Shown here: piece by piece, positions 1 to 60,737 of the stretch | How the letters are laid out: every line of letters begins with the position of its first letter | Position numbering within the stretch: position 1 is the first letter of the stretch | Virus record (IMG/VR): IMGVR_UViG_3300025699_000009 | Coordinates: 1-60,737 of that record | Direction: 5' to 3' (one strand) | DNA from: a virus | Length of the DNA: 60,737 nucleotides | Made by a program: the position numbers and the translations under genes | Notes under the pieces: model-generated | What the model was told of the DNA's origin: nothing | The model's input: the letters and a program-made list of their open reading frames with translations, nothing else | Databases searched by the model: none

Positions 1-1201
1 CTTGCTCAGGTGCCATCCCATTGATGACATCCCTTCTAAAGTTTGCCATGTATCCCAACACACCCATGATATCACCAATGATAGTTGGAGCAGCAGAGGC
101 TCGCGCGTAGAGACGTGCGCCTCTTCCTAAGAAACCACCGCGTTGATTTATGCGACCACGGGTGGGTACACCCCCTTCGAGACCTACTACGTCGCCCTTC
201 ATACCCATCTTAAGACGATACTTAAACTGAGGAGACATCTCCCGTGCGATACGCATATACTTACGAGGCTGTGCCATGACAGCAGCGAAGTCTGCCGTCC
301 ACAACAGCAAGTCTAAGCCGGGCATCCGCTTCCCGCTTTTCAAGTAGGTGTAATCCGGGAACGCTTGAATGGCAGAGGTAGCCTGCTTCAATATCTGAAC
401 GGCCTTGAATGCGAGAGCTACCCCGGTGTATGCCGTTTGCATCCAACTTAGCGCACGGTTATCGTACATAGCCTGCTTAGCTGAATCGGGGTTGATGGCT
501 TGGTTGATGGATTGTCGTACCGCCCCGGTCATCCGAAGCATATCCATTACGTTCAGAACCGACTCGTTGTTTATGATGGAGTTCAACGTGCGCGTATCTG
601 CAGCGTAAGCCTTGAACCTTTCCATCGAACGGTAGTGGTCATTGAGAGCGGTAGTAAAGCTTGCGCCCTTCATCTCAATCTCACTATCCGTGTCGCTACG
701 TTCTTTCAATCCTGAAGCAAACTCTGCATCAAAGATTGCATTGAAGTCTCCATCTGCCAACAGGTCAGCATCTACCTTGCCGATAGTGCGTGTCGGGAAG
801 TAGTTGGATATGTAGTTTAGGTTTACGTCGTTTACCTCACGATACACGTTGTTCACGCTCTCGTAGTATTCGTTGCTCAGGTAATCAACCGTTGCATCAG
901 CAAAGCCCATCAGCTCAGTACCCAAGTAACTCTCTATCTCTGCAGCAAACGTAGGGTCATCGAAGTCCATGCCCATGCGACGAAGTTTGTCTCGCTGAAC
1001 AGGATTCTTGGATAGAGAGTAGAGCCGCAGGATTTGGTCTTTGTCAAACTCTTCAGTGCTTCTTCGCTTGGGGTTATCAATTGGATTGTAATCAAGCGTA
1101 AGGGTTGGAGAGCTATAGATTTCACGTGATAACGCCTCGTAGCTTTCAAACCCAAACTCTTGAGCCAAAGCATCCATCTTGTTTTCAGTCTGCTCAAAGA
1201 A
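1..1201. repeat. Left copy of terminal overlap (1201 bp)
   Basis: This segment aligns without gaps to 59537-60737 (constant offset 59536). By eye I count about 64 substitutions, roughly 95% identity. The first 127 bp and the last 81 bp are identical and the differences lie between. Most differences fall at third codon positions of the giant gene. The simplest reading is a circular or circularly permuted genome assembled from two strain variants; a real divergent duplication is less likely because the reading frame continues perfectly across the join. Confidence 0.9.
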
Positions 1202-4200
1202 TCCCTTGAGGTAACGGGTCTCCGCCTTGTTCAGACGGTCGTATACCTGTCGCTTCATCTCCGGCCCTAATGTATTCATGAAGGTGCCGAGGTGCTTCAA
1301 GCTATTGATGACAGATGAAAGTATCTCTTTAGTGTCGCTTACCTTGAATCGAGTTAAGAACTCCTTGGATGCAAGCACCATCCCCCTCGTCCTCTCAGAC
1401 AATCCTTTGCCCTTACCTGAACGCCACAGCCTACCCATCTCGTCCATCTTACGACGGCGGTCGTTTCGATTCATCGGAGTGCCATCCTCGTTGAAGAGGT
1501 CAGGGAACATATCCTTGAGCTGAGCACTGATGGTCTCGTTGATTTCAGAGTTGGCCTCAGCACGAGCGGCACGAGTAGCAGCGAGGATAGTTCGCTCAGC
1601 CAACTGTCCTTCCTTGTACTCCTTCACCAACTGAGCCACCTCCTCCAATGGCATATTGGAAATGTCCGCAAAGTTCTGTAGTGCCAAAGCCTGCAATACC
1701 ACGCGGCGTTCCTTGGTAGTCAGCCCATCAAAGCCTTGCTCTATATACTTAGCCAAAGCATTGACAGACTCTTCGGTCTCAAGCTTAGCGTTCAAAGCAT
1801 CGAGCGCAGCCTGTCGCTTGATGGGGTCAGCGATAGTAGCTGCATCCAAAACTCGCTTTAGTTCAGCAGCAAACGCTTGAGCATCAGCACCCAACCGCCC
1901 ACGTCGTGCCTTCTTACCTGTGCCCGCAGAAGACTTACCCTTCTTGGAATCCTTGGTTACCTCGTTCATCAACTGCTTGATGAGCTGCTTCTTAATCTTC
2001 TCGTTCTGAATCTCTACCTGACCCAACACATATTCCATGTCGGCAAGCAGGCTTGATTCCGTAGCCTTAGCCACTCGGTTAACGAGACGGTTTATCTGAG
2101 CTTGGCTATAGATACCTGACTTCGGCATATTGGCTCGGATGAACTGAGACAAAGCTCGCTTCGCTTCCTGCAAACTTTGGGCACCCTTCCTACGCTGACG
2201 GATGTTGTTACGCAATGCAGATATCTCCTGCGTAATGTTTCGGTTAGCAGAGATTTGTAGGCTACGGTCAAGAGCAGAAGCAAGTTCCTCCTGTACCTGT
2301 GCGCTTTGGGATTGGTAAACAGGGTTAGCTCGCAAAGCTTCGAGAGCTTTGGCTCGTACCTGCCCACGTGTGGGGTTGCTGCGTGAGTTAGCGAATCGCT
2401 TGACCTCGTTCCTTACGTCCTCAAAGATGCGCTTGCCTACGCTCATGCCACCCTCTACGTTTCCAAACTCAGATGGTACCTGAGTAAGTAGGTCATAGTA
2501 TTCGGCGAGGGCTTCGTTTACTTCCTTGGCTTGATACCCACGGTCAGTCAGCAGCTTCTTTATGGAAGCGTCAGAGTATCCCTTTTCTCTACCCACGCGG
2601 ATAACATCACGCATAGACATCGAAGCGTTGTCGGTGCCTGTCATGAACTGCATGGTCTCAGACAAACCAACCTGTTCTGCTTCAGCGAACAGCTCGTTCT
2701 CTGAAAGCAGGTCAACCACTACCGCCTGAGTAAACTCATCAAGGGTCATGTCCTGAAGCTGCTCAGATGTAATGTCAGAGATACCCGTAAGCTCCTTGAT
2801 AAAGTTGAACAGGTCTTGCAACCACGCCTTGAAGTTTCGCTTCTGTGCTGCCGATGTGAATGATTCACCCTTGTTTCCGATAGCAATGGCTAACGCTTCT
2901 TCGCGTGTGTACGCATCTATCTCTGCCTCGGTAGCTCCGTTCTCACGCATCGCCTTGATGACACGCTTGTAGTTACGGCTGTTCCTTACCTGCTCCATGT
3001 ATGGGCTGTCCTCGACAAGCTCCATACCACGCTGATACGCTTCAGGGTTTAGCTCCTTTGCCGTGTTCAACCATATGTGACCGAACTCGTGGATAGGAGT
3101 ATTGTAGTTCTCAAGCGCAGGATTCAGGTAAACCTTTCCGTCAACCACCACACCGTAAACCTTTTGGTCTTTGGTTGTAAGGGCATTGGCATTGGCATCA
3201 GCCATCAACGTATCGAACTGCTCTTGGTTGGTGACTACCTCTACCGATGGGAACGCAGCACTGAGACGATTAACGAACTGCTCGTACTGCGTAGCCACCG
3301 GAGCCGCTGTGGTAGACGGAGTCCCTGCCGTCATCATAGCTGAGCGCATAGCCTGAGCCTTGGCTTCAGATGCAACTATAGGTCGTCCTGCTTGGAAGCT
3401 ATCTATCTTGCCATAGTTACGCCGGACAAATCCCTCCACATCCTTCACCTCAGTAAACACTTCTGTTCCGGCAATGGGTAGCCCTCGGTTGTTGTACAGC
3501 TCAACCCTCGTAGTGCCGTCGGGCATCTTCTGAGTCCGTACATCTAACTTCTTTCCATCCTTATCTGTGACCTTGTATTGGTCACGCTGCATGGTTTGTT
3601 GAGCAACCTTAGAGTCAAGCATAGCCAATGCCTCCGGGGTCACGTTCCAAAACGGTACCGTATCCTCCAACAATGCTACTGCACGTCCTCGGATATAAAA
3701 ATCATAGTTGGTGTGTCGTGGAACGCCTTCCGCCTCCTGTTGCTCAGGAGTCATCAGGAAGTCGCGGTAGTTCTTACCGTTCTTTCCGAGGCTTTCCTCG
3801 GTCACCTTATTACCCTCAGCATCCGTTACCTCAAGCACCATGGTCAACGCACCCATAGGTAGGTCGTTTGTGAACTGCTCGATGTTAGCCTTACGGATAT
3901 TCTCCATGGTGGCTCCGATTTCTTTCAATGAAATGTGGATGTCCACCTTGCTCTTCACTTGGTCAGTGGGGAACAGGTTGCGCAGGATGTCCGCTCGCAG
4001 GTCGGTGCTAAGCTTTTCAAGGTTGGTAATAAACTCCTCCATCGTCTGCACGTCTGTGGCATCTTGGACTTGTTTATTCTTAGCAGCACTACCGTACTTA
4101 CGACCACGCAGATACTTCAGTGATTCGTCAAAGAGTTGCTGACTATTCTCCTGCTGCTGAATCAGCTCCATGGCGTAGCGCATGGTAACTATGTTTGAGT

Positions 4201-7200
4201 CAAGCGCGCTTGGCTTCATGTTGTACACCAAGGTATAGTTACCCTTGGCTGCGCCTATGATTATCTTCTTAGCTGAAGCCTCGTCAATCGATGCCCATGC
4301 TGCCTTACCGAAGACACCCTCCTGCAGTGGGAAGAACGGGCCACCCATACGCTGAGAGTCAACCTTGAGTTGGTCAGCCATAGCAAGGTTGATGTCTTGT
4401 CCCACCAACTCTGACAGTGGTATACGCGCTATCTTAGCGACAAGCTCTTGGTTCTCAGTAACCAAGATTGGAACCGTCGCCATGGTCGGTGCTTCTACAT
4501 CAAAATCATTTTCGGCAAGCTCAGGACTCACCTCGTTCATCAGGTCGATAGCCTGCTGCACCTCCTCCGAGGTAGCGAGAGAACCATCAGTAGTTGCCTC
4601 AAGCATGAACTGACGAGTCGGCGAGGTAGCTTGGTCATACTTAAGAACCCTTGTTGGCGTAGTGTATCCTGCAGGCACCTTCTGACGTCCTATAGCACCC
4701 CCGGCTGCGCTCGGCAAAGTCTCAATAACATACTTGTTCTTTTCTGCAAGAGCTTCTTTAATCAACGCCTTCTGAGCGCGGTCAAGCGGAGTGGCAGAGA
4801 TAAACGTGGTGGCGATATATCCGGGACGGTTACCCGTATCTAGCACTGAACCCTCTTCATACAGGGTGTAGTAATAGACACCATCCACCTGCTTTTCTTT
4901 GAAGGTGGTTTTTTGCTCTCTTCCACGTTGTATGTCAAGGGCCATGGGGTCAAAATTTGCATCAACCCCCGGTGGCATTACCTTGGTGCCCGTCATGGTG
5001 AATGCTTCTAAACCATTTCGATTGCCAAACACTGCAAACCTTCCGGCTCGAATAGGAGCCATCATTCGTTCCTTATCAGCGGAGGCTCGCTCTTCAGGGC
5101 TGCGCCTAGTCTCTTGCTCTTGCATTGCCGCAAGGCGACGAGCTTTACCTGCAGACCATTTATTGATAGCTCGACCATAAGCTTCTTGTGATGCAAAGTC
5201 TGACTCTTGCAACGGGAACTGCTCTGCTTGTATCTCTTCAACTGTATTCCCTTCTTGTCTAGATGCCAAAAGCTCCGCCTCAATTTCCGTGTTTGTCTGC
5301 TCAGGGGCGGGGGTTTGAACCCCCGCTTCAGCGGTTGCTGTGGTTTCGTCCACTGCTACCTCCGCCGCAGGCTGTGTTTCTTCTACCGTAGCTTCAGCCG
5401 CTTCGCTCTCGGCTAACACCACCTTGTCAACACGTCGTTGCAATGCAATCTGTTCCGATGTGGACAGCCCACGCTTATCCGCTGCTTTCGTTGCCTTGGT
5501 CAGCGCACGACCTACTGCGGCGAGCTTAGCTCTTTCAGAACGGGTACGGTTAGAAGGCTCCTTCTCCTCAATAGCTTCAATCTCTGCACTCCGCATACGA
5601 CGTAGCCACTTAAAGTATAGCTCTGCGAGCGGGTCAGTCAGGGCTATCTCCTCCTGAGTAGCCGTCTCCTCTACCACGGCAGGTGCTGTTTCCTCTACTA
5701 CCTCAGCTTCCGGGGTAGGGCTAATGCTTTCTACATCTACGCCCGCCAACGTAGCTATACGCTGTAGCTGTTCGGGCGTAGCAGGCGTTCGCCCATCAGG
5801 ACGGAAAAATTTTGGAAGCGGCTTCCCTTGCTTGACGTTTCGGGAAGCTAAGAAAATCTTACGCTCTTCCTGAATAGCTTCTATCTCAGCAGCTTCCTGC
5901 TCTTTTAATGTTTCGAGCGCAGCCGTTTTAGCAGGAGAATCTACGCGCCTTTTAATTTTTGCTCGCTCTCTTTTGTATTTGCCCTTGGCTTCCGATACTT
6001 CCCTTTCTCGTGCGTTGATGTTAAGGGTCATAATATCTACGTCCATCTCACCTTCCGCGACAGGCTCAGGAGCTACCTCCTCAACGGCTGCTTCTTCTAC
6101 TGCCTCAACAGGTGGAGCAAACAACCCTTCATCAACGGCAAGCTCCTCGGAAAGAGCATCGGCCTCTGCCGCCACGTCCTGCTCCTGAGAAGAGAGTACC
6201 TCTTGTTGGAACTTGGTAAGCTTCTTACCTGCGGTTTGTCGAGCTTCAATACCTGCGACGATACCATCAAGGCGGGCAGGGTCAATGGTTCCGTTTCTAA
6301 ACGCAGTTACGTCCGACCGAACGGGTCGGTCGATTACTTCTACTTGCGCTTCTTCTTCAACCGTCGCTTCTGCAGCTTCGTCTTGGGCTTCAATCGGTTG
6401 GGTAGTTTCCCCTGATTCGGGTACTCCTTCTCCCACTTCTGCGCTATCTCCGGATGGTTCGCGTGTAGGAACTTCCTCTGTGCTTGGCTCTTGAATGGCA
6501 TCTTCTTCTACTACTGTGGTTTGAATGTCCGTGTTGGCATCCGCTGCGGCCTCTGCCACGGTCGGCTCAGCATTTATCTTTTCAACAAGAAGTGCTGATG
6601 TCTCAGGGTCATTCTTTACCTGTGAATTTCTTTGGAGTCGTCGCAGTGCGAGCGGGCCTGCGCTCTCAACATACGAAACAAATTCCTCCTTTGTCATGTA
6701 CTGCTTGCCCACCCTGTAGGAAGCTACACCCTGACGGCTAAAGCCTACAATATTCAGGGCATCGAGATTGATAGGGGCTTCGGGTATCTTTCCTGTCTCT
6801 GCTATCATTCGTATCTCCTCATTGATAGCCTTGATAGTTCCTCGGAATACTTCCGCACGGTTACTTGTAGAGGACAGCCCCTCGCGAACTGCCATAAGCT
6901 CCATGAGGCGGGTGCGCTCTTTAGTCTTTCCATCAAGCGCACGACCTATGCTTCCGCTTGGAGATGTAACCTCTAACAGGTCATTGGCCTCTCTTCGAAG
7001 AGCCATGTTTTCAAGGATGCGCTGCCCCTGCTCAGCGGTAATCTTTCCTAAGCGGGTCATGTTATCCGTCCATCGCTGTATCTGAGTATCGCTTGAACCA
7101 TCCTCAGCCATCTTAACAACGTCCATCAGCTCGTTGGCAATACGTTGGTTGTTGTTGCCAAGCGTTGACTTCGCGATGTTCATAGAAGCATTGATGGTTT

Positions 7201-9781
7201 GGTTACCAAAGGCACCACCCGCTTCTGCAATAATTTCTTTCAGGTCTAACTCATCGCCAACCGCAGTCATTGCTGCTGCTTCACCCAAGGCTTCCATAGC
7301 AGGGTCAAACACAGCTCGTTCTGCCACAAATGAAGCGGCTTTTGTTGCTCTACCTGCCGCGAGAGCAGGCTTGAATACCTTGCCTGCAAGTCCACCTGAT
7401 ATGTAATCCATAGCTGCAATGGTAAGTCCACGCTTTGCCCCTCGTTCCTGACCCTCTGCCCACACCTTGGGGTCGTTCAATGCTGCCACCATTTGGTCAG
7501 GGTCGCTCGCATCATAACCGTTAGCAGCCACTGCATCAAGGATACCGTTTGTGTATTCCAACACGAAGCTGTTGATACTCATGCCGAGTCGGATTCCATA
7601 GCCCGCACCTATTACAGCACCGGGTAACGCACCTGTCCCTGCAGTCGCTGTTCCGCCGTAAACCGCACCGATACCTGCACCTGCGGCTGTAGTTCCTGCT
7701 AATATCTTGGCTCCATATGGAAGGATTTGAGCAAGGGAAGCCCCCATCCACTGCAACGACACCTCAAGCGGGTCATTACGCAACGCCCTGTACATCTCTC
7801 GGTCGGTACGAGAGTTATTAAATCGCGTAAGGCCACGCGCCATACGCCCGTCCTTGCTTTCGTTGATGGCAATCAGCTCAGCTACAGCAGCCGCTACTGC
7901 TTGGTCGTCCTCCATATCGATGGTATCAAACCCCATCGCTTGGCCTACAGGACTCATGCGAAGAATAATCTCCGCAGCATTTCCTGTCTTCAAGCCGTCG
8001 CTCCACTCCTTCTGAAAGCCTTCAATGTTTTCTACGAAGTCACGCTGAACAGCTTTGTTCTGCTTGGCATCAAGGTACAGGTTCGAAAGCTCGTACTGTA
8101 GGGCAGCCTCATCCTTGACCGCAAGCACGTCGAGATACTCTCCGATTATCTGATTGTAGACCTCGTACTCACGGGTGGTCTTAGGTGTAAACGTGGGCAG
8201 GTCTTCGATGCCTACGCCAAGAACGCGCATACTCTGCTCATTCAAATTGGCTGCTTGTTGATTTGCAGCTTGGTTGATGGTCGCCGCTTCTTGGGCTTTT
8301 TGCTGACGTTGCCCCTCAAGGTATACATCGAAGTCCTCCTCCATGGTCAGTAGCTCGCTATCACCCACGATATCTACCAACTCTTCTGCTTTGTTAGTAA
8401 GCTCATCAGCTACCATCTCTGCTTCTCCTACGTCAACCCTTCCGTCCTCGTAAAAGTAATCACCATACAGTTCTTTCTCTCGGTCGGTAAGCTCATCGTA
8501 TGTCAACCCCTCAGAGACAGCTTCTTTTAGGAAGTCACGCTCGTCAAGCACACTACTGTATCGGTCTCGTGCCTGTTGAAAGGCGTGGTAGTTTCCGCCT
8601 CGGTCGTTGAAGAACTGCTCGCCCTCTGCATCGACTGTACTTACGCTCTTCCATCCACCCTCTGCAAAATCGTTGGCTTCCTCCTCTGTGGCAAACGTAA
8701 ATATCTCACTGCGCTTGCGCGCTTCTTCGATAGCTTCGTCTCCTGTAAGCTCTAGCCACGTCTCGCTGTTAAGGTTGGTAACAAAGCCTTCGCGGGGGAA
8801 GAGGGTAGGTACCACCTTGTATACGCCGTCCTCTTCGAACGACATCATCAGGTGGGTAGACAGGCTACCATCAGAATTCTTTCGCGCCACAGGGCGCATC
8901 TGCTTAGCCCGTAGCGATTGGTTCGCGTAGTTAGCTTCGGCTACCTCTTCGGGCATACGCTCTCGCCCATCTTGGTAAGCATACTGCTTGATAAACTCCC
9001 TGAGCCTATCAGACTCTGCTACCTCCGTGGTGTTGGTAAACGCATCAAGGTCAATGTCAATGTTTTGGGTGCCGTCATGGTTGATAACCTTCATGGCATC
9101 ACCTCCACCTGCCTGCACAAAGTTGAAGCCGTACTGTCCAAATCGCTCGCGAAGCTGAGGCACCACCTTCTCTTCCTCCATGCCCATCAGCTCAGGCGTG
9201 ATGAAGGTATTAGCCATCTCCTCAACGGGCTTGTAGAAGTCGGAGTAGTTACGCTTCGTCTCCTCAAACATCTCGCGCTTCTTTTGCTCTGATTGCTCTT
9301 GTCGATAGCGGTCACCGAGGCGGTCAAGGGATTGGTTCTGAGCGGCTAACCGCTCTTCGGGGCTACCATATATGTCGGGCTGAGGTTCGTCGATGGGGGG
9401 AGCATCCGCGAAAGCCCTTGAAACAGCTTGGTAATCGAAAGGCTCTTCCTGTTCTCCATAAGACGAAAAGTCCGGTTGCTCAGGTGTGGCTTCCGGAAGA
9501 TTCTCAGTGGCTTCAATGTCTTCAATCGTAAGACCTGACCGCCCCGATAAACCACTTTCCAAGAGCAAGTCCGTAGGCTCGTCTTTTTTTTTTACAGGAA
9601 AATATTTGTCCTTAAACTCCTGACGAGTTTTGGTGTAAAGCCCTCGCTTAGCAACCTCTTCAAATATCTTCTGTTGCCCACCCGGACTAGCCTCATACTT
9701 AGCTACAAACTCCTCAAACGATTTAGTGTAAAGACCCTGTTCCTTGAGGGTATCGTAAAGCAATTTCAGGTTTTCGTTCAT
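1..9781 (-). CDS. Giant multidomain virion/ejection protein (N-terminal 3260 aa; gene continues at right end)
   Basis: The frame is open from the ATG at 9781 to the left edge and continues in frame into 58692-60737, giving about 3541 aa on a circular genome. The first 70 residues contain two copies of a short repeat (LYDTLKEQGLYTKSFEEF and IFEEVAKRGLYTKTRQEF). A Gly/Ala-rich hydrophobic stretch lies at about residues 674-737, acidic low-complexity linkers around 1090-1500, and a zinc-peptidase HEFGH motif at residues 2231-2235. The C-terminus is strongly basic. It is the last gene of the virion block, after two putative internal proteins, the position of T7 gp16-like ejection proteins and of the polyvalent giants of other phages. 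Ejection with the DNA and peptidase activity are inferences. Confidence 0.85.
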   Translation of the reverse strand, partial: MNENLKLLYDTLKEQGLYTKSFEEFVAKYEASPGGQQKIFEEVAKRGLYTKTRQEFKDKYFPVKKKDEPTDLLLESGLSGRSGLTIEDIEATENLPEATPEQPDFSSYGEQEEPFDYQAVSRAFADAPPIDEPQPDIYGSPEERLAAQNQSLDRLGDRYRQEQSEQKKREMFEETKRNYSDFYKPVEEMANTFITPELMGMEEEKVVPQLRERFGQYGFNFVQAGGGDAMKVINHDGTQNIDIDLDAFTNTTEVAESDRLREFIKQYAYQDGRERMPEEVAEANYANQSLRAKQMRPVARKNSDGSLSTHLMMSFEEDGVYKVVPTLFPREGFVTNLNSETWLELTGDEAIEEARKRSEIFTFATEEEANDFAEGGWKSVSTVDAEGEQFFNDRGGNYHAFQQARDRYSSVLDERDFLKEAVSEGLTYDELTDREKELYGDYFYEDGRVDVGEAEMVADELTNKAEELVDIVGDSELLTMEEDFDVYLEGQRQQKAQEAATINQAANQQAANLNEQSMRVLGVGIEDLPTFTPKTTREYEVYNQIIGEYLDVLAVKDEAALQYELSNLYLDAKQNKAVQRDFVENIEGFQKEWSDGLKTGNAAEIILRMSPVGQAMGFDTIDMEDDQAVAAAVAELIAINESKDGRMARGLTRFNNSRTDREMYRALRNDPLEVSLQWMGASLAQILPYGAKILAGTTAAGAGIGAVYGGTATAGTGALPGAVIGAGYGIRLGMSINSFVLEYTNGILDAVAANGYDASDPDQMVAALNDPKVWAEGQERGAKRGLTIAAMDYISGGLAGKVFKPALAAGRATKAASFVAERAVFDPAMEALGEAAAMTAVGDELDLKEIIAEAGGAFGNQTINASMNIAKSTLGNNNQRIANELMDVVKMAEDGSSDTQIQRWTDNMTRLGKITAEQGQRILENMALRREANDLLEVTSPSGSIGRALDGKTKERTRLMELMAVREGLSSTSNRAEVFRGTIKAINEEIRMIAETGKIPEAPINLDALNIVGFSRQGVASYRVGKQYMTKEEFVSYVESAGPLALRRLQRNSQVKNDPETSALLVEKINAEPTVAEAAADANTDIQTTVVEEDAIQEPSTEEVPTREPSGDSAEVGEGVPESGETTQPIEAQDEAAEATVEEEAQVEVIDRPVRSDVTAFRNGTIDPARLDGIVAGIEARQTAGKKLTKFQQEVLSSQEQDVAAEADALSEELAVDEGLFAPPVEAVEEAAVEEVAPEPVAEGEMDVDIMTLNINAREREVSEAKGKYKRERAKIKRRVDSPAKTAALETLKEQEAAEIEAIQEERKIFLASRNVKQGKPLPKFFRPDGRTPATPEQLQRIATLAGVDVESISPTPEAEVVEETAPAVVEETATQEEIALTDPLAELYFKWLRRMRSAEIEAIEEKEPSNRTRSERAKLAAVGRALTKATKAADKRGLSTSEQIALQRRVDKVVLAESEAAEATVEETQPAAEVAVDETTATAEAGVQTPAPEQTNTEIEAELLASRQEGNTVEEIQAEQFPLQESDFASQEAYGRAINKWSAGKARRLAAMQEQETRRSPEERASADKERMMAPIRAGRFAVFGNRNGLEAFTMTGTKVMPPGVDANFDPMALDIQRGREQKTTFKEKQVDGVYYYTLYEEGSVLDTGNRPGYIATTFISATPLDRAQKALIKEALAEKNKYVIETLPSAAGGAIGRQKVPAGYTTPTRVLKYDQATSPTRQFMLEATTDGSLATSEEVQQAIDLMNEVSPELAENDFDVEAPTMATVPILVTENQELVAKIARIPLSELVGQDINLAMADQLKVDSQRMGGPFFPLQEGVFGKAAWASIDEASAKKIIIGAAKGNYTLVYNMKPSALDSNIVTMRYAMELIQQQENSQQLFDESLKYLRGRKYGSAAKNKQVQDATDVQTMEEFITNLEKLSTDLRADILRNLFPTDQVKSKVDIHISLKEIGATMENIRKANIEQFTNDLPMGALTMVLEVTDAEGNKVTEESLGKNGKNYRDFLMTPEQQEAEGVPRHTNYDFYIRGRAVALLEDTVPFWNVTPEALAMLDSKVAQQTMQRDQYKVTDKDGKKLDVRTQKMPDGTTRVELYNNRGLPIAGTEVFTEVKDVEGFVRRNYGKIDSFQAGRPIVASEAKAQAMRSAMMTAGTPSTTAAPVATQYEQFVNRLSAAFPSVEVVTNQEQFDTLMADANANALTTKDQKVYGVVVDGKVYLNPALENYNTPIHEFGHIWLNTAKELNPEAYQRGMELVEDSPYMEQVRNSRNYKRVIKAMRENGATEAEIDAYTREEALAIAIGNKGESFTSAAQKRNFKAWLQDLFNFIKELTGISDITSEQLQDMTLDEFTQAVVVDLLSENELFAEAEQVGLSETMQFMTGTDNASMSMRDVIRVGREKGYSDASIKKLLTDRGYQAKEVNEALAEYYDLLTQVPSEFGNVEGGMSVGKRIFEDVRNEVKRFANSRSNPTRGQVRAKALEALRANPVYQSQSAQVQEELASALDRSLQISANRNITQEISALRNNIRQRRKGAQSLQEAKRALSQFIRANMPKSGIYSQAQINRLVNRVAKATESSLLADMEYVLGQVEIQNEKIKKQLIKQLMNEVTKDSKKGKSSAGTGKKARRGRLGADAQAFAAELKRVLDAATIADPIKRQAALDALNAKLETEESVNALAKYIEQGFDGLTTKERRVVLQALALQNFADISNMPLEEVAQLVKEYKEGQLAERTILAATRAARAEANSEINETISAQLKDMFPDLFNEDGTPMNRNDRRRKMDEMGRLWRSGKGKGLSERTRGMVLASKEFLTRFKVSDTKEILSSVINSLKHLGTFMNTLGPEMKRQVYDRLNKAETRYLKGFFEQTENKMDALAQEFGFESYEALSREIYSSPTLTLDYNPIDNPKRRSTEEFDKDQILRLYSLSKNPVQRDKLRRMGMDFDDPTFAAEIESYLGTELMGFADATVDYLSNEYYESVNNVYREVNDVNLNYISNYFPTRTIGKVDADLLADGDFNAIFDAEFASGLKERSDTDSEIEMKGASFTTALNDHYRSMERFKAYAADTRTLNSIINNESVLNVMDMLRMTGAVRQSINQAINPDSAKQAMYDNRALSWMQTAYTGVALAFKAVQILKQATSAIQAFPDYTYLKSGKRMPGLDLLLWTADFAAVMAQPRKYMRIAREMSPQFKYRLKMGMKGDVVGLEGGVPTRGRINQRGGFLGRGARLYARASAAPTIIGDIMGVLGYMANFRRDVINGMAPEQ
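5307..5326 (-). repeat. Dispersed hairpin, copy 1 (inside giant ORF)
   Basis: The gene strand reads GCGGGGGTTCAAACCCCCGC, a perfect palindrome around TTCAAA. It belongs to the same family as the intergenic hairpins but lies inside the giant reading frame (about residues 1486-1492, encoding AGVQTPA) within an acidic linker. The reading frame is kept. Confidence 0.85.
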
Positions 9782-9791
9782 AGCGAGCTGT

Positions 9792-11897
9792 TTAGTCTAG
9801 TGGGCCATCCTCGTCTCCTGAATTGGGTCGGAAGTCTTGGATGCCCATGAAGTTCTCAATGCCCAAGTTACTAAACATCTGCGGAGTAATCTGATTGCCC
9901 TTTGCTCGTTCGCTAAGAATTGTTTCATTGATGGCTTTCCACTGCTGTGGCGTAAGCTCAGCAGGGAATACGATGCTCGTCTCGGTCACACCCGGAATCG
10001 CTACGTTTACGTATGCCAACTCCTCACGACCATACCCTACTATGTTACCCTCATTTATTACCTCGACACCATTGATGATTTGAGCGTTAGATATGCCTGC
10101 CTGCTGCAGGTAGCTAGAGAAAGCGTTACGTGTAGCAAGCCCTATATCGTTTAGACTAGCATTCTTATCAGGTTCAGGGAAGCTGTCCTCTGCAAGCATC
10201 TCCAATGAGATTGGTTCTCCATAGCCATCGTCCACTGTGTCTCGGAACGTCATTGGCTGTGGTGCGGGCGGAGGAGCCGGAGCATCAAATCCAAATGGAT
10301 TCTCTCCTGTAGTTTGACTATGTCGGCTCAATCCATCTGCTATGCCTGAAGCCTTCAACATAGCTCCTACATCAGCAGCGTTTCGGATGTCGTCAGGTAG
10401 CAATGCGCTTACGACAGACTCTACAAACAGCCCAACGTCATCACCCTTCGTGATTGGAGTACGAGGGACAGGGTTACCATTTGAATCTTTGTCGTTGATG
10501 ATTATCTGAGAGCCGTCCTCAGAGAACTCAATCGAGTGAACCTCATCATTCAAGCCTGCCAAGAAGTTACCTGCAGCTTGGAACTCCTCATATACAGCAT
10601 CGTTGTACGCACGAAGCTCTTCGTCGGTTGCGTTTTCTCGACCTTTAGGGAAGTAATCGCTTTCAGGGATAGAGGTACCCCACAACTTAGCAAGGTTAGT
10701 GATAGCTTGTTGTGCTTGCTTTTTAGCGGTTCCCGAACTTCGCTCACCCGGTGTCTGCGGTCGTCTATCTTTCCGCTCATAGCCCTCCTCCTTGTAGTCG
10801 AGCTTCGACTTAATGTTGGTCTCTACCACGTCACGCGCAGCCTGAAGCTGAGCATCGCGATTTTCCATCATTGCATCGTACTGCTCCACCGTCATCGGCG
10901 GCTTGTCTCCCCCCGTCAACTGCTCCTTAAGCTGCGCCTCTTGCTCAAGACTAAATAGAGGCACCGTTGCACCCGAAGACTCTTGCATAGGGTTAGGAAC
11001 CATCAGGATTAGGTTGGGGTCTTCTGCCGCAGCCAAAGGGTCATTCGTAAAGTCGAACATATCCCCCGTATTTGGATTCATACCAAGGGAGTTGGTAAGC
11101 AACGACGTTACGTTGAACGGGTCAGCCACCTGACTGCTAACAGCATCGTCAATGGCTTGAACGATATCAGGATTCTCTAAAGGATTTTCTCGCTCTTTTA
11201 CCGTGCCATCCATAATGGCATCGATGCGTGTACCGAGCTGCTGAGCAATAGGGTCAGTTGCCGCGTTTACATTGTAGGTATCGTACTTAACATTCAGCCT
11301 GTTGCGAAGCTCGTTGACAGGAGCATACGCATCAGGGTTTTTAATCATCTCCCCGGTTTTAGGGTCAAGCTTTCCAAGCATAACCTTTCCGTCGGTAGGA
11401 TTAATCCACAGGCGAGAGCTGCTGAAGTTGCCCAAACCACGGGTGCTGTTCATCAGGTACTCTTCTAACGCTTGAGCTTGCGGTAACCCTGTCTCAGGGT
11501 CAACCTCCATGCGAGCCTGTAGCTCGGCATACTTGGTGTTAAACTCCTTACCAAATTCAAATGCCTCTGTAGTGCCTTGGTTGAGATTCGCGCGGATATT
11601 CGTGTAGTCCCTCATCTTGAGCTGACCCGACTTGAGCAGCCGCTCTACCTGCAACGCATACTCAGAGGTGTCTGAAGCGAACTGACTTGTCCATTCGTTG
11701 AACCCCTGATGGTCTCCAAGTGGTGGTTTGTTGATATAGTCATTGAACTCACCTATCTGTTGGTCAATAGTAGCTTTCTTCTCCTGCCGCACACGGGCTT
11801 CCTCGTTGACAACATCAGATAGCTGCCGCCCAACCTCATTCCAATTGATTTGAGATTCAGCACTCCGCTCAGCAAATTTGTAAAAAGTTTTAGCCAT
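9792..11897 (-). CDS. Putative internal virion / ejection protein (701 aa)
   Basis: A 701-aa protein beginning MAKTFYKFAERSAESQ, mostly helical, acidic and rich in Gln, Glu and Asn, with a Pro-rich linker (APAPPPAPQP) near residue 545. It has no signal peptide and no recognised catalytic motif. It lies 10 nt upstream of the giant gene and 10 nt downstream of an Ala/Gln-rich internal-protein candidate. The size and order resemble the gp14-gp15-gp16 trio of T7-like podoviruses, so I infer a role inside the capsid or in DNA ejection. Homology was not tested. Confidence 0.6.
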   Translation of the reverse strand: MAKTFYKFAERSAESQINWNEVGRQLSDVVNEEARVRQEKKATIDQQIGEFNDYINKPPLGDHQGFNEWTSQFASDTSEYALQVERLLKSGQLKMRDYTNIRANLNQGTTEAFEFGKEFNTKYAELQARMEVDPETGLPQAQALEEYLMNSTRGLGNFSSSRLWINPTDGKVMLGKLDPKTGEMIKNPDAYAPVNELRNRLNVKYDTYNVNAATDPIAQQLGTRIDAIMDGTVKERENPLENPDIVQAIDDAVSSQVADPFNVTSLLTNSLGMNPNTGDMFDFTNDPLAAAEDPNLILMVPNPMQESSGATVPLFSLEQEAQLKEQLTGGDKPPMTVEQYDAMMENRDAQLQAARDVVETNIKSKLDYKEEGYERKDRRPQTPGERSSGTAKKQAQQAITNLAKLWGTSIPESDYFPKGRENATDEELRAYNDAVYEEFQAAGNFLAGLNDEVHSIEFSEDGSQIIINDKDSNGNPVPRTPITKGDDVGLFVESVVSALLPDDIRNAADVGAMLKASGIADGLSRHSQTTGENPFGFDAPAPPPAPQPMTFRDTVDDGYGEPISLEMLAEDSFPEPDKNASLNDIGLATRNAFSSYLQQAGISNAQIINGVEVINEGNIVGYGREELAYVNVAIPGVTETSIVFPAELTPQQWKAINETILSERAKGNQITPQMFSNLGIENFMGIQDFRPNSGDEDGPLD

Positions 11898-11907
11898 GTC
11901 AATAATA

Positions 11908-12747
11908 TTATTGTCCCATTAAAGAGCTGTATTGACTCATATAGCTAGGGTCAAACAAAATTTGATTCCTTTGACCGGGAGTAAGGCCACGTTTAAACTG
12001 TCGAAAATCTCGTCCGCTCATGTCACCTACAGCAGAAAAATTACCTCCTGTAGGTGCTCCAAATGAACCAAAATCTATTACGCCATTTCTGCTTTGAAGC
12101 CCGGCAGGGTTCGCGGTAAACCCTGTGGATGTACCAAATTTAGCAGCTTGATTAGCATCAAACTGTAGCCCCGCCATTGCCTGCTGCTGCATCTTATTGC
12201 TTTGCGAGTAAAGAGGAATAGCGGAAGCACCTGCCGCTACAGCATCGATACCGCTTTGAACCATTGCGGCCTTTGCTGCTGCTGCTTGCTCATCATACAT
12301 AGCTGCTGCCTCTTGCGCGCCTTCCGCTTCTTGCAAATCAATCTGCGTTTTAACGTCACGCAAGCGGCTGTCTTCATTTCGAATATCCATATCAAGCTGT
12401 TGGAGTTCTTGTCCTAAGCCCACGCGCTGCCCTTCAGCCATCTGATTTTGAGCCATCTGAATACGCCCTACCTGAGCGATACCTCGCGCTCCTGCCTCCT
12501 GAGCGGCCTGCACCGAAGCAGCTCCCTGTGAAAGCGAAGCCTCAATTGCCATAGTGTAGGGGTCTGTGCTGATGGTTCGACCTTCTTGAAAGTTAACATC
12601 AAGCTTGGAGCGAGCTTCATTCATAGCCTTTTGAGCAGCTTGCTCAGCTTGTGCTGCTTTTTTCTCAGCCTTCTTTTTTTGAGCTGCGGAAATACCCATG
12701 GTTGTCAGGGCAATTCCTGCGTTGATTCCTGCTACTATTCCTGACAT
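11908..12747 (-). CDS. Putative small internal virion protein, gp14-like (279 aa)
   Basis: The N-terminus (MSGIVAGINAGIALTTMGIS) is a short hydrophobic helix followed by a Lys/Ala-rich coiled coil, then Ala/Gln-rich helices and a Gly/Phe-rich C-terminal region. This architecture, a membrane-active N-terminus on an Ala/Gln-rich body, is usual for small ejection proteins of podoviruses. The start overlaps the end of the upstream cupin-like gene by 13 nt, suggesting coupled translation. Function is inferred from composition and position. Confidence 0.55.
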   Translation of the reverse strand: MSGIVAGINAGIALTTMGISAAQKKKAEKKAAQAEQAAQKAMNEARSKLDVNFQEGRTISTDPYTMAIEASLSQGAASVQAAQEAGARGIAQVGRIQMAQNQMAEGQRVGLGQELQQLDMDIRNEDSRLRDVKTQIDLQEAEGAQEAAAMYDEQAAAAKAAMVQSGIDAVAAGASAIPLYSQSNKMQQQAMAGLQFDANQAAKFGTSTGFTANPAGLQSRNGVIDFGSFGAPTGGNFSAVGDMSGRDFRQFKRGLTPGQRNQILFDPSYMSQYSSLMGQ

Positions 12748-13262
12748 AATACTTGTTGTTTAAAGATGATGTGCTCAGGCAACTCCCGATAGTCGAGGGT
12801 ATAAACTGCCTTCTCAGCTTCCTCTATCGTCTCCGCATCTGTTCTATACACGCAGGCCCAAACACAATCCTCGTGCATATAAGCGACTCGCTGTGTACCC
12901 GTCTCGGTAAAGACGGTTTGCGGAGCCTTAATGTGTTTCACTTGTCCGTCGTCCATCAGCAAGGACATACTGCCCTGAAGAAAGAACGAAGGGTGGTTTT
13001 GCTTGTGGATAAAGCTAACCACTAAAGACCCTTGAGGCATAAACACCTCGCGGGTATACAATCCATTATCGATATGATGCTTCGTAGGAAACTCCGTCTG
13101 CATCTCTTCTGTGTTGTGTAGAACCACTCCCGCTACCTGCTTTAGCTCGTCATGAAAACGCGAAATATCTTCCCACAAAAGACCTCTCTCTTTGTAGACG
13201 TTGTATAGCAACGCATCAGGCGTTACGTTAGGTTGGGCTAGTATGGTTTGAATCTCACTCAC
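12735..13262 (-). CDS. Cupin-like phage protein (175 aa)
   Basis: Residues 60-150 form a run of short beta strands (GLYTREVFMPQGSLVVSFIH, then ILQGS-like turns and AYMHEDCVWACVYR), matching a single cupin-like barrel. His residues at about 86 and 130 could bind a metal, but the classical cupin motif is incomplete. Small cupin-like proteins occur among tail genes of Bacteroidota and cyanobacterial phages, where their role is unknown. The gene sits between fibre-like and internal virion genes. Confidence 0.5.
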   Translation of the reverse strand: MSEIQTILAQPNVTPDALLYNVYKERGLLWEDISRFHDELKQVAGVVLHNTEEMQTEFPTKHHIDNGLYTREVFMPQGSLVVSFIHKQNHPSFFLQGSMSLLMDDGQVKHIKAPQTVFTETGTQRVAYMHEDCVWACVYRTDAETIEEAEKAVYTLDYRELPEHIIFKQQVLCQE

Positions 13263-13281
13263 AAATTCAAAGATAATCGGT

Positions 13282-14106
13282 TCACGGGAATGATTTCATT
13301 ACTTCTGATTTTACCACAAATAATTCGACGTGGGTAGTCAGAGAATTAGTTAGGGTAAGCTCGCCATAGTGACCAAGGATGCCCTTGGATTCTGCTACAG
13401 CATTCTTGACAAACATAATGTAAACGATGTTTGCAGATGGAGCCGTTCCACCATTGACAGTGTCAACTGTAAACACAATGTTGTTGATACCATTAGCTAG
13501 GTCAATATTGATTGCATCCACATAGCCACCATACACAGGCGTAAGGGTGTTGGGGAACACTACAGGCACTCCCCAATAGACAGCATCGCCGACACTCAGG
13601 ATGCTGCCAATGCTTACGGTATTATCAAAGTTCAATGTAACCGTAGTGCCAACCGTATTAGTCGTCACGGTATTGCCTATGCCATTGACCGAGCGCAAAG
13701 GATATTCTTGTGCTGCGGTAGCAGGTGTTGTTCCTGCGTTTCTCACGAATGAGAACCAATCCGATTCCTTTTCGGCAAAGTAGCCGCTGTCAATAAAGCC
13801 CGTAGTCTGCAGGTCACTCGTCAATGTAGCACCCCATGGTTCGTTTCCTTCGAGCTGTATCGTCTTGAAGATTTTATTTACCGTAGGGTCTTGATTCAAT
13901 ATGGTCGTAACTCGCGACGAATAAGCCACGCCGTAATACTCGTTGCGCGTGGCATTGGTATTATGACGATAGATGGTTCCGCCCTTAAACGTATAGAGAT
14001 ACTGATTCATATGTTGTATGTACTCAGGCTCATACGAGTAGAACGAGGGCCACCCTTGGTATCCGGGGCTAAACGTCAGCGTATAGTTTTGGTTAAATAC
14101 AGGCAT
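13282..14106 (-). CDS. Virion structural protein (274 aa)
   Basis: I prefer the start MPVFNQNYTLTFSPGYQGW at 14106; an ATG at 14121 would add MPIII and overlap the upstream gene. The protein is beta-rich, with aromatic residues in the first 60 positions and Gly/Thr/Val-rich strands afterwards, consistent with a tail or vertex protein. No enzymatic motif is seen. It belongs to the minus-strand block of tail genes, 19 nt upstream of the cupin-like gene. Confidence 0.6.
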   Translation of the reverse strand: MPVFNQNYTLTFSPGYQGWPSFYSYEPEYIQHMNQYLYTFKGGTIYRHNTNATRNEYYGVAYSSRVTTILNQDPTVNKIFKTIQLEGNEPWGATLTSDLQTTGFIDSGYFAEKESDWFSFVRNAGTTPATAAQEYPLRSVNGIGNTVTTNTVGTTVTLNFDNTVSIGSILSVGDAVYWGVPVVFPNTLTPVYGGYVDAINIDLANGINNIVFTVDTVNGGTAPSANIVYIMFVKNAVAESKGILGHYGELTLTNSLTTHVELFVVKSEVMKSFP

Positions 14107-14111
14107 GATTA

Positions 14112-15068
14112 TTATGGGCAAAGGAATGTATTGGTTATTACCCCATTTGTGACGTTAACAACATACTTCTCATCTGCAGGTAAAACTGTGCTTGGGTGCA
14201 TCACGTACTGTCCGTCCGGCTTTGGGTTCTGCCCTAGATTGTCGCCAAACAAAAAGTCTCCTTGACTTGGTGTAGTCACACCTGAACTAGGAGCAAGCAA
14301 ATAGGTAGGAAGAGGGAACACAACAGAGTTGTTACAGTTAAATCCTACACTCGTGCTGAGGTATCGGTATGCCTCCGGTATGACTTGAGGGCACGTAACC
14401 GAAAGGCTGTAGGTACAGCTTGTGTCTAACGAGGTCACGGCTATGTAGATAGACATACTGCCCGTAGTGCTCTTTGAAACAGGAAGAACTAATGTTCCGG
14501 GGTTTGCACCTAAGCTTAAGCTTGCAGTCGTTATGAGGTAGGCAGAAAAATTACCTGTATTCGACCATATGCCGTCATAGTATTCTCTATCGACTATGTT
14601 TGTCCAAGGGGAGCCTGCAAGAAGACCAAAGTCATTTGCGCTATTTCCCAAGAAGAAAGGCCCGGCACCAACACGAGTATGCTGATACGGGGAAACCGGA
14701 TTGCCCCAAGTGTTGGGGAGAACTCCCGGAGAAGAGCTACTCACCTGAATACCAACAGGGACATTGTTAGGGGTAAAGCGCACGAGAGCTACCCCGGTGT
14801 CTTGCCCTGTCGTAAACTCATAGTAGTCCGTACTTACCGTGCCTGTAGGTCGCGTAATTGTTGTCGGTGCTCCTGAAGGGTCACTGCACGTTTCACTGCA
14901 ATCACAATCTACCGCAGGGCCACTAGAAAAAAATCCATTGGTAGCGTAGCGCACTCCCGAACTATCCTTGTACCAACCCGTAGCAGCAGGGGTGCCATTA
15001 GGGTTAAGCACAGTAGTAGAAAGTGCTACTGTTTCTCCGTCAAGTATGTAGTTTGATATAGTTCCCAT
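14112..15068 (-). CDS. Putative tail / receptor-contact protein with Cys cluster (318 aa)
   Basis: Beta-rich, Ser/Thr/Gly/Pro-rich protein with a Cys cluster near residues 53-62 (DCDCSETC) and several single Cys further on. It follows the 1559-aa tail protein, whose C-terminus also has a dense Cys cluster, so both may use metal binding or disulphides. The leader on the coding strand is AATTTAAATCA before the ATG. The function is unrecognised; tail tip or fibre is an inference from position and composition. Confidence 0.5.
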   Translation of the reverse strand: MGTISNYILDGETVALSTTVLNPNGTPAATGWYKDSSGVRYATNGFFSSGPAVDCDCSETCSDPSGAPTTITRPTGTVSTDYYEFTTGQDTGVALVRFTPNNVPVGIQVSSSSPGVLPNTWGNPVSPYQHTRVGAGPFFLGNSANDFGLLAGSPWTNIVDREYYDGIWSNTGNFSAYLITTASLSLGANPGTLVLPVSKSTTGSMSIYIAVTSLDTSCTYSLSVTCPQVIPEAYRYLSTSVGFNCNNSVVFPLPTYLLAPSSGVTTPSQGDFLFGDNLGQNPKPDGQYVMHPSTVLPADEKYVVNVTNGVITNTFLCP

Positions 15069-15077
15069 TGATTTAAA

Positions 15078-18000
15078 TTATGCACAGCAATCACACTCAA
15101 TAACAGATTGAGTAACTGCGCTTGCATCGCCCTGTGTAACTACAACCGTATTTCCATCTACGCATACCTCAGTAGTACCAAAGGAAGCCAAGCTTACGGT
15201 TACAATAGTACGAGAACAGCTCGTGTATTGGAACGTAATCTGAGAGTTGCCCGTATTCTGAACCCTGATAGTGCTTCCCGACCCCGCCGCGCAAGAACAG
15301 TTGCAGCAAGCATCAGCTTCAGAGGTTGCAGAGTAGCAGAGGTTTACAATGTTTGGAACACGGTAGTCCCATATCAGGTAAAGGTAGCTGTACGTGTTAA
15401 GATTAGCAGGCGCAGTAAAGTTCCCAACGATTGGTTGAGTAGCTGTCTGCGTAGGTGAAAAGACAGTAGAATTATTGACAAGGGCTTGAATGAACGTAGA
15501 GTTAGGCGGATACAAATCGTTGCTTGCCAACCATCGAAACTTGTTGTTGGTATTCCAAACAAGAGTGTCGGTAGACGTTTGGTTAGAACCTACGTTAACA
15601 GTAGAACCATCAGTTGGTGTAGCGCCAATTCCTTGAACTCCGCTAACAACCTGATAGTCAGAAAGGAATCCGCCGCTCAGAAGACCTGCTAGGTAGGTAA
15701 CGGTCACAGGGTTTTCAGCAGTTGGCGAAACATACGTCCCTTCTGTAAAGCCGTATTGGTTAGTAATCGTTTTGTTTTGGTCGCCGTCACTATTTAAGGT
15801 TACCAAAATCACCTCAATAGGTTGCTCTGCCGGACAGGATACAGTTAGGTTGACGTTAGTAGCAGCACCATCAGAAGAAATAATTACTTCTGATTCAGTA
15901 TTCGTAACGCCGGAACTAACGATAAACGAGCCTGAAGCCGTGTAGGGGCCATAGTCTGTACCGTCTACGTTGAAGGTAATAGCACTAGGGCTAGGGCTAG
16001 GAAGGAAGAACGAATACGTAACAACACCAACCCCTGTTCCAAAAGCAACAGAGAAGGTAGATGATGAACCGCTTGACACCAAGAAGTTACGATTCAGTCC
16101 GCATTCAGAGGCTTCTTCGATAGCGGGCAGCAACGTGGTTTTATTAGCCAATACATACTCGTTCATGTATGGGTCAAAGCCTCCAAGCTTCTGCGTATTA
16201 AAGTTCGCAAGGAACATATCCCTAAACCAAGAACGCATCCCTTGCTCTGAAGCAACCGCAAGCTGCTCTTGAGCACTGCTTCCTCGCAAATTAATTACTG
16301 CGCCACGCTTAGCATCTGTAAAGAAAGAATCGGGGCCATAGCGAACAAAGCTTTCAGGGTTGTTGCTGATTCCATATTCTTCCACCCTTGCAATCTGAGT
16401 TCCTAATACTTCAGGAATCGAAGCAACTGCTCCGCCACCTGTAGAATCCGAAAGCAAGTTTTTGCCTGTGAGGACGTAAGAAATTTTATCCTCCTGCAAA
16501 CACAAGATATCTGTCTCGCGCCCAAACAAAACCTCAATCGGGCCAAACGATTCCTCTACAGCCTTGAAGTTTACAAGGCTAAGGTTGAACTCGTTTAGCT
16601 TGTTAACATTCGTTTCGTTGTTGTAGATGCCGCTGTAGGTAATATCTGATTTACGGTCAGCTTCTCGAAAGTCCTGCGCACTGACAGAGGTAACACGGTT
16701 GCCCAAGGTCAAAGCTCGACCCGCTAAAGAATCTCTAATTTTGTAGCTCTCGATACCGTTACCAAAAGAGTAGCAGTTAAAAAACTCGGTGTCCACTACG
16801 CCCGCTGTACCTGTAGAAATATTTTGGTTAGTAACATTTCCGCTGTGATTTCCGTTGGCATCAATGGCATAAGAAGCTGAGCTTTCATACCATATATCTG
16901 CTGCTGCATCAATTGGCTCAGTTTCAAACACAACTAAATCATCAGACCGAATAACTGTCCACGTTACTTCCGCTTTAGAACGTCTTTTGTTGTTGCTTCC
17001 ACAAGCCGGAGTAGGAATGCATACAAACCTGATTTCGTTAGTACCACCAATTGTGTTTTTGTACCAACGATACCACAGCACATCGCTTTCGACGTATGCG
17101 CTTCCACCGTAATCGTTATTTGGGCTACTTGCCGTAACAGGATTGTACACGTGAACAAAGTCAGGGCCATTGCCTCCGATTGTAGCAGTACCATCATCTA
17201 ACGAGTATTGGATGCCGTCGCCGTTGAACCAATCAATGATGTCAGCGTAATCAGCACTAGCCGTAAAGGTTTTTTCAATCTCGTAAATCCTTCGGCCACA
17301 GGTACTTGCATCGCCGTCGCCCCGTCCTAAACGAGTAAAGACAAACTTGTATTTAATCCTACTACCTGCAGGAATATCAAATGTTTGGTAGTTGCCACTA
17401 GCATCGGGTTGACCGCTCAGACCTGTGTAAGCCAAGGTAGGTGCTTCGCCGTCGTCTTCACTGATTCTTGTTTGGGTACCCGGATTAATTATGGCATCTG
17501 CAGCGAGACTAGCATTAAAACCTTCTACCTTTATTTTTAGATAGACACCTTGTGGCACCACAAAAGTGTCGTCAGAATCCAAGATAAAGTCCTGTTGCTC
17601 TACCGTTTTATCGAGAACCGTAGCATACTCACATCGCAGAAGCGGGCCGTCTACGTCCTTTTTTACAATCAACCTAGTTCCCTCTTGTGCTTTAGCTGCA
17701 TTCTCTCCTTCTACCAAAAAGAAATGGTGAGCCGTAGCGGGGTCGTAGAAGTAGAGGCTAGAGTAGATAGTGTCATAGGTATCGGCATCAGCCTTGATAG
17801 CAAACTTGTAACGTGTAGCAAAGTATGGAGCTACCTGTGAAGGAGGAATAGTTACGCGAATTTTGTTCGTGTTAGGCGAGTCACCACACGCAAAAAAAGC
17901 TGTGTTATTATTGCTTGTCAGCACCGTGGTTGAACGGCTAAACTTATCCATGTATATAATGCCCACCTGATACCCTCGGTTGCTGTGAAGGCTCTGTGTG

Positions 18001-19757
18001 TTTTCTTCTCTTTGGAAGGTTACATCTAAGACACCTATACTCAGGTATTCATAAACCCCAATCGTGGGTCCTGATGTGTTATTAACGTAACGCATAGCAG
18101 GGAAGGTGAAGCTAACCGTATCTTGACCCGAAGTATGGCCTATTTCAACAGGCTCTGCTGCGGCATCAATACCACTGAGATATTTGTATACAGGGGTAGG
18201 CACCCCTCCTACCAATTCAGCTAACAGATTGCAGTTAAACACATCGGTCAATGTGGTTCCTGCGCAGTAATTATCAGAGCTAGGGAGCGGAAAGGGTATT
18301 TGAATGTTACTTGCGGTTCCCACAAAGCTTGCAAACGAAGGTGACTGAACCATTTCGGTAACCGACGAATAGCTTTGAGTCAGGATATATGTCCATACTA
18401 TTTCTGCTCCCGCCGTCTGCTGTGCGGGGTTAGTAGTCATGCCGTCATCACCAAACGAGTCATGATTAAACCGCAGCTCCAATGTAAAGCTAGTGCCCGC
18501 ATCCAAACGGCCACTAACAGCACTGAAGTCTACATTTAACTTTGCGTTCGGAATATTGACTACTTGAGGCCCGTAGCTATATTCCGCAGACTCTAGGGTA
18601 GTTGGCAGGTCTGTAAAGCCTATCTCTCCCCTTAACTCAGAAGTTTGATAATCAAGGTAAACGGGATTCCCGTTTGAATCTTTTACGTCCCACCCTTCAG
18701 TGTAGTTACCATACATAAGGCGATTGCCCATGGTGGTCTGCGCCTTTGCTACCAAAGGAACGTTATCGTACAAGCGCAAAATTTCCGTGTCAGGAAGCAC
18801 GGTGTATATCTTGCTGTTCGTAAACGAATAGTTGTAGGTAGTGTTGTCCGAATAGCTTTCTTCTGCCTTGTTAAGCTTTTCAATTACTCGGATAGTATTG
18901 GTCGCCATATCCTTGAACAGCAGGTCAATTCCTTTTACCAAGGAGTTCCCTGAATTAAACGAGATATTGCAGTGGTTATTGTAGTTAACCATACCTGCAT
19001 TGAGATACGAAGTATCGTCCAATGAAAAGGCAAGGGGAGTAAACGCAGGCTTCGACCAACTAGAGGTAGCAGAATATTCATTCTCAGCGTATCGATAGCG
19101 GTAAGCAAAACAGATAAACCTTTCCTCCAAATAATTTTCTTCACCCGAAATCAGTGAAGGCGTAATGCCGGGTGCGACAATAGGGGGAGCTTTGATAACC
19201 AAGATGTCATCATACGTAATAGGGTCGTCCACATACGTTGATGTATTTGGTTGGGGGTAGGATTTTTTGACGTTAATCCTACGAGGAGGATTGTAGTTAT
19301 CGGTAAAAAACAACAGGTCATCTACAAGGTCTACCCCGTTGACAAGATACCTTTCGCTAAAATTCAAGGTAGTGTTTACCCCTCCTCCGTCATCACAGCT
19401 AACGAGATGGTAGGTGGTGGAACCCGTCAGGGCGTTGTAAGAAATAACGGCATCTATCTTGCCTGTCGAGCTTTGCGTAAAGCCTGAAGGTTGATGCACA
19501 AACCAATAGATGGTTTCCTCGGCACCGTCCTCATAAGCCCCTATGCAGATAGCGTTAGAACCAAACGCAATGTTATTGAACTCTAGGTCAACAAGCTTAG
19601 TGTTTCCGTCAGAATTTTCAATGCTTCCAATGTCGCTTATTGAGTTAGAACCCAAGCGAATATTCAACGCATCAAGGTATTCTCCTTCAGGAATGATACG
19701 CTTATCAAGGGCTTTATTCATTCGCCCCTTTAGAAAATTCTGTACTGTAGTAGCCAT
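15078..19757 (-). CDS. Large tail tube/muzzle-type protein (1559 aa)
   Basis: The N-terminus (NFLKGRMNKALDKRIIPEGE followed by YLDALNIR) is typical of the large short-tail proteins of crAss-like and Cellulophaga podoviruses, often called stabilization or muzzle proteins and functionally comparable to T7 gp12. The rest is a long succession of beta strands with Asp/Asn/Gly turns, as in propeller or Ig-like repeats. The last 90 residues hold two Cys clusters (CCNCSC and CDCC). It abuts the ring-protein gene (stop at 19758, start at 19757). Virion location is likely; the exact part of the tail is not shown by sequence. Confidence 0.7.
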   Translation of the reverse strand: MATTVQNFLKGRMNKALDKRIIPEGEYLDALNIRLGSNSISDIGSIENSDGNTKLVDLEFNNIAFGSNAICIGAYEDGAEETIYWFVHQPSGFTQSSTGKIDAVISYNALTGSTTYHLVSCDDGGGVNTTLNFSERYLVNGVDLVDDLLFFTDNYNPPRRINVKKSYPQPNTSTYVDDPITYDDILVIKAPPIVAPGITPSLISGEENYLEERFICFAYRYRYAENEYSATSSWSKPAFTPLAFSLDDTSYLNAGMVNYNNHCNISFNSGNSLVKGIDLLFKDMATNTIRVIEKLNKAEESYSDNTTYNYSFTNSKIYTVLPDTEILRLYDNVPLVAKAQTTMGNRLMYGNYTEGWDVKDSNGNPVYLDYQTSELRGEIGFTDLPTTLESAEYSYGPQVVNIPNAKLNVDFSAVSGRLDAGTSFTLELRFNHDSFGDDGMTTNPAQQTAGAEIVWTYILTQSYSSVTEMVQSPSFASFVGTASNIQIPFPLPSSDNYCAGTTLTDVFNCNLLAELVGGVPTPVYKYLSGIDAAAEPVEIGHTSGQDTVSFTFPAMRYVNNTSGPTIGVYEYLSIGVLDVTFQREENTQSLHSNRGYQVGIIYMDKFSRSTTVLTSNNNTAFFACGDSPNTNKIRVTIPPSQVAPYFATRYKFAIKADADTYDTIYSSLYFYDPATAHHFFLVEGENAAKAQEGTRLIVKKDVDGPLLRCEYATVLDKTVEQQDFILDSDDTFVVPQGVYLKIKVEGFNASLAADAIINPGTQTRISEDDGEAPTLAYTGLSGQPDASGNYQTFDIPAGSRIKYKFVFTRLGRGDGDASTCGRRIYEIEKTFTASADYADIIDWFNGDGIQYSLDDGTATIGGNGPDFVHVYNPVTASSPNNDYGGSAYVESDVLWYRWYKNTIGGTNEIRFVCIPTPACGSNNKRRSKAEVTWTVIRSDDLVVFETEPIDAAADIWYESSASYAIDANGNHSGNVTNQNISTGTAGVVDTEFFNCYSFGNGIESYKIRDSLAGRALTLGNRVTSVSAQDFREADRKSDITYSGIYNNETNVNKLNEFNLSLVNFKAVEESFGPIEVLFGRETDILCLQEDKISYVLTGKNLLSDSTGGGAVASIPEVLGTQIARVEEYGISNNPESFVRYGPDSFFTDAKRGAVINLRGSSAQEQLAVASEQGMRSWFRDMFLANFNTQKLGGFDPYMNEYVLANKTTLLPAIEEASECGLNRNFLVSSGSSSTFSVAFGTGVGVVTYSFFLPSPSPSAITFNVDGTDYGPYTASGSFIVSSGVTNTESEVIISSDGAATNVNLTVSCPAEQPIEVILVTLNSDGDQNKTITNQYGFTEGTYVSPTAENPVTVTYLAGLLSGGFLSDYQVVSGVQGIGATPTDGSTVNVGSNQTSTDTLVWNTNNKFRWLASNDLYPPNSTFIQALVNNSTVFSPTQTATQPIVGNFTAPANLNTYSYLYLIWDYRVPNIVNLCYSATSEADACCNCSCAAGSGSTIRVQNTGNSQITFQYTSCSRTIVTVSLASFGTTEVCVDGNTVVVTQGDASAVTQSVIECDCCA

Positions 19758-20684
19758 TTACTTTATCCACTTGTCCTGCCCGCGCAGGTTCATTAGAAGC
19801 TTACCGGGGTCAATATTACTCATCCGAATCTTGGCGTTTCGCAACAAAGCCGCTTTCTTTTTTCTTGCTCGGTTCACTACGTATTCCTGAACACCAAATT
19901 TAGCATCAAGAATAGCGTACTGAATGTAAGCGTAGATGTATTCTTCAAACAACTTGTTGAGGCTGATATTTGCATTGACACCATTCTCCATTCCATCCGA
20001 AACGTACTCAAGGATAGCAAGCTCTCCGCTCATATCCGAGCTAAAGTTAATTACGCCTGCTTTCTTGTTTATGCTAAACGTAGGGTTAGCGTTAGCCGTT
20101 TCAGTATTGAGGCCATATCGTGCGCCAATCTGATAATCAAACCACCACCCGCCATCTACATTATACCCCTCCATCCCATTGAACTGAGGGTTGTTTTGGT
20201 TCAGGTAGATGCTCTTCTTGGTGTTTGTAATTCGCTGATAGTCAATATCAGAATACTCAGGTCGAGCAATGTTGCCATCGATGTCAAATAAGATGCGGCA
20301 GTCGTTGTCCTGCAGGTACGCATCGCTCCAATTGGTCTGAATATTTTCGCTCATAGGGCGAAGAACACCGTCCTTATACAAGGATATCCGAACCCAATTG
20401 ACATAGTCTTGAGGCAAAACGTAGCGCAGGGTGTTGCACACGCTTAGTTCGAGGATTTTAATTTCCTTCAACGCATCGTAGTTTAACTCTTGAATACCGC
20501 GCTTGGCGTGAAACAGTACTTTATACCGCTCCTCATTGTTTACCAACGAGTGATTCCCATTGTACATCAACAGGAAGTTGGTTACAATATCCTGCAAGCT
20601 GACGTATTGGTACGACCCCCAATTAGCATTTTGAGGTTCGGTGCCCCCATTCTCATAATATTGATAGTCAGTAATGTAAGGCAT
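19758..20684 (-). CDS. Head-tail connector / ring protein (308 aa)
   Basis: The sequence has the pattern of tail-tube A or ring proteins of podoviruses: an N-terminal helical segment with ERYKVLFHAKRGIQELNYDA, a beta domain with VLPQDYVNWVRISLY, and a C-terminal helix with KLFEEYIYAYIQYAILDAKF. The VLPxDYxxWxR motif is common in crAss-like ring proteins. It overlaps the neighbouring gene by one base (20684) and lies between a second connector gene and the large tail protein. Confidence 0.6.
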   Translation of the reverse strand: MPYITDYQYYENGGTEPQNANWGSYQYVSLQDIVTNFLLMYNGNHSLVNNEERYKVLFHAKRGIQELNYDALKEIKILELSVCNTLRYVLPQDYVNWVRISLYKDGVLRPMSENIQTNWSDAYLQDNDCRILFDIDGNIARPEYSDIDYQRITNTKKSIYLNQNNPQFNGMEGYNVDGGWWFDYQIGARYGLNTETANANPTFSINKKAGVINFSSDMSGELAILEYVSDGMENGVNANISLNKLFEEYIYAYIQYAILDAKFGVQEYVVNRARKKKAALLRNAKIRMSNIDPGKLLMNLRGQDKWIK

Positions 20685-21436
20685 TATGTTTGGGCATTTT
20701 GAATAGTTTCTTGAGCGGTCGCATACTGTACCACATCATTCTCTCGGATTTCCATTCCTGCTTGCTGCAATATTTTATTCACCAAGATATACTCATCATC
20801 GATAGAAAGCTCAAAGTCTTGATAGTCAGTTTGTGAATCATCAAACACAGGCTCACCCCCTGTGATAACAGAGTATGTCCATTTAGGAGCAAACGGGTAT
20901 CGAATGTATTGAGCTTGAACCTCCGTAAGGGTGTCATACGTAACCGGGTAAACCGTGATGTATGGCCCGTCAATGGTATACGCAGGATAACCTATATCCG
21001 GAGCAGTTAACAACGAAGTGTTTAAAAGTGTGATGTTGCTATGGGTCACAGGCTCGGCCTCTCCCCTCAAGGTTCGAGGAGTAGTCGTAATGTCATAGCA
21101 CAAAATCTTGTTCATCAAGTAGAAATCATCTCCCGTAGATGATGCTCCCTGCTGAGTAGAGGGCAGGTAAAACTGATTGTTCTGATAGTGCGGGAGGTCG
21201 CGAGTAACAGAGAAATAATCAATAACCTCAAGCATCTGTTTCGTCATATTCGCATAGCCCGTACCTGACGTTCTTCGATTTTCGTCGTTGATAGCTGAGT
21301 TGTATGCGGTAAAATACTCGTCAAACAGCTCTAGCTGAGCCTGCTTTGCGTACAGATTAAAATCTTGAGGCGAGATATATCCGTAATTGTTCTTGTTCAG
21401 AATTGCAAGAACTGTGTTTCTAACCGAATTAATCAT
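20684..21436 (-). CDS. Head-tail adaptor / ring protein (250 aa)
   Basis: The N-terminal helical domain (NSVRNTVLAILNKNNYGYIS, then QAQLELFDEYF) and a beta-rich C-terminal half resemble connector proteins that dock to the portal. It is the first gene after a terminator and a promoter, so it probably heads its own transcript containing both ring proteins and the tail genes. The assignment rests on order (capsid, unknown, connectors, tail) and on the helical plus beta layout. Confidence 0.55.
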   Translation of the reverse strand: MINSVRNTVLAILNKNNYGYISPQDFNLYAKQAQLELFDEYFTAYNSAINDENRRTSGTGYANMTKQMLEVIDYFSVTRDLPHYQNNQFYLPSTQQGASSTGDDFYLMNKILCYDITTTPRTLRGEAEPVTHSNITLLNTSLLTAPDIGYPAYTIDGPYITVYPVTYDTLTEVQAQYIRYPFAPKWTYSVITGGEPVFDDSQTDYQDFELSIDDEYILVNKILQQAGMEIRENDVVQYATAQETIQNAQT

Positions 21437-21452
21437 AAGGAGTGCCTTTTTT

Positions 21453-21460
21453 CAAAGATA
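21453..21460 (-). promoter_or_regulatory. -7 element upstream of connector/tail operon
   Basis: On the minus strand the sequence is TATCTTTG, a perfect match to the Bacteroidota -7 consensus TAnnTTTG, 16 nt before the start codon at 21436 and directly after a terminator. No clear -33 TTG is present, so activity may need help. Confidence 0.55.
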
Positions 21461-21464
21461 GATA

Positions 21465-21490
21465 AAAAAGAAAAGGAGCCACTTGGCTCC
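21465..21490 (-). terminator. Intrinsic terminator after gene at 21541
   Basis: The minus strand reads GGAGCC-AAGT-GGCTCC followed by TTTTCTTTTTT, a 6-bp GC-rich stem with a T-rich tail, 50 nt after the stop codon at 21541. It separates the capsid transcript from the connector/tail transcript. Confidence 0.8.
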
Positions 21491-21540
21491 CTTTCCCTTA
21501 CAATAATATCATCTAAACCTTACAATGGTGCCATCGTAAA

Positions 21541-22293
21541 TTAATTTTGGTTAAGATACTTTTCTAAATGCTCTAAAACAACCACGCCTTCATCAGTAAG
21601 GAAGAACTGTTCACAAGCATGGTAAGGGTCTTCACCATACGGAACTGTCATCATCTTCTTCTTGTTGCTTGGCGTGTTGAACCAAATCTCTTTTTTGTCT
21701 CGACGGAAAGCCAAGAGTTTTTCATTAAAGAAGTTTTTGACGTTAGACTGCAATGAGAGATTAGGGTCATTGAGAATGGTCAAGAAATCTTGTGGATTGT
21801 TCTTAGCAAAAATCAAAAGGTCTCGTCGAAGCTCAGCCGTAGTTTGCGTAGATGGGTCAATCCCAAACGCCACGCGGATAATGTTTTCGACTTGCTCAAT
21901 GTCAAGCTCTCGACACGCTACAAGCGCATCCACTTCTGCGTTCAAGATTTCAACAATGTCTGATGCTTCTTTCTCAGTGTTAATCTCCTCAAACTTTTTA
22001 CCGTTGAGAGGATGCAATGCAAGAAACTCTTGAAGCAAGGGCTTGTTTTTCGGAACATACAGTTGGCCGTCTTCAAAGACAATAGGCTCACGCAATACGT
22101 TGGCATCTTGTTCGTCTTCGAAAATAGACCGCTGATTAGGAGAGTACCGCATAACGCGATTGGTTGCGGTTGCTTCCTCCCAATATAAAAGGGGCCTACG
22201 CTTACTTCCCGCAGTAGGGATAAAGTAAGAAAGGGGGGTGGCTTTTGTTGTGAGTCGATAGAACTTATCGACAGGCTTAATTTGCTTAGCCAT
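21541..22293 (-). CDS. Hypothetical virion-module protein downstream of capsid gene (250 aa)
   Basis: I take the start MAKQIKPVDKFYRL at 22293; upstream extension to 22356 would only translate the capsid terminator hairpin. The leader is an AATTCAAT-type sequence (ATCAAATTCAATTCAT). The protein is mixed alpha/beta with a helical centre (residues 90-190) and no known motif. It lies between the major capsid gene and connectors, a position often held by head-decoration or head-completion proteins. Function unknown. Confidence 0.65.
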   Translation of the reverse strand: MAKQIKPVDKFYRLTTKATPLSYFIPTAGSKRRPLLYWEEATATNRVMRYSPNQRSIFEDEQDANVLREPIVFEDGQLYVPKNKPLLQEFLALHPLNGKKFEEINTEKEASDIVEILNAEVDALVACRELDIEQVENIIRVAFGIDPSTQTTAELRRDLLIFAKNNPQDFLTILNDPNLSLQSNVKNFFNEKLLAFRRDKKEIWFNTPSNKKKMMTVPYGEDPYHACEQFFLTDEGVVVLEHLEKYLNQN

Positions 22294-22322
22294 ATGAATT
22301 GAATTTGATTTGATTAAAAAAA

Positions 22323-22348
22323 AGGGTGGGGGTTTGAACCCCCACCCT
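22323..22348 (-). terminator. Hairpin copy 2 with U-tract: terminator after capsid gene
   Basis: The minus strand has a perfect 10-bp stem (AGGGTGGGGG / CCCCCACCCT) with loop TTCAAA, starting 7 nt after the capsid stop codon and followed by eight T residues. It is the only hairpin copy with a full T-tract, so here it should act as an intrinsic terminator or attenuator. Confidence 0.8.
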
Positions 22349-22355
22349 CTAAACA

Positions 22356-23789
22356 TTATTCCTCAAAGATGAAGAAGTTATTAGCACCCAAGGTGCATAC
22401 TGCTCGCTCTGACAAGAAGTGTACCTCCATCGCATCCAAAGATGAGTTAGAAGCTCCACCTGCAGAACCTGTAATCCAAGTCTTGTAACGACGGTCTTCA
22501 GTTTCTGAAGCGCGGTACCGAACGTGGAGGAAAGGTCGCTTAGCGTTCTTGCCCAAGATTTGGTCATACACTGAAGTAGAACCTGCAGGAACCAACAAGC
22601 CGTTGATACGACCTGAACCTGCACCTGTTGGAAGGCCACCACGCATTGTGGGGTCATTCAAGTATTTCCAATCTGACTTGTAGAAGTCATAACCTCGACG
22701 GAATCCCGTGAAGCCAAGATTCAAAGCCATGTTCTCGTCATTGTCAAACAAGCCATATGAAGTACCGCCCGCTCCGTAAGAGTTTTGAGCAGCCAACATA
22801 TCGTCGATGTCGAAGCTGAAGTCGCGGTCAACGAAGATTACGTTCTCTTCAATTGCGCCCTGCTTGTCCAAACGGCTGATGATGGTATCAAACTCGGTAA
22901 GAGTTGTTGGGTTACCTCCATTGTAAACATTACCTCGGTTGTTTACAACATAGAATACACCTTCAGAACCCTTGTTACCTACGCCTGAAGTTACACCTGC
23001 AGCAATAGCGGCAACACCACTATTGGCTTCAGCAGGAACTGCTTCAATCATAGCTGTCTCCAAGTAGTCATCAAAACGCAAACGAGTTTCGTGCTCAGAC
23101 TTCAAGTACCACAGGTATCCTGTTGCACCATTCTCTGTAGTCACTTCTACCCATCCAATTTGCGCCATATCAGAACCTGATACTGCGTACTTGTCCTTGA
23201 TGATAATCGGAGAGTTATCGAAGATGTTGTCATCAGACTCCAATGAACCGCTCATTCCTGCTGTTCCTTTTTGGAACTCAGAACCGTAGATAAATACAGT
23301 ACGAGTTAAACCCGCTGCACCTACCTGACCGCCTCCTTCGTAGTAAGCAACATCGAAGGTACCCGCCGCAGTATCTACTGCAGTTACGATAGCCTTGTTT
23401 TCGCCTGCACCTGCGTTATCAGAGATAACGACAGTTTGACCAACGCGAACAGCGATGGAACCTGTGCCGGGGTCAAGCGTGTCGTTTACAGTGATAGTAG
23501 CCGTATCATCGGCTGCAGCACCGTCAGATGCACAGTTAACGTACTTTGTGTGGAGACGACCTTGCTCTGCCCACTTGATGAGGTCAGAGTTAGAGGGCAT
23601 CTCTGCACCTACCATACGAAGGAAAGAAGCAATTGTACGATTGCCGTATCGTTCGAATTCCTTTTCGTAAGTATCAGGAAGATACTGATTCAAGAAATCG
23701 AAATTTGTAATGTAGTTGCTCTGAAGAGCAACCTGCTCTGCGCTTGGTTGCAGAGCATACGTGGGGGTGGCGTTTACTGAACCTGCCAT
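22356..23789 (-). CDS. Major capsid protein, HK97-fold crAss-like type (477 aa)
   Basis: Residues 1-75 form a helical N-arm (TNFDFLNQYLPDTYEKEFER). Residues 80-165 are a Gly/Ala/Thr-rich beta insertion (GTGSIAVRVGQTVVISDN). The remainder carries P-domain and A-domain-like segments, including VIFVDRDFSFDIDDML, GFTGFRRGYDFYKSDWKYL and the C-terminal HVRYRASETEDRRYKTW. These segments resemble capsid proteins of crAss-like and Cellulophaga podoviruses as I remember them. The gene follows the scaffold gene, is followed by a strong hairpin terminator, and has the expected length. No N-terminal protease signature was seen. Confidence 0.8.
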   Translation of the reverse strand: MAGSVNATPTYALQPSAEQVALQSNYITNFDFLNQYLPDTYEKEFERYGNRTIASFLRMVGAEMPSNSDLIKWAEQGRLHTKYVNCASDGAAADDTATITVNDTLDPGTGSIAVRVGQTVVISDNAGAGENKAIVTAVDTAAGTFDVAYYEGGGQVGAAGLTRTVFIYGSEFQKGTAGMSGSLESDDNIFDNSPIIIKDKYAVSGSDMAQIGWVEVTTENGATGYLWYLKSEHETRLRFDDYLETAMIEAVPAEANSGVAAIAAGVTSGVGNKGSEGVFYVVNNRGNVYNGGNPTTLTEFDTIISRLDKQGAIEENVIFVDRDFSFDIDDMLAAQNSYGAGGTSYGLFDNDENMALNLGFTGFRRGYDFYKSDWKYLNDPTMRGGLPTGAGSGRINGLLVPAGSTSVYDQILGKNAKRPFLHVRYRASETEDRRYKTWITGSAGGASNSSLDAMEVHFLSERAVCTLGANNFFIFEE

Positions 23790-23807
23790 GTTTTCTAAGT
23801 TTTAAAG

Positions 23808-24962
23808 TTATGTCCTGTTTTTAGGACTGCGAATTTTGAGGCCGCTCCCCGAAGATGGAGATACGGCTCGAACTTGAAGCCCGCCTTTTTTAGAAGAGAC
23901 TTGAGGAACACCACGCTCAGACATATTTACATTTTTAGTCTTCTTCATGAGGTCATCAACAGCCTCCGCCTTGCCTTGCTCGTAAAAGAACTCGGCAAAT
24001 TTGTCGGGATTCATAGCCATTGCTAAAGAACGATGGTAAGCATGAGCATCTGTTAAAAGACCCTGTTCATCCGTAAACTTTTGAATCCACGGAAGTGGGG
24101 AGTCTTGCAACTTTCTTAGTTCATCCTTGTCCGCAGGAGAAAAAACAAAAGAGCGTTCACCAAGCTTGAATTCAAAACCTTTGAACTCATTGCTAAACAC
24201 TTGATTTGTTTTGTCCACAAACCAATCTCTTCGGCGTTTTAGGGCATCCTGCTCGTTTTTAGCGTCGGCCAAATATTGCTTAAACTCTTTATATTCTTCC
24301 GAGGTATTAAAAGATTCACCCCCCACTGACTCAGCAGGAACCTTATATTTCTCTTTAGCCTCTTCAAAATACTGCTTCGCTTTAGCAACTATTTTTTTCT
24401 GTTTTAATCGGGTCTTCTTAATAAAGTCCTCGTCATCTAATTCCTCATCGTATAGATAGTCCTGAAGCATTACTTCAAGGTCGTCGTCATCCATACCATC
24501 AGTCATCTCTGTCTCGCGCAAGTAAGCTGCAATAAGTTCTTCACTTGATAGCGAAGAGTAATCCTCATTAAGCTTCATAAAGTCCTGAATGCCTCGGCCT
24601 GTTTCTTTTTTAAACTTAAAGAAAGCGGCCATCTCTTCATCCATTTCTCCATTTTCTTCACGAGCAGCCTTGAGGTCTTCAAGAGAATTAATTTCAATTC
24701 CCAATCGTGATTTAATCTCGTTGACCAAATCAGCCTCTTCAAACTTGCTCGCTTCCTCTTGCTCAGGAGCTTCTGCCTCGACCTCTTGCGTTTTTTCCAC
24801 AGGCTGTGGTGTTTCACGCAAATCAATCTTAGCAATATTAGGGTCGTTAGTGTTTTCAGGCTCTACGAACTTAGCTTCATGAACATCAAGAAGCTCTTGT
24901 TCTTTTTCCTGCAAAGACTTTTCCTCCTTTAACTCCACGGATTTTACTTGAATACCTTCCAT
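23808..24962 (-). CDS. Scaffolding / capsid assembly protein (384 aa)
   Basis: A strongly acidic, helical, coiled-coil protein (Glu/Lys-rich throughout) with a basic C-terminus ending SGSGLKIRSPKNRT. An acidic coiled-coil body with a short basic tail that can bind capsid protein is usual for phage scaffolds, and the gene lies between portal and capsid genes, the usual place. The leader is ACAAATCAAATTTA before ATG. Confidence 0.7.
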   Translation of the reverse strand: MEGIQVKSVELKEEKSLQEKEQELLDVHEAKFVEPENTNDPNIAKIDLRETPQPVEKTQEVEAEAPEQEEASKFEEADLVNEIKSRLGIEINSLEDLKAAREENGEMDEEMAAFFKFKKETGRGIQDFMKLNEDYSSLSSEELIAAYLRETEMTDGMDDDDLEVMLQDYLYDEELDDEDFIKKTRLKQKKIVAKAKQYFEEAKEKYKVPAESVGGESFNTSEEYKEFKQYLADAKNEQDALKRRRDWFVDKTNQVFSNEFKGFEFKLGERSFVFSPADKDELRKLQDSPLPWIQKFTDEQGLLTDAHAYHRSLAMAMNPDKFAEFFYEQGKAEAVDDLMKKTKNVNMSERGVPQVSSKKGGLQVRAVSPSSGSGLKIRSPKNRT

Positions 24963-25000
24963 TAAATTTGATTTGTACGAAAGTAACTAATTATTTCTAC

Positions 25001-27433
25001 TTAGCGTGGACTAAATTCAGCCAAATCGAAACCATCCAAACTGTCTTCGTTTGATTCAAACGAGATAGCAGGTAGGTTGTTCTTTCGTTGATTTATTAGT
25101 TGTGACTGCTGAGTGTTCTGCTGACTAATTCGATTAGCCTTAGCATCTTCACGTTGAGTCTCACGAGAACTCAACTGTGACTCAACAATATCTTTTAATT
25201 GCATCTGATAGTTAAACTCTTCAGCCATGAGCCTACTCTTCAATTGCGCTTCTGCTTCTTGCTTCTGCATCTCAAACTGAATCTCAGCCTGCTTTAGCTT
25301 CATCTTGCCCTCCATCTCCATCTGCATTTTCTGCATACTAGCTTGCTGTGCAGCTTGCTGTGCTTGAAGATTTTGCTGTGCAGCTACGGCTTGTTGCTGC
25401 ATCTGCATACGCTCTTCGCGGTCTTGCTTTGCAACACGCTTTACTTTCAGGAATTGATTTGCAAGCTTGAGATTTTTAATCTCTCGAATATCAATCGCAT
25501 CCTCAAGGTTAATATCGCCCTTGCTCAAAGCCATCTGTATGTTCTGCTCAAGTTGTGCTCTTTGCTCTTCGTCAGGCGTAACTTCAATAAAGATTCCAAA
25601 GTCGTAGATGTACAAATCGTTCATGTCCTTCAGAACGGCTACGTTGTACTTTCCGATTTGATTAACAAACTCATCCTTAAAGTCTGCATACTCTAAAATA
25701 TCACCAATACGATAGGTTAGGCTTTCTGCAAGACTTCTAAATATATACAGGCTACCATCAAGAATATGACGAGTAGCCGTGTTAGAGTTTAATGCCGCAA
25801 GTTTCTGAACACCCACCAATGAATAAGGGTCAGGAGTAGAGCCATCTCGCGCTTCATTGAGACCCGTCACGTCACGAATCATTTGAAGATAGTGGTTCAT
25901 ATTTTGAACCAACATCTGAGCTTTTCCGGAAGCACTGCTTGAGGTAAGTTGCTGAATTGGTACACGGCCTTGGTTGTATTCGCCCTCTTGCGTATAGCTT
26001 CTTCCAATAACGCTACCCGTTTGGAAAAACAAACGCAAAGCATCCGAAGGATTGTAAGCGTTTCCTGTTCCAAGGTCTACCTCGTTCAAGCCATCAGCAT
26101 CAATATAAACCCCGTCAGGAACCGTTCGTGATATAACCTGCTGCAGCTTTAGGTGAGTAATCTGAATGAGGTCGGCAAATGGTATCATGCGACGAACCAA
26201 AGATTCAATCACCCCCTTGTACAAACGAGGAGCGCAAGCAACGTAATTAGGAAGCGCGTGTTGAGATGCTGATTTAGGGCGCACCATGTTTTCAGCCATT
26301 TCCCACTTTAGCAAGATGTTTGTGCCCATAACCATCACGCCTTCATACCAAACGTCAATGGTTTTTTCAAGCTTTTCAAACTTGCCGTCCTGCATCATTT
26401 CTTCCGGCGGATTGAATTGGTCATCTTTTTCAATCACGCGCTTGTTGTCTCCATCTATTTTTTTCTTGTAGACAATCTTCTTTGTTGTCTTGTAGTTGAA
26501 GTACATTACCGTGGTAGTATCACGGTAAAAAATATCGTTGTCGTAATACTGAGCTACGTTGTAGTAGTCGTACCAACTTTGCCCTGATTTAGAAATGGTT
26601 TCCAAATCTTCATTGGTCAGGGTAGGGTCTATCTTAAGTAGCTCAATAACAGGAATCGTTTTTATCTCACCCCAATAGAAGCAGTCCTTGAAGTGAGGGT
26701 CTTCAGTATAGCTATACACCACGTTGGCAGGGTCAACATACTTTACCTCTACCCCACTGCCCTTCAAAAACTCTGTCTTTGCTACGGAGATTCCCAATAC
26801 CGTAAGGTCGTAATCAAGTCGCTTACGAAGGTCGGTATAGTGGTTCTCTTCAAGGATAGTGTTAATCGCTTCTTCCTCTGCAATCTCAATAGCAGGCTTG
26901 TACTTAAGCTGCATAAAAAGCTGAAGCTCTTCATCAGAGTTAGGCAGCTCCTCGGAAGGAACTACAAACGGGTCAACACCACTTTGTTGCTGAATGTTTT
27001 CAAGGAATGGCTTAGCTACCATCTGCCCCTCAATCAGGTCTTGGAATGCGCTACGCTTAGATTGAGATAGAGCATCCTGAGCAAAAGCTTTTACCTTGAA
27101 CAATCTTTCCGACATCCCATTGACTACGATGTCTACAAACTTTGGAAGAATCGGAACCGGAGTCCAATCAAGGTTGAGATAGGAAAGGTCTCCATCAATT
27201 GCTAACTCGTTCTTGTACTTTGCGATAGATTGTTCTCCTCTTGCATACAATCGGAGGCGATTAAAGTCTCGCCATTGATTGTAAAAGCGACATTGATTTC
27301 CATCTTTTTTGAACCATTCATACTGAATGGCTTGACCAATTTGCAACCCAAATTCGTCCGTAGCTTTTTCGGCATCCGATACAAATTGACTTGGGAAGCC
27401 CGTGGCTGATATATTTATAGTGACTTCCTTCAT
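25001..27433 (-). CDS. Portal protein (810 aa)
   Basis: Its segments FYNQWRDFNRLRLYARGEQS and YLNLDWTPVPILPKFVDIVV match portals of crAss-like phages in style. A long C-terminal Gln-rich coiled coil (about residues 650-770) and a basic/acidic tail follow. The length of 810 aa fits that group. The start overlaps the end of the terminase gene by 4 nt (ATGA type). It would form the ring at the DNA-entry vertex and bind TerL. Confidence comes from motifs plus the order terminase, portal, scaffold, capsid. Confidence 0.85.
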   Translation of the reverse strand: MKEVTINISATGFPSQFVSDAEKATDEFGLQIGQAIQYEWFKKDGNQCRFYNQWRDFNRLRLYARGEQSIAKYKNELAIDGDLSYLNLDWTPVPILPKFVDIVVNGMSERLFKVKAFAQDALSQSKRSAFQDLIEGQMVAKPFLENIQQQSGVDPFVVPSEELPNSDEELQLFMQLKYKPAIEIAEEEAINTILEENHYTDLRKRLDYDLTVLGISVAKTEFLKGSGVEVKYVDPANVVYSYTEDPHFKDCFYWGEIKTIPVIELLKIDPTLTNEDLETISKSGQSWYDYYNVAQYYDNDIFYRDTTTVMYFNYKTTKKIVYKKKIDGDNKRVIEKDDQFNPPEEMMQDGKFEKLEKTIDVWYEGVMVMGTNILLKWEMAENMVRPKSASQHALPNYVACAPRLYKGVIESLVRRMIPFADLIQITHLKLQQVISRTVPDGVYIDADGLNEVDLGTGNAYNPSDALRLFFQTGSVIGRSYTQEGEYNQGRVPIQQLTSSSASGKAQMLVQNMNHYLQMIRDVTGLNEARDGSTPDPYSLVGVQKLAALNSNTATRHILDGSLYIFRSLAESLTYRIGDILEYADFKDEFVNQIGKYNVAVLKDMNDLYIYDFGIFIEVTPDEEQRAQLEQNIQMALSKGDINLEDAIDIREIKNLKLANQFLKVKRVAKQDREERMQMQQQAVAAQQNLQAQQAAQQASMQKMQMEMEGKMKLKQAEIQFEMQKQEAEAQLKSRLMAEEFNYQMQLKDIVESQLSSRETQREDAKANRISQQNTQQSQLINQRKNNLPAISFESNEDSLDGFDLAEFSPR

Positions 27434-29727
27434 CGCAATATTTCGCTAGTTGTTCCGGTGTTGCTGTATCGAGCGAAGTTAACACTAATTTTTCTTTGTT
27501 TCTTCTCAGGCAAATACAAGTGCTTTTGGTTAGCCATAATAGCCAATCCCGAACTAATGGTTGCATCATATGCCGTTCGGTTACTAATGTCAAACTTAGC
27601 CCAATCTTCAAGGGTACGAATAAATGGCATCATCCCCATCTCGTCCGACTCCCTAAAGGTTCCCTCTAAATCTATACCAACGTGCTTCTCAATGTATGAC
27701 TCAATGGCTGAAGCGTGAGCTTGCTTTACATCCTCGCTTGAGTTTGGTATGCCCCCCAACTCCTTTTCCGTTTTGGAAAGTTTAATAAATGGCTTGTCCG
27801 GTCTATTCATGCAGAACCCTCGATACCCTCTGTTTTTAAAATGGTAAAGCAATCTAGGCTTGTTATTTTCAATTAAGATGGGCATACCGTAAAAGACACA
27901 CGCCATTAACACATCTTCGAAAAATATCTCGGCAGTCTGAGGACGAGCAACATATTCAAGGAAGAACTCGTTGCTTGGCGCATCCTCCATGCTAAACTTG
28001 GTTAAGCCGTGCAAAGCTCCATTTGAACCCCCGCCACCTACAACGCCGGAAATATCATAAGAGTCACATCCGAATGCTCCTATGTGTTCATTGCCGGGGT
28101 GCTTGACTCCGTTCTTTTCATATACATTATTCTGCAACGCAGCAGATGGTGTCCATGTAATATAAAACCTTCCGCGTTTATCAGGATAAAAAACTACCTG
28201 TGTATCTCGAATACCGTTTTCCCAACGGAAAGAACCTCGCGTAACAAACTGCTCCTTAATCAATGACTCAGAGTAATCAAGCTGTTGGTATATCTTGGTA
28301 AGATTGAAAAGAGAGGATTTGCTTTCGTCTCTAAACGCATGAGATTCCGTGCGAGGAAACTGTCGGTAAAATTCGTTCAAAGCATCAGGGTCATTCTTTA
28401 AAGATTCTACCTCTGCTTCCCAATAATCTACAGCCCCTCCATAGATGGGTCGGTCATCAACACCCCTAATCTCCTTGGGTGGAGTATGAAAAACCGGATG
28501 CCCATAGCGGTCAATAAACCCTTCCATGTTGTACTCCATAGGAATAAACAGGGAATACATTCCACTTTTGGTTTGCCCGTTTTTATTTCGGGTTTCAACA
28601 TTGGAATCTTCGTAAATCTTTTTGAAGTTAGAACCACCCTTGTTTAGAGCATTAGACGTTGAACCCATCAGGCATTTCCCAATAATTCGACTACCCAATC
28701 GCAAGCACGTTTTGGTTACTCGCCAATTGTTTAGGATGTTGTTGGGCTTAATCCATTTACCGCTCTCGTCATGAACAAGGAGCAATAGCTTCTCACCATC
28801 ATAAGAGTTGTCATCCGTGTTCTTCCAATCAATCGTGGTGTCGAGTCCATCCAAATCTTGAGAGGCCACATCGTGCATATTCTTCTTCGTAATCTTGGAA
28901 GCAGGTACACGAAAAGCCAACTCAGTTTTTGGTTTATCCATACCGTCTTGAATAGGCTTGAAGAAGAAAGGCAGGCGGTTTGCAATAGGAACTACCTTGT
29001 CCGTAAACATCTTCTTTGCATCTGAACCCGTCTTAGATAAGATGCCGACCCTTGAATCTTTTGCAAGTGTCCCTGTGTTCACACATTCAGAAGACCCCAT
29101 GAAAGAAAATCCTGAACGACGAATCTTTAAGTATGTCATGCCGTAGCACCTATCGTCTGCCTTGCAAGCTTCCCAAAACAAATAGAATATTCGATTAGCT
29201 TCTCGAAAGTCAGGAGAGCCTACATCAATAGCGGCCCACTGCAAATACATATAGTGCGCCCCTGTGATGTACGTCGGAACACCTCCATTAATAAACCAAT
29301 GGCCCTGCTCTCTTAAGTTGAACTCCTCCTCGATGTAATCTACCCACTCATTCTTAAACCCGGAGGGCATATCATTCCATTGAAAGATTGATTGGATTCT
29401 GCGTAGGGGAGCAGGTAATTCTTTTTTTACCCAATAGTCCGGCTCAGGAGAAAGATTCTCAGGGGTGGGGGGAAGTGCGATATTTAATCCTGAAATATTA
29501 ATCACATCTCCTATCTGTCCGCTCTTGGATATAACTACCACATCGTATTTGTGGTTGTATCCATACAGCCAAGTTTTGGCCCGGTTCTTACTTGCAACAA
29601 CCGACCTCGGAATAAAGTTTTTTAATTCCGTGTACAGCTTATTTTTTTGCTCTTTGTTCTGCAAATCCTTGCTTGGTGTCTGTTCGACTAGAATGACCTT
29701 CGAGCAAGTTAAGCTCTTCTTGCTCAT
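27430..29727 (-). CDS. terL: Terminase large subunit (765 aa)
   Basis: An ATPase-nuclease packaging motor. A modified Walker A region (RRSGFSFMGSSE) lies at residues 203-214, and Walker B (LLLLVHDE) at 314-321 ends in the catalytic Glu. The RNase-H-like nuclease begins around GCDSYD at 553-558. The N-terminal segment with YLQWAAIDVGSPDFREANRI is typical of crAss-like TerL, as is the length. The gene overlaps the portal gene by 4 nt and the preceding 95-aa gene by 89 nt. Confidence 0.9.
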   Translation of the reverse strand: MSKKSLTCSKVILVEQTPSKDLQNKEQKNKLYTELKNFIPRSVVASKNRAKTWLYGYNHKYDVVVISKSGQIGDVINISGLNIALPPTPENLSPEPDYWVKKELPAPLRRIQSIFQWNDMPSGFKNEWVDYIEEEFNLREQGHWFINGGVPTYITGAHYMYLQWAAIDVGSPDFREANRIFYLFWEACKADDRCYGMTYLKIRRSGFSFMGSSECVNTGTLAKDSRVGILSKTGSDAKKMFTDKVVPIANRLPFFFKPIQDGMDKPKTELAFRVPASKITKKNMHDVASQDLDGLDTTIDWKNTDDNSYDGEKLLLLVHDESGKWIKPNNILNNWRVTKTCLRLGSRIIGKCLMGSTSNALNKGGSNFKKIYEDSNVETRNKNGQTKSGMYSLFIPMEYNMEGFIDRYGHPVFHTPPKEIRGVDDRPIYGGAVDYWEAEVESLKNDPDALNEFYRQFPRTESHAFRDESKSSLFNLTKIYQQLDYSESLIKEQFVTRGSFRWENGIRDTQVVFYPDKRGRFYITWTPSAALQNNVYEKNGVKHPGNEHIGAFGCDSYDISGVVGGGGSNGALHGLTKFSMEDAPSNEFFLEYVARPQTAEIFFEDVLMACVFYGMPILIENNKPRLLYHFKNRGYRGFCMNRPDKPFIKLSKTEKELGGIPNSSEDVKQAHASAIESYIEKHVGIDLEGTFRESDEMGMMPFIRTLEDWAKFDISNRTAYDATISSGLAIMANQKHLYLPEKKQRKISVNFARYSNTGTTSEILR

Positions 29728-29926
29728 TTTCTATCTTGCTTAAGATATCAAAAGCATCGAAAATACAAAGCTTCTTAGTAGCTGCGGCGTTTTTTAAACG
29801 GTCAGCCGCAAGTTCATCCTCCGGGTCAGGCTTAATAATGTCTTCCTTAGCTACCTTGATAAGCTGCTCTACCGCTCGATAACCTGCTGCAATAACTTGC
29901 TTTTTAAGTTGCTTACTATCTATCAT
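29639..29926 (-). CDS. Small helical protein preceding TerL; terminase small subunit candidate (95 aa)
   Basis: Predominantly helical (KKQVIAAGYRAVEQLIKVAK; KLCIFDAFDILSKIENEQEE) with a polar tail. It lies immediately before terL and overlaps it by 89 nt in another frame. Position and size fit a small terminase subunit, but no clear helix-turn-helix was identified, so this remains a guess. It overlaps the upstream gene by 4 nt. Confidence 0.5.
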   Translation of the reverse strand: MIDSKQLKKQVIAAGYRAVEQLIKVAKEDIIKPDPEDELAADRLKNAAATKKLCIFDAFDILSKIENEQEELNLLEGHSSRTDTKQGFAEQRAKK

Positions 29927-30486
29927 ATCACAAAGGTTATCTGATGGTCGTAGACCCGATAAAGTTTTTCGCCTTCTACGACAAATTCATATTCTGACTC
30001 AGGGGTGAATGAGACAGCCATGCCTTCTGCTATTCCCTGTGACTTCAGGTAATCATTGGGGTATTTCATAATACCCATCAATGGTTCCTCAGAAGTGGGG
30101 CGAAAGATAGAAGCATCCTTCGGAGGGATAGGTTTTACAAAACAGTATCGGTCGTGAGGGTACCACGTGCCATCCTGCTTGTACATGAAGAACTGTTCGT
30201 TATCAACCAAGAACAGCTCTTCCCACAAATGACTTTTTCCACTACGCCTTTTACCTGAGATGTCGTTATAAAACTTGAATACGTTGTGATGAACAAGAAG
30301 AATGTCGCCTTCTTTTATGGGGCCATCATATTCTAGTGGGACTGACTTTACAACGGCTAGGCGATTGGAAGCTTTGTAATTTTCTTCAGAGGTGCTTGTT
30401 ATCACCTCGGTATCGCCCATCATCTTGGTGTTGTCGTAACGCCTATTTCCAAATGGGGATGCAATAAAGCAAGTAGGAGATTGCAT
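29923..30486 (-). CDS. Hypothetical protein, possible GroES-like barrel (187 aa)
   Basis: I choose the start MQSPTCFIASPFGNRRYDNT at 30486, which forms a TAATG junction with the upstream stop; the frame remains open to 30543 but that would overlap the upstream gene by 58 nt. Residues 50-120 and 150-187 contain GroES-reminiscent patterns (GPIKEGDILLVHHNVFKFYN; EGEKLYRVYDHQITFVI compared with the co-chaperonin C-terminal strand). This similarity is only visual. Proteins of this type are common near terminase genes of Flavobacteriia phages. Confidence 0.5.
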   Translation of the reverse strand: MQSPTCFIASPFGNRRYDNTKMMGDTEVITSTSEENYKASNRLAVVKSVPLEYDGPIKEGDILLVHHNVFKFYNDISGKRRSGKSHLWEELFLVDNEQFFMYKQDGTWYPHDRYCFVKPIPPKDASIFRPTSEEPLMGIMKYPNDYLKSQGIAEGMAVSFTPESEYEFVVEGEKLYRVYDHQITFVI

Positions 30487-30716
30487 TAAAAGTTTAGATT
30501 GTATTCGATTGCAATGGGCATAGTATCCCGAAACTGCTTCCACAAATAAATCTCTTTATCCTTTTCAATCCAAATCAATATTGAATTGTCTTTCTCAATC
30601 TTACGAATATGATGAATCCGATACTGTCCGTTTAATACCTCCTGCCCTACGATGTAGTGCAAAGCCCCACTTTTAGAATCAGGGCCAACTGATATTTTAC
30701 GGATGTCATAAGCCAT
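30486..30716 (-). CDS. Small hypothetical protein (76 aa)
   Basis: A 76-aa protein, beta-rich with charged residues (ILIWIEKDKEIYLWKQF), starting at MAYDIRKISVG. It shares one base with the upstream fibre gene and forms TAATG with the downstream gene, so it is clearly part of the operon. No recognised family. Confidence 0.6.
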   Translation of the reverse strand: MAYDIRKISVGPDSKSGALHYIVGQEVLNGQYRIHHIRKIEKDNSILIWIEKDKEIYLWKQFRDTMPIAIEYNLNF

Positions 30717-31456
30717 TACACAATAACTACGTTGGTGTTTAAGTGAGTAGTTGTGATGTTGTTCGCACCTGAGTTATTTATCACCTGAACACCAATGATG
30801 TCGTTTTCCGCCAAGCTCTGAATAGTCTGAAGGGTAGCAGTGACAGGCTTTGAAGAGCCTTGAGGAATAGATACATTTTGCTCTGAGGAACTGATTGCAA
30901 GACCATTCTTGGTGATTAAAAAGAAGATGCCGTCACCTGTGGTTCCCGTTACCGTGGCCGTAATAGTAATCGCAAATACTTTAGCTTCAGTTCCCGCGTA
31001 TGTCACGCGATTATTTAAAGCGGTAAATGAGCTTGCCAATCCCTGCGTATAGGTGAAGTCCAACGGTACTCCAACCCCTTGCGCGCCTATTGTTGTTACG
31101 GCGGGTGCTGCAATATATGCGTTAATGTACAGGCCGGAGTTTGGACTTACCCATTGTGTTCCGGTAGCCGTGGAAGACAGCAGTTGTCCTGCCGTCCCCA
31201 CGCTGCTACTAGAATCACTAACAGTTCCGGTTGCCTGAAAATTGGTACACGTAATATCCCCCGTCAACGTGATATTATTAGTTGCTGTATTGCCTGCAGT
31301 CAAGACCTCAGCGAGGTCAATGTTCAGAGCGGCAAGAGCAATTAAGCTACCGATGGTATAGTTCTTGGTAATATTGCTGTCTTCAGCATCGGTACCAATT
31401 ACGTAATCGGCAAGACTAACAGATGAGTCGATAGGGTATGTACTAATTTTAGCCAT
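30716..31456 (-). CDS. Fibre-like virion protein with ISTYP N-terminus (246 aa)
   Basis: The N-terminus MAKISTYPIDSSVSLADYVI and the nearby TKNYT segment match those of the protein at 35128-35853, suggesting a shared virion-anchoring domain. The middle is Thr/Ser/Gly-rich (TGDITCTNFQATGTVSDSSS) as in phage fibres, and residues 110-246 form a beta domain with hydrophobic strands resembling a C1q/TNF-like head. Probably a tail-fibre or capsid-fibre subunit. Confidence 0.6.
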   Translation of the reverse strand: MAKISTYPIDSSVSLADYVIGTDAEDSNITKNYTIGSLIALAALNIDLAEVLTAGNTATNNITLTGDITCTNFQATGTVSDSSSSVGTAGQLLSSTATGTQWVSPNSGLYINAYIAAPAVTTIGAQGVGVPLDFTYTQGLASSFTALNNRVTYAGTEAKVFAITITATVTGTTGDGIFFLITKNGLAISSSEQNVSIPQGSSKPVTATLQTIQSLAENDIIGVQVINNSGANNITTTHLNTNVVIV

Positions 31457-31706
31457 TGTTTTCTTTTTGTGCTATCTCTCCTGTTTGAATGTTCAGAGAG
31501 ATATCTTCTCCATACTTATCAGTCAGCTCCTTTTCCACCACAACAAACTGTTGGCGGATATTTTCTAACTGATTAATTGCTGCTACCTTCTCAAGCTCTG
31601 CATCTGCAATCTTGGTTTTAGCAGTATTTAAATCTTTTAAAACTGCTTGAAGCTTATCAAGTTCTTCAGCAGAAATCTTAGCGGGCGTAATTTTTTTCTT
31701 AGCCAT
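31449..31706 (-). CDS. Small coiled-coil protein (85 aa)
   Basis: The Lys/Ala-rich N-terminus is followed by a heptad-like helix from residues 13 to 65 (LDKLQAVLKDLNTAKTKIAD, IRQQFVVVEKELTDKYG). The leader contains repeated AATTCAAT units and a TATCTTTG element lies 27 nt upstream of the start. It overlaps the next gene by 8 nt. Similar short coiled-coil proteins are common among tail genes of Bacteroidota phages; function unknown. Confidence 0.65.
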   Translation of the reverse strand: MAKKKITPAKISAEELDKLQAVLKDLNTAKTKIADAELEKVAAINQLENIRQQFVVVEKELTDKYGEDISLNIQTGEIAQKENNG

Positions 31707-31733
31707 GGTAAATTAAATTGGATTGAATTGATT

Positions 31734-31741
31734 CAAAGATA
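31734..31741 (-). promoter_or_regulatory. -7 element upstream of coiled-coil gene
   Basis: The minus strand reads TATCTTTG, matching TAnnTTTG, 27 nt before the ATG at 31706; the 5' leader is AT-rich with AATTCAATCCAATTTAATTT. Confidence 0.5.
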
Positions 31742-31758
31742 TGCATTAAGCTTAAACA

Positions 31759-31944
31759 TTAGGGTCGGTCGTCAGGAAACTCTACCTCAAGGAACTTGTA
31801 CAAAAAAGCAGCAAGCTTTCTGACCTTATCCCGCACCTGAGCAGAGGTGTCAGTAGTAGTCGGGATGTAGTCTTTAAGTAATTGAATGTCTTCGTGAGAC
31901 TGTTCAATATCCTCCGGAATTACTGTATTAGGGTCTATAGCCAT
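31759..31944 (-). CDS. Small acidic protein (61 aa)
   Basis: Starts MAIDPNTVIPEDIEQSHEDI and ends with a helix (RDKVRKLAAFLYKFLEVEFP). It lies 7 nt after the fibre gene at 31952 and before the promoter at 31734. No family recognised. Confidence 0.55.
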   Translation of the reverse strand: MAIDPNTVIPEDIEQSHEDIQLLKDYIPTTTDTSAQVRDKVRKLAAFLYKFLEVEFPDDRP

Positions 31945-31951
31945 GTCATTT

Positions 31952-33052
31952 TTATTTTACGTACACTTGGTAGTTGGTTATAAAGTAACGGGTGCCTGTT
32001 ACGGTCCCATCAAACGAAAGTGTAGCAAATACGAAGTCCCCCTCTGATACGGATTGGCTAGTTGCCGTAAAGTTCATAGGGATGATGTTCTGACTTGATG
32101 AAGGAACGGTAAGAGTGGTGCTCGCAAGAAGGGTGCAGGTAATAGATGAGCCAACATATGTACCATTACCCATTGCGGTAACAGCATTAGTGGGAACCTT
32201 CCACAAAAAGAAATGAACGTCTTCGTTTCGAACCTCTGTTTGACTAGGATATTCTACAATCCCCTCCATGTAAGCGGTTCCGCCCTTATTTATTTTAAAA
32301 CATCCATTGGTTAGGGCAACGTAGCTAGTAAAATTTTGAGTGGTCGTCCCCGGAGTCCCTGCACCTTGAAAGCTTTTACCGGTTTGAGTCTGAGTCCAAT
32401 TGTAGTAGTTCGCACCAAGAGACCCGGCCATATACACAAAGCCCGCACCCGCATCTACCGATGTGCTAACACCACATCGCCCCCCTAAAGTAAACTGATT
32501 AGCGGGGCCACTTGATGAGCCTGAAGTTGTCCAAGCCGTTGTTTGTGAACCTGAGCTTGAAAGAACCTGTCCGCTAGTTCCGTAGCTACCATTACTATCT
32601 CGATAGCCTCCTGTGACAGCAAGACTAGCTGCCGTAGTTAGGTTCCCGGTTGCTGAAATGCCCCCTGCGGAGGTTACGTTCCCCGTGCTTGCAGTGACCG
32701 TAAACTTGTTGGTGTTTACCTCAATATCTCCGGTGGTCTGAAGCTCTCCTGTAACCTTTACCCCTCCACTTATCGTTTCAAAAACCTTACTATTAGAAAA
32801 GCGAATCTCGGTTGAACCGTTGATGCTATTCATAAAGAAGAAATAGTTGGCTCCCCCGTATCCAAAAGTCATGAGTCCTCCATTCGCAGTACTAGGGCAC
32901 GTTAGAGCTAGTAATTTGTTTTGACCGACCGCCTCTAGAAACAAGCCCGAACTGTTGCCATATATCTTTCCCTCCGGGGTGGAAGGGTCACCCATCTGAA
33001 TTTCGACATTGTCGTCGAAATAAATGTTATCTAAAAACTTAATAGCTGACAT
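31952..33052 (-). CDS. Fibre-like virion protein with IKFLDNI N-terminus (366 aa)
   Basis: Begins MSAIKFLDNIYFDDNVEIQM and shares IKFLDNI with the 671-aa protein just upstream. Residues 80-170 are repetitive (TGDIEVNTNKFTVTASTGNV), as in trimeric beta-helical fibres, ending in GTSGQVLSSSG, a motif frequent before C-terminal fibre heads. The last 170 residues form a beta-rich head (FTLGGRCGVST to VYVK). A receptor-binding or decorating fibre is likely. Confidence 0.65.
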   Translation of the reverse strand: MSAIKFLDNIYFDDNVEIQMGDPSTPEGKIYGNSSGLFLEAVGQNKLLALTCPSTANGGLMTFGYGGANYFFFMNSINGSTEIRFSNSKVFETISGGVKVTGELQTTGDIEVNTNKFTVTASTGNVTSAGGISATGNLTTAASLAVTGGYRDSNGSYGTSGQVLSSSGSQTTAWTTSGSSSGPANQFTLGGRCGVSTSVDAGAGFVYMAGSLGANYYNWTQTQTGKSFQGAGTPGTTTQNFTSYVALTNGCFKINKGGTAYMEGIVEYPSQTEVRNEDVHFFLWKVPTNAVTAMGNGTYVGSSITCTLLASTTLTVPSSSQNIIPMNFTATSQSVSEGDFVFATLSFDGTVTGTRYFITNYQVYVK

Positions 33053-33059
33053 AAAGAGA

Positions 33060-33067
33060 TAAAGATA
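33060..33067 (-). promoter_or_regulatory. -7 element close to start of fibre gene
   Basis: The minus strand reads TATCTTTA, one mismatch to TAnnTTTG, only 7 nt before the ATG at 33052 and touching the foot of the hairpin. A transcript from here would be nearly leaderless. Confidence 0.4.
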
Positions 33068-33093
33068 AGGGTGGGGGTTTAAACCCCCACCCT
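33068..33093. repeat. Dispersed hairpin, copy 3
   Basis: A perfect 26-bp palindrome with arms AGGGTGGGGG / CCCCCACCCT around TTTAAA, 7 nt after the stop codon of the 671-aa fibre gene. It is followed on the minus strand by a promoter-like element rather than a T-tract. It could terminate, stabilise the upstream mRNA, or insulate the next gene. Confidence 0.8.
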
Positions 33094-33100
33094 ATAAGGA

Positions 33101-35116
33101 TTATTGCAAAGACTTAATCAAAACTCGCAAAGCGTTGGTACCCGGAGCACTTGCTACAGAAACAGTAACCGAGTTTGCGGTTGTTCGAGCCACCTTCGTC
33201 ATTACGGTTTCGTATGTGGTGTTATCATATACCTCCACCATGCAATCACGTGTACCGAGGTTATGCGTAATGGCAAACGAAGTAGCAGCACCGTTTCCGA
33301 TGTTTGCTTTAAACTCGGTAGATTGAATAACAGTCTCAACTTGTGTAGTAAAGTTACTTACTTGCGATGCGGTAACGACAATGTTTTGCTCACTCGCAGA
33401 GGTAATCTTACCAAAGGCATCGGTAGTAATTGTAACCGTCTCACTTGCACTACCAAGAGCAGTAACCGCCGCACCCGCAGAAAGTTGTGCCGCACCGCCT
33501 GTCATGGTGGCAAAACCATTTGCTGTCGGGAACGAAGCAATACCTGCTACCGTGTTTGTTGCAAGGTCAACATTACGCTGAACAATGGTAAAGTCAGTTA
33601 CAGGCGGGTTGCTGTTGGCTGCGATATCATCCTCTACGATGATAACGTCGCCTATCTCTACTGCCGTGCCGATAAACGTGCCCGCTACAGTTACGGTGTA
33701 CACCCATCCTTTTGTCAGTGCGACGTTTGTAGCACCGCTCAAAGCAGGCGTGTTTGTACTTGCGTTGTAGCCTCCCTGATAAACAAGGCCGCCTACTACG
33801 GAGTCATCAACGTACTGCTTAGTAGCAGCATCCTGTGCGTTAGTTGGGTCAACAACATTGGTAACCTTGTTGGTTCCCATGCTGAGGTCAGCAGTAGGCA
33901 CAGCAAACTGACTCAAGCTAATATTAGAAGCGAGAATCTTTGCGTTGTTTCCACTTCCGCTTGTTGCATCCGTAACGGCTACCGTAAGGAAGTCGTTGGT
34001 TGCATCAATCGATGTGACCGTATCAACCAATGTAAGGTCAAGACCGACGTTCTGAACATTAGCTGAAGGGTTCTGAAGGAAGAGACCCTTATATGAGCTT
34101 TGATAGATGCGCATTGTAACGGCATCACCATCTGAGATAGTAGCGGATGTGGTGCCTCCTGTTGCGCCATAGTTCAGAGTCCAACTGTCCATGGTGCCCG
34201 GAGTAGAACCTCCGGTGATGCTCGTGATGTGACCTGCAGCATTTACAATTACCTGAGAAGGGTAAACATATGTTCCTGCAGTTACACCGCTAGTCATGTG
34301 ACGAACGCGAAGGATATCTGTATTTACGCCAAGAGTATCGATATACGTGCCATCGCCATTAATCTGCAGCGTATCGCCGTCAATAATAGTCTGCGCTGTA
34401 GTACCTGTAGCATCACCATCTACATCGAAGCTGCTCATGGTACCCGCAACAGGCAACGTAACTGTCTTTACGTTGATAGCCGTTACGTGACCTGTAGAGT
34501 TAGAGGACACACTGTCAACAGCGGTAAAGGTGCCGCCTGCTGCAGGAGAATCCGTACTAGTTGTGTCAGTACGAGTTGTTGAGTCGTGAGCAATACCTAT
34601 TGCACCCGTAGTGACTAACGTCGTGATATACGTGCCTCCCGCAAAATCAACCGTGTTACCATCCTCAACAACAATTGGAGTTCCGCTATCAGCCTCAAAG
34701 GTTACGCCGCTAAGCAAACCGTTAATAGTAGAGGCAAGCTGAGTAATATTAACGTACTTTGCAGTGGTGCCTGATGTAGCTCCGGAAACAAGAATATTTC
34801 CTGCTGATACGGGAGCACCGCCGTTCGAACCTGCAGCAAGTATGATGTTGCTACCTGTGGTGTAGTCCGGTTCGATATCAACGTCTACAGAAGTACCTGC
34901 GTTTATCAAACCGTTACTACCTGTAACGCTGTCTACGTTACCTGTTCCATCAAGATTTACCCAAGCAGTGCCGTTGTAATACTTCAGCGTGTTGCTCGTG
35001 GTATTGAAAATAATTCGACCGGCAAACCCGGTGGGGTCGGAACTTAAGTTCTCGACTGCAACATCTTGAATCTCATTGGATTCTAAATCGATGTTGTCTA
35101 GAAATTTAATAGCCAT
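33101..35116 (-). CDS. Long fibre-like protein (671 aa)
   Basis: Begins MAIKFLDNIDLESNEIQDVA, a shared anchor, followed by RIIFNTTSNTLKYYNGTAWV, a motif frequent in phage fibres. The body consists of Thr/Gly/Asp-rich beta repeats (for example VDGDATGTTAQTIIDGDTLQ). Residues 430-460 contain DPTNAQDAATKQYVDDSV, the classic tail-fibre motif NxxDAATKxYVD. The C-terminal region (IVVTASQVSNFTTQVETVIQ to KSLQ) resembles heads of long fibres. Likely the main adhesion fibre. Confidence 0.75.
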   Translation of the reverse strand: MAIKFLDNIDLESNEIQDVAVENLSSDPTGFAGRIIFNTTSNTLKYYNGTAWVNLDGTGNVDSVTGSNGLINAGTSVDVDIEPDYTTGSNIILAAGSNGGAPVSAGNILVSGATSGTTAKYVNITQLASTINGLLSGVTFEADSGTPIVVEDGNTVDFAGGTYITTLVTTGAIGIAHDSTTRTDTTSTDSPAAGGTFTAVDSVSSNSTGHVTAINVKTVTLPVAGTMSSFDVDGDATGTTAQTIIDGDTLQINGDGTYIDTLGVNTDILRVRHMTSGVTAGTYVYPSQVIVNAAGHITSITGGSTPGTMDSWTLNYGATGGTTSATISDGDAVTMRIYQSSYKGLFLQNPSANVQNVGLDLTLVDTVTSIDATNDFLTVAVTDATSGSGNNAKILASNISLSQFAVPTADLSMGTNKVTNVVDPTNAQDAATKQYVDDSVVGGLVYQGGYNASTNTPALSGATNVALTKGWVYTVTVAGTFIGTAVEIGDVIIVEDDIAANSNPPVTDFTIVQRNVDLATNTVAGIASFPTANGFATMTGGAAQLSAGAAVTALGSASETVTITTDAFGKITSASEQNIVVTASQVSNFTTQVETVIQSTEFKANIGNGAATSFAITHNLGTRDCMVEVYDNTTYETVMTKVARTTANSVTVSVASAPGTNALRVLIKSLQ

Positions 35117-35127
35117 TTTACGGGGGA

Positions 35128-35853
35128 TTAATTAAAGAAAGCCTTCCCCGAAAAGGGAGTGCTAAAAGTCAAAGTTACAGTATTTAAAGAATCGTAGTCT
35201 ACCGAGCAGTAAACTTCGTTGTCGTTGGTGTCAACCACAGATACTGCCGCATACTTATTGAGATTGTGGGTAACGACCCAAGTAGTGGCAGGAGTAGACT
35301 GCGTGTAAACAAAATTCTTATCATTGCTTGATGTCACATTATATTGCAGGATGCTTACCAAGTAGCGTTTCTCATCAATAAAGCTTCCGGGGCCGGAAAC
35401 ATATTGAAGACCAATGTCGGAGAACTCAGGAAAGGTAGCGTTTTGAGTTACGCTGTTCCATTGAAATGCACCCCAATTACTAATCTTGTCGGCTTGGCAG
35501 ATAAAGACAACGGAGCCAATTAGCGGATTGGAATAAAAATTAACCAACGTATCATTGTATCGATTGAGCTGATACTGATTAATCATGAACTCGCTTACGG
35601 AGCTGAACAAAACATTTCCGGGCTGCGTATCAAAAAAGGTAATGGTGCCGCTTTGATGACCTACAAGCAGGTCATAGTTCAGGTACAAGTATTGAAGCGA
35701 CGTACTTTCAATCTTATTGTAGCCATTGATAAACTCGGCTACTGCATCTGCTGTAAAGTTCTTAGTCGCAAAAAGCTGTTGAGAATCACTCCCTATCCAT
35801 TTGTCCGTACCGACTATTGCGGTATCAAGGGGATATGTGCTGATGCGAGCCAT
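35128..35853 (-). CDS. Fibre-like virion protein with ISTYP N-terminus (241 aa)
   Basis: Begins MARISTYPLDTAIVGTDKWI, paralogous at its N-terminus to the protein at 30716-31456. The rest is beta/aromatic-rich (SLQYLYLNYDLLVGHQSGTI), and the C-terminus has TTWVVTHNLNKYAAVSVVD, a pattern frequent in head-attachment and fibre proteins. It starts 4 nt after a TATATTTG element, so its mRNA may be leaderless. A spike or fibre role is inferred. Confidence 0.6.
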   Translation of the reverse strand: MARISTYPLDTAIVGTDKWIGSDSQQLFATKNFTADAVAEFINGYNKIESTSLQYLYLNYDLLVGHQSGTITFFDTQPGNVLFSSVSEFMINQYQLNRYNDTLVNFYSNPLIGSVVFICQADKISNWGAFQWNSVTQNATFPEFSDIGLQYVSGPGSFIDEKRYLVSILQYNVTSSNDKNFVYTQSTPATTWVVTHNLNKYAAVSVVDTNDNEVYCSVDYDSLNTVTLTFSTPFSGKAFFN

Positions 35854-35857
35854 AGGC

Positions 35858-35865
35858 CAAATATA
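35858..35865 (-). promoter_or_regulatory. -7 element 4 nt before ATG (leaderless start)
   Basis: The minus strand reads TATATTTG-GCCT-ATG, the consensus TAnnTTTG with only four bases before the start codon at 35853. The same spacing is seen at 40866-40873. Confidence 0.55.
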
Positions 35866-35882
35866 AAGAATCTAGCAAAAGA

Positions 35883-35909
35883 AAAACGAGAGCACTAGGC
35901 TCCCGTTTT
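35883..35909 (-). terminator. Intrinsic terminator after gene at 35986
   Basis: The minus strand forms AAAACGGGAGC-CTAGT-GCTCTCGTTTT, an 11-bp stem with one G-T pair, followed by TTCTTTT. It ends the 36.7-35.9 kb transcript just before the next promoter. Confidence 0.7.
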
Positions 35910-35985
35910 CGTCGAATAGGAAATGTGCAAATTTACCGTGCAGTTGGTAACCCAATTCATATCCCTATACTGATTGAAATTGCGT

Positions 35986-36720
35986 TTACCATAACGCAAT
36001 AAGGTTAGTAGCGTTGGTACCCGTAGCGTACACACGCAAGACCTGAACAGGCAAGAATGTTCCTGTAGGGAAATGACTAAACGTAACCACGCTTCGGTCA
36101 GCAGTCATAACTTTTATCTCGCTCCATGTAGCAGACGAGCCTGAAGCATCGCCAACATAAACTACACACGCAGCTTGCTGCGCATTAATCTGTTGAACTG
36201 AAGCATCGTATACGATAAAGGTCTCCGTACCTGTAAACAGATTAGAATTCAGCTCCAACTTAGTTGACGAATCAACACGCTTTACCGTAGTAAAGGTTCC
36301 TGCATCTACATCAACCACCACGTCTCCCGGTGCAGTTACGTTCAAGAAGCCTCCTTGGTAAACCTGATAGTTTTCGTTACCTGTAGAAAAGATATTCGCA
36401 TCAAGGCTCAGGATGGTAGAAGAATCTACTGCGGTTACTGTAGCGCGGGCGTTAGTGTCTGTGTTGACTACTGTATTGCCTACAACTACAGGGGTAGGCG
36501 CAGTAAAATCTGCTCCCACGTCCTCAAGTTTATCTGCTGTAACCGCTGTTTGAGTACCGGACTGAACAGCCTTAGCTATTGTCAACGAGTTAAGATGGTC
36601 AGTCTCTGCCAAATCATTGTCTCCATTGAAGCTGTCAGTAGCCGGAGCGGGAATGTTGGTGGTGTTGCTTGGGATAATATCCTTTGCGGAAGAAGGCTGA
36701 AGTTTCTGATAGGTGCTCAT
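35986..36720 (-). CDS. Virion protein with tandem beta repeat (244 aa)
   Basis: Two similar units follow each other: about residues 78-126 (ATVTAVDSSTILSLDANIFS) and 131-175 (TTVKRVDSSTKLELNSNLFT). Each contains VDSST and an SxLFS/T-type end, showing an internal duplication. The C-terminus is beta-rich (FSHFPTGTFLPVQVLRVYAT). Repeats of this kind occur in capsid-decoration and fibre proteins. It begins 9 nt downstream of the preceding gene. Confidence 0.55.
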   Translation of the reverse strand: MSTYQKLQPSSAKDIIPSNTTNIPAPATDSFNGDNDLAETDHLNSLTIAKAVQSGTQTAVTADKLEDVGADFTAPTPVVVGNTVVNTDTNARATVTAVDSSTILSLDANIFSTGNENYQVYQGGFLNVTAPGDVVVDVDAGTFTTVKRVDSSTKLELNSNLFTGTETFIVYDASVQQINAQQAACVVYVGDASGSSATWSEIKVMTADRSVVTFSHFPTGTFLPVQVLRVYATGTNATNLIALW

Positions 36721-36729
36721 GATATCTTT

Positions 36730-37314
36730 TTAGAATGTTGCTAGGTCAGCCTTTACCCAAGTGTCAGTGGCTATGCACAAGTAGACTGCATCCGCAACCC
36801 ACCGAATCTCACCGAGAGTACCGGGGTCTGAGGATGATGCAGGGGCTGCATTTAACGTAGCTAAATCCATCTGCCCTGTAACTAAAACGCCGTTGGGCTT
36901 AGTTCGAATTTTTTCTCCATCGTCCTTATGGTGAAGAGCCACGTGGTTTTCAGTAACCTGAATCTGCACGTTACCGTTTGTCTGAACCTGAAAATTGTCG
37001 GGCGAGTTGAAACCGAAAAAAGCATTTGAATCGCCTGTGTGTACAATGAAATCAGGAATAAATACGTTAGTCCCGTTCGTTGTAATATTTGCATTGCCCT
37101 CAATGGTATTGGCTGTAGCTGCACCAAATGCAATTTGTCCTGCAGTTATAGAACCACCAATAGTTCCTGACCCCGGAGCTGAATCTACAGTATTAATAAT
37201 GTCTTGCATCGTAAAGACTGCACGGTTAGAGTTGGCTAACGCTGAACCTTTATTTTCGGTATCCACATCGCCGGAGACGGTGTGAAATTTTTGGGTAACA
37301 GGAATATTTGGCAT
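36730..37314 (-). CDS. Fibre-like virion protein (194 aa)
   Basis: Begins MPNIPVTQKFHTVSGDVDTE; the middle has short Asn/Thr/Gly-rich repeats (TIEGNANITTNGTNVFIPDF). The C-terminus carries ASSSDPGTLGEIRWVADAVY, a motif seen at ends of phage fibre and capsid-spike proteins. It lies at the start of the fibre block, after the small basic gene cluster. Confidence 0.55.
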   Translation of the reverse strand: MPNIPVTQKFHTVSGDVDTENKGSALANSNRAVFTMQDIINTVDSAPGSGTIGGSITAGQIAFGAATANTIEGNANITTNGTNVFIPDFIVHTGDSNAFFGFNSPDNFQVQTNGNVQIQVTENHVALHHKDDGEKIRTKPNGVLVTGQMDLATLNAAPASSSDPGTLGEIRWVADAVYLCIATDTWVKADLATF

Positions 37315-37319
37315 GGGAA

Positions 37320-37484
37320 TTATTTATTCAAGGGGAACATTCGATTGAGTGAATCGCGACGTTTACCGCACCCGCAATCCTTTCCGGTTGCTTTGGAAAC
37401 AGTATCTACCACGGCTTTTACTCCGGTAGCAGTTGTGACGTTTTCAACAACGTCACCCAATCCACGTACATTCTTTCGAATCAT
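37320..37484 (-). CDS. Small conserved phage protein with CGCGKRRD tail (54 aa)
   Basis: Begins MIRKNVRGLGDVVENVTTAT and ends DCGCGKRRDSLNRMFPLNK. The Cys/Arg-rich tail DCGCGKRRDxLN..FP recurs, from memory, in small proteins of many Flavobacteriia phages. The start overlaps the preceding stop by ATGA. Role unknown; perhaps a packaged nucleic-acid-binding or head protein. Confidence 0.6.
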   Translation of the reverse strand: MIRKNVRGLGDVVENVTTATGVKAVVDTVSKATGKDCGCGKRRDSLNRMFPLNK

Positions 37485-37624
37485 TTCACCTTCTTTAGGT
37501 TAGGATTTTTACGTTTGGCTTTTGCTGAAGCTTTACGAGTTGATGCGGCTAAGATAGCTCCTGCAGCTTTCTTAGACACACCACTCTTCTTAGCAATTTT
37601 TGCCTGTACCTTTTTAAAGCTCAT
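37481..37624 (-). CDS. Small basic protein (47 aa)
   Basis: MSFKKVQAKIAKKSGVSKKA opens a 47-aa protein with about one third Lys/Arg. It is linked by ATGA overlaps to both neighbours (37621-37624 and 37481-37484), which supports translation. It resembles histone-tail-like sequences; DNA condensation is inferred. Confidence 0.6.
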   Translation of the reverse strand: MSFKKVQAKIAKKSGVSKKAAGAILAASTRKASAKAKRKNPNLKKVK

Positions 37625-37968
37625 CTCTTTCGCATCTTGCGTACCGTCTTCGTTACCTGCCTTACCATCTTACGTGCTCCTTTACTAGACATACCCTTCT
37701 TCTTAGCTACCTGCTTTACCATCTTACGTGCTGCTACTCGTGTAGCGCGAGATGGCTTGGGCATGGACGTCTTAGCTGAAGCACTTACCTTTTTCTTCTT
37801 AGGCCTGTCCATAGTTCCGACAGAGCTGTATGCACGTCCTGTCGTCTTCTTGTTCATTGCCTTTGACTCGTCACGACGGTCTTTCAGTGATTGCTTCTTC
37901 TTACCGTTGCGAGCACCGAGAGATTCGTCCATTCGGGAGTTGTACCCCTGTTTCATTTTTTTGGCCAT
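37621..37968 (-). CDS. Basic Lys/Arg-rich protein (115 aa)
   Basis: Begins MAKKMKQGYNSRMDESLGAR; the second half repeats AARKMVKQVAKKKGMSSKGA and ARKMVRQVTKTVRKM, an internal repeat of about 20 residues. Very high pI. A TATATTTG element lies 20 nt upstream of the start. It heads the last three genes of the basic cluster. Confidence 0.65.
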   Translation of the reverse strand: MAKKMKQGYNSRMDESLGARNGKKKQSLKDRRDESKAMNKKTTGRAYSSVGTMDRPKKKKVSASAKTSMPKPSRATRVAARKMVKQVAKKKGMSSKGARKMVRQVTKTVRKMRKR

Positions 37969-37987
37969 GGGTGAAATGTTTATGTGT

Positions 37988-37995
37988 CAAATATA
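37988..37995 (-). promoter_or_regulatory. -7 element before basic gene at 37968
   Basis: The minus strand reads TATATTTG, consensus TAnnTTTG, 19 nt before the ATG at 37968, preceded by a run of T residues. Confidence 0.55.
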
Positions 37996-38003
37996 AAAAA
38001 AAA

Positions 38004-38240
38004 TTAACGGCGACGTTTGGGAGCAGTTCGCTTCATCGTGGTCTTAGTTTTCCTTCCTGCATCAGAAACTCTTTTGTTTCGGACAACTTTTAATCGACCA
38101 AGCTGCCGGGTAGTCTGAACGTACTTGGTGTCTCCTGTAGAGTTGGTCGCACGAGTTTTAGTTCCACCAACGACTTTTCGACTTTTGATGTTTCTTTGTC
38201 CGCTTTTACTTCCGACCGGGCCTTTTCCTTTTGTGGGCAT
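38004..38240 (-). CDS. Basic Lys/Arg-rich protein (78 aa)
   Basis: MPTKGKGPVGSKSGQRNIKS to the C-terminal TMKRTAPKRRR. Rich in Lys, Arg, Gly and Thr and probably disordered. Part of the run of packed basic genes; nucleic-acid binding is inferred from charge. Confidence 0.65.
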   Translation of the reverse strand: MPTKGKGPVGSKSGQRNIKSRKVVGGTKTRATNSTGDTKYVQTTRQLGRLKVVRNKRVSDAGRKTKTTMKRTAPKRRR

Positions 38241-38250
38241 AACTTTAGTT

Positions 38251-38616
38251 TTATGGGCGAGTACATGAAAACATTTGTACTATCTCCCACTTGCCAAAGA
38301 AGATATACTTGCGTTGAAATACGATGCTGTATCGTGCTTTAATGACGGTTCGTCCCGGAGGCAAAACCTTGAAGACCCAATCTCCGCATACCGACTTGGA
38401 ACCTATTCCAAGTCGCTTTATATGCGCTGTTTCCATCAAGCCTTTCGGTTGTTGAGGAAGAAACAGGTCGTCGAAATATTCAAAGATTTCCTTACGACCC
38501 TTACAGGTTTTAGGTGTAAGCGTAGGGAGGAGTACCGCGTTTTTAGAAAACAAAGCGACTACGACGTGAGCGTCGTTTGTTCGAAGGGCATCAAGAAATT
38601 TTTTAACTTGTTTCAT
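38251..38616 (-). CDS. NTF2/SnoaL-like protein (121 aa)
   Basis: I choose the start MKQVKKFLDALRTNDAHVVV at 38616 because the longer frame to 38709 overlaps the upstream gene. The helix is followed by ALFSKNAVLLPTLTPKTCKG, KEIFEYFDDLF, then strands VCGDWVFKVLPPGRTVIKAR and YSIVFQRKYIFFGKWEIVQM, the order of a SnoaL/DUF4440-like cone. It is the only non-basic, folded-looking member of the cluster. No catalytic role can be assigned. Confidence 0.6.
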   Translation of the reverse strand: MKQVKKFLDALRTNDAHVVVALFSKNAVLLPTLTPKTCKGRKEIFEYFDDLFLPQQPKGLMETAHIKRLGIGSKSVCGDWVFKVLPPGRTVIKARYSIVFQRKYIFFGKWEIVQMFSCTRP

Positions 38617-38620
38617 AACA

Positions 38621-38911
38621 TCAATATTTACCGCGCCGAGACTTAGGCGAAGAAGCTTTGGAACCTCCTTTTCCGGCCCATAGCTTTTTACACGCCCAAT
38701 ATCTAGCACTTAGTTTATCGTTAGCACTGTCACACTTGTGCCGAGCCTTAAAACTTTTACGTGCGGCTGCACTATAGTTATGACCATATCCCTTGGCTCC
38801 AAAATGAATGAGCTTCTCCTTGCCACTACTGCAAGCCTTAACCATCATCTTCTTTCCGGGACGGGAAGAAGATGTGGGTCGGTTGCATTTCATTTTAGAT
38901 TTGGTAGGCAT
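38621..38911 (-). CDS. Small Cys/Lys-rich phage protein (96 aa)
   Basis: Core motif KLIHFGAKGYGHNYSAAARK followed by SFKARHKC and a later SARYWACKKLW. This FG..-R(K)SFxARHxC-ARYWxCK pattern is widespread in small proteins of marine phages as I remember it. The Cys and His residues could bind zinc. Two bases separate it from the upstream stop. Confidence 0.65.
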   Translation of the reverse strand: MPTKSKMKCNRPTSSSRPGKKMMVKACSSGKEKLIHFGAKGYGHNYSAAARKSFKARHKCDSANDKLSARYWACKKLWAGKGGSKASSPKSRRGKY

Positions 38912-38912
38912 C

Positions 38913-39149
38913 TTATTGCTTCACCTTTCCGGCGGGTGTATTAGAAACGAACTGCTTAGTTCGTCCGTACTTCTTTTTTTTATTAGCAGTAGCAGCGCGT
39001 TCGCTCTTGCTCATGCTCTTTGCTTTTGCTAAAGGTAAACAACGGTCAGGGTTTTTCTTGTTCTTACTTGTACCGCACTCTCCCTTGATGGAACCGTCAG
39101 TACCAATACGAACCCACTTCTCGTCTCGCCATTTCTTTAGCTCGCCCAT
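38913..39149 (-). CDS. Small basic phage protein (78 aa)
   Basis: Begins MGELKKWRDEKWVRIGTDGS, followed by KGECGTSKNKKNPDRCLPLA and a Lys-rich tail. The pattern W(V)RIGTDGxIKGxCG...P.RC.PLAKAKSM is a familiar small-protein family in marine phages. Two conserved Cys are present. It overlaps the previous stop by one base (TAATG). Function unknown. Confidence 0.65.
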   Translation of the reverse strand: MGELKKWRDEKWVRIGTDGSIKGECGTSKNKKNPDRCLPLAKAKSMSKSERAATANKKKKYGRTKQFVSNTPAGKVKQ

Positions 39150-39604
39150 TACTTCCGACCAATTCGGTTCACCTTTCGAGCAGTGCGCTTGACAATCTTA
39201 CCTACTTTTTTAGCAACCCTCGCCTTTTTGTTAGCCGTTTTTGATGCTGTTTTTGCGGCCTTTTTAGTAGCACTATTCGCTTTGCGAGCGTATTTTTTTT
39301 CAGCCTTTGCTTTTTCCCTAGCAGCCTTTACGGTAGTTGCGACCTTACTAGCCTTTTTTGACACAGCCTTAGAAGGGGACTTAAGGTCTTTGCCACCACC
39401 AAACTCAGGTTTAAGCGCAAGAGGTTTATAAGGGTTTGATACCGACCTCACTATGCGTTTCCCAACTCGACCTGCTTTAGGAGACTCTGTAATATTACTC
39501 ATGCCGCTACGGTGACTGTAAGTTTTGCGTCTCTTTAACGCTTTTCCGTCTTCAGCTTGAGAACCAATCTTAGTTACTGTATGAAAATTTTTTTTCTTAG
39601 CCAT
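39149..39604 (-). CDS. Histone H1-like basic protein (151 aa)
   Basis: The N-terminal 70 residues are mixed; residues 78-151 are almost only Lys, Ala, Arg, Thr and Val (KASKVATTVKAAREKAKAEK), as in eukaryotic H1 and bacterial Hc1/AlgP-type tails. Such a protein would bind DNA without sequence preference. It is the largest of the basic cluster, so a role in condensing DNA or in the capsid interior is plausible. Confidence 0.65.
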   Translation of the reverse strand: MAKKKNFHTVTKIGSQAEDGKALKRRKTYSHRSGMSNITESPKAGRVGKRIVRSVSNPYKPLALKPEFGGGKDLKSPSKAVSKKASKVATTVKAAREKAKAEKKYARKANSATKKAAKTASKTANKKARVAKKVGKIVKRTARKVNRIGRK

Positions 39605-39615
39605 AGCTTTTTAAA

Positions 39616-39786
39616 TTAATAAGACGACTTCATCTTCTTCTCCATCCCGTATCCGGGATTGTTCTTCATCGAACCACCCATAGTGGCAGCGAATGTAGAA
39701 GCCTGAGCTTTACCGACTGCGTTATAAGGGAAGACCTTAGTCTTCATCTTTCCTGTCTCTCCACACTTGTACTTTACTGTAGGCAT
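39616..39786 (-). CDS. Small protein MPTVKYKCGETGKMKTKVFP (56 aa)
   Basis: After the quoted start comes YNAVGKAQASTFAATMGGSM and a Lys-rich end. The KYKCGETGKxKTKxFPYN.(V)GKAQA pattern is a conserved small family in Bacteroidota phages as I remember it. A TAATG junction links it with the upstream gene. Confidence 0.6.
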   Translation of the reverse strand: MPTVKYKCGETGKMKTKVFPYNAVGKAQASTFAATMGGSMKNNPGYGMEKKMKSSY

Positions 39787-39941
39787 TACTTCTTGGATTT
39801 TTTTGCGTAGTTAGGGTCCTTGCAATATTTACTCGCAGCCATATTCGCATAAGCCGAAGGGTATCGGTCAAACGTTCGCTTAGCCCAAGAAATACCTGCA
39901 GGGCATATCTTATTTTTTTTGGCACGTCCTTTAGTAGCCAT
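39786..39941 (-). CDS. Small conserved basic protein, CPAGISWAKRTFDRYPSAYA type (51 aa)
   Basis: A 51-aa protein with KKNKICPAGISWAKRTFDRY and ANMAASKYCKDPNYAKK. The two-Cys pattern ICPxGxxWAKRTFD.YPSAYANMAASKYCKDP is strongly conserved in small phage proteins as I recall. TAATG junctions on both sides support translation. Confidence 0.65.
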   Translation of the reverse strand: MATKGRAKKNKICPAGISWAKRTFDRYPSAYANMAASKYCKDPNYAKKSKK

Positions 39942-40210
39942 TATCGAGTTCTTGTTTTTCCGTTTCGAGTAGTCTGTGCAGCGGTCTTCTTACCCTTCGA
40001 ATCGCGGATTACCACGCGGCTAGAGGTATTAGTCTTGCCTCTTTTGTTGGTAGTCTGCGTAGTGCTTTGAGAGGTTGAGGAACCGTCGGCATATGTAGAG
40101 GAAGACCTTTCGGTAAACTTACTCTTAGTTTTACCCTTCTTGTTTTTCTTCGACTTCACACTAGAATCAACTAGAACGCGAACACTATATGGATGTCCTT
40201 TTCTATGCAT
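39941..40210 (-). CDS. Basic Ser/Thr/Lys-rich protein (89 aa)
   Basis: Begins MHRKGHPYSVRVLVDSSVKS; rich in Ser, Thr, Lys and Arg with low complexity from residue 18. One beta-like N-terminal segment, the rest likely disordered. Part of the continuous basic gene run. Confidence 0.6.
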   Translation of the reverse strand: MHRKGHPYSVRVLVDSSVKSKKNKKGKTKSKFTERSSSTYADGSSTSQSTTQTTNKRGKTNTSSRVVIRDSKGKKTAAQTTRNGKTRTR

Positions 40211-40498
40211 CTATCGTTGATTAAAAAGATATTTCTTAGCTGCTATACCTGCACCCGCTAGGGTTGCCAATCCTGAAGCAGTTTGACGAATTTCTTTACT
40301 AAGCCCCTGCTTCCCTGAAACACGACGCTTTGTGTTTCGGATATGCTTATTCCTAAACCGAGAACCGGGCATAGCATTACCAACTGCAGAAGCTCGTCTA
40401 CATTTTCCACTCTTTGCCATCTTGCGCGAACCGCAGCTACTCTGTCGAGCGCGTTTGCGATAAGCGCGATTGGCTTGTCTTGTTTTTTTATCCGGCAT
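40211..40498 (-). CDS. Basic Arg-rich protein (95 aa)
   Basis: I choose the start MPDKKTRQANRAYRKRARQS at 40498, 2 nt after the upstream stop; the longer frame from 40573 would run antiparallel in frame over the upstream gene. It contains SSCGSRKMAKSGKCRRA with two Cys and ends in a Gly/Ala helix (SGLATLAGAGIAAKKYLFNQ). Possibly a DNA-binding head protein. Confidence 0.6.
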   Translation of the reverse strand: MPDKKTRQANRAYRKRARQSSCGSRKMAKSGKCRRASAVGNAMPGSRFRNKHIRNTKRRVSGKQGLSKEIRQTASGLATLAGAGIAAKKYLFNQR

Positions 40499-40499
40499 C

Positions 40500-40634
40500 T
40501 TATCGTCCTTGTCCCCGGTAGGGTTTGTGATAATTCTTACTTTTCTTGCTCGCAGACATCTTGGTCTTAGCATGAATGCCGGGGCGTTTCACGCTACTTT
40601 TTTCGCGATGAATAAAAGATATTCCTTTAGCCAT
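40500..40634 (-). CDS. Small basic protein, KRPGIHAKTKMSASKKSKNY type (44 aa)
   Basis: MAKGISFIHREKSSV precedes the quoted motif, and HKPYRGQGR ends it. The RPGxHAKTKxSxxKxSKNYxKxYRGQG pattern is one of the commonest small-protein motifs in marine phage genomes as I recall. TAATG junction with the upstream gene. Function unknown. Confidence 0.7.
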   Translation of the reverse strand: MAKGISFIHREKSSVKRPGIHAKTKMSASKKSKNYHKPYRGQGR

Positions 40635-40861
40635 TATAAAGATTTTAAACCTTTGAGTCCACGTATCCCTCCTGAAGCCCCTTTTGCTTTTCGCTCGGCG
40701 GCCTTTTTCTTCCGAGCTTCGGTTGAAGCTTGACGTTTAGCAGCCACCGTGTCCTTGACATTCTTCCTGCGCTCAGCAGCCTTGTTGTCAATTTCCTTTA
40801 GCTTTGTAGCTAACGTGTCTTTAAATGTAGTGGTAGAGTCTACCTTTTTTTCTTCAGCCAT
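40634..40861 (-). CDS. Basic helical protein, first gene of basic cluster (75 aa)
   Basis: Starts MAEEKKVDSTTTFKDTLATK; residues 20-60 are a charged Lys/Ala/Arg helix, ending GGIRGLKGLKSL. It begins 4 nt after a TATATTTG element, so translation may be leaderless. It is divergent from the plus-strand winged-helix gene at 40873. Confidence 0.65.
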   Translation of the reverse strand: MAEEKKVDSTTTFKDTLATKLKEIDNKAAERRKNVKDTVAAKRQASTEARKKKAAERKAKGASGGIRGLKGLKSL

Positions 40862-40865
40862 GTTT

Positions 40866-40873
40866 CAAATATA
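40866..40873 (-). promoter_or_regulatory. -7 element of basic cluster, 4 nt before ATG
   Basis: The minus strand reads TATATTTG-AAAC-ATG. It overlaps the start codon of the divergent plus-strand gene at 40873, so the two genes share a very compact control region. Confidence 0.55.
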
Positions 40874-41304
40874 TGAATGACTATTTAAAATATTGGAGAG
40901 TAATTAGATACTTCGTTAAAGCAAAGTATAAACTCAACACCGCTGACCTAGAGATGCTACTTTTTTTACACTCCGAAGGTTACTTCAGTAAAGACAAGTT
41001 TAAGGAGTTCGACCGTCTGCTCAGTTGGGACGTAAATAGGTTCGACCGACTCAAGCGCGACGATTGGGTTGTGGTGTTCCGCAAACATTCCGGAAAACGA
41101 AAAGCCCTGTACGGGTTATCGTACAAGGCTAAACGTATGATAGATTCTGTTTACAAGAAGCTCAGCGGAGAGGAGATACCCGTAGGGGCAGAGACCAATC
41201 CCTTGTTCGCTCGTAATGTCTCCTACTCCGACAAGCGGTACAAGGAGATGATTGAGAACATGAACAAGGCTACTCGACAATTACAACATCGCTCTCACGA
41301 ATGA
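40873..41304 (+). CDS. Winged-helix (MarR-like) protein, candidate regulator (143 aa)
   Basis: Residues 20-100 fit a winged helix: YKLNTADLEMLLFLHSEGYF (helix 1-2), KDKFKEFDRLLSWDVNRFDR (recognition region), then a wing (WVVVFRKHSGKRKALYGLSY) and a C-terminal helix. The wing with a KRK loop is typical of MarR-like DNA-binding proteins. It is the only plus-strand gene in the late arm. Its 3' end overlaps groES tail-to-tail by 35 bp. A role in switching late transcription is inferred. Confidence 0.65.
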   Translation: MNDYLKYWRVIRYFVKAKYKLNTADLEMLLFLHSEGYFSKDKFKEFDRLLSWDVNRFDRLKRDDWVVVFRKHSGKRKALYGLSYKAKRMIDSVYKKLSGEEIPVGAETNPLFARNVSYSDKRYKEMIENMNKATRQLQHRSHE

Positions 41305-41527
41305 TGGTGTAGGGGATGTCTCCTACCATCAGGCTGTGGCCTGCGTGTTTGTCGAAGTAGATGGTGTCTGCTTCCTTGATTCCCTTTACCTCCGTACCTA
41401 CAGCATTGACCGTAGCCTTTTTGTAGCGGAAGTCTTTGGTGTCCTGAACAGATAGGATAAGCCCTGACTTGCTCTTCATCTCTTCATCGATAGGAGAGAT
41501 GGCGATGTATTTGCCTATTGGTTTCAT
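41270..41527 (-). CDS. groES: Phage co-chaperonin GroES (85 aa)
   Basis: Matches GroES layout: N-terminal KPIGKYIAISPIDEEMKSKS and GLILSVQD, a mobile-loop region, VNAVGTEVKGIKEADTIYFD, and the C-terminal strand YTIIRESDVVIVE equivalent to the bacterial DILAIVE end. It is slightly shorter than the usual 95-97 aa, with a short mobile loop (TKDFRYKKA). It overlaps groEL by 4 nt (ATGA), so both are co-translated. Presumably caps the phage or host GroEL for folding of virion proteins. Confidence 0.85.
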   Translation of the reverse strand: MKPIGKYIAISPIDEEMKSKSGLILSVQDTKDFRYKKATVNAVGTEVKGIKEADTIYFDKHAGHSLMVGDIPYTIIRESDVVIVE

Positions 41528-43164
41528 TGTGCCTCATATGTTCGTGCCATAGTAATAATAGCGTTGGTACTTAAGATGCTCACTGCTACGGACACTGCGT
41601 TCTGCAGGGCTACCCGCGTAACCTTGCACGGGTCGATGACTCCCATCTCGATGAGGTCTCCATACCTCGCGTTCTTCACGTCGAAGCCATGCCCCTCTTT
41701 AGTTACTAAGTTCTTCATAGCCGTCTCGTATACATCAGCAAATGAACTACCCGCATTAATAATTATCTGACACACAGGAGAACACAACGCTTCAGATAGA
41801 ATAGCTGCAGCTACAAGGTCTTCAGATTTTTTATACTCCTCGTTCAAAAGCTTCATCTCAATTTTTTGATGCTCGTTATAAAGAGCGACACCTCCGCCGG
41901 GAAGAACGCCCTCCTCAAGAGCGGAGCGCACGGCGCATACAGCATCATCAACCCTATCGTATAGCTCCTTCTGCTCAAGGTCAGTGTTCCCACCTACGCG
42001 GATAACTCCTATGCCACCCGTCAAGGAAGCAATACGAGAAAGGATAAAGTCTTTGTCCGCCTTCTTCGTTGCCAACTTCGCCGCATCCTTCAGCTCGCTT
42101 ACGCGCTTCTTCACAGCATCGGCAGCTTTAAGGTTGTCCTTGATGATGATGGTTTGGTCTTTACCCACGATAACCTTCTTGGCTGAACCGAGGTCAGAAG
42201 GTTGGATAAGGCTGAGGTCGTCGCCCGTAGCTTCAGAGAAGTAAGTAGCTCCCAAACTCAAAGCAATGTCTTGCATAAGCTCGTGCTGCTTATAGCCAAA
42301 GCTCGGAGGAGGAATAGTGCAAATCTTTACCTTCTGCTTCATCACGTTTGCAGCCAACGTGTTGGTAAGCTGCTGAGAGGTAGGCGCAATGATTAAAAGC
42401 TTGCGGTTCTTAGTAGGGTCAACTACATACGTCAGTACCTTCTCGATAGCATGGATGTTATCCATCTCAGCATCCGAAACCAAAACAAGGCAGTCCTCAT
42501 ATACGCACTCGTCCTTCTTGTGGTTGTTGATGAACAACGGAGTAGCATAACCACGCTCTACCTTGATGCCCGTAGTAGTCTCAAATGTAGTGTCGCTCGT
42601 CTGACTCTTCTCCACAGTAACCATCCCCGTCTTGCCAACCTTGTTGTAAACGTCAGCGATAATCTTTCCAACCGTATCGTCATTGTTCGCAGAGATAGTC
42701 GCTACGTCAAGAAGCATCTTCTTGGTTACAGGACGAGAACGATTCTTCAAAGAATCAACCACCTCGTTGGTAAGGCTCACAAGCGAACGCAGAACCTTCG
42801 TCTTGTTGGCATACTTGTTCTCCTCAAACATCTCGACAGCAGCCTTTACCAAACCCTCAGTCAAAACAATAGCAGTCGTCGTGCCATCGCCCGCAGAGGT
42901 AGCAGTACGCTCAGCAGCTTCCTTCATCATGCGAACCGCTAAGTTCTCCGTAGGGTCAACTAGGTCAACCGACTTCGCTACAGTAACACCGTCCTTCGTC
43001 ACAGTAATGCCGTGAGTGTGATGAGGTGATTCGATAAGTACAGTATTGCCGCTAGGCCCAAGCGTACTCTTTACAGCATTGGACAACTTTGTGATTCCAC
43101 TAATGAGGAGGGTGCGACCATCCTCGCCAAATTTTAAGTCCTTGGGACTGTAGCCTTCGTTCAT
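41524..43164 (-). CDS. groEL: Phage chaperonin GroEL (546 aa)
   Basis: Full-length Hsp60, 546 aa compared with 548 in E. coli. TLGP lies at 34-37, the ATP-site Asp in TKDG at 58, GDGTTT at 92-97, a complete apical domain, and RVDDAV (catalytic Asp equivalent) followed by VLPGGG near the C-terminal equatorial part. The usual Gly-Met tail is missing; it ends ITMARTYEAQ. The sequence is clearly divergent from host-type GroEL (for example the YSPKDLKFGEDGRTLLI start). It heads the late arm after a TATATTTG element, with an AATTCAATTCA leader. Confidence 0.95.
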   Translation of the reverse strand: MNEGYSPKDLKFGEDGRTLLISGITKLSNAVKSTLGPSGNTVLIESPHHTHGITVTKDGVTVAKSVDLVDPTENLAVRMMKEAAERTATSAGDGTTTAIVLTEGLVKAAVEMFEENKYANKTKVLRSLVSLTNEVVDSLKNRSRPVTKKMLLDVATISANNDDTVGKIIADVYNKVGKTGMVTVEKSQTSDTTFETTTGIKVERGYATPLFINNHKKDECVYEDCLVLVSDAEMDNIHAIEKVLTYVVDPTKNRKLLIIAPTSQQLTNTLAANVMKQKVKICTIPPPSFGYKQHELMQDIALSLGATYFSEATGDDLSLIQPSDLGSAKKVIVGKDQTIIIKDNLKAADAVKKRVSELKDAAKLATKKADKDFILSRIASLTGGIGVIRVGGNTDLEQKELYDRVDDAVCAVRSALEEGVLPGGGVALYNEHQKIEMKLLNEEYKKSEDLVAAAILSEALCSPVCQIIINAGSSFADVYETAMKNLVTKEGHGFDVKNARYGDLIEMGVIDPCKVTRVALQNAVSVAVSILSTNAIITMARTYEAQ

Positions 43165-43187
43165 TGAATTGAATTTAATTGATGTGT

Positions 43188-43195
43188 CAAATATA
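43188..43195 (-). promoter_or_regulatory. -7 element of groEL-groES
   Basis: The minus strand reads TATATTTG, the consensus, 23 nt before the groEL ATG at 43164. The leader between them is ACACATCAATTAAATTCAAT. The stretch 43200-43350 upstream shows nothing else recognisable besides a GA-repeat (43207-43218). Confidence 0.6.
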
Positions 43196-43352
43196 AGGCT
43201 CCCTATAGAGAGAGAGAGAAAAACTATTTTTTCGTTTTTACTTCCCTATGTACGGAGTTAAGTTAACATTATCGACACTTTAGCTGAGTATCAATAAGTT
43301 AGCTTACACTTCACCAACACAAGCAATGTTGAAAAACGACACTAAATGAAAA

Positions 43353-43374
43353 GAGAGAGGCATCACCCTCTCTC
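43353..43374 (-). terminator. Terminator after small gene at 43401
   Basis: An 8-bp stem GAGAGAGG / CCTCTCTC with loop GTGATG on the minus strand, followed by TTTTC. It lies 27 nt after the stop codon at 43401. Confidence 0.6.
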
Positions 43375-43400
43375 CAATCATCAATCACATTTAATGTCTC

Positions 43401-43592
43401 TCAAATTAAACGCAATCCTTTCCGCATCTCCTTCCGCATCTCAGCACGTTCGATGCCGTCGGCTATGCAATCTATTTTATACTGCTTCTTCATTTGCTGA
43501 CGATACATGGCAGCCTCCTGTATGCCCGTCATATGATTCGGTCGATTGTTAATCAGCCGACCATTTTTGATAGTGAGTCCTTCTGCTTTCAT
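43401..43592 (-). CDS. Small hypothetical protein (63 aa)
   Basis: MKAEGLTIKNGRLINNRPNH begins a basic, helical protein (EAAMYRQQMKKQYKIDCIAD, then Arg/Met-rich). It is separated from groEL by its own terminator, which supports a real short transcript. No family recognised; the promoter is not clear. Confidence 0.5.
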   Translation of the reverse strand: MKAEGLTIKNGRLINNRPNHMTGIQEAAMYRQQMKKQYKIDCIADGIERAEMRKEMRKGLRLI

Positions 43593-43758
43593 ACCGCTAA
43601 CATACGAAAAGTTTTTAGATGTCTGTACTGTTTAGGCTCCCTGCCGTCTGACGCGCGCACCACCTCATCTCGAACCCAAAGTTTCGGTTCGGGGGGGGTG
43701 ATGTTTTCAGCACCTTCCTCCGGAATTTTTGACCTTTTTCTAAATCGGTAAGCCCCGT

Positions 43759-43826
43759 CCGGAAACCCGCGCCCACAGCGGGCTACAGCGCGGCCGCTGT
43801 ATCCGGTGGGGGTTCGAACCCCCACC
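43759..43826. ncRNA. Predicted three-way-junction RNA plus hairpin (unassigned)
   Basis: Stem P1 pairs CCGGA (43759-43763) with TCCGG (43802-43806). Inside are CCCGC/GCGGG (43766-43770 with 43778-43782) and a 7-bp TACAGCG/CGCTGTA stem with CGGC loop (43784-43801). The next hairpin is directly adjacent. It fits no ribozyme or riboswitch I know; the strand is undetermined. Confidence 0.4.
43805..43826. repeat. Dispersed hairpin, copy 4
   Basis: A palindrome with arms GGTGGGGG / CCCCCACC around TTCGAA. This is the only copy not directly following a gene stop codon. Its T-arm-like look (GGTTCGAACC) is not part of a tRNA. Confidence 0.8.
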
Positions 43827-44016
43827 GAAGAAGAGCACCTACCTGCCCTGCTCCCCCTATCCCACAAGGAGAGAGAGGAGTTCAGAGGAACTCCCTAGCC
43901 CCACGACCAAAGAAAATGCATCTTACAAAACATCGGGAAAGCCTTGCTACCATTGGGCTGTAGAGCGAGAGAGAAAAGAAAGCGAACTACCCGAAGTGAA
44001 TTCGTGGCCGGATAGC

Positions 44017-44048
44017 TTGTGTAATAGACATTAATTACACTATATTTG
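44017..44048 (+). promoter_or_regulatory. First early promoter
   Basis: TTG at 44017-44019, a 21-nt spacer containing AATAGACATTAATTACAC, then TATATTTG at 44041-44048. It matches the Bacteroidota consensus and resembles the promoters at 46137 and 48081. It drives the gene at 44102. Confidence 0.8.
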
Positions 44049-44101
44049 TGTCAGCAATGCACGAACAAATGACTGCTTGCAAATCTTAAATCTCTCACAT
44101 C

Positions 44102-44770
44102 ATGTTTAACAACTTAAACGAACTCGAAGTAGCATACTTCACAGCCTTCAACGCAAACGGCACTACGCTTGCAAAGTTCTACACTGCTCAGAAGAGCATC
44201 AAGAAATCAGGAGACGCAGTCTTCGAGAAGCGCATCAAGCTATGGCATCAGGTTGACTCGCTGTGGACAGCATTCAACTCCGACGAGGAGAAAGCACGAC
44301 GAGCGGAAGCAGGCATCACGATGACATCAACTGACTTCTCAAAGAAAGTGCTTGGATATAAAGACAGAAGCATGAAAAACTCCATCCTTCGTGCTGTGAA
44401 TAGCATCAATGACAACAGCGATTTGATGACAGCCTACAAGCGTGAGATGACTCGTCTCGGCAAGGGACGTTCGCTCAAGGGATTCAATGCCTTTGCGAAG
44501 CAGGTTGAAGCGCAGGTCTCCAAGGGAGCTACCACAGATGAAGCGGCAGAAGCTACTGCTGATGCAATTGCTACTGCTGATGCTGTTTCCTGCATCGCTC
44601 AACTGCAGTTCTTCGGTCTGCAGAGCGGACGTGTCGCACTCAAGGAGGACGGCACATTCGATTTCACTTCGGTGAACCTACAGCAGGCTGTTGAAGGTGC
44701 GAAGAGTTTTTACGAGCTACTTGCGGCAGAAGCAGTGCGACAGCTCAACGAGCAAGCTCCTGCAATCTAA
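44102..44770 (+). CDS. Unknown early protein (222 aa)
   Basis: A mostly helical protein (MFNNLNELEVAYFTAFNANG), with a polar middle (DLMTAYKREMTRLGKGRSLK) and an Ala/Thr-rich helix (residues 140-165). No signal peptide, membrane segment or known motif. It is first behind the strongest early promoter with an ATCTCTCACATC leader, and ends at the hairpin and hammerhead 1. Early position suggests host takeover or anti-defence, but that is only a guess. Confidence 0.75.
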   Translation: MFNNLNELEVAYFTAFNANGTTLAKFYTAQKSIKKSGDAVFEKRIKLWHQVDSLWTAFNSDEEKARRAEAGITMTSTDFSKKVLGYKDRSMKNSILRAVNSINDNSDLMTAYKREMTRLGKGRSLKGFNAFAKQVEAQVSKGATTDEAAEATADAIATADAVSCIAQLQFFGLQSGRVALKEDGTFDFTSVNLQQAVEGAKSFYELLAAEAVRQLNEQAPAI

Positions 44771-44790
44771 GTGGGGGTTCAAACCCCCAC
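44771..44790 (+). repeat. Dispersed hairpin, copy 5
   Basis: GTGGGGGTTCAAACCCCCAC begins immediately after the TAA at 44768-44770 and ends 3 nt before hammerhead 1. No T-tract follows, so it is more likely an mRNA 3'-end protector than a classical terminator. Confidence 0.85.
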
Positions 44791-44793
44791 TCA

Positions 44794-44843
44794 GTTACAC
44801 TGACGAGACCTGAATGGTCGAAACGCTGTGAAGCGTCTGTAAC
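44794..44843 (+). ncRNA. Hammerhead ribozyme 1 (type I)
   Basis: Stem I is GTTACA (44794-44799) with TGTAAC (44838-44843). The core CTGACGA (44800-44806) matches CUGANGA. Stem II is GACC-TGAAT-GGTC (44807-44819), followed by GAAA (44820-44823). Stem III is CGCT-GTGA-AGCG (44824-44835), then T and C complete the GUC site. Predicted cleavage is after C44837. All conserved core bases are present and all three stems pair perfectly. The open stem is stem I. Cleavage would leave a 24-nt leader before the ATG at 44862. Confidence 0.93.
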
Positions 44844-44861
44844 AAATCTAATCTCTCTCTC

Positions 44862-44933
44862 ATGACTCCTGAAAACCTCTACAGAATCTCAACCGCTATC
44901 CTTTGGATTGCATTTATACTCTCTCAGCTATGA
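44862..44933 (+). CDS. Small leader ORF with hydrophobic helix (23 aa)
   Basis: MTPENLYRISTAILWIAFIL is followed by SQL and a TGA that overlaps the amidoligase ATG (ATGA at 44930-44933). The CT-repeat leader AATCTCTCTCTC lies directly before this ATG rather than before the amidoligase ATG. It may be a small membrane protein or a leader peptide coupling translation of the amidoligase. Confidence 0.6.
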   Translation: MTPENLYRISTAILWIAFILSQL

Positions 44934-45907
44934 TTAACTACACAACAGATTCTAACAGCTACCGAGGCACCCTGATGGGCTACCATGGTTCTCCTGCTCC
45001 GCAGGACTTCCGCTCCGGTGCATCCGTATCGGATATCGCAGGCTTGCGTCCTGTAGACCGAGCATCCCTCAAGCAGGTCAGCCTGACGGAGATTGGTGCT
45101 AAGTACGGCATCGGATTCGAAATCGAGAAGACATCCTTCGCTCGCAATGCGATGAAGGCCATGCCATTGTTCGCAGGGTACGAGCGTGACTCATCCTGTG
45201 GGTATGAAGCAGTGACCAACATCCTGCCTTTGCTCCCTGCATCGGAATGGCGCAACAAGGTGTACTCCATGTTCCATCAGGCGGAGCGCATCTTGGATGA
45301 CCAATGGTCACCATCCAACCAACGCTGTGGTGGCCACATCACCCTATCCTGTGACGGCATGAATGGAGGTGAATTGATGGAGCACATCCGTCCGTACTGC
45401 GGCATCCTACTCTCGCTCTATCGCAGACGATTGAAGAACAGCTACTGCTCTCGCAATCCAAACCTGCGCTTGGCGCATGAAGTTGAGAGTGCGCTTGGCG
45501 GAATCGCTTCGAAGTACAATGTTGCCAAGGTGATGAGTCATGGGGTTGAGTTCCGCCTTCCATCTCGCGTTCGCTCGGTGAGCGACATGAAGCGCAGGTA
45601 CGAGCTGATGTACGTCTTGGTTGACTGCGCTCGCCAATCGTTCGAAGGCAATGCACCGACATGGGCGAAGGCGATGTCACGCATCAAGCCAATCGTCTCA
45701 CTCATGTACCGAGACGAAGCGAAGGAGCAGAAGATTCTATCTCTCGCCAAGGATATGCAGAAGTTCATCAACACCGGCAAGATGGAATTCTCAGTGCTCC
45801 CATTCATCGACCCGTATGCAGAGACTGCATCATCCTTCAGGACGCGACGATGCAACCGACTGATTGCGCAGGGTGAGCGAGCTTACTACAGCGAGTCGCG
45901 ATGGTGA
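44930..45907 (+). CDS. GS-fold amidoligase (COOH-NH2 ligase-like, 325 aa)
   Basis: Motifs of the amidoligase_2/glutamine-synthetase-like fold in order: GIGFEIEK at 60-67 (metal-binding ExE), RDSSCGYEAVT at 86-96, CGGHITLS at 133-140 and GVEFRLPSR at 205-213. The family, described in phages with glutamine amidotransferase and AIG2-like partners, is predicted to form amide bonds between carboxylates and amines using ATP. The matching GATase-cyclotransferase fusion lies 2.2 kb downstream. The ATG at 44930 is chosen because of the ATGA overlap; a TTG at 44903 is possible. The gene is bracketed by hammerhead ribozymes. Its substrate (cell wall, peptide or protein) is unknown. Confidence 0.75.
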   Translation: MINYTTDSNSYRGTLMGYHGSPAPQDFRSGASVSDIAGLRPVDRASLKQVSLTEIGAKYGIGFEIEKTSFARNAMKAMPLFAGYERDSSCGYEAVTNILPLLPASEWRNKVYSMFHQAERILDDQWSPSNQRCGGHITLSCDGMNGGELMEHIRPYCGILLSLYRRRLKNSYCSRNPNLRLAHEVESALGGIASKYNVAKVMSHGVEFRLPSRVRSVSDMKRRYELMYVLVDCARQSFEGNAPTWAKAMSRIKPIVSLMYRDEAKEQKILSLAKDMQKFINTGKMEFSVLPFIDPYAETASSFRTRRCNRLIAQGERAYYSESRW

Positions 45908-45915
45908 GACCTTTG

Positions 45916-45937
45916 GGTGGGGGTTCAAACCCCCACC
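45916..45937 (+). repeat. Dispersed hairpin, copy 6
   Basis: Arms GGTGGGGG / CCCCCACC with TTCAAA loop, 8 nt after the amidoligase stop and directly touching stem III of hammerhead 2. After ribozyme cleavage the mRNA would end 7 nt beyond this hairpin. Confidence 0.85.
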
Positions 45938-45990
45938 TGCTGTCGGGCGATGTGCATCGCTCCTGATGAGTCCGAAAGGACGAAACAGCA
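45938..45990 (+). ncRNA. Hammerhead ribozyme 2 (type III)
   Basis: Stem III is TGCTGT (45938-45943) with ACAGCA (45985-45990). The GTC site is cleaved after C45944. Stem I is a hairpin, GGGCGAT with ATCGCTC (45945-45951, 45956-45962; one G-T pair). The core CTGATGA lies at 45963-45969. Stem II is GTCC-GAAA-GGAC (45970-45981), and GAAA spans 45982-45985. This is a textbook hammerhead with an open stem III. It would release the 3' end of the amidoligase mRNA. Confidence 0.96.
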
Positions 45991-46006
45991 AACCAACAAA
46001 CGGGTG

Positions 46007-46117
46007 ATGGCCTACCATCGAAACGTCATGAACAATATCGAATCACAAGTCAAGTGGGTTTTCCGAATTGCCATTGCATTCCTCTTCCTTGCCGCGTACC
46101 TAACATCAGGCTGTTAA
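46007..46117 (+). CDS. Small membrane protein (36 aa)
   Basis: MAYHRNVMNNIESQVKWVFR precedes a hydrophobic helix IAIAFLFLAAYLTSGC. An internal ATG at 46028 gives a 29-aa version. It lies between hammerhead 2 and the next promoter, so it would be on the 3' ribozyme fragment unless another promoter exists. Upstream extension is only translated hairpin and ribozyme sequence. Confidence 0.45.
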   Translation: MAYHRNVMNNIESQVKWVFRIAIAFLFLAAYLTSGC

Positions 46118-46136
46118 TAACTTTTAACATTCATTG

Positions 46137-46168
46137 TTTGGAATTAGACATTCATTGCACTATATTTG
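46137..46168 (+). promoter_or_regulatory. Early promoter before 46217
   Basis: TTTG at 46137-46140, then GAATTAGACATTCATTGCAC (20 nt), then TATATTTG at 46161-46168. Nearly identical to the promoter at 48081-48112. Confidence 0.85.
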
Positions 46169-46216
46169 TACTATCAATCACGGAGGAACACTCCTCCACT
46201 AAAATCTCTCTCTATC

Positions 46217-46552
46217 ATGCGTAGACAACGCAACCCCCACACGAGCGGTGAGAACCGCAACCATTACACCAAAGGCTATCAGGCCAAGGTGGAGTTTTGG
46301 ACAGGCCAACTGCTACAGCCTGACGGCAGGTACTCGCACGAGCGAGTCATGCAATCGCTCCTTCACTTCCAATCTAAGCAACAGGAATGGTGCGAGGCAA
46401 ACGAGACAATGCTCATGGCTAAATTCGAAGATGCCTGTCGTGCAGGACACGGCACGCTGAACGCTCAGGTAGACTTCATGGGCTTCGGTCAGCAGGCCAC
46501 ATTGCACTGCCGTGACATCGTTACAGCACAGCAAAACAAGCGTCAGTCATGA
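46217..46552 (+). CDS. Hypothetical early protein (111 aa)
   Basis: The start MRRQRNPHTSGENRNHYTKG at 46217 follows the AATCTCTCTCTAT leader; a longer frame from 46166 would begin inside the promoter. Helical, basic N-terminus, Gln/His-rich, with Cys at scattered sites. No family recognised. The stop overlaps the next ATG (ATGA). Confidence 0.6.
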   Translation: MRRQRNPHTSGENRNHYTKGYQAKVEFWTGQLLQPDGRYSHERVMQSLLHFQSKQQEWCEANETMLMAKFEDACRAGHGTLNAQVDFMGFGQQATLHCRDIVTAQQNKRQS

Positions 46553-46671
46553 AGCAGTTCGCAGAAGAAGCACTCATCATGGCACTGACTGCGATAGCAT
46601 TCGTTGCGTTCCTTGCAATGGCCTGCTATCTCCATGACTCTTTAGAGTACATTCCAAACCCTATCAAGTAA
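46549..46671 (+). CDS. Small membrane protein (40 aa)
   Basis: MKQFAEEALIMALTAIAFVA then FLAMACYLHDSLEYIPNPIK: one transmembrane helix of about 20 residues with a short polar N-terminus. ATGA overlap with the upstream gene supports translation. Could act on the host envelope; unproven. Confidence 0.55.
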   Translation: MKQFAEEALIMALTAIAFVAFLAMACYLHDSLEYIPNPIK

Positions 46672-46677
46672 TCAATC

Positions 46678-46887
46678 ATGCAAACACCAAGCAACACAAG
46701 TGTCAAAAAGGAGGACGAGCTATGGGTATTCGCGGCATTCCATTACGGATGGATGATGAAGGACTTCAAATCAGTCAACGTCCGAGAGTTTGCCGAAGAA
46801 ATCGGTTTGCCCTACGAGCAGGCATTATATGTGTCTGACAACTATGAACGCTTGCTCAAAGAGCACGGTCACCTCTTCTCTTACTAA
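46678..46887 (+). CDS. Hypothetical early protein (69 aa)
   Basis: Starts MQTPSNTSVKKEDELWVFAA; helical with VREFAEEIGLPYEQALYVSD, which could be a helix-turn-helix-like pair, but this is weak. It ends 10 nt before hairpin copy 7. Confidence 0.55.
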   Translation: MQTPSNTSVKKEDELWVFAAFHYGWMMKDFKSVNVREFAEEIGLPYEQALYVSDNYERLLKEHGHLFSY

Positions 46888-46897
46888 TCTTCAATCA

Positions 46898-46919
46898 GGT
46901 GGGGGTTCAAACCCCCACC
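46898..46919 (+). repeat. Dispersed hairpin, copy 7
   Basis: Arms GGTGGGGG / CCCCCACC around TTCAAA, 10 nt after the stop at 46887 and directly before the CT-repeat leader of the next gene. No T-tract. Confidence 0.85.
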
Positions 46920-46934
46920 ATAAATCTCTCTCTC

Positions 46935-47195
46935 ATGAAATTCTACAGAACATTCATGGTCTCGTATCAAGCACCAACAGAACACAAAGGTGCGCGAGTC
47001 CGAATCAAAGACCTCTCCGAAGGCACACGTATCTTCATCCCATTCAACTACGAGTTGAACACCATCACAGAGATGGCGAAGGCTCACCTTAAATCAATTG
47101 GGATTCCAATCGTGGCTGAGGCACTCACCCACAAATCAGGATGGGACTCTTACCTGCTACTCTCGAACGAGTACGTAAACCTCCTTGAGAAATGA
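46935..47195 (+). CDS. Hypothetical early protein (86 aa)
   Basis: The start MKFYRTFMVSYQAPTEHKGA at 46935 follows ATAAATCTCTCTCTC. Mixed alpha/beta (RVRIKDLSEGTRIFIPFNYE; HLKSIGIPIVAEALTH). ATGA-type junction with the next gene. No family recognised. Confidence 0.6.
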   Translation: MKFYRTFMVSYQAPTEHKGARVRIKDLSEGTRIFIPFNYELNTITEMAKAHLKSIGIPIVAEALTHKSGWDSYLLLSNEYVNLLEK

Positions 47196-47347
47196 TTAAG
47201 GCAGGCATCCAATTTCGTACTGCCACATGGCGTGAGTGGTACATAGTCAAGACATTCAAGAATCAACCACACATGGACAACTTCATTGAATACATCTGTC
47301 GAACCAAAGGCTACACCTTGGATGAGGTATGGCACTTAAATAAATAA
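47192..47347 (+). CDS. Small hypothetical protein (51 aa)
   Basis: MIKAGIQFRTATWREWYIVK opens a 51-aa frame ending TLDEVWHLNK, with overlap to the upstream stop (ATGATTAAG). Two bases separate it from the next ATG. Not recognised. Confidence 0.5.
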   Translation: MIKAGIQFRTATWREWYIVKTFKNQPHMDNFIEYICRTKGYTLDEVWHLNK

Positions 47348-47349
47348 TC

Positions 47350-47760
47350 ATGAAGACATACTTCAACGAAGAAGGACAGCATCAAGCTGACTTCGATAGG
47401 ATGTGGGACGCATACGTACCCGCACAAGGCGAGGCTGACACAGCACACGGAGAAGCCATCCGTATCATCGCGCGATTCTCTTACGACATCTACAACAACG
47501 GAGGAGGCAACCTCTTCGAGAATGATGAAGACTACACTTGGAATCCTTACTACTCAGCCATGGCTGACAACCTCACAGAGTTCATGATAGGTTCAGGGTT
47601 GGATATCAGGCGAGAGATACGCCATGTAGTAACAGTTGGTATTGACCGACATGGATGGGATGAAGTTGTATCCCGATTCGAACCATTGATGGATGCCGTC
47701 ATCAGACGCGCACTGCACGAAGAAGAAGTTTCATTATCTAAAAAAGAACACCATGCCTAA
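47350..47760 (+). CDS. Hypothetical acidic protein (136 aa)
   Basis: MKTYFNEEGQHQADFDRMWD start; rich in Asp, Glu, Tyr and His, mostly helical (EAIRIIARFSYDIYNNGGGN). It may be related to small phage proteins of the NEDD-rich type, but no family is recognised. It overlaps the next gene by 8 nt. Confidence 0.55.
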   Translation: MKTYFNEEGQHQADFDRMWDAYVPAQGEADTAHGEAIRIIARFSYDIYNNGGGNLFENDEDYTWNPYYSAMADNLTEFMIGSGLDIRREIRHVVTVGIDRHGWDEVVSRFEPLMDAVIRRALHEEEVSLSKKEHHA

Positions 47761-47986
47761 TATGTCATACTGCCGTTTTGAAAACACGTCCAACGACCTT
47801 GAGGATTGCGTAGATGCAATCAACAGCGAGCGATGCTTACGCGATGAAGGACTCGACAAGTACGAGCGAAGAGGGTTACTGAAGATACTAAATCTTGCCA
47901 AGCAAATTGTCAAGGAAGAAGAGTACATCCGCAAGCTACTAACTCACGACCATAGACCATGGAACGAACCTCATAGCAATGGGTAG
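47753..47986 (+). CDS. Small conserved phage protein MSYCRFENTxNDLxDC type (77 aa)
   Basis: MPNMSYCRFENTSNDLEDCV gives the family motif; two initial Met are possible. The second half is helical (LLKILNLAKQIVKEEEYIRK). The MSYCRFENTxxDLxDC start is recurrent in phage early proteins as I recall; function unknown. Confidence 0.6.
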   Translation: MPNMSYCRFENTSNDLEDCVDAINSERCLRDEGLDKYERRGLLKILNLAKQIVKEEEYIRKLLTHDHRPWNEPHSNG

Positions 47987-48009
47987 CTGTGCTTGAGAGA
48001 CTGCACAGC
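47986..48009 (+). other. Hairpin overlapping stop codon
   Basis: GCTGTGC (47986-47992) pairs with GCACAGC (48003-48009) around loop TTGAGAGACT. It begins at the last base of the TAG stop and precedes hairpin copy 8 by 16 nt. No T-tract. Confidence 0.55.
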
Positions 48010-48024
48010 ATCCATACGGGGGGT

Positions 48025-48046
48025 GGTGGGGGTTCAAACCCCCACC
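48025..48046 (+). repeat. Dispersed hairpin, copy 8
   Basis: Arms GGTGGGGG / CCCCCACC around TTCAAA, 39 nt after the stop at 47986; followed by CTTTCTCC and an A-run, then the promoter at 48081. Confidence 0.85.
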
Positions 48047-48080
48047 ATCTTTCTCCCCTAAAAAAAAATATCTCTCATCA

Positions 48081-48112
48081 TTTGGAATTAGACATCTTTT
48101 GTACTATCTTTG
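48081..48112 (+). promoter_or_regulatory. Early promoter before GATase-GGCT gene
   Basis: TTTG (48081-48084), GAATTAGACATCTTTTGTAC (20 nt), TATCTTTG (48105-48112). Same GAATTAGACAT extension as the promoter at 46137. It is 31 nt before the start at 48144. Confidence 0.85.
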
Positions 48113-48143
48113 TACAATCATTAATCATTTAAACACATCTCTC

Positions 48144-49175
48144 ATGTGCGTTATCATTATCAAACAACAGACCGACAAGGTCATAGACCAAACCATACTG
48201 CGCTCGTCTGCGCGTATCAACCCACACGGGTTAGGAGTTACATGGCTCGACACATTCAAGACAGAGTACTATAACTCAGCAGACTACGATGTGCTTGAAA
48301 CCAAGCGACCCTTCATCGCACACTTCCGATACGCTACCATAGGTGGGGTGACTCAGCACAATATGCACCCATTCGTATGCGGTACTCAAGACCACGAGCT
48401 ACTCATGATGAACGGTACAATCAAAGGATTGGGTGACAAGACAGATTGCGACAGCCGAGTTCTAGCAGGTATGCTCGGAGAACTGCCGCGTGATACATGG
48501 AAGGATACATTGGAGGAGCACGAGTGCCGATTCACTACCATCAATACCAAGGCTCGCACCTTTGAGATATACAACGAAGATATGTGGCACACGCATGACG
48601 GCATCATGTACTCAAAGCCCAACGTCCTGTTCACCAACACGATTGCGGTATACGGTACGCTCAAGAAGGGACAGGGCAATCACCCACGATTCCTGTCACG
48701 AGCAGAGTTCGTAGGTTCAGGTATCACGCAGGACAAGTACCCGCTCTTGATTGACGGACTACCTTACCTGCTACCTGAAAAGGGGACAGGTCACCGAGTA
48801 GAGATGCACGTGTTCCGTGTGACGGACGAGATGCTATACGATGTGGACATACTCGAAGGTCATCCACGTTGGTATGTGCGTGAGCAGATACCTGTCCATG
48901 TGGGTAGCGAGACGCACATGGCTTGGACATACTTCAACCCCAAGCACCGACAGCCATCTGATGAGATGCACTACACGTTCCCTGCGCCCTCACCATGGGA
49001 CGCTGATATGGCTGAAGACGATGAGCTTCTGCCCCTTGAATATGGCAACGCATACTACTGCCTTAATTGCTTCAACGCGGTAGAGAAAGATAACTCAGCC
49101 TTTGATACATACACCTGCAAGACTTGCAGTGAGAGCTTTGATGAAGCAGAACTAAACCAATACAAATTATTCTAA
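48144..49175 (+). CDS. Class II glutamine amidotransferase - gamma-glutamylcyclotransferase - Zn-ribbon fusion (343 aa)
   Basis: The start at 48144 gives MCVIIIK, so Cys2 becomes the N-terminal nucleophile of a class II (Ntn) amidotransferase; AHFRYATIGGV (59-69), NMHPF and MNGTIKG (89-95) fit its glutamine-binding residues. Residues 169-260 are an AIG2/GGCT domain: VYGTLKKGQG, then DVDILEGHPRWYVRE with the catalytic Glu at 238. Residues 306-328 are a zinc ribbon (CLNC..CKTC). Predicted to release ammonia or remove glutamyl groups and to work with the amidoligase at 44930, as in known phage amidoligase operons. The longer frame from 48099 would lie in the promoter. Confidence 0.85.
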   Translation: MCVIIIKQQTDKVIDQTILRSSARINPHGLGVTWLDTFKTEYYNSADYDVLETKRPFIAHFRYATIGGVTQHNMHPFVCGTQDHELLMMNGTIKGLGDKTDCDSRVLAGMLGELPRDTWKDTLEEHECRFTTINTKARTFEIYNEDMWHTHDGIMYSKPNVLFTNTIAVYGTLKKGQGNHPRFLSRAEFVGSGITQDKYPLLIDGLPYLLPEKGTGHRVEMHVFRVTDEMLYDVDILEGHPRWYVREQIPVHVGSETHMAWTYFNPKHRQPSDEMHYTFPAPSPWDADMAEDDELLPLEYGNAYYCLNCFNAVEKDNSAFDTYTCKTCSESFDEAELNQYKLF

Positions 49176-49429
49176 TGGACAAGAATAGAATACCCGACTG
49201 CCTTAATTGGATGACCGATGACATGGTAGGTGCAGGAGCACCTGCCGATGCAGGTGAAGCCAAGTTAAACGAATGGCTCTATGAGTTCTTTGACGAGTAC
49301 GAATCAGGAATCATGGAGTACATACAAAACGCCATGCAAGAGTTCGTGCAATCAAAAGAACCTGTAGAGTACGGAGAAGATGAGCGAGGATGCGACAAGT
49401 ACCATCAACAAAAAGATGACGCGCTATGA
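49175..49429 (+). CDS. Hypothetical acidic protein (84 aa)
   Basis: MDKNRIPDCLNWMTDDMVGA start; acidic and helical (LNEWLYEFFDEYESGIMEYI). The TAATG junction with the amidotransferase gene suggests coupled expression, possibly a partner protein. No family recognised. Confidence 0.55.
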   Translation: MDKNRIPDCLNWMTDDMVGAGAPADAGEAKLNEWLYEFFDEYESGIMEYIQNAMQEFVQSKEPVEYGEDERGCDKYHQQKDDAL

Positions 49430-49605
49430 GTGACAACATAACACCACTGAGTAAAGAGATAGCTCAGGTCATAATGAATCGGATTGTCCTTAAACGCATA
49501 ACACCATCAGGCGTTGATGACTACAAGGATATAATGAGTGAGATAGAATCAGCGGTAAGCGAGATGCTAGTACAAATAGATAACCACTTTTGCGATGAAC
49601 AGTAA
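49426..49605 (+). CDS. Small hypothetical protein (59 aa)
   Basis: MSDNITPLSKEIAQVIMNRI starts a 59-aa helical protein with ATGA overlap to the upstream gene and 11-nt overlap with the next. Not recognised. Confidence 0.5.
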   Translation: MSDNITPLSKEIAQVIMNRIVLKRITPSGVDDYKDIMSEIESAVSEMLVQIDNHFCDEQ

Positions 49606-49741
49606 AGAGATACAAGGCTTGATTGAATACGTAGAGAATCCTGACAACAGGATGCAAGGCGGATACCACGTAACAGACGTGGAGATGTTAAACATAGTGA
49701 TGAATAAACTTAAAAGATTAGCAAAAAATATAGAGCAATGA
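49595..49741 (+). CDS. Small hypothetical protein (48 aa)
   Basis: MNSKEIQGLIEYVENPDNRM, then VTDVEMLNIVMNKLKRLAK: two helices. Overlaps both neighbours (ATGA at 49738). Not recognised. Confidence 0.5.
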   Translation: MNSKEIQGLIEYVENPDNRMQGGYHVTDVEMLNIVMNKLKRLAKNIEQ

Positions 49742-50097
49742 ATCACACATTTAAAAACAACGGTCTGATTGCAGACTTTATGGGGAAGCCCCGACACCAA
49801 GAGTACAAGACCTTCTTCAGGGTAGAGAACGAGGACGGCTCTGTAGGTATGGTACACGCTGAAGACTTCAAGTATCACACCTCGTGGGATTGGCTGATGC
49901 CTGTGGTACAAAAGATAAGCAACATGAAAGAGGTGGAGGTTGAGTTCACTATAGGTGACAGGTTTGTTTGGGTGACTGCTGAATTCGGGGACAGCGTGTT
50001 CTTTAGCGGTAATAACCCTGAAGACAAGAAAGAACCAATGATATCAAAAGTTTATCGTGGGGTTGTGAGTTACATAGAAAAAACATCAGAGCAATGA
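49738..50097 (+). CDS. Conserved phage protein with TSWDWLMPVV motif (119 aa)
   Basis: The N-terminus LIADFMGKPRHQ and HTSWDWLMPVVQKISN (residues 47-62) form a pattern repeatedly seen in hypothetical proteins of Bacteroidota phages as I recall. Beta strands follow (VEVEFTIGDRFVWVTAEFGD). Function unknown. ATGA overlap with both neighbours. Confidence 0.6.
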   Translation: MNHTFKNNGLIADFMGKPRHQEYKTFFRVENEDGSVGMVHAEDFKYHTSWDWLMPVVQKISNMKEVEVEFTIGDRFVWVTAEFGDSVFFSGNNPEDKKEPMISKVYRGVVSYIEKTSEQ

Positions 50098-50300
50098 ACA
50101 AAAAGACATACCCATTCAGTGAAGGAGACGAGTACTACTCAGTGGTCACCCGCGATGACGGACGAACAGAACTAATTTGGTCTATATGGGATGACGTCAG
50201 CGAAGAGATGCATGACAAAAATCCTCAGCAACTTTACTACACCACCAACCACGCACTTGAATTGGCTCGCATCAAGCCATGCTCAATTATTCTTTATTAA
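50094..50300 (+). CDS. Small conserved phage protein (68 aa)
   Basis: MNKKTYPFSEGDEYYSVVTR start, followed by ELIWSIWDDVSEEMHD. The TYPFSEGDxYY pattern is a familiar small-protein motif in phages as I recall; its role is unknown. Confidence 0.6.
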   Translation: MNKKTYPFSEGDEYYSVVTRDDGRTELIWSIWDDVSEEMHDKNPQQLYYTTNHALELARIKPCSIILY

Positions 50301-50314
50301 ACTATATTTACACC

Positions 50315-50563
50315 ATGGCTGTACTAATTAAATCAGATGGTAGTCAGCACGACTACCCAAACTACACCACCCTCGAAGGCAAGCAAGCCGCTGTCGGTGG
50401 ATACATTGAACCCGTATACCTTGACAACAAGGTGTTACTCGTGAATGAAGAAGGTCTCATTCATCAGCTACCCGTTAACGAAACCGCTTCCGCGATGGCA
50501 CAGCAGATACTTGTTGGTGACATCCTTCTCCTGACGAGGGAAGAGTGGAACGAAAACAATTGA
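50315..50563 (+). CDS. DUF3846-like protein (82 aa)
   Basis: I start at MAVLIKSDGSQHDYPNYTTL (50315) after a TATATTTA element. The segment GGYIEPVYLDNKVLLVNEEG and ILVGDILLLTREEW match the DUF3846 layout as I recall it (a small domain common in phages, function unknown). The longer frame from 50279 overlaps the previous gene and its leader. Confidence 0.65.
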   Translation: MAVLIKSDGSQHDYPNYTTLEGKQAAVGGYIEPVYLDNKVLLVNEEGLIHQLPVNETASAMAQQILVGDILLLTREEWNENN

Positions 50564-50564
50564 T

Positions 50565-50936
50565 ATGAAAGAATTTTTTAAAGGGGCGTTGGTCAACGCC
50601 AAGTATTACGGCGACACTGAAGCCCGCATCGCAGAGCTGAAGAAGCTCCAAGGAAAAGAAAAGTATAATGTATCAGACCTATCCAAGTTTGGTAAGCTTA
50701 TGCCACGCGAAAAGTTTGAGGAACAGTACCCGTTCCTGTGCGACAACCTACACAAAGATTGCACAGACGTGTGGATGTATCTTCAGAACTATTTCGTGCA
50801 AGCACTGAACACTGGAAGGTTCTACAACAATCAGTTCACGAAACGCGGAAAGACAGAGAAGGATATCAAAAAGATAGAAGAATATATCTTTGAGAAGATA
50901 GAAAAAATGTCTAAAGAATCCTTGGTTTCTGTCTAA
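50565..50936 (+). CDS. Hypothetical protein (123 aa)
   Basis: MKEFFKGALVNAKYYGDTEA, helical, Lys-rich; YFVQALNTGRFYNNQFTKRG near the C-terminal part. It begins one base after the previous stop. The -33 element of the next promoter lies in its last codons. No family recognised. Confidence 0.55.
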   Translation: MKEFFKGALVNAKYYGDTEARIAELKKLQGKEKYNVSDLSKFGKLMPREKFEEQYPFLCDNLHKDCTDVWMYLQNYFVQALNTGRFYNNQFTKRGKTEKDIKKIEEYIFEKIEKMSKESLVSV

Positions 50937-50952
50937 TAGTTTCGTATCTTTA
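50922..50952 (+). promoter_or_regulatory. Promoter before 50977
   Basis: TTG (50922-50924), 20 nt, TATCTTTA (50945-50952): one mismatch to the -7 consensus. It lies 24 nt before the start at 50977 and drives the recombination genes. Confidence 0.65.
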
Positions 50953-50976
50953 CATCATCATTAATCATTCTCTCTC

Positions 50977-51174
50977 ATGTCTAAAATTAAACAGACCCTT
51001 GGCGAAAGCCAACACGATGACACGTTCCTTGATGACACCTTCCGTGTTCAACAACGAACGATTGTACCCACACCCTACATCATAGGTGCTATTCGTCAAA
51101 TCTTTGACGACCAACTATTTGCTATCCAAATGGAGCAAGCCAAATCTAAATCTAATGAAACGAAACATCTTTGA
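50977..51174 (+). CDS. Small hypothetical protein (65 aa)
   Basis: MSKIKQTLGESQHDDTFLDD start after a TCATTCTCTCTC leader. Likely disordered N-terminus and a short helix (IIGAIRQIFDDQLFAIQMEQ). It overlaps the next gene by 20 nt. Confidence 0.55.
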   Translation: MSKIKQTLGESQHDDTFLDDTFRVQQRTIVPTPYIIGAIRQIFDDQLFAIQMEQAKSKSNETKHL

Positions 51175-51457
51175 GCAATATGTATCAGCAGTAAGCCAAC
51201 GCTTCGACGTTCCCAAGGAGGAACTGTTCAGCAAGAAGAAGCATCGACACTTGGTTGATGCAAGACATATGCTGTACTACCTGTGTGCCAAGCGACCAAT
51301 GAACATCAGCTACATTCAGATGTACATGGCCGACAGCGGATACGATATCTGTCATTCATCCATCATCCATGGAATCAAGAAGGTCACCCAACAGGTAGAG
51401 GCAGACCAAGATTATCAGTCATTGATTTCTGATATCAACAATCATCTTTCATCATAA
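51155..51457 (+). CDS. DnaA domain IV-like DNA-binding protein (100 aa)
   Basis: I choose the start MKRNIFEQYVSAVSQRFDVP at 51155. Residues 18-85 follow the DnaA domain IV pattern: ELFSKKKHRHLVDARHMLYY, LCAKRPMNISYIQMYM, then CHSSIIHGIKKV, matching the helix pair and the DHTTV-like signature loop (here CHSSI). There is no ATPase part. It might bind phage or host origins. Followed by hairpin copy 9. Confidence 0.65.
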   Translation: MKRNIFEQYVSAVSQRFDVPKEELFSKKKHRHLVDARHMLYYLCAKRPMNISYIQMYMADSGYDICHSSIIHGIKKVTQQVEADQDYQSLISDINNHLSS

Positions 51458-51458
51458 C

Positions 51459-51476
51459 GGGGGTTTAAACCCTCAC
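51459..51476 (+). repeat. Dispersed hairpin, copy 9 (degenerate)
   Basis: GGGGGTTTAAACCCTCAC, 1 nt after the TAA stop. The 3' arm carries a change (CCCTC) so the outer stem includes a G-T pair. Confidence 0.65.
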
Positions 51477-51490
51477 TTAAATTCAACGCA

Positions 51491-52105
51491 ATGGAAAAGA
51501 AACAATCAGTGTTTCATACTTTGTCGGCTCTCAATGTCAAGGACAAAGTTCGTAAGAAGAACAACCTGAGCTACGTCTCATGGTCAGATGCTTGGGCTAT
51601 GCTCAAGAAGCTTTACCCCACCGCACAGCGCACCATCTATGAGCATGAGCATACAGGGTTCTGCTACTTTACCGACGGCAATACCGGATGGGTAAAGGTG
51701 GGCATCACAGTGGAGAACATAGAGCACATTGATATGCTACCCATCATGAACTTCCGCAACCAAAGCATCACAGTGGATAATATCACGTCGATGGATGTGA
51801 ACAAAGCAATCCAACGTGCGACAGTGAAGGCCATAGCTATGCACGGTCTTGGACTCGCCGTCTATCAGGGCGAAGACTTGGAGGACGTAGCTCCGCCCGC
51901 ACCAAAGCCCAAGCCAAAGGCAGAGGGTAAGGAGAAGCTCACCACCAAGGGTGACAAGTGGGTAGCTGCTGTCAACTACTTCACCAAGAATGCGCAGACA
52001 GATATCGCAGAGCTGTTCAAGTTCGTGGAGAAAAGCTACGACCTGCCACCACGTGTGAAGGCCAAGCTCAAGGAGGTACACGCTCAAGCTCAGACCAATG
52101 GTTGA
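51491..52105 (+). CDS. Single-strand annealing protein, DUF1071/Sak-like (204 aa)
   Basis: LNVKDKVRKKNNLSYVSWSD plus AWAMLKKLYP at residues 14-43 is the signature start of DUF1071 annealing proteins. A conserved core follows (SITVDNITSMDVNKAIQRAT, then VKAIAMHGLGLAVY) and a Pro/Lys linker (APKPKPKAEGK). It pairs with the exonuclease immediately downstream (8-nt overlap), like Red beta with exo, and should promote recombination-dependent replication. Confidence 0.8.
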   Translation: MEKKQSVFHTLSALNVKDKVRKKNNLSYVSWSDAWAMLKKLYPTAQRTIYEHEHTGFCYFTDGNTGWVKVGITVENIEHIDMLPIMNFRNQSITVDNITSMDVNKAIQRATVKAIAMHGLGLAVYQGEDLEDVAPPAPKPKPKAEGKEKLTTKGDKWVAAVNYFTKNAQTDIAELFKFVEKSYDLPPRVKAKLKEVHAQAQTNG

Positions 52106-52829
52106 TATCATTGAGCAACTCAGAGACGACTCAAACTACTACGGCAAGGTAGGTAGGCAGTATCTATCCAACTCGGACATAGGTACTTTGCTTACTAACC
52201 CCGCAGAGTTTGGTGTCAAGCGCGAAGACAATGTGAACTTTGCCAAGGGCAGGTTATTCCATCAGTCAATCCTTGAGCCGGACAAAGCACGTGACTTCTT
52301 GCACATCGATGTAAGCACACGCACTACGAAAGCATACAAGGAGTTCATCGCTGAGAACAACGTCCCTTTCTGCTTGCTGACCAAGGAGGTCAACGAGATA
52401 CTTGATTCAGTAGAGAAGATGATGTCCAACTTCACATTCTTCTCAATGATATTCAAGCAGGGTGCAACATATGAACAGCCTGCTGTTGGAGAAATCATGG
52501 GGCGTATGTGGAAGGGCAAGGCAGACATCGTTACTGACGATGCCGTGTATGACCTGAAGACAACGGGTGACATCAACAGCTTTGCTCGGTCAGCTAAGAG
52601 GTACAACTACGACAGTCAAGCCTACATCTACGAACAGTTATTCGGAAAGCGTATGCAGTTCTTAGTGATAGACAAGACGACCGGATGCCTTGGTCACTAC
52701 ACCGTATCAGATGAGTTCGTTCTCGATGGTGCGCGGAAAGTATCCAAAGCCATTGAGGTTTACGATAAGTATTTCTCTGCTGATGCACCGGATGATATCA
52801 GTTCATTCTACATAACTGATGTTCTTTAA
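52098..52829 (+). CDS. PD-(D/E)XK exonuclease, RecE/DUF3799-like (243 aa)
   Basis: Motifs: YLSNSDIGTLLTNPAEF near the N-terminus, GRLFHQSILEP at 51-61 with the conserved His, GKADIV at 140-145 and YDLKTT at 151-156 (the D-x-K core), then YNYDSQAYIYEQLF, the usual QxxxY helix. It should degrade dsDNA to give 3' ends for the annealing protein. Overlaps the upstream gene by 8 nt. Confidence 0.85.
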   Translation: MVDIIEQLRDDSNYYGKVGRQYLSNSDIGTLLTNPAEFGVKREDNVNFAKGRLFHQSILEPDKARDFLHIDVSTRTTKAYKEFIAENNVPFCLLTKEVNEILDSVEKMMSNFTFFSMIFKQGATYEQPAVGEIMGRMWKGKADIVTDDAVYDLKTTGDINSFARSAKRYNYDSQAYIYEQLFGKRMQFLVIDKTTGCLGHYTVSDEFVLDGARKVSKAIEVYDKYFSADAPDDISSFYITDVL

Positions 52830-53049
52830 AAGAAAAACCTTGCGGATAGAAGTTCCAACTGTCCGCGACACTTCACAAGCCAAGCAAGACTTGATTGATG
52901 CAGTGGCAATTTTTTTGGAGCATGAAATAAAAGTTACTTGCAAATGTCAAATGACAAAAAAAAAGAACCCGCCATTTGGGTGGACGGTCTTCGAATCTTT
53001 GAGGTCAAGGAAGGCCAAGGCCGCTCTTGGGGAATCGGAGACATCGTGA
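52819..53049 (+). CDS. Doubtful small ORF (76 aa)
   Basis: MFFKRKTLRIEVPTVRDTSQ starts 11 nt before the exonuclease stop; the first 40 residues look protein-like, but the second half overlaps the SSB-like gene by 106 nt in another frame. Either a short real protein with an overlapping end or a non-coding frame. Confidence 0.3.
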   Translation: MFFKRKTLRIEVPTVRDTSQAKQDLIDAVAIFLEHEIKVTCKCQMTKKKNPPFGWTVFESLRSRKAKAALGESETS

Positions 53050-53255
53050 TAGACCCTGATGTGTTCATCGCTTGGTTACACAAACAACCACGTAGGGAGG
53101 ATGGTGCCGTCCGGATTGCCGTGAACCTGAGCGACCGCACAGGGAATTGGTATACCCAACTCGACACCTTCGTCCCGAAGAAGAAACAGGAGGAAGCTCC
53201 CGCACCTCAACCCGCTCCCCCGGTTGAGGCAGAGGAAGAGGACACTCCCTTCTAA
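52944..53255 (+). CDS. SSB-like single-stranded DNA-binding protein (103 aa)
   Basis: ATG at 52944 (MSNDKKKEPAIWVDGLRIFE). Beta-rich centre (GIGDIVIDPDVFIAWLHKQP; AVRIAVNLSDRTGNWYTQLD), then a Pro/Glu-rich linker and the acidic tip EEEDTPF, which mimics the DDDIPF end of bacterial SSB used to recruit partner proteins. The location between recombination and primase genes supports the role. The core is too divergent to confirm an OB fold by eye. Confidence 0.6.
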   Translation: MSNDKKKEPAIWVDGLRIFEVKEGQGRSWGIGDIVIDPDVFIAWLHKQPRREDGAVRIAVNLSDRTGNWYTQLDTFVPKKKQEEAPAPQPAPPVEAEEEDTPF

Positions 53256-53260
53256 TGCAG

Positions 53261-53288
53261 GGGGGTGGGGGTTCAAACCCTCACCCCC
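53261..53288 (+). repeat. Dispersed hairpin, copy 10
   Basis: An 11-bp stem GGGGGTGGGGG / CCCTCACCCCC with one G-T pair and a TTCAAA loop, 5 nt after the SSB-like stop, followed by TTTG. The G-T pair that replaces a G-C pair keeps the stem. Confidence 0.8.
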
Positions 53289-53313
53289 TTTGTGTTAATT
53301 ATCAACGTCCCTA

Positions 53314-53342
53314 TTGTTCTTTTATATTTTATTCTATCTTTA
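53314..53342 (+). promoter_or_regulatory. Promoter of primase-helicase operon
   Basis: TTG (53314-53316), 18 nt of AT-rich sequence, TATCTTTA (53335-53342), 93 nt before the ATG at 53436. The intervening leader has no obvious ribosome-binding site. Confidence 0.6.
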
Positions 53343-53435
53343 CTTTCCTTCCCTTACGTGAAAGAAAAGATAACATTTTCAACATCACAACTGAAAATCA
53401 ATTAGTTACCTCCTCCAATTCAACACCATCTCGAC

Positions 53436-55868
53436 ATGACCTCGACACAGAAGAACACAACTATCTTCAAAAACATCCACGATACAGAGACAGCCTACTA
53501 CATTACGACTAAGAAAGCTCTTGACCGAATCAAAGACGGCACATCCAAGCCCTTGATTCAAAAGATTCGTGACCGCAACATCAGCAAGGCGGAGAGACAA
53601 GAGCTGAAGAAGCAACTGCCTGCCATCTGCTTCAGTGGAATCTTCGTTCGGCGTAAGGATGATAGCCTGCAGGAACACAGCGGTATCATCTGCTTAGACT
53701 TCGACGACTACGAAAAAAGAAAAGATTTGATGGCCGAGAAAGAACGGCTATCCAAGGACAGGTATGTTTACTCTGTCTTTGAATCACCATCAGGTCTCGG
53801 CCTGAAAGCATTGGTGCGTATCCCGCCCATCCCTGAGCGACACGTACAGTATTTCAATGCGCTTGATAAATACTTCAGTAGCCCACACTTCGATAAATCA
53901 AGTAAGAATGTTGGGCGTGTATGCTATGAATCATACGACCCCACCATCCACATCAATTCTGAATCAGAGGTATGGACTCGCATCGAAGAGCCGGAGTACC
54001 TAGAGGTGGTGGCGCATCGTGACCCACCGACCATACCAATAACAGACGAGACAAAGATTGTAGACATCCTCATTAAGTGGTGGATAAAGAAGTACCCAAT
54101 GGTGGAAGGGCAACGCAACCACAACACCTTCGTACTTGCCATGGCCTTCAATGATTATGGTATCAACAAAAGCTTAGCATCCCACGTGCTACGTCAGTAC
54201 GCATCATCTGACTTCACGCAGGAAGAGATTACTCGCACGATTGATTCAGCGTACAGCCACACCGAGAACTTCAACACGAAGTATTATGAGGATGACGGGC
54301 ACATCAATCAAGTCAAGACCTTGCTCAAAAGCGGAGTGTCAAAAAAAGAAATCCGCTCTCAACTAAAAGAAACCTGCAATCTTGAGAGCGATGTAATAGA
54401 TGCAGTGCTGAGCCGACTCGAAGAAGAGAATGAGCAGGTATCCTTTTGGACGAAGTCAGAGAAGGGTGTAATCAAGATAGACCACCTTGAGTTCAAGAAC
54501 TTCTTGGAAGAGCATGGCTTCTACAAGTATTGTCCCGAAGCAAGCAAGAACTATGTGTTCGTCAAGGTGACCAACAACCTGATTGACCATACGTCAGAGA
54601 AAGAGATTAAGGATTTCATTCTGTCGTACCTGCTTACCATCGACGACCGCACCATCTATAACTTCTTCGCTGACTCAGTGCGATTCTTTCGCGAGGAGTT
54701 CTTAACCCTGCTTGCAACGATAGACATCTACTTCATCAAGGATACCAAGGATGCATCCTACCTGTACTACCTGAACTGCGCAGTTAAGATTGCGACCGAT
54801 GGCATCAGCATCATAGACTACATCGACCTTGGTGGATACGTATGGAAGGAGCACGTCATCAACCGCAACTTCTTGGAGTGTGAGTACGAGGGCTGTGACT
54901 TCTCTATGTTCATCGGCAACGTGTGCAACAATAACGAGAGCAGGAAAGAAACCATGGAGAGTACCATCGGTTACCTAATGCATGGATACAAGAACCTGAG
55001 CTACTGCCCTGCCGTCATCCTCAATGACGAGGTCATCTCTGATAACCCTGAAGGGGGGACAGGCAAGGGATTAATCATGAACGCTTTGTCGCATATGAAG
55101 AAGCTCGTCGTTATCGATGGCAAGGCGTTTGCCTTTGAGCGTTCCTTCCCGTATCAGTTGGTGTCTGCTGACACACAGATTCTCTGCTTCGATGACGTAA
55201 AGAAAAGCTTTGACTTCGAGCGATTGTTCAGCGTGGTTACCGAAGGCTTGACCCTTGAGAAGAAGAACAAGGATGCTATCAAGATTCCCTTTGACAAGTC
55301 TCCGAAGATTGCCATCACAACTAACTACGCTATCAAGGGTGCAGGCAATAGCTTCGCCCGAAGGAAGTGGGAGCTTGAGCTACATCAGCACTACAACAAA
55401 AGCAACACCCCGGTGATGGAGTTTGGTAAACACTTCTTTGCTGATTGGGATGACGAGGATTGGTGCAGGTTTGACAACTACATGATTCACTGCCTTATCA
55501 AATACTTGGACAAGGGATTGGTTAAGAGCGCATTCATCAACCTCGGTATACGTCAGCTCTCTGCGGCTACATCACATGACTTCATCGAGTGGTGCGGACT
55601 CATCAACAACCAACAACCCAACAGGCTGTTAGCTCTGCATGAGAAGAACCACATGAACGACATCTATGTGGACTTCATCACTGAGTATCCTGACTATGCG
55701 CCCAAGGCAAAGATGACTATCTCTCGTCAGATGTTTCACCGATGGCTTGTGAGTTACGCTATGTACAAGCATGGCGTAGAGCCGGAGACAGGAAGAGATG
55801 CACGAGGTAAGTGGATGCGTATGCGACACAAGCATGAGCTTGAGGTACAAACATCCTTCCCGGTATGA
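53436..55868 (+). CDS. Primase-helicase: VirE/BT4734-like N-terminus plus SF3/D5-type helicase (810 aa)
   Basis: Residues 62-200 are a VirE_N/BT4734-like domain (ICFSGIFVRR; IICLDFDDYEK at 84-94; PSGLGLKALVRI), considered a primase-like fold in Bacteroidota. A PriCT-like helical part follows (RNHNTFVLAMAFNDYGINKS). The helicase has Walker A EGGTGKG at 539-545, Walker B QILCFDDVKK and sensor ITTNYAIKG. It should prime and unwind phage DNA. No polymerase gene accompanies it. It overlaps the next gene by 4 nt. Confidence 0.85.
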   Translation: MTSTQKNTTIFKNIHDTETAYYITTKKALDRIKDGTSKPLIQKIRDRNISKAERQELKKQLPAICFSGIFVRRKDDSLQEHSGIICLDFDDYEKRKDLMAEKERLSKDRYVYSVFESPSGLGLKALVRIPPIPERHVQYFNALDKYFSSPHFDKSSKNVGRVCYESYDPTIHINSESEVWTRIEEPEYLEVVAHRDPPTIPITDETKIVDILIKWWIKKYPMVEGQRNHNTFVLAMAFNDYGINKSLASHVLRQYASSDFTQEEITRTIDSAYSHTENFNTKYYEDDGHINQVKTLLKSGVSKKEIRSQLKETCNLESDVIDAVLSRLEEENEQVSFWTKSEKGVIKIDHLEFKNFLEEHGFYKYCPEASKNYVFVKVTNNLIDHTSEKEIKDFILSYLLTIDDRTIYNFFADSVRFFREEFLTLLATIDIYFIKDTKDASYLYYLNCAVKIATDGISIIDYIDLGGYVWKEHVINRNFLECEYEGCDFSMFIGNVCNNNESRKETMESTIGYLMHGYKNLSYCPAVILNDEVISDNPEGGTGKGLIMNALSHMKKLVVIDGKAFAFERSFPYQLVSADTQILCFDDVKKSFDFERLFSVVTEGLTLEKKNKDAIKIPFDKSPKIAITTNYAIKGAGNSFARRKWELELHQHYNKSNTPVMEFGKHFFADWDDEDWCRFDNYMIHCLIKYLDKGLVKSAFINLGIRQLSAATSHDFIEWCGLINNQQPNRLLALHEKNHMNDIYVDFITEYPDYAPKAKMTISRQMFHRWLVSYAMYKHGVEPETGRDARGKWMRMRHKHELEVQTSFPV

Positions 55869-57328
55869 GTGATATCATAGAGCGGATACCCGGATACACC
55901 GACGACATGATGCTCAATTGGTGTACGCTACTGCACCGCGTAGTCTCAGCAACAAAGACTGTGACTGTGGGCAGAGGAAGAAACGTAGAACGTATAGCTG
56001 TGCCGAAACACAACACCCACCCTGATGTGGTGGAGAGAATAAAGCGCAGCTTAGAATACTATCGTAATCAGGCAACCATGACATTTCAATTTAGAGACTA
56101 TCAAGAAGACATAATAAATCGAGCTGACCAAATCCTATCCGAACACGGCTTTGTTTATTTAGGGATGCAGGTCAGGACAGGCAAGACATTGACAAGCCTT
56201 GGCATCGCAGAGAAACGAGCTACTCAACATCGCGATGTTAACAACGTGCTGTTCCTCACAAAGAAGAAGGCCATCACAAGTATCACGGAAGACTCCAAGC
56301 TACTGTGTCCATCCTATGCTTTGTTCATCATCAACTACGAGAGTATGCACAAGCTTCCCGACATCTCATGGGACTTGATTGTGATGGACGAGGCGCACAG
56401 CATGGGTGCATTCCCTAAACCAAGCAACCGTGCGAAGAAGGTGAAGGAACTGATTACAAAGTGTAAGCCATTTGTCATCCTTATGTCAGGAACCCCCACC
56501 CCTGAATCGTACAGTCAGATGTACCATCAGGTGTATGGCATTCCCAACAATCCATTCGCTAAGCACAAAAGCTTTTACCGTTGGTCAGATGATTACGTGA
56601 TGGTCACGCAGAAGATTATTAACGGCAGGCCACGCAACAACTATCACAACGGACGAGACCGTATCCTAAAGGAGATGGAACCATACACCATCAACTACAC
56701 ACAGAAAGAAGCAGGCTTTAAGGTGGACACAAGGGAGCACATCATCAAGGTAAAGATGTCTGACAAGACGTATGATTTATGTAAGCGACTGAAGAAAGAC
56801 TTGGTTATCCAAGGAAAGAAAGAAATTATCCTAGCTGACACACCCGTCAAGCTTATGCAGAAACTCCATCAGATGTTCTCAGGCACAGTGAAGTTCGAGA
56901 GCGGAAAATATATGGTGATGGACGATACCAAGGCTGTGTTTATTCATGACAACTTTGGAGATAAGAAGATAGGCATCTTCTATAAGTTCGTAGCAGAACT
57001 CGATGCCTTGAAGAGTGTGTATGGTGATGGGCTTACCACAGATTTGGATGAGTTCAATAGCACCGACAAGAGCATAGCCCTTCAGATAGTCAGTGGGCGC
57101 GAGGGTATATCCCTACGTCAGGCTGAGGCATTGGTGTACTACAACATAGACTTCAGCGCAACAAGCTATTGGCAGTCACGCGATAGGATGACCACAAAGG
57201 AAAGGCTAACGAGCGATGTCTATTGGCTGTTCTCTGAGAACGGAATAGAATCTAAAATCTATAAGGCCGTCAAAGACAAGAAGGCATACACCGTTAATCA
57301 CTTTAAACAAGACGCGGATACTTTGTAA
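55865..57328 (+). CDS. SF2 DEAH-type helicase, SNF2-like (487 aa)
   Basis: Motif I QVRTGKT (102-108), motif II DEAH (175-178), motif III SGTPTP (208-213), and the C-terminal lobe with VSGREGISLRQAE and YWQSRDRMTTKERL (motifs V-VI). The Q-rich RDYQEDI just before motif I is typical of phage SNF2-like helicases. Probably acts in replication fork remodelling or recombination. ATGA overlap with the primase-helicase. Confidence 0.85.
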   Translation: MSDIIERIPGYTDDMMLNWCTLLHRVVSATKTVTVGRGRNVERIAVPKHNTHPDVVERIKRSLEYYRNQATMTFQFRDYQEDIINRADQILSEHGFVYLGMQVRTGKTLTSLGIAEKRATQHRDVNNVLFLTKKKAITSITEDSKLLCPSYALFIINYESMHKLPDISWDLIVMDEAHSMGAFPKPSNRAKKVKELITKCKPFVILMSGTPTPESYSQMYHQVYGIPNNPFAKHKSFYRWSDDYVMVTQKIINGRPRNNYHNGRDRILKEMEPYTINYTQKEAGFKVDTREHIIKVKMSDKTYDLCKRLKKDLVIQGKKEIILADTPVKLMQKLHQMFSGTVKFESGKYMVMDDTKAVFIHDNFGDKKIGIFYKFVAELDALKSVYGDGLTTDLDEFNSTDKSIALQIVSGREGISLRQAEALVYYNIDFSATSYWQSRDRMTTKERLTSDVYWLFSENGIESKIYKAVKDKKAYTVNHFKQDADTL

Positions 57329-57339
57329 ATTGTCAGCAA

Positions 57340-57579
57340 ATGACGGAGCAACAAATTCAATCCAAGCGAATCAAACAGTTAGAAGCAGAAGGGTACTACG
57401 TCCTGAAGCTTATGCAAACAAACAAGAACGGAATCCCTGATGTGATTGCGATTCCTCCTAATTGCGGTGTGCTGTTCAGCGAAATAAAGACACCCAAGGG
57501 TAGGCTATCCAAGCTACAGGAGTACCGACTAAAAGAACTAAAGGCCCATGGCTTACGAACAGAAGTATACCGAGGATGA
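57340..57579 (+). CDS. VRR-NUC domain nuclease (79 aa)
   Basis: A complete minimal VRR-NUC: N-terminal helix (EQQIQSKRIKQLEAEGYYVL), GIPDVIAI (31-38), SEIKTPKGRLSKLQ (47-60) with E48 and K50 as catalytic residues. Such small phage enzymes may resolve branched DNA. It overlaps the next frame by 32 nt. Confidence 0.85.
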   Translation: MTEQQIQSKRIKQLEAEGYYVLKLMQTNKNGIPDVIAIPPNCGVLFSEIKTPKGRLSKLQEYRLKELKAHGLRTEVYRG

Positions 57580-57871
57580 GAAACCATACGAGCTTGATGA
57601 AGAGTTCGTAATGCAACTGCGTAGCATCTCTCGCAAGCAACTCGTGCGGGTATTGAATCTTCTCCACGACAACGCCGAGTATTTTACAGGCAAGATGGAT
57701 GATTACATGGAGATAGGTGGAGTCCTCAAAGGAAAGGAACCATTCTATTTCAAGGTCGGCTACGTGTACTACTATTCAACACTGCCTGTGTTGGTACAAT
57801 TTGAGGAGATATCCTCAGATGATTACTTGGATTTTATTTTAGCTGACTCTTATCTAATCGACTTTAATTGA
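57548..57871 (+). CDS. Hypothetical protein (107 aa)
   Basis: MAYEQKYTEDEKPYELDEEF start; helix ISRKQLVRVLNLLHDNAEYF, then beta segments (FYFKVGYVYYYSTLPVLVQF). No motif recognised. The stop is directly followed by the next ATG. Confidence 0.55.
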   Translation: MAYEQKYTEDEKPYELDEEFVMQLRSISRKQLVRVLNLLHDNAEYFTGKMDDYMEIGGVLKGKEPFYFKVGYVYYYSTLPVLVQFEEISSDDYLDFILADSYLIDFN

Positions 57872-58426
57872 ATGAAGAACTTATTGACTGAAGAACTGCA
57901 AGGGTTGATTGCCCTTGTAAACGAGACCTGTGACTGTGATATCTTGGCAGGTGGTCGTAAAAGAAAGGACGTAGATGGGCGAATGATTTTCGCGCAGGTG
58001 TTGTGGATAAAGGGGATGACCAAGTCCGACATCGGTCGCATCCTAAACAAAGACCACGCTAGTGTGGTATACTACATCCGCAAGGTAGAATCATACATGA
58101 AGCACGATGCCATCCTTCGCCAACGCTACTCGTTTGTTCTTGATTCCTTCCTTCCCCCTGCTACACGCCACAACAAATACAACTACAGCAGATTTGATTT
58201 GCTTCAGGAGGTGATGCGATTGGAGGAAGAGTTGGTGAAACAAAAAGAAAAGACTGAGGCCATGTCGGATATTGCTCGTCGCAACTACCGTGAAGACGCC
58301 CGGCTCTCAGGTATTTACAAAATAATTAAAGACCGGATTCCCCTTGGGTTGGAGCATGAGGTAGAGCGCAAGCTTATTCATATTCTCAACGTAGGAGAGG
58401 AAGGATTAACACCAAGACGACCATGA
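57872..58426 (+). CDS. DnaA domain IV-like protein with coiled coil (184 aa)
   Basis: Residues 28-78 follow DnaA domain IV: RKDVDGRMIFAQVLWIKGMT, KSDIGRILNKDHASVVYYIR (compare GxxxGxRDHTTVxHAxxK). Then a charged coiled coil (LLQEVMRLEEELVKQKEKTE). No ATPase. With the protein at 51155 it suggests the phage redirects initiation. A sequence identical to a DnaA box complement (TGTGGATAA) occurs inside this gene at 58002-58010. Confidence 0.65.
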   Translation: MKNLLTEELQGLIALVNETCDCDILAGGRKRKDVDGRMIFAQVLWIKGMTKSDIGRILNKDHASVVYYIRKVESYMKHDAILRQRYSFVLDSFLPPATRHNKYNYSRFDLLQEVMRLEEELVKQKEKTEAMSDIARRNYREDARLSGIYKIIKDRIPLGLEHEVERKLIHILNVGEEGLTPRRP

Positions 58427-58578
58427 TGAGATGTCCACAATGCAACACCCAACTTCATTGGCAATCTGACTTTGACTATGATGATATGGGACACGAAGGA
58501 GAGGGAGTATGCGGGACTTACACCTGTCCTGAACCCAAGTGTATCATAGAGGATGTTCATATTTACATGAACGGATAG
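58423..58578 (+). CDS. Small zinc-ribbon protein (51 aa)
   Basis: MMRCPQCNTQLHWQSDFDYD, then GVCGTYTCPEPKC: two CxxC-like knuckles. Overlaps the upstream stop (ATGATGA). The last gene of the early arm; followed by hairpin copy 11. Confidence 0.65.
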   Translation: MMRCPQCNTQLHWQSDFDYDDMGHEGEGVCGTYTCPEPKCIIEDVHIYMNG

Positions 58579-58579
58579 C

Positions 58580-58595
58580 GGGGGTTTAAACCCCC
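58580..58595. repeat. Dispersed hairpin, copy 11 (short)
   Basis: GGGGGTTTAAACCCCC, a perfect 16-bp palindrome, 1 nt after the TAG of the zinc-ribbon gene. Confidence 0.75.
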
Positions 58596-58600
58596 TGTTC

Positions 58601-58608
58601 TATATTTG
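58601..58608 (+). promoter_or_regulatory. -7 element before candidate small RNA
   Basis: TATATTTG, an exact -7 consensus, 5 nt after hairpin copy 11, with no gene downstream on this strand. A -33 TTG is missing. Confidence 0.45.
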
Positions 58609-58613
58609 CGATA

Positions 58614-58693
58614 CAATCATGACATCATCTGTATCATGGTAACTGATTAAGAGATGGGAGAATCCCCGGCAATATGTCCGGGGATTTTCTTTT
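58614..58693 (+). ncRNA. Candidate small RNA (about 80 nt)
   Basis: Between the TATATTTG element and a strong terminator there is only a 7-codon ATG frame (58620-58643). A transcript starting near 58614 would be about 80 nt and end in the terminator hairpin. Alternatively the segment is just a terminator spacer; expression is not shown. Confidence 0.35.
58661..58693 (+). terminator. Strong intrinsic terminator between convergent arms
   Basis: AATCCCCGG (58661-58669) pairs with CCGGGGATT (58678-58686) around an 8-nt loop, then TTCTTTT. It terminates the early arm and overlaps the stop codon (58692-58694) of the giant late gene on the other strand. Confidence 0.9.
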
Positions 58694-60737
58694 ACCGCTT
58701 AGGTTGTCTCTTGAACTTCCTTCTATCTTCTCGCTCCTTCTGCCTGCGCTTGCGTTCCTTTTGAGCCTCTGTTTCTCGTGACTCTCTTCGTTCCTTGTCG
58801 CGCTCCTTCTTGTCTCGGATTCGCTTTCCGTATTCGCTCAGCTCTCCCTCAGTAAACTTTCTTGGTCGGTACGAAGGAGTAACACCAATGGCATCATAGA
58901 AAGATTCCATGTCCTCCACTGCAGCGTTAGGATTTTCTGACTTCTCTGCAATGAAGTTCAGCATCCCGGCGAACGTATCTACGTTTGCTCGCAGCGCATA
59001 GTCTGCAATCGTTAGACCTGCAGCTATCATACGGTCTTCATCAGTCTTTACCTTACGGAACCGACGACTCACCTGAGACAGTGGATTCACAGCTCCTATA
59101 TCGTCACCGACCCTAACCTTCTCTCCCCTCATCCATTTGTCAATGGCGTTCTCTGCTGTGCCACCGAGGATAGGAATAAAGCTGAGCAGGTTTATCCCTG
59201 CTGATGCCATAAGAATCTTACGGTACGCCTCGCGCTTGTCTTCGTCATCTCCTGCCCATAGCTTTCCGAAGTTAGAAGCACCAACAAACAAAGCGTTGGC
59301 AAGACCGTAGTTGACGTAGAACTTACGGACATCCTTCATTGATGGAGCTTTACCCTTACCTATGGCTCGCGCAATATTCAACCCTGATTGGCTCACGTTG
59401 TTAATCATCAAGAGCGATGCACTACCAAACATGGTGAACAAACGAGTGTAGGCATTGGCGTTCTGCTGAATGATGCTACGCTCCGTTGCCCTACGGCTCT
59501 GCTGTGTTTCGTTGTAGTCCTCAAACTTTTGGATGGCTTGCTCAGGTGCCATCCCATTGATGACATCCCTTCTAAAGTTTGCCATGTATCCCAACACACC
59601 CATGATATCACCAATGATAGTTGGAGCAGCAGAGGCTCGCGCGTAGAGACGTGCGCCTCTTCCGAAGAAACTACCGCGTTGATTTATGCGACCACCGGTA
59701 GGAACACCTCCCTCAAGGCCAATGACATCACCCTTCATGCCCATCTTAAGACGGTACTTGAACTGAGGAGACATCTCTCGTGCGATGCGCATATACTTAC
59801 GAGGCTGTGCCATGACAGCAGCGAAGTCTGCCGTCCACAACAGCAAGTCTAAGCCGGGCATCCGCTTCCCGCTTTTCAAGTAGGTATAATCCGGGAACGC
59901 TTGAATGGCAGAGGTAGCCTGCTTCAATATCTGAACGGCCTTGAATGCGAGAGCTACCCCGGTGTATGCCGTTTGCATCCAACTCAGCGCACGGTTATCG
60001 TACATAGCCTGCTTAGCTGAATCGGGGTTGATGGCTTGGTTGATGGACTGTCGTACTGCCCCGGTCATCCGAAGCATATCCATTACGTTTAGGACGGACT
60101 CGTTGTTTATGATGGAGTTCAACGTGCGCGTATCTGCAGCGTAAGCCTTGAACCTTTCCATCGAACGGTAGTGGTCATTCAAGGCGGCTGTAAAGGTCGC
60201 GCCCTTCAAATCAATCTCACTGTCCGTATCGCTACGTTCTTTCAAGCCCGAAGCAAACTCAGCATCGAAGATTGCATTGAAGTCTCCATCTGCCAACAGG
60301 TCGGCATCTACCTTAGCGATAGTTCGTGTCGGGAAGTAGTTAGATATGTAGTTTAGGTTCACATCGTTTACCTCTCGGTACACGTTGTTCACGCTCTCGT
60401 AGTATTCGTTGCTCAGGTAATCAACCGTTGCATCAGCAAAGCCCATCAGCTCAGTACCCAAGTAGTTCTCTATCTCTGCAGCAAACGCAGGGTCATCGAA
60501 GTCCATGCCCATTCGACGAAGCTTGTCTCGCTGAACAGGATTCTTAGATAGAGAGTAGAGCCGTAGGATTTGGTCTTTGTCAAACGCTTCCGTGCTTCTT
60601 CGCTTGGGGTTATCAATTGGATTGTAATCAATCGTAAGAGTTGGAGAGCTGTACAGTTCACGTGATAACGCCTCGTAGCTTTCAAACCCAAACTCTTGAG
60701 CCAAAGCATCCATCTTGTTTTCAGTCTGCTCAAAGAA
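58692..60737 (-). CDS. Giant virion/ejection protein, C-terminal part (continues at left end)
   Basis: The frame is open from the right window edge to the TAA at 58692-58694 and is in phase with the giant ORF of 1-9781 (the ATG at 60713 is internal). The unique C-terminal 281 codons (58692-59536) include VFxGASNFGKLWAG-like and GINLLSFIPILGGTAENAID hydrophobic helices. A very basic end follows (RRQKEREDRRKFKRQ), which may bind DNA. Encoded residues in the overlap are almost identical to the left copy. Confidence 0.85.
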   Translation of the reverse strand, partial: FFEQTENKMDALAQEFGFESYEALSRELYSSPTLTIDYNPIDNPKRRSTEAFDKDQILRLYSLSKNPVQRDKLRRMGMDFDDPAFAAEIENYLGTELMGFADATVDYLSNEYYESVNNVYREVNDVNLNYISNYFPTRTIAKVDADLLADGDFNAIFDAEFASGLKERSDTDSEIDLKGATFTAALNDHYRSMERFKAYAADTRTLNSIINNESVLNVMDMLRMTGAVRQSINQAINPDSAKQAMYDNRALSWMQTAYTGVALAFKAVQILKQATSAIQAFPDYTYLKSGKRMPGLDLLLWTADFAAVMAQPRKYMRIAREMSPQFKYRLKMGMKGDVIGLEGGVPTGGRINQRGSFFGRGARLYARASAAPTIIGDIMGVLGYMANFRRDVINGMAPEQAIQKFEDYNETQQSRRATERSIIQQNANAYTRLFTMFGSASLLMINNVSQSGLNIARAIGKGKAPSMKDVRKFYVNYGLANALFVGASNFGKLWAGDDEDKREAYRKILMASAGINLLSFIPILGGTAENAIDKWMRGEKVRVGDDIGAVNPLSQVSRRFRKVKTDEDRMIAAGLTIADYALRANVDTFAGMLNFIAEKSENPNAAVEDMESFYDAIGVTPSYRPRKFTEGELSEYGKRIRDKKERDKERRESRETEAQKERKRRQKEREDRRKFKRQPKR
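59537..60737. repeat. Right copy of terminal overlap (1201 bp)
   Basis: Counterpart of 1-1201 (see there). The differing sites are spread from 59664 to 60656; clusters occur near 59690-59740 and 60180-60230. Protein-level changes are few (for example VGLEGGVPTR compared with IGLEGGVPTG). Confidence 0.9.

Follow-up and report, generated by a model that had tools for sequence, protein, structure and literature searches.

Most phage loci homologous to the amidoligase-fold gene studied here keep a type III hammerhead ribozyme, usually with a hairpin, shortly behind the gene, and in the virus record analyzed here (IMG/VR, 60.7 kb; the whole stretch is termed the window) a type I hammerhead lies in front of the gene as well (Table 1). 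Both hammerheads, HH1 upstream and HH2 downstream, are probably active self-cleaving ribozymes that would serve as operon punctuation, providing hairpin-protected 3′ ends without termination.

Table 1. Features of the amidoligase locus in the window, and tRNA-like minihelices in homologous loci (L numbers)
Feature	Position	Strand	Remarks
Promoter-like sequence TTGTGTAATAGACATTAATTACACTATATTTG	44017–44048	+	Resembles exact copies of TTTGGAATTAGACATNNNTTGNACTATNTTTG at 46137 and 48081
222-aa gene, upstream cistron	44102–44770	+	ORF
Hairpin AGTGGGGGTTCAAACCCCCACT, 9 bp	44770–44791	+	Ends 2 nt before HH1
HH1, type I hammerhead ribozyme	44794–44843	+	Predicted cut after C44837; RF00163 match, fold, compensatory changes
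24-nt 5′ leader of excised RNA	44838–44861	+	5′-OH expected; identical leader in L002 and L003
23-codon leader ORF	44862–44933	+	Overlaps amidoligase start (ATGA)
Amidoligase-fold gene, 325 aa	44930–45907	+	ORF, AlphaFold model, Foldseek
Hairpin GGGTGGGGGTTCAAACCCCCACCT	45915–45938	+	Abuts HH2 stem III; would cap mRNA 3′ end
HH2, type III hammerhead ribozyme	45937–45991	+	Predicted cut after C45944; RF00008 match, covariation
36-codon small ORF, membrane-peptide-like	46007–46117	+	3′ of HH2; absent in L002 and L003
Promoter-like sequence, start of next transcription unit	46137–46168	+	Exact TTTGGAATTAGACATNNNTTGNACTATNTTTG copy
tRNA-like minihelices	L432: 4094–4139; L436: 3103–3148; L414: 3858–3901		Just after amidoligase stop
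tRNA-like minihelices	L445, L470		Just after amidoligase stop

HH1 has the CUGANGA/GAAA/NUH core of a type I hammerhead (CUGACGA...GAAA...GUC), three stems of 6 bp (I), 4 bp (II), and 4–5 bp (III, with a GNRA-type loop), and its open end in stem I. HH2 combines the hammerhead core (CUGAUGA/GAAA/GUC) and a stem I of 7–8 bp with an open end in stem III, as in type III. The minimum-free-energy fold of each is the hammerhead fold. Searched against all 4227 Rfam families, the two match RF00163 (HH1: 31.9 bits, E 5.2e-4) and RF00008 (HH2: 45.7 bits, E 7.9e-7) end to end, just below the curated cut-offs of 34 and 48.5 bits, and would therefore be missed by routine annotation. The RF00163 cut-off is an Rfam threshold, not a structural feature, and despite the lower score membership of HH1 in the type I hammerheads is supported by its E-value and by covariation. 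HH2 scores 72.6 bits against the family covariance model R1, HH2 itself being among the R1 sequences. These results bear out the initial annotation, which had placed two hammerheads around the gene and proposed the Rfam covariance search: both cores are intact, and folds and E-values agree.

At Rfam gathering thresholds the window gives no match, and the E-value mode of Rfam, a core-and-stem scanner, and R1 were needed. A strict scan for the core and three stems (60.7 kb, both strands, three permutations) finds HH1 and HH2 only, and the same scan of 60 dinucleotide-preserving shuffles gives three matches in total, or 0.05 per window. A chance origin of the two motifs is rejected by these shuffles and by the related phages described below. 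Five further families matched the window by E-value (L20 leader, STnc390, sR32, BSnc120, and ST7-OT4_3); these were discarded as chance or as matches to the repeated hairpin. Only one in 50 related records exceeds the RF00008 cut-off, which explains why the family has remained unannotated.

The window belongs to a phage whose terminase is 72% identical to that of MW202828, an uncultured podovirus from Manatee Spring, and 45% identical to those of Flavobacterium Elemovirus phages; the remaining matches are to Cellulophaga, Tenacibaculum, and Maribacter phages. Given these matches, the host of the window phage is likely a member of the Bacteroidota. The promoter-like repeat TTTGGAATTAGACATNNNTTGNACTATNTTTG, which we take to be of the Bacteroidota −33/−7 type, is present exactly at 46137–46168 and 48081–48112 and as a diverged copy at 44017–44048; this last site is the probable start of a transcript crossing both ribozymes. 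The first gene behind it, the 222-aa cistron, has no match in Pfam or PHROGs, and its homologs sit 5′ of the amidoligase gene in relatives. A pyrimidine tract, TCTCTCTC, lies a few bases 5′ of the ATG of three genes in the window (44852, 46205, and 46925; 0.22 expected by chance) and may mark translation starts if the host does not use Shine-Dalgarno sequences.

The name amidoligase, as first assigned, is supported at superfamily level (GCS/glutamine synthetase-like) by predicted fold and not by Pfam, where no amidoligase match was obtained even at E 5. It holds at that level because the AlphaFold model (pLDDT 92.9) matches both the superfamily and viral models: Foldseek aligns it with glutamine synthetase, YbdK, and PafA (probability 0.97–1.00 to glutamine synthetase and YbdK), with low TM scores (0.3) for matches in the PDB, and with viral models labeled “amidoligase enzyme” (E 1e-7). 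PHROG 2443, of the same label, is matched weakly (E 0.014) and below profile threshold in two of 11 homologs. The further description as an “early gene” can be read from gene position only. A search of 50,697 phage records for the amidoligase gene returned MW202828 only, which has no hammerheads. In L359, a neighboring gene that is also followed by a hammerhead encodes a GGACT + GATase protein, which suggests a cassette for γ-glutamyl or amide chemistry.

The predicted cuts would release an RNA of 1107 nt around the amidoligase-fold gene, and the leader, leader ORF, and 3′ hairpin that the initial annotation ascribed to it are all found in the sequence. The leader ORF is present in L004 and deleted in L002 and L003, two of the three closest relatives; it is therefore not essential and not part of the conserved unit. 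Membrane-peptide-like small ORFs lie immediately 3′ of each hammerhead in the window, and L002 and L003 have neither.

Both hammerheads are retained in L002 and L003 (amidoligase identity 91–92%) and in L004 (72%), and in L019 (50%) two hammerheads again surround the gene, the upstream one being type III, not type I. In close relatives GUCC/GGAC replaces GACC/GGUC in stem II of HH1, and CGUC/GACG replaces CGCU/AGCG in stem III, with pairing kept in both. Stem II of HH2 is GUCC/GGAC in the window and GACUC/GAGUC in L004, where one additional base also follows A9, reportedly the position of an extra base in a viroid hammerhead. That a viroid hammerhead has an extra core base is ascribed to De la Pena and Flores 2001 in the review PMC6155905. 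The core of L004 HH1 carries a U-to-C change (CUGA to CCGA, giving CCGAUGA) that may slow or abolish the ribozyme. The initial annotation had named relatives devoid of core bases at both sites as evidence that would count against it; one distant relative, MW202828 (~40% identity), is of this kind, keeping the gene and having plain GTGTCGTTAACGACAC hairpins and neither hammerhead.

The association of hammerhead and gene extends well beyond these phages. When IMG/VR was scanned for type III hammerheads by DNA pattern, with no use of protein, the gene before the hammerhead was often an amidoligase homolog (38–92% identity). Because the viral pattern scan also holds chance matches, counts were taken from a set of 97 homologous loci, including the window, chosen by protein alone (about 40–92% identity). 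A type III hammerhead lies within about 0.1 kb 3′ of the stop codon in 81 of them (~85%; in L399 the script placed the stop codon too far downstream, and correct placement would give 82). The loci come from related phages that swap modules and hence are not independent; the fairer count is by cluster (90% identity across the final 300 nt), where 63 of 78 have the downstream hammerhead. A similar pattern scan of genome contigs gave 118 stretches, nearly all by chance, the sole real hairpin and hammerhead being L272 from a Cytophagales MAG.

A ribozyme is also present directly 5′ of the gene in only 16 of the 97 loci, all among the 81 with a downstream hammerhead. The conserved unit is therefore the 3′-end hairpin and hammerhead; bracketing on both sides, which had initially been singled out as unusual, is a minority outcome. 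The same counts bear on the possibility, touched on in the initial annotation, that both cuts serve to circularize the amidoligase RNA with the help of a host RtcB-type ligase. Hammerhead ends (5′-OH and 2′,3′-cyclic phosphate) would suit RtcB, and the joined junction would hold no complete hammerhead and so could not be recut, but most relatives have no upstream cut and would be unable to circularize, and Perreault et al. sought spliced or circular products of phage hammerhead arrays and found none. Circularization is for the former reason not favored, and we regard it as very improbable.

R1 was built from 38 gap-free modules of the first batch of loci; standard pairs fill 98.7% of their 608 pair cells. 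Cells with a double change number 170, where shuffles give 50.8 ± 5.7, and the covariation score reaches 0.752, compared with 0.229; when partners are slid by one to three columns, at most 47% are paired. Applied to a second batch, R1 found hammerheads (52–79 bits), and 15 of the 17 loci there have one 3′ of the gene; the contig of one locus, L489, had already been seen. All 120 R1 matches in the first batch and the window are on the coding strand, as are all 61 places found with RF00008 at E 1e-4 in 50 whole records, which fall between −1.3 and +6.0 kb from the end of the amidoligase gene. The type III relatives share a conserved loop I of the GUGUGU/GUGAGU type and a conserved loop II of the AAAA/GAAA type.

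The geometry of the module is equally constrained. Among 43 distinct modules the predicted cut falls 27–74 nt after the stop codon (median about 38), a hairpin of at least 6 bp stands beside stem III in 41, with a spacing of 0 in 33, and the length is exactly equal in 38, with no aptamer-like insertion. Among the 96 type III hammerheads of the broader, pattern-derived set, 42 are accompanied by a hairpin of at least 8 bp, versus 16 of 619 random positions. Hairpin stems differ by phage (GTGTC, GGGGG, GAGAG, GTCCG, and others), each being genome-specific and repeated, and a UUCAAA-like loop is often shared. What the sequences show directly is the presence of both hammerhead motifs, the covariation of their stems, their bias to one strand, their fixed geometry, and their conserved association with the amidoligase family.

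Promoter-like sites are found 5′ of the gene in two of 95 loci, which is rarer than in control windows (28 of 361), and 3′ of it in six of 93; a T-run of at least six follows the hairpin site in four of 97. The scarcity of both argues that the module lies inside an operon that is probably read through, and speaks against the hairpin as an intrinsic terminator. No U-run follows the hairpin beside HH1 or that beside HH2 in the window sequence, and intrinsic termination at either was rejected on this ground. Near-palindromic copies of the hairpin, GTGGGGGTTCAAACCCCCAC, occur without a hammerhead at window positions 5307, 22326, 33071, 43806, 46899, 48026, and 53265; that at 22326 (minus strand) is followed by a long U-run, unlike the hammerhead-linked copies. 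As hairpins of this family are also found at gene ends without any hammerhead, they may serve a separate function.

In the mechanism we propose, RNA polymerase would start 5′ of the 222-aa gene and read through both ribozymes, each of which would cut co-transcriptionally just 3′ of its hairpin. The upstream cistron would gain a defined 3′ end, a 2′,3′-cyclic phosphate near a stable hairpin expected to block 3′-to-5′ exonucleases, and the downstream cistron a 5′-OH end. After a type III cut the upstream mRNA would end in the hairpin plus about 6 nt and the downstream 5′-OH would be the first base of stem I, so that both new ends would lie against a helix. The type I cut at HH1 would leave the amidoligase mRNA with a short, open 24-nt leader. 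The selected unit would be the hairpin and type III hammerhead behind the amidoligase gene, and a second ribozyme in front, as in the window, would yield a monocistronic amidoligase mRNA of 1107 nt. Cleavage in vivo, RNA stabilization, and uncoupled expression are the inferred parts of this mechanism. The processing of a polycistronic RNA into a message with a hairpin-protected 3′ end, as initially suggested, is supported as a reading of the sequence.

Engineered hammerheads in untranslated regions usually lower expression, and the hammerheads could instead be mainly negative or conditional regulators that tune the gene behind them and do not protect the one before, through decay of the exposed downstream mRNA or through gating by a metabolite or protein. 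The 5′-OH product would have an exposed new 5′ end, and a position linked to an enzyme gene would suit feedback. However, the conserved neighbor is the upstream gene, while the downstream gene varies; the conserved additional element, the hairpin, is on the upstream side; and the modules, mostly of one exact length, show no aptamer-like insertion. A regulatory role is therefore improbable in our judgment.

The 16 loci scored by the script as lacking a downstream hammerhead are informative as to what may take its place. A tRNA-like minihelix occupies the site in eight of these versus none of the 81 loci with the hammerhead (P 9e-8), against a scan background of seven in 391 control windows (1.8%); L380 and L391 have a similar minihelix counted by eye only, which would raise eight loci to 10. 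These elements comprise an acceptor stem and T-arm, mostly with no anticodon arm. L432, L436, and L445 share the order hairpin, 7-bp acceptor-like stem, 6-bp T-arm, and UUCGANU loop, and the L432 sequence folds exactly in this way. ARAGORN called no tRNA in the first-batch examples (L414, L432, and L436). The minihelices are possible substrates for RNase P/Z, their cleavage being supposed. L431 has a twister-P3 ribozyme (2883–2960; 61.8 bits, above the Rfam cut-off) directly 5′ of the amidoligase gene; in a twister search of 50 related records it was the only one, and twister is therefore a rare substitute. L372 and L378 have in common, within 90 nt of the amidoligase stop and in the place of the hammerhead, a structure (CCTC..CAGAAACGG..GAGG ATTTGGTGGTAGAAAC) that has no Rfam match and might be a further cutting element. 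In about five loci the site holds neither hammerhead nor tRNA-like element; together with MW202828 these indicate that cleavage is not essential there.

These substitutions also bear on whether the hairpin and hammerhead cassettes are selfish or passively spreading modules, or recombination joints, of no benefit to the phage. Near-identical HH2 modules occur in the otherwise divergent genomes of L004 and L019, gene content 3′ of the module varies among relatives, and the repeated, genome-specific hairpin stems would also fit such an origin. Against this stand the near-complete pairing maintained through heavy compensatory change, the strict specificity for strand, gene, and spacing, and the replacement of the hammerhead by another ribozyme permutation, by twister (L431, 5′), or by a tRNA-like element (3′), all of which point to selection on cleavage at these places. 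Passive spread is in our view unlikely. Returning to self-cleaving operon punctuation, a broader form of it can be put forward, which we hold at slightly under even odds: in this lineage (Elemovirus relatives) the 3′ ends of amidoligase-operon mRNAs would be made by cleavage, not termination, with interchangeable cutters beside a phage-specific hairpin. The cutters would be type III or type I hammerheads, twister, or a tRNA-like minihelix that host RNase P/Z would cleave, and the conserved principle would be a cut beside a hairpin and not one particular ribozyme.

Several known systems offer partial parallels. RNase III processes the early polycistronic mRNA of phage T7 between genes, and the 3′ ends lie in a hairpin. 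The likeness is a polycistronic RNA cut between genes with hairpin 3′ ends; the difference is that a host protein cuts there, whereas here the RNA would cut itself. The glmS ribozyme, located in a bacterial mRNA 5′ leader, is likewise a natural self-cleaving ribozyme, but needs a metabolite, while the phage motif is intercistronic, of constant length, and has no aptamer. The tRNA-like 3′-end processing of MALAT1 and NEAT1 uses RNase P and RNase Z. A tRNA-like fold directs 3′-end maturation of these RNAs (PMC12941219). The system resembles the tRNA-like replacement of the hammerhead in L432, L436, and L445; it differs in that the phage element is a minihelix not called by ARAGORN, is absent from the window, and has its cleavage supposed. 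With Rfam RF00008 and RF00163 the phage hammerheads share equal core and stems and full-length model matches, the difference being that the phage family falls almost throughout below the curated cut-off.

That a gene is bracketed by hammerheads had initially been put forward as unusual, but this was already reported for prophages by Perreault et al. 2011 (PMC3088659), who described clustered hammerheads flanking single genes, among them ardA of Agrobacterium tumefaciens, Clostridium scindens, and Azorhizobium, and proposed processing into gene-length mRNAs. Those arrays cleave in vitro, and one also in E. coli (PMC3088659). The window shares with them several same-strand hammerheads in a polycistronic phage RNA that flank single genes. 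It differs in that the flanked genes there were said not to be constant, whereas here one family keeps the downstream hammerhead, and in that the hairpin is built against stem III at fixed spacing. The supporting information of that study lists the phage PaP3, in which the core-and-stem scanner gave no hammerhead. Hammerheads flanking phage genes, the processing idea, and array cleavage are thus known; new are the gene-linked module of hairpin and hammerhead, how widely it extends, and the tRNA-like elements that apparently replace it. In the open-access literature, which the search covered, we found no paper that joins hammerheads with an amidoligase.

A review (PMC6155905) names the biological role of phage and bacterial hammerheads as a question still to be answered. 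One ribozyme architecture tied to one gene family, strand, spacing, and hairpin in dozens of phages, with strong covariation and natural replacement by other cutting elements, turns a vague idea, possible phage mRNA processing by hammerheads, into a specific and testable model, self-cleaving 3′-end formation, for a phage hammerhead family that Rfam cut-offs hide. The compact module could also provide a termination-free 3′-end part for Bacteroidota expression tools. Finally, pattern scans revealed tandem same-strand hammerheads, four or five in number and of mixed types (I, III, and some II), in L107, L118, L176, L184, L212, and L217.
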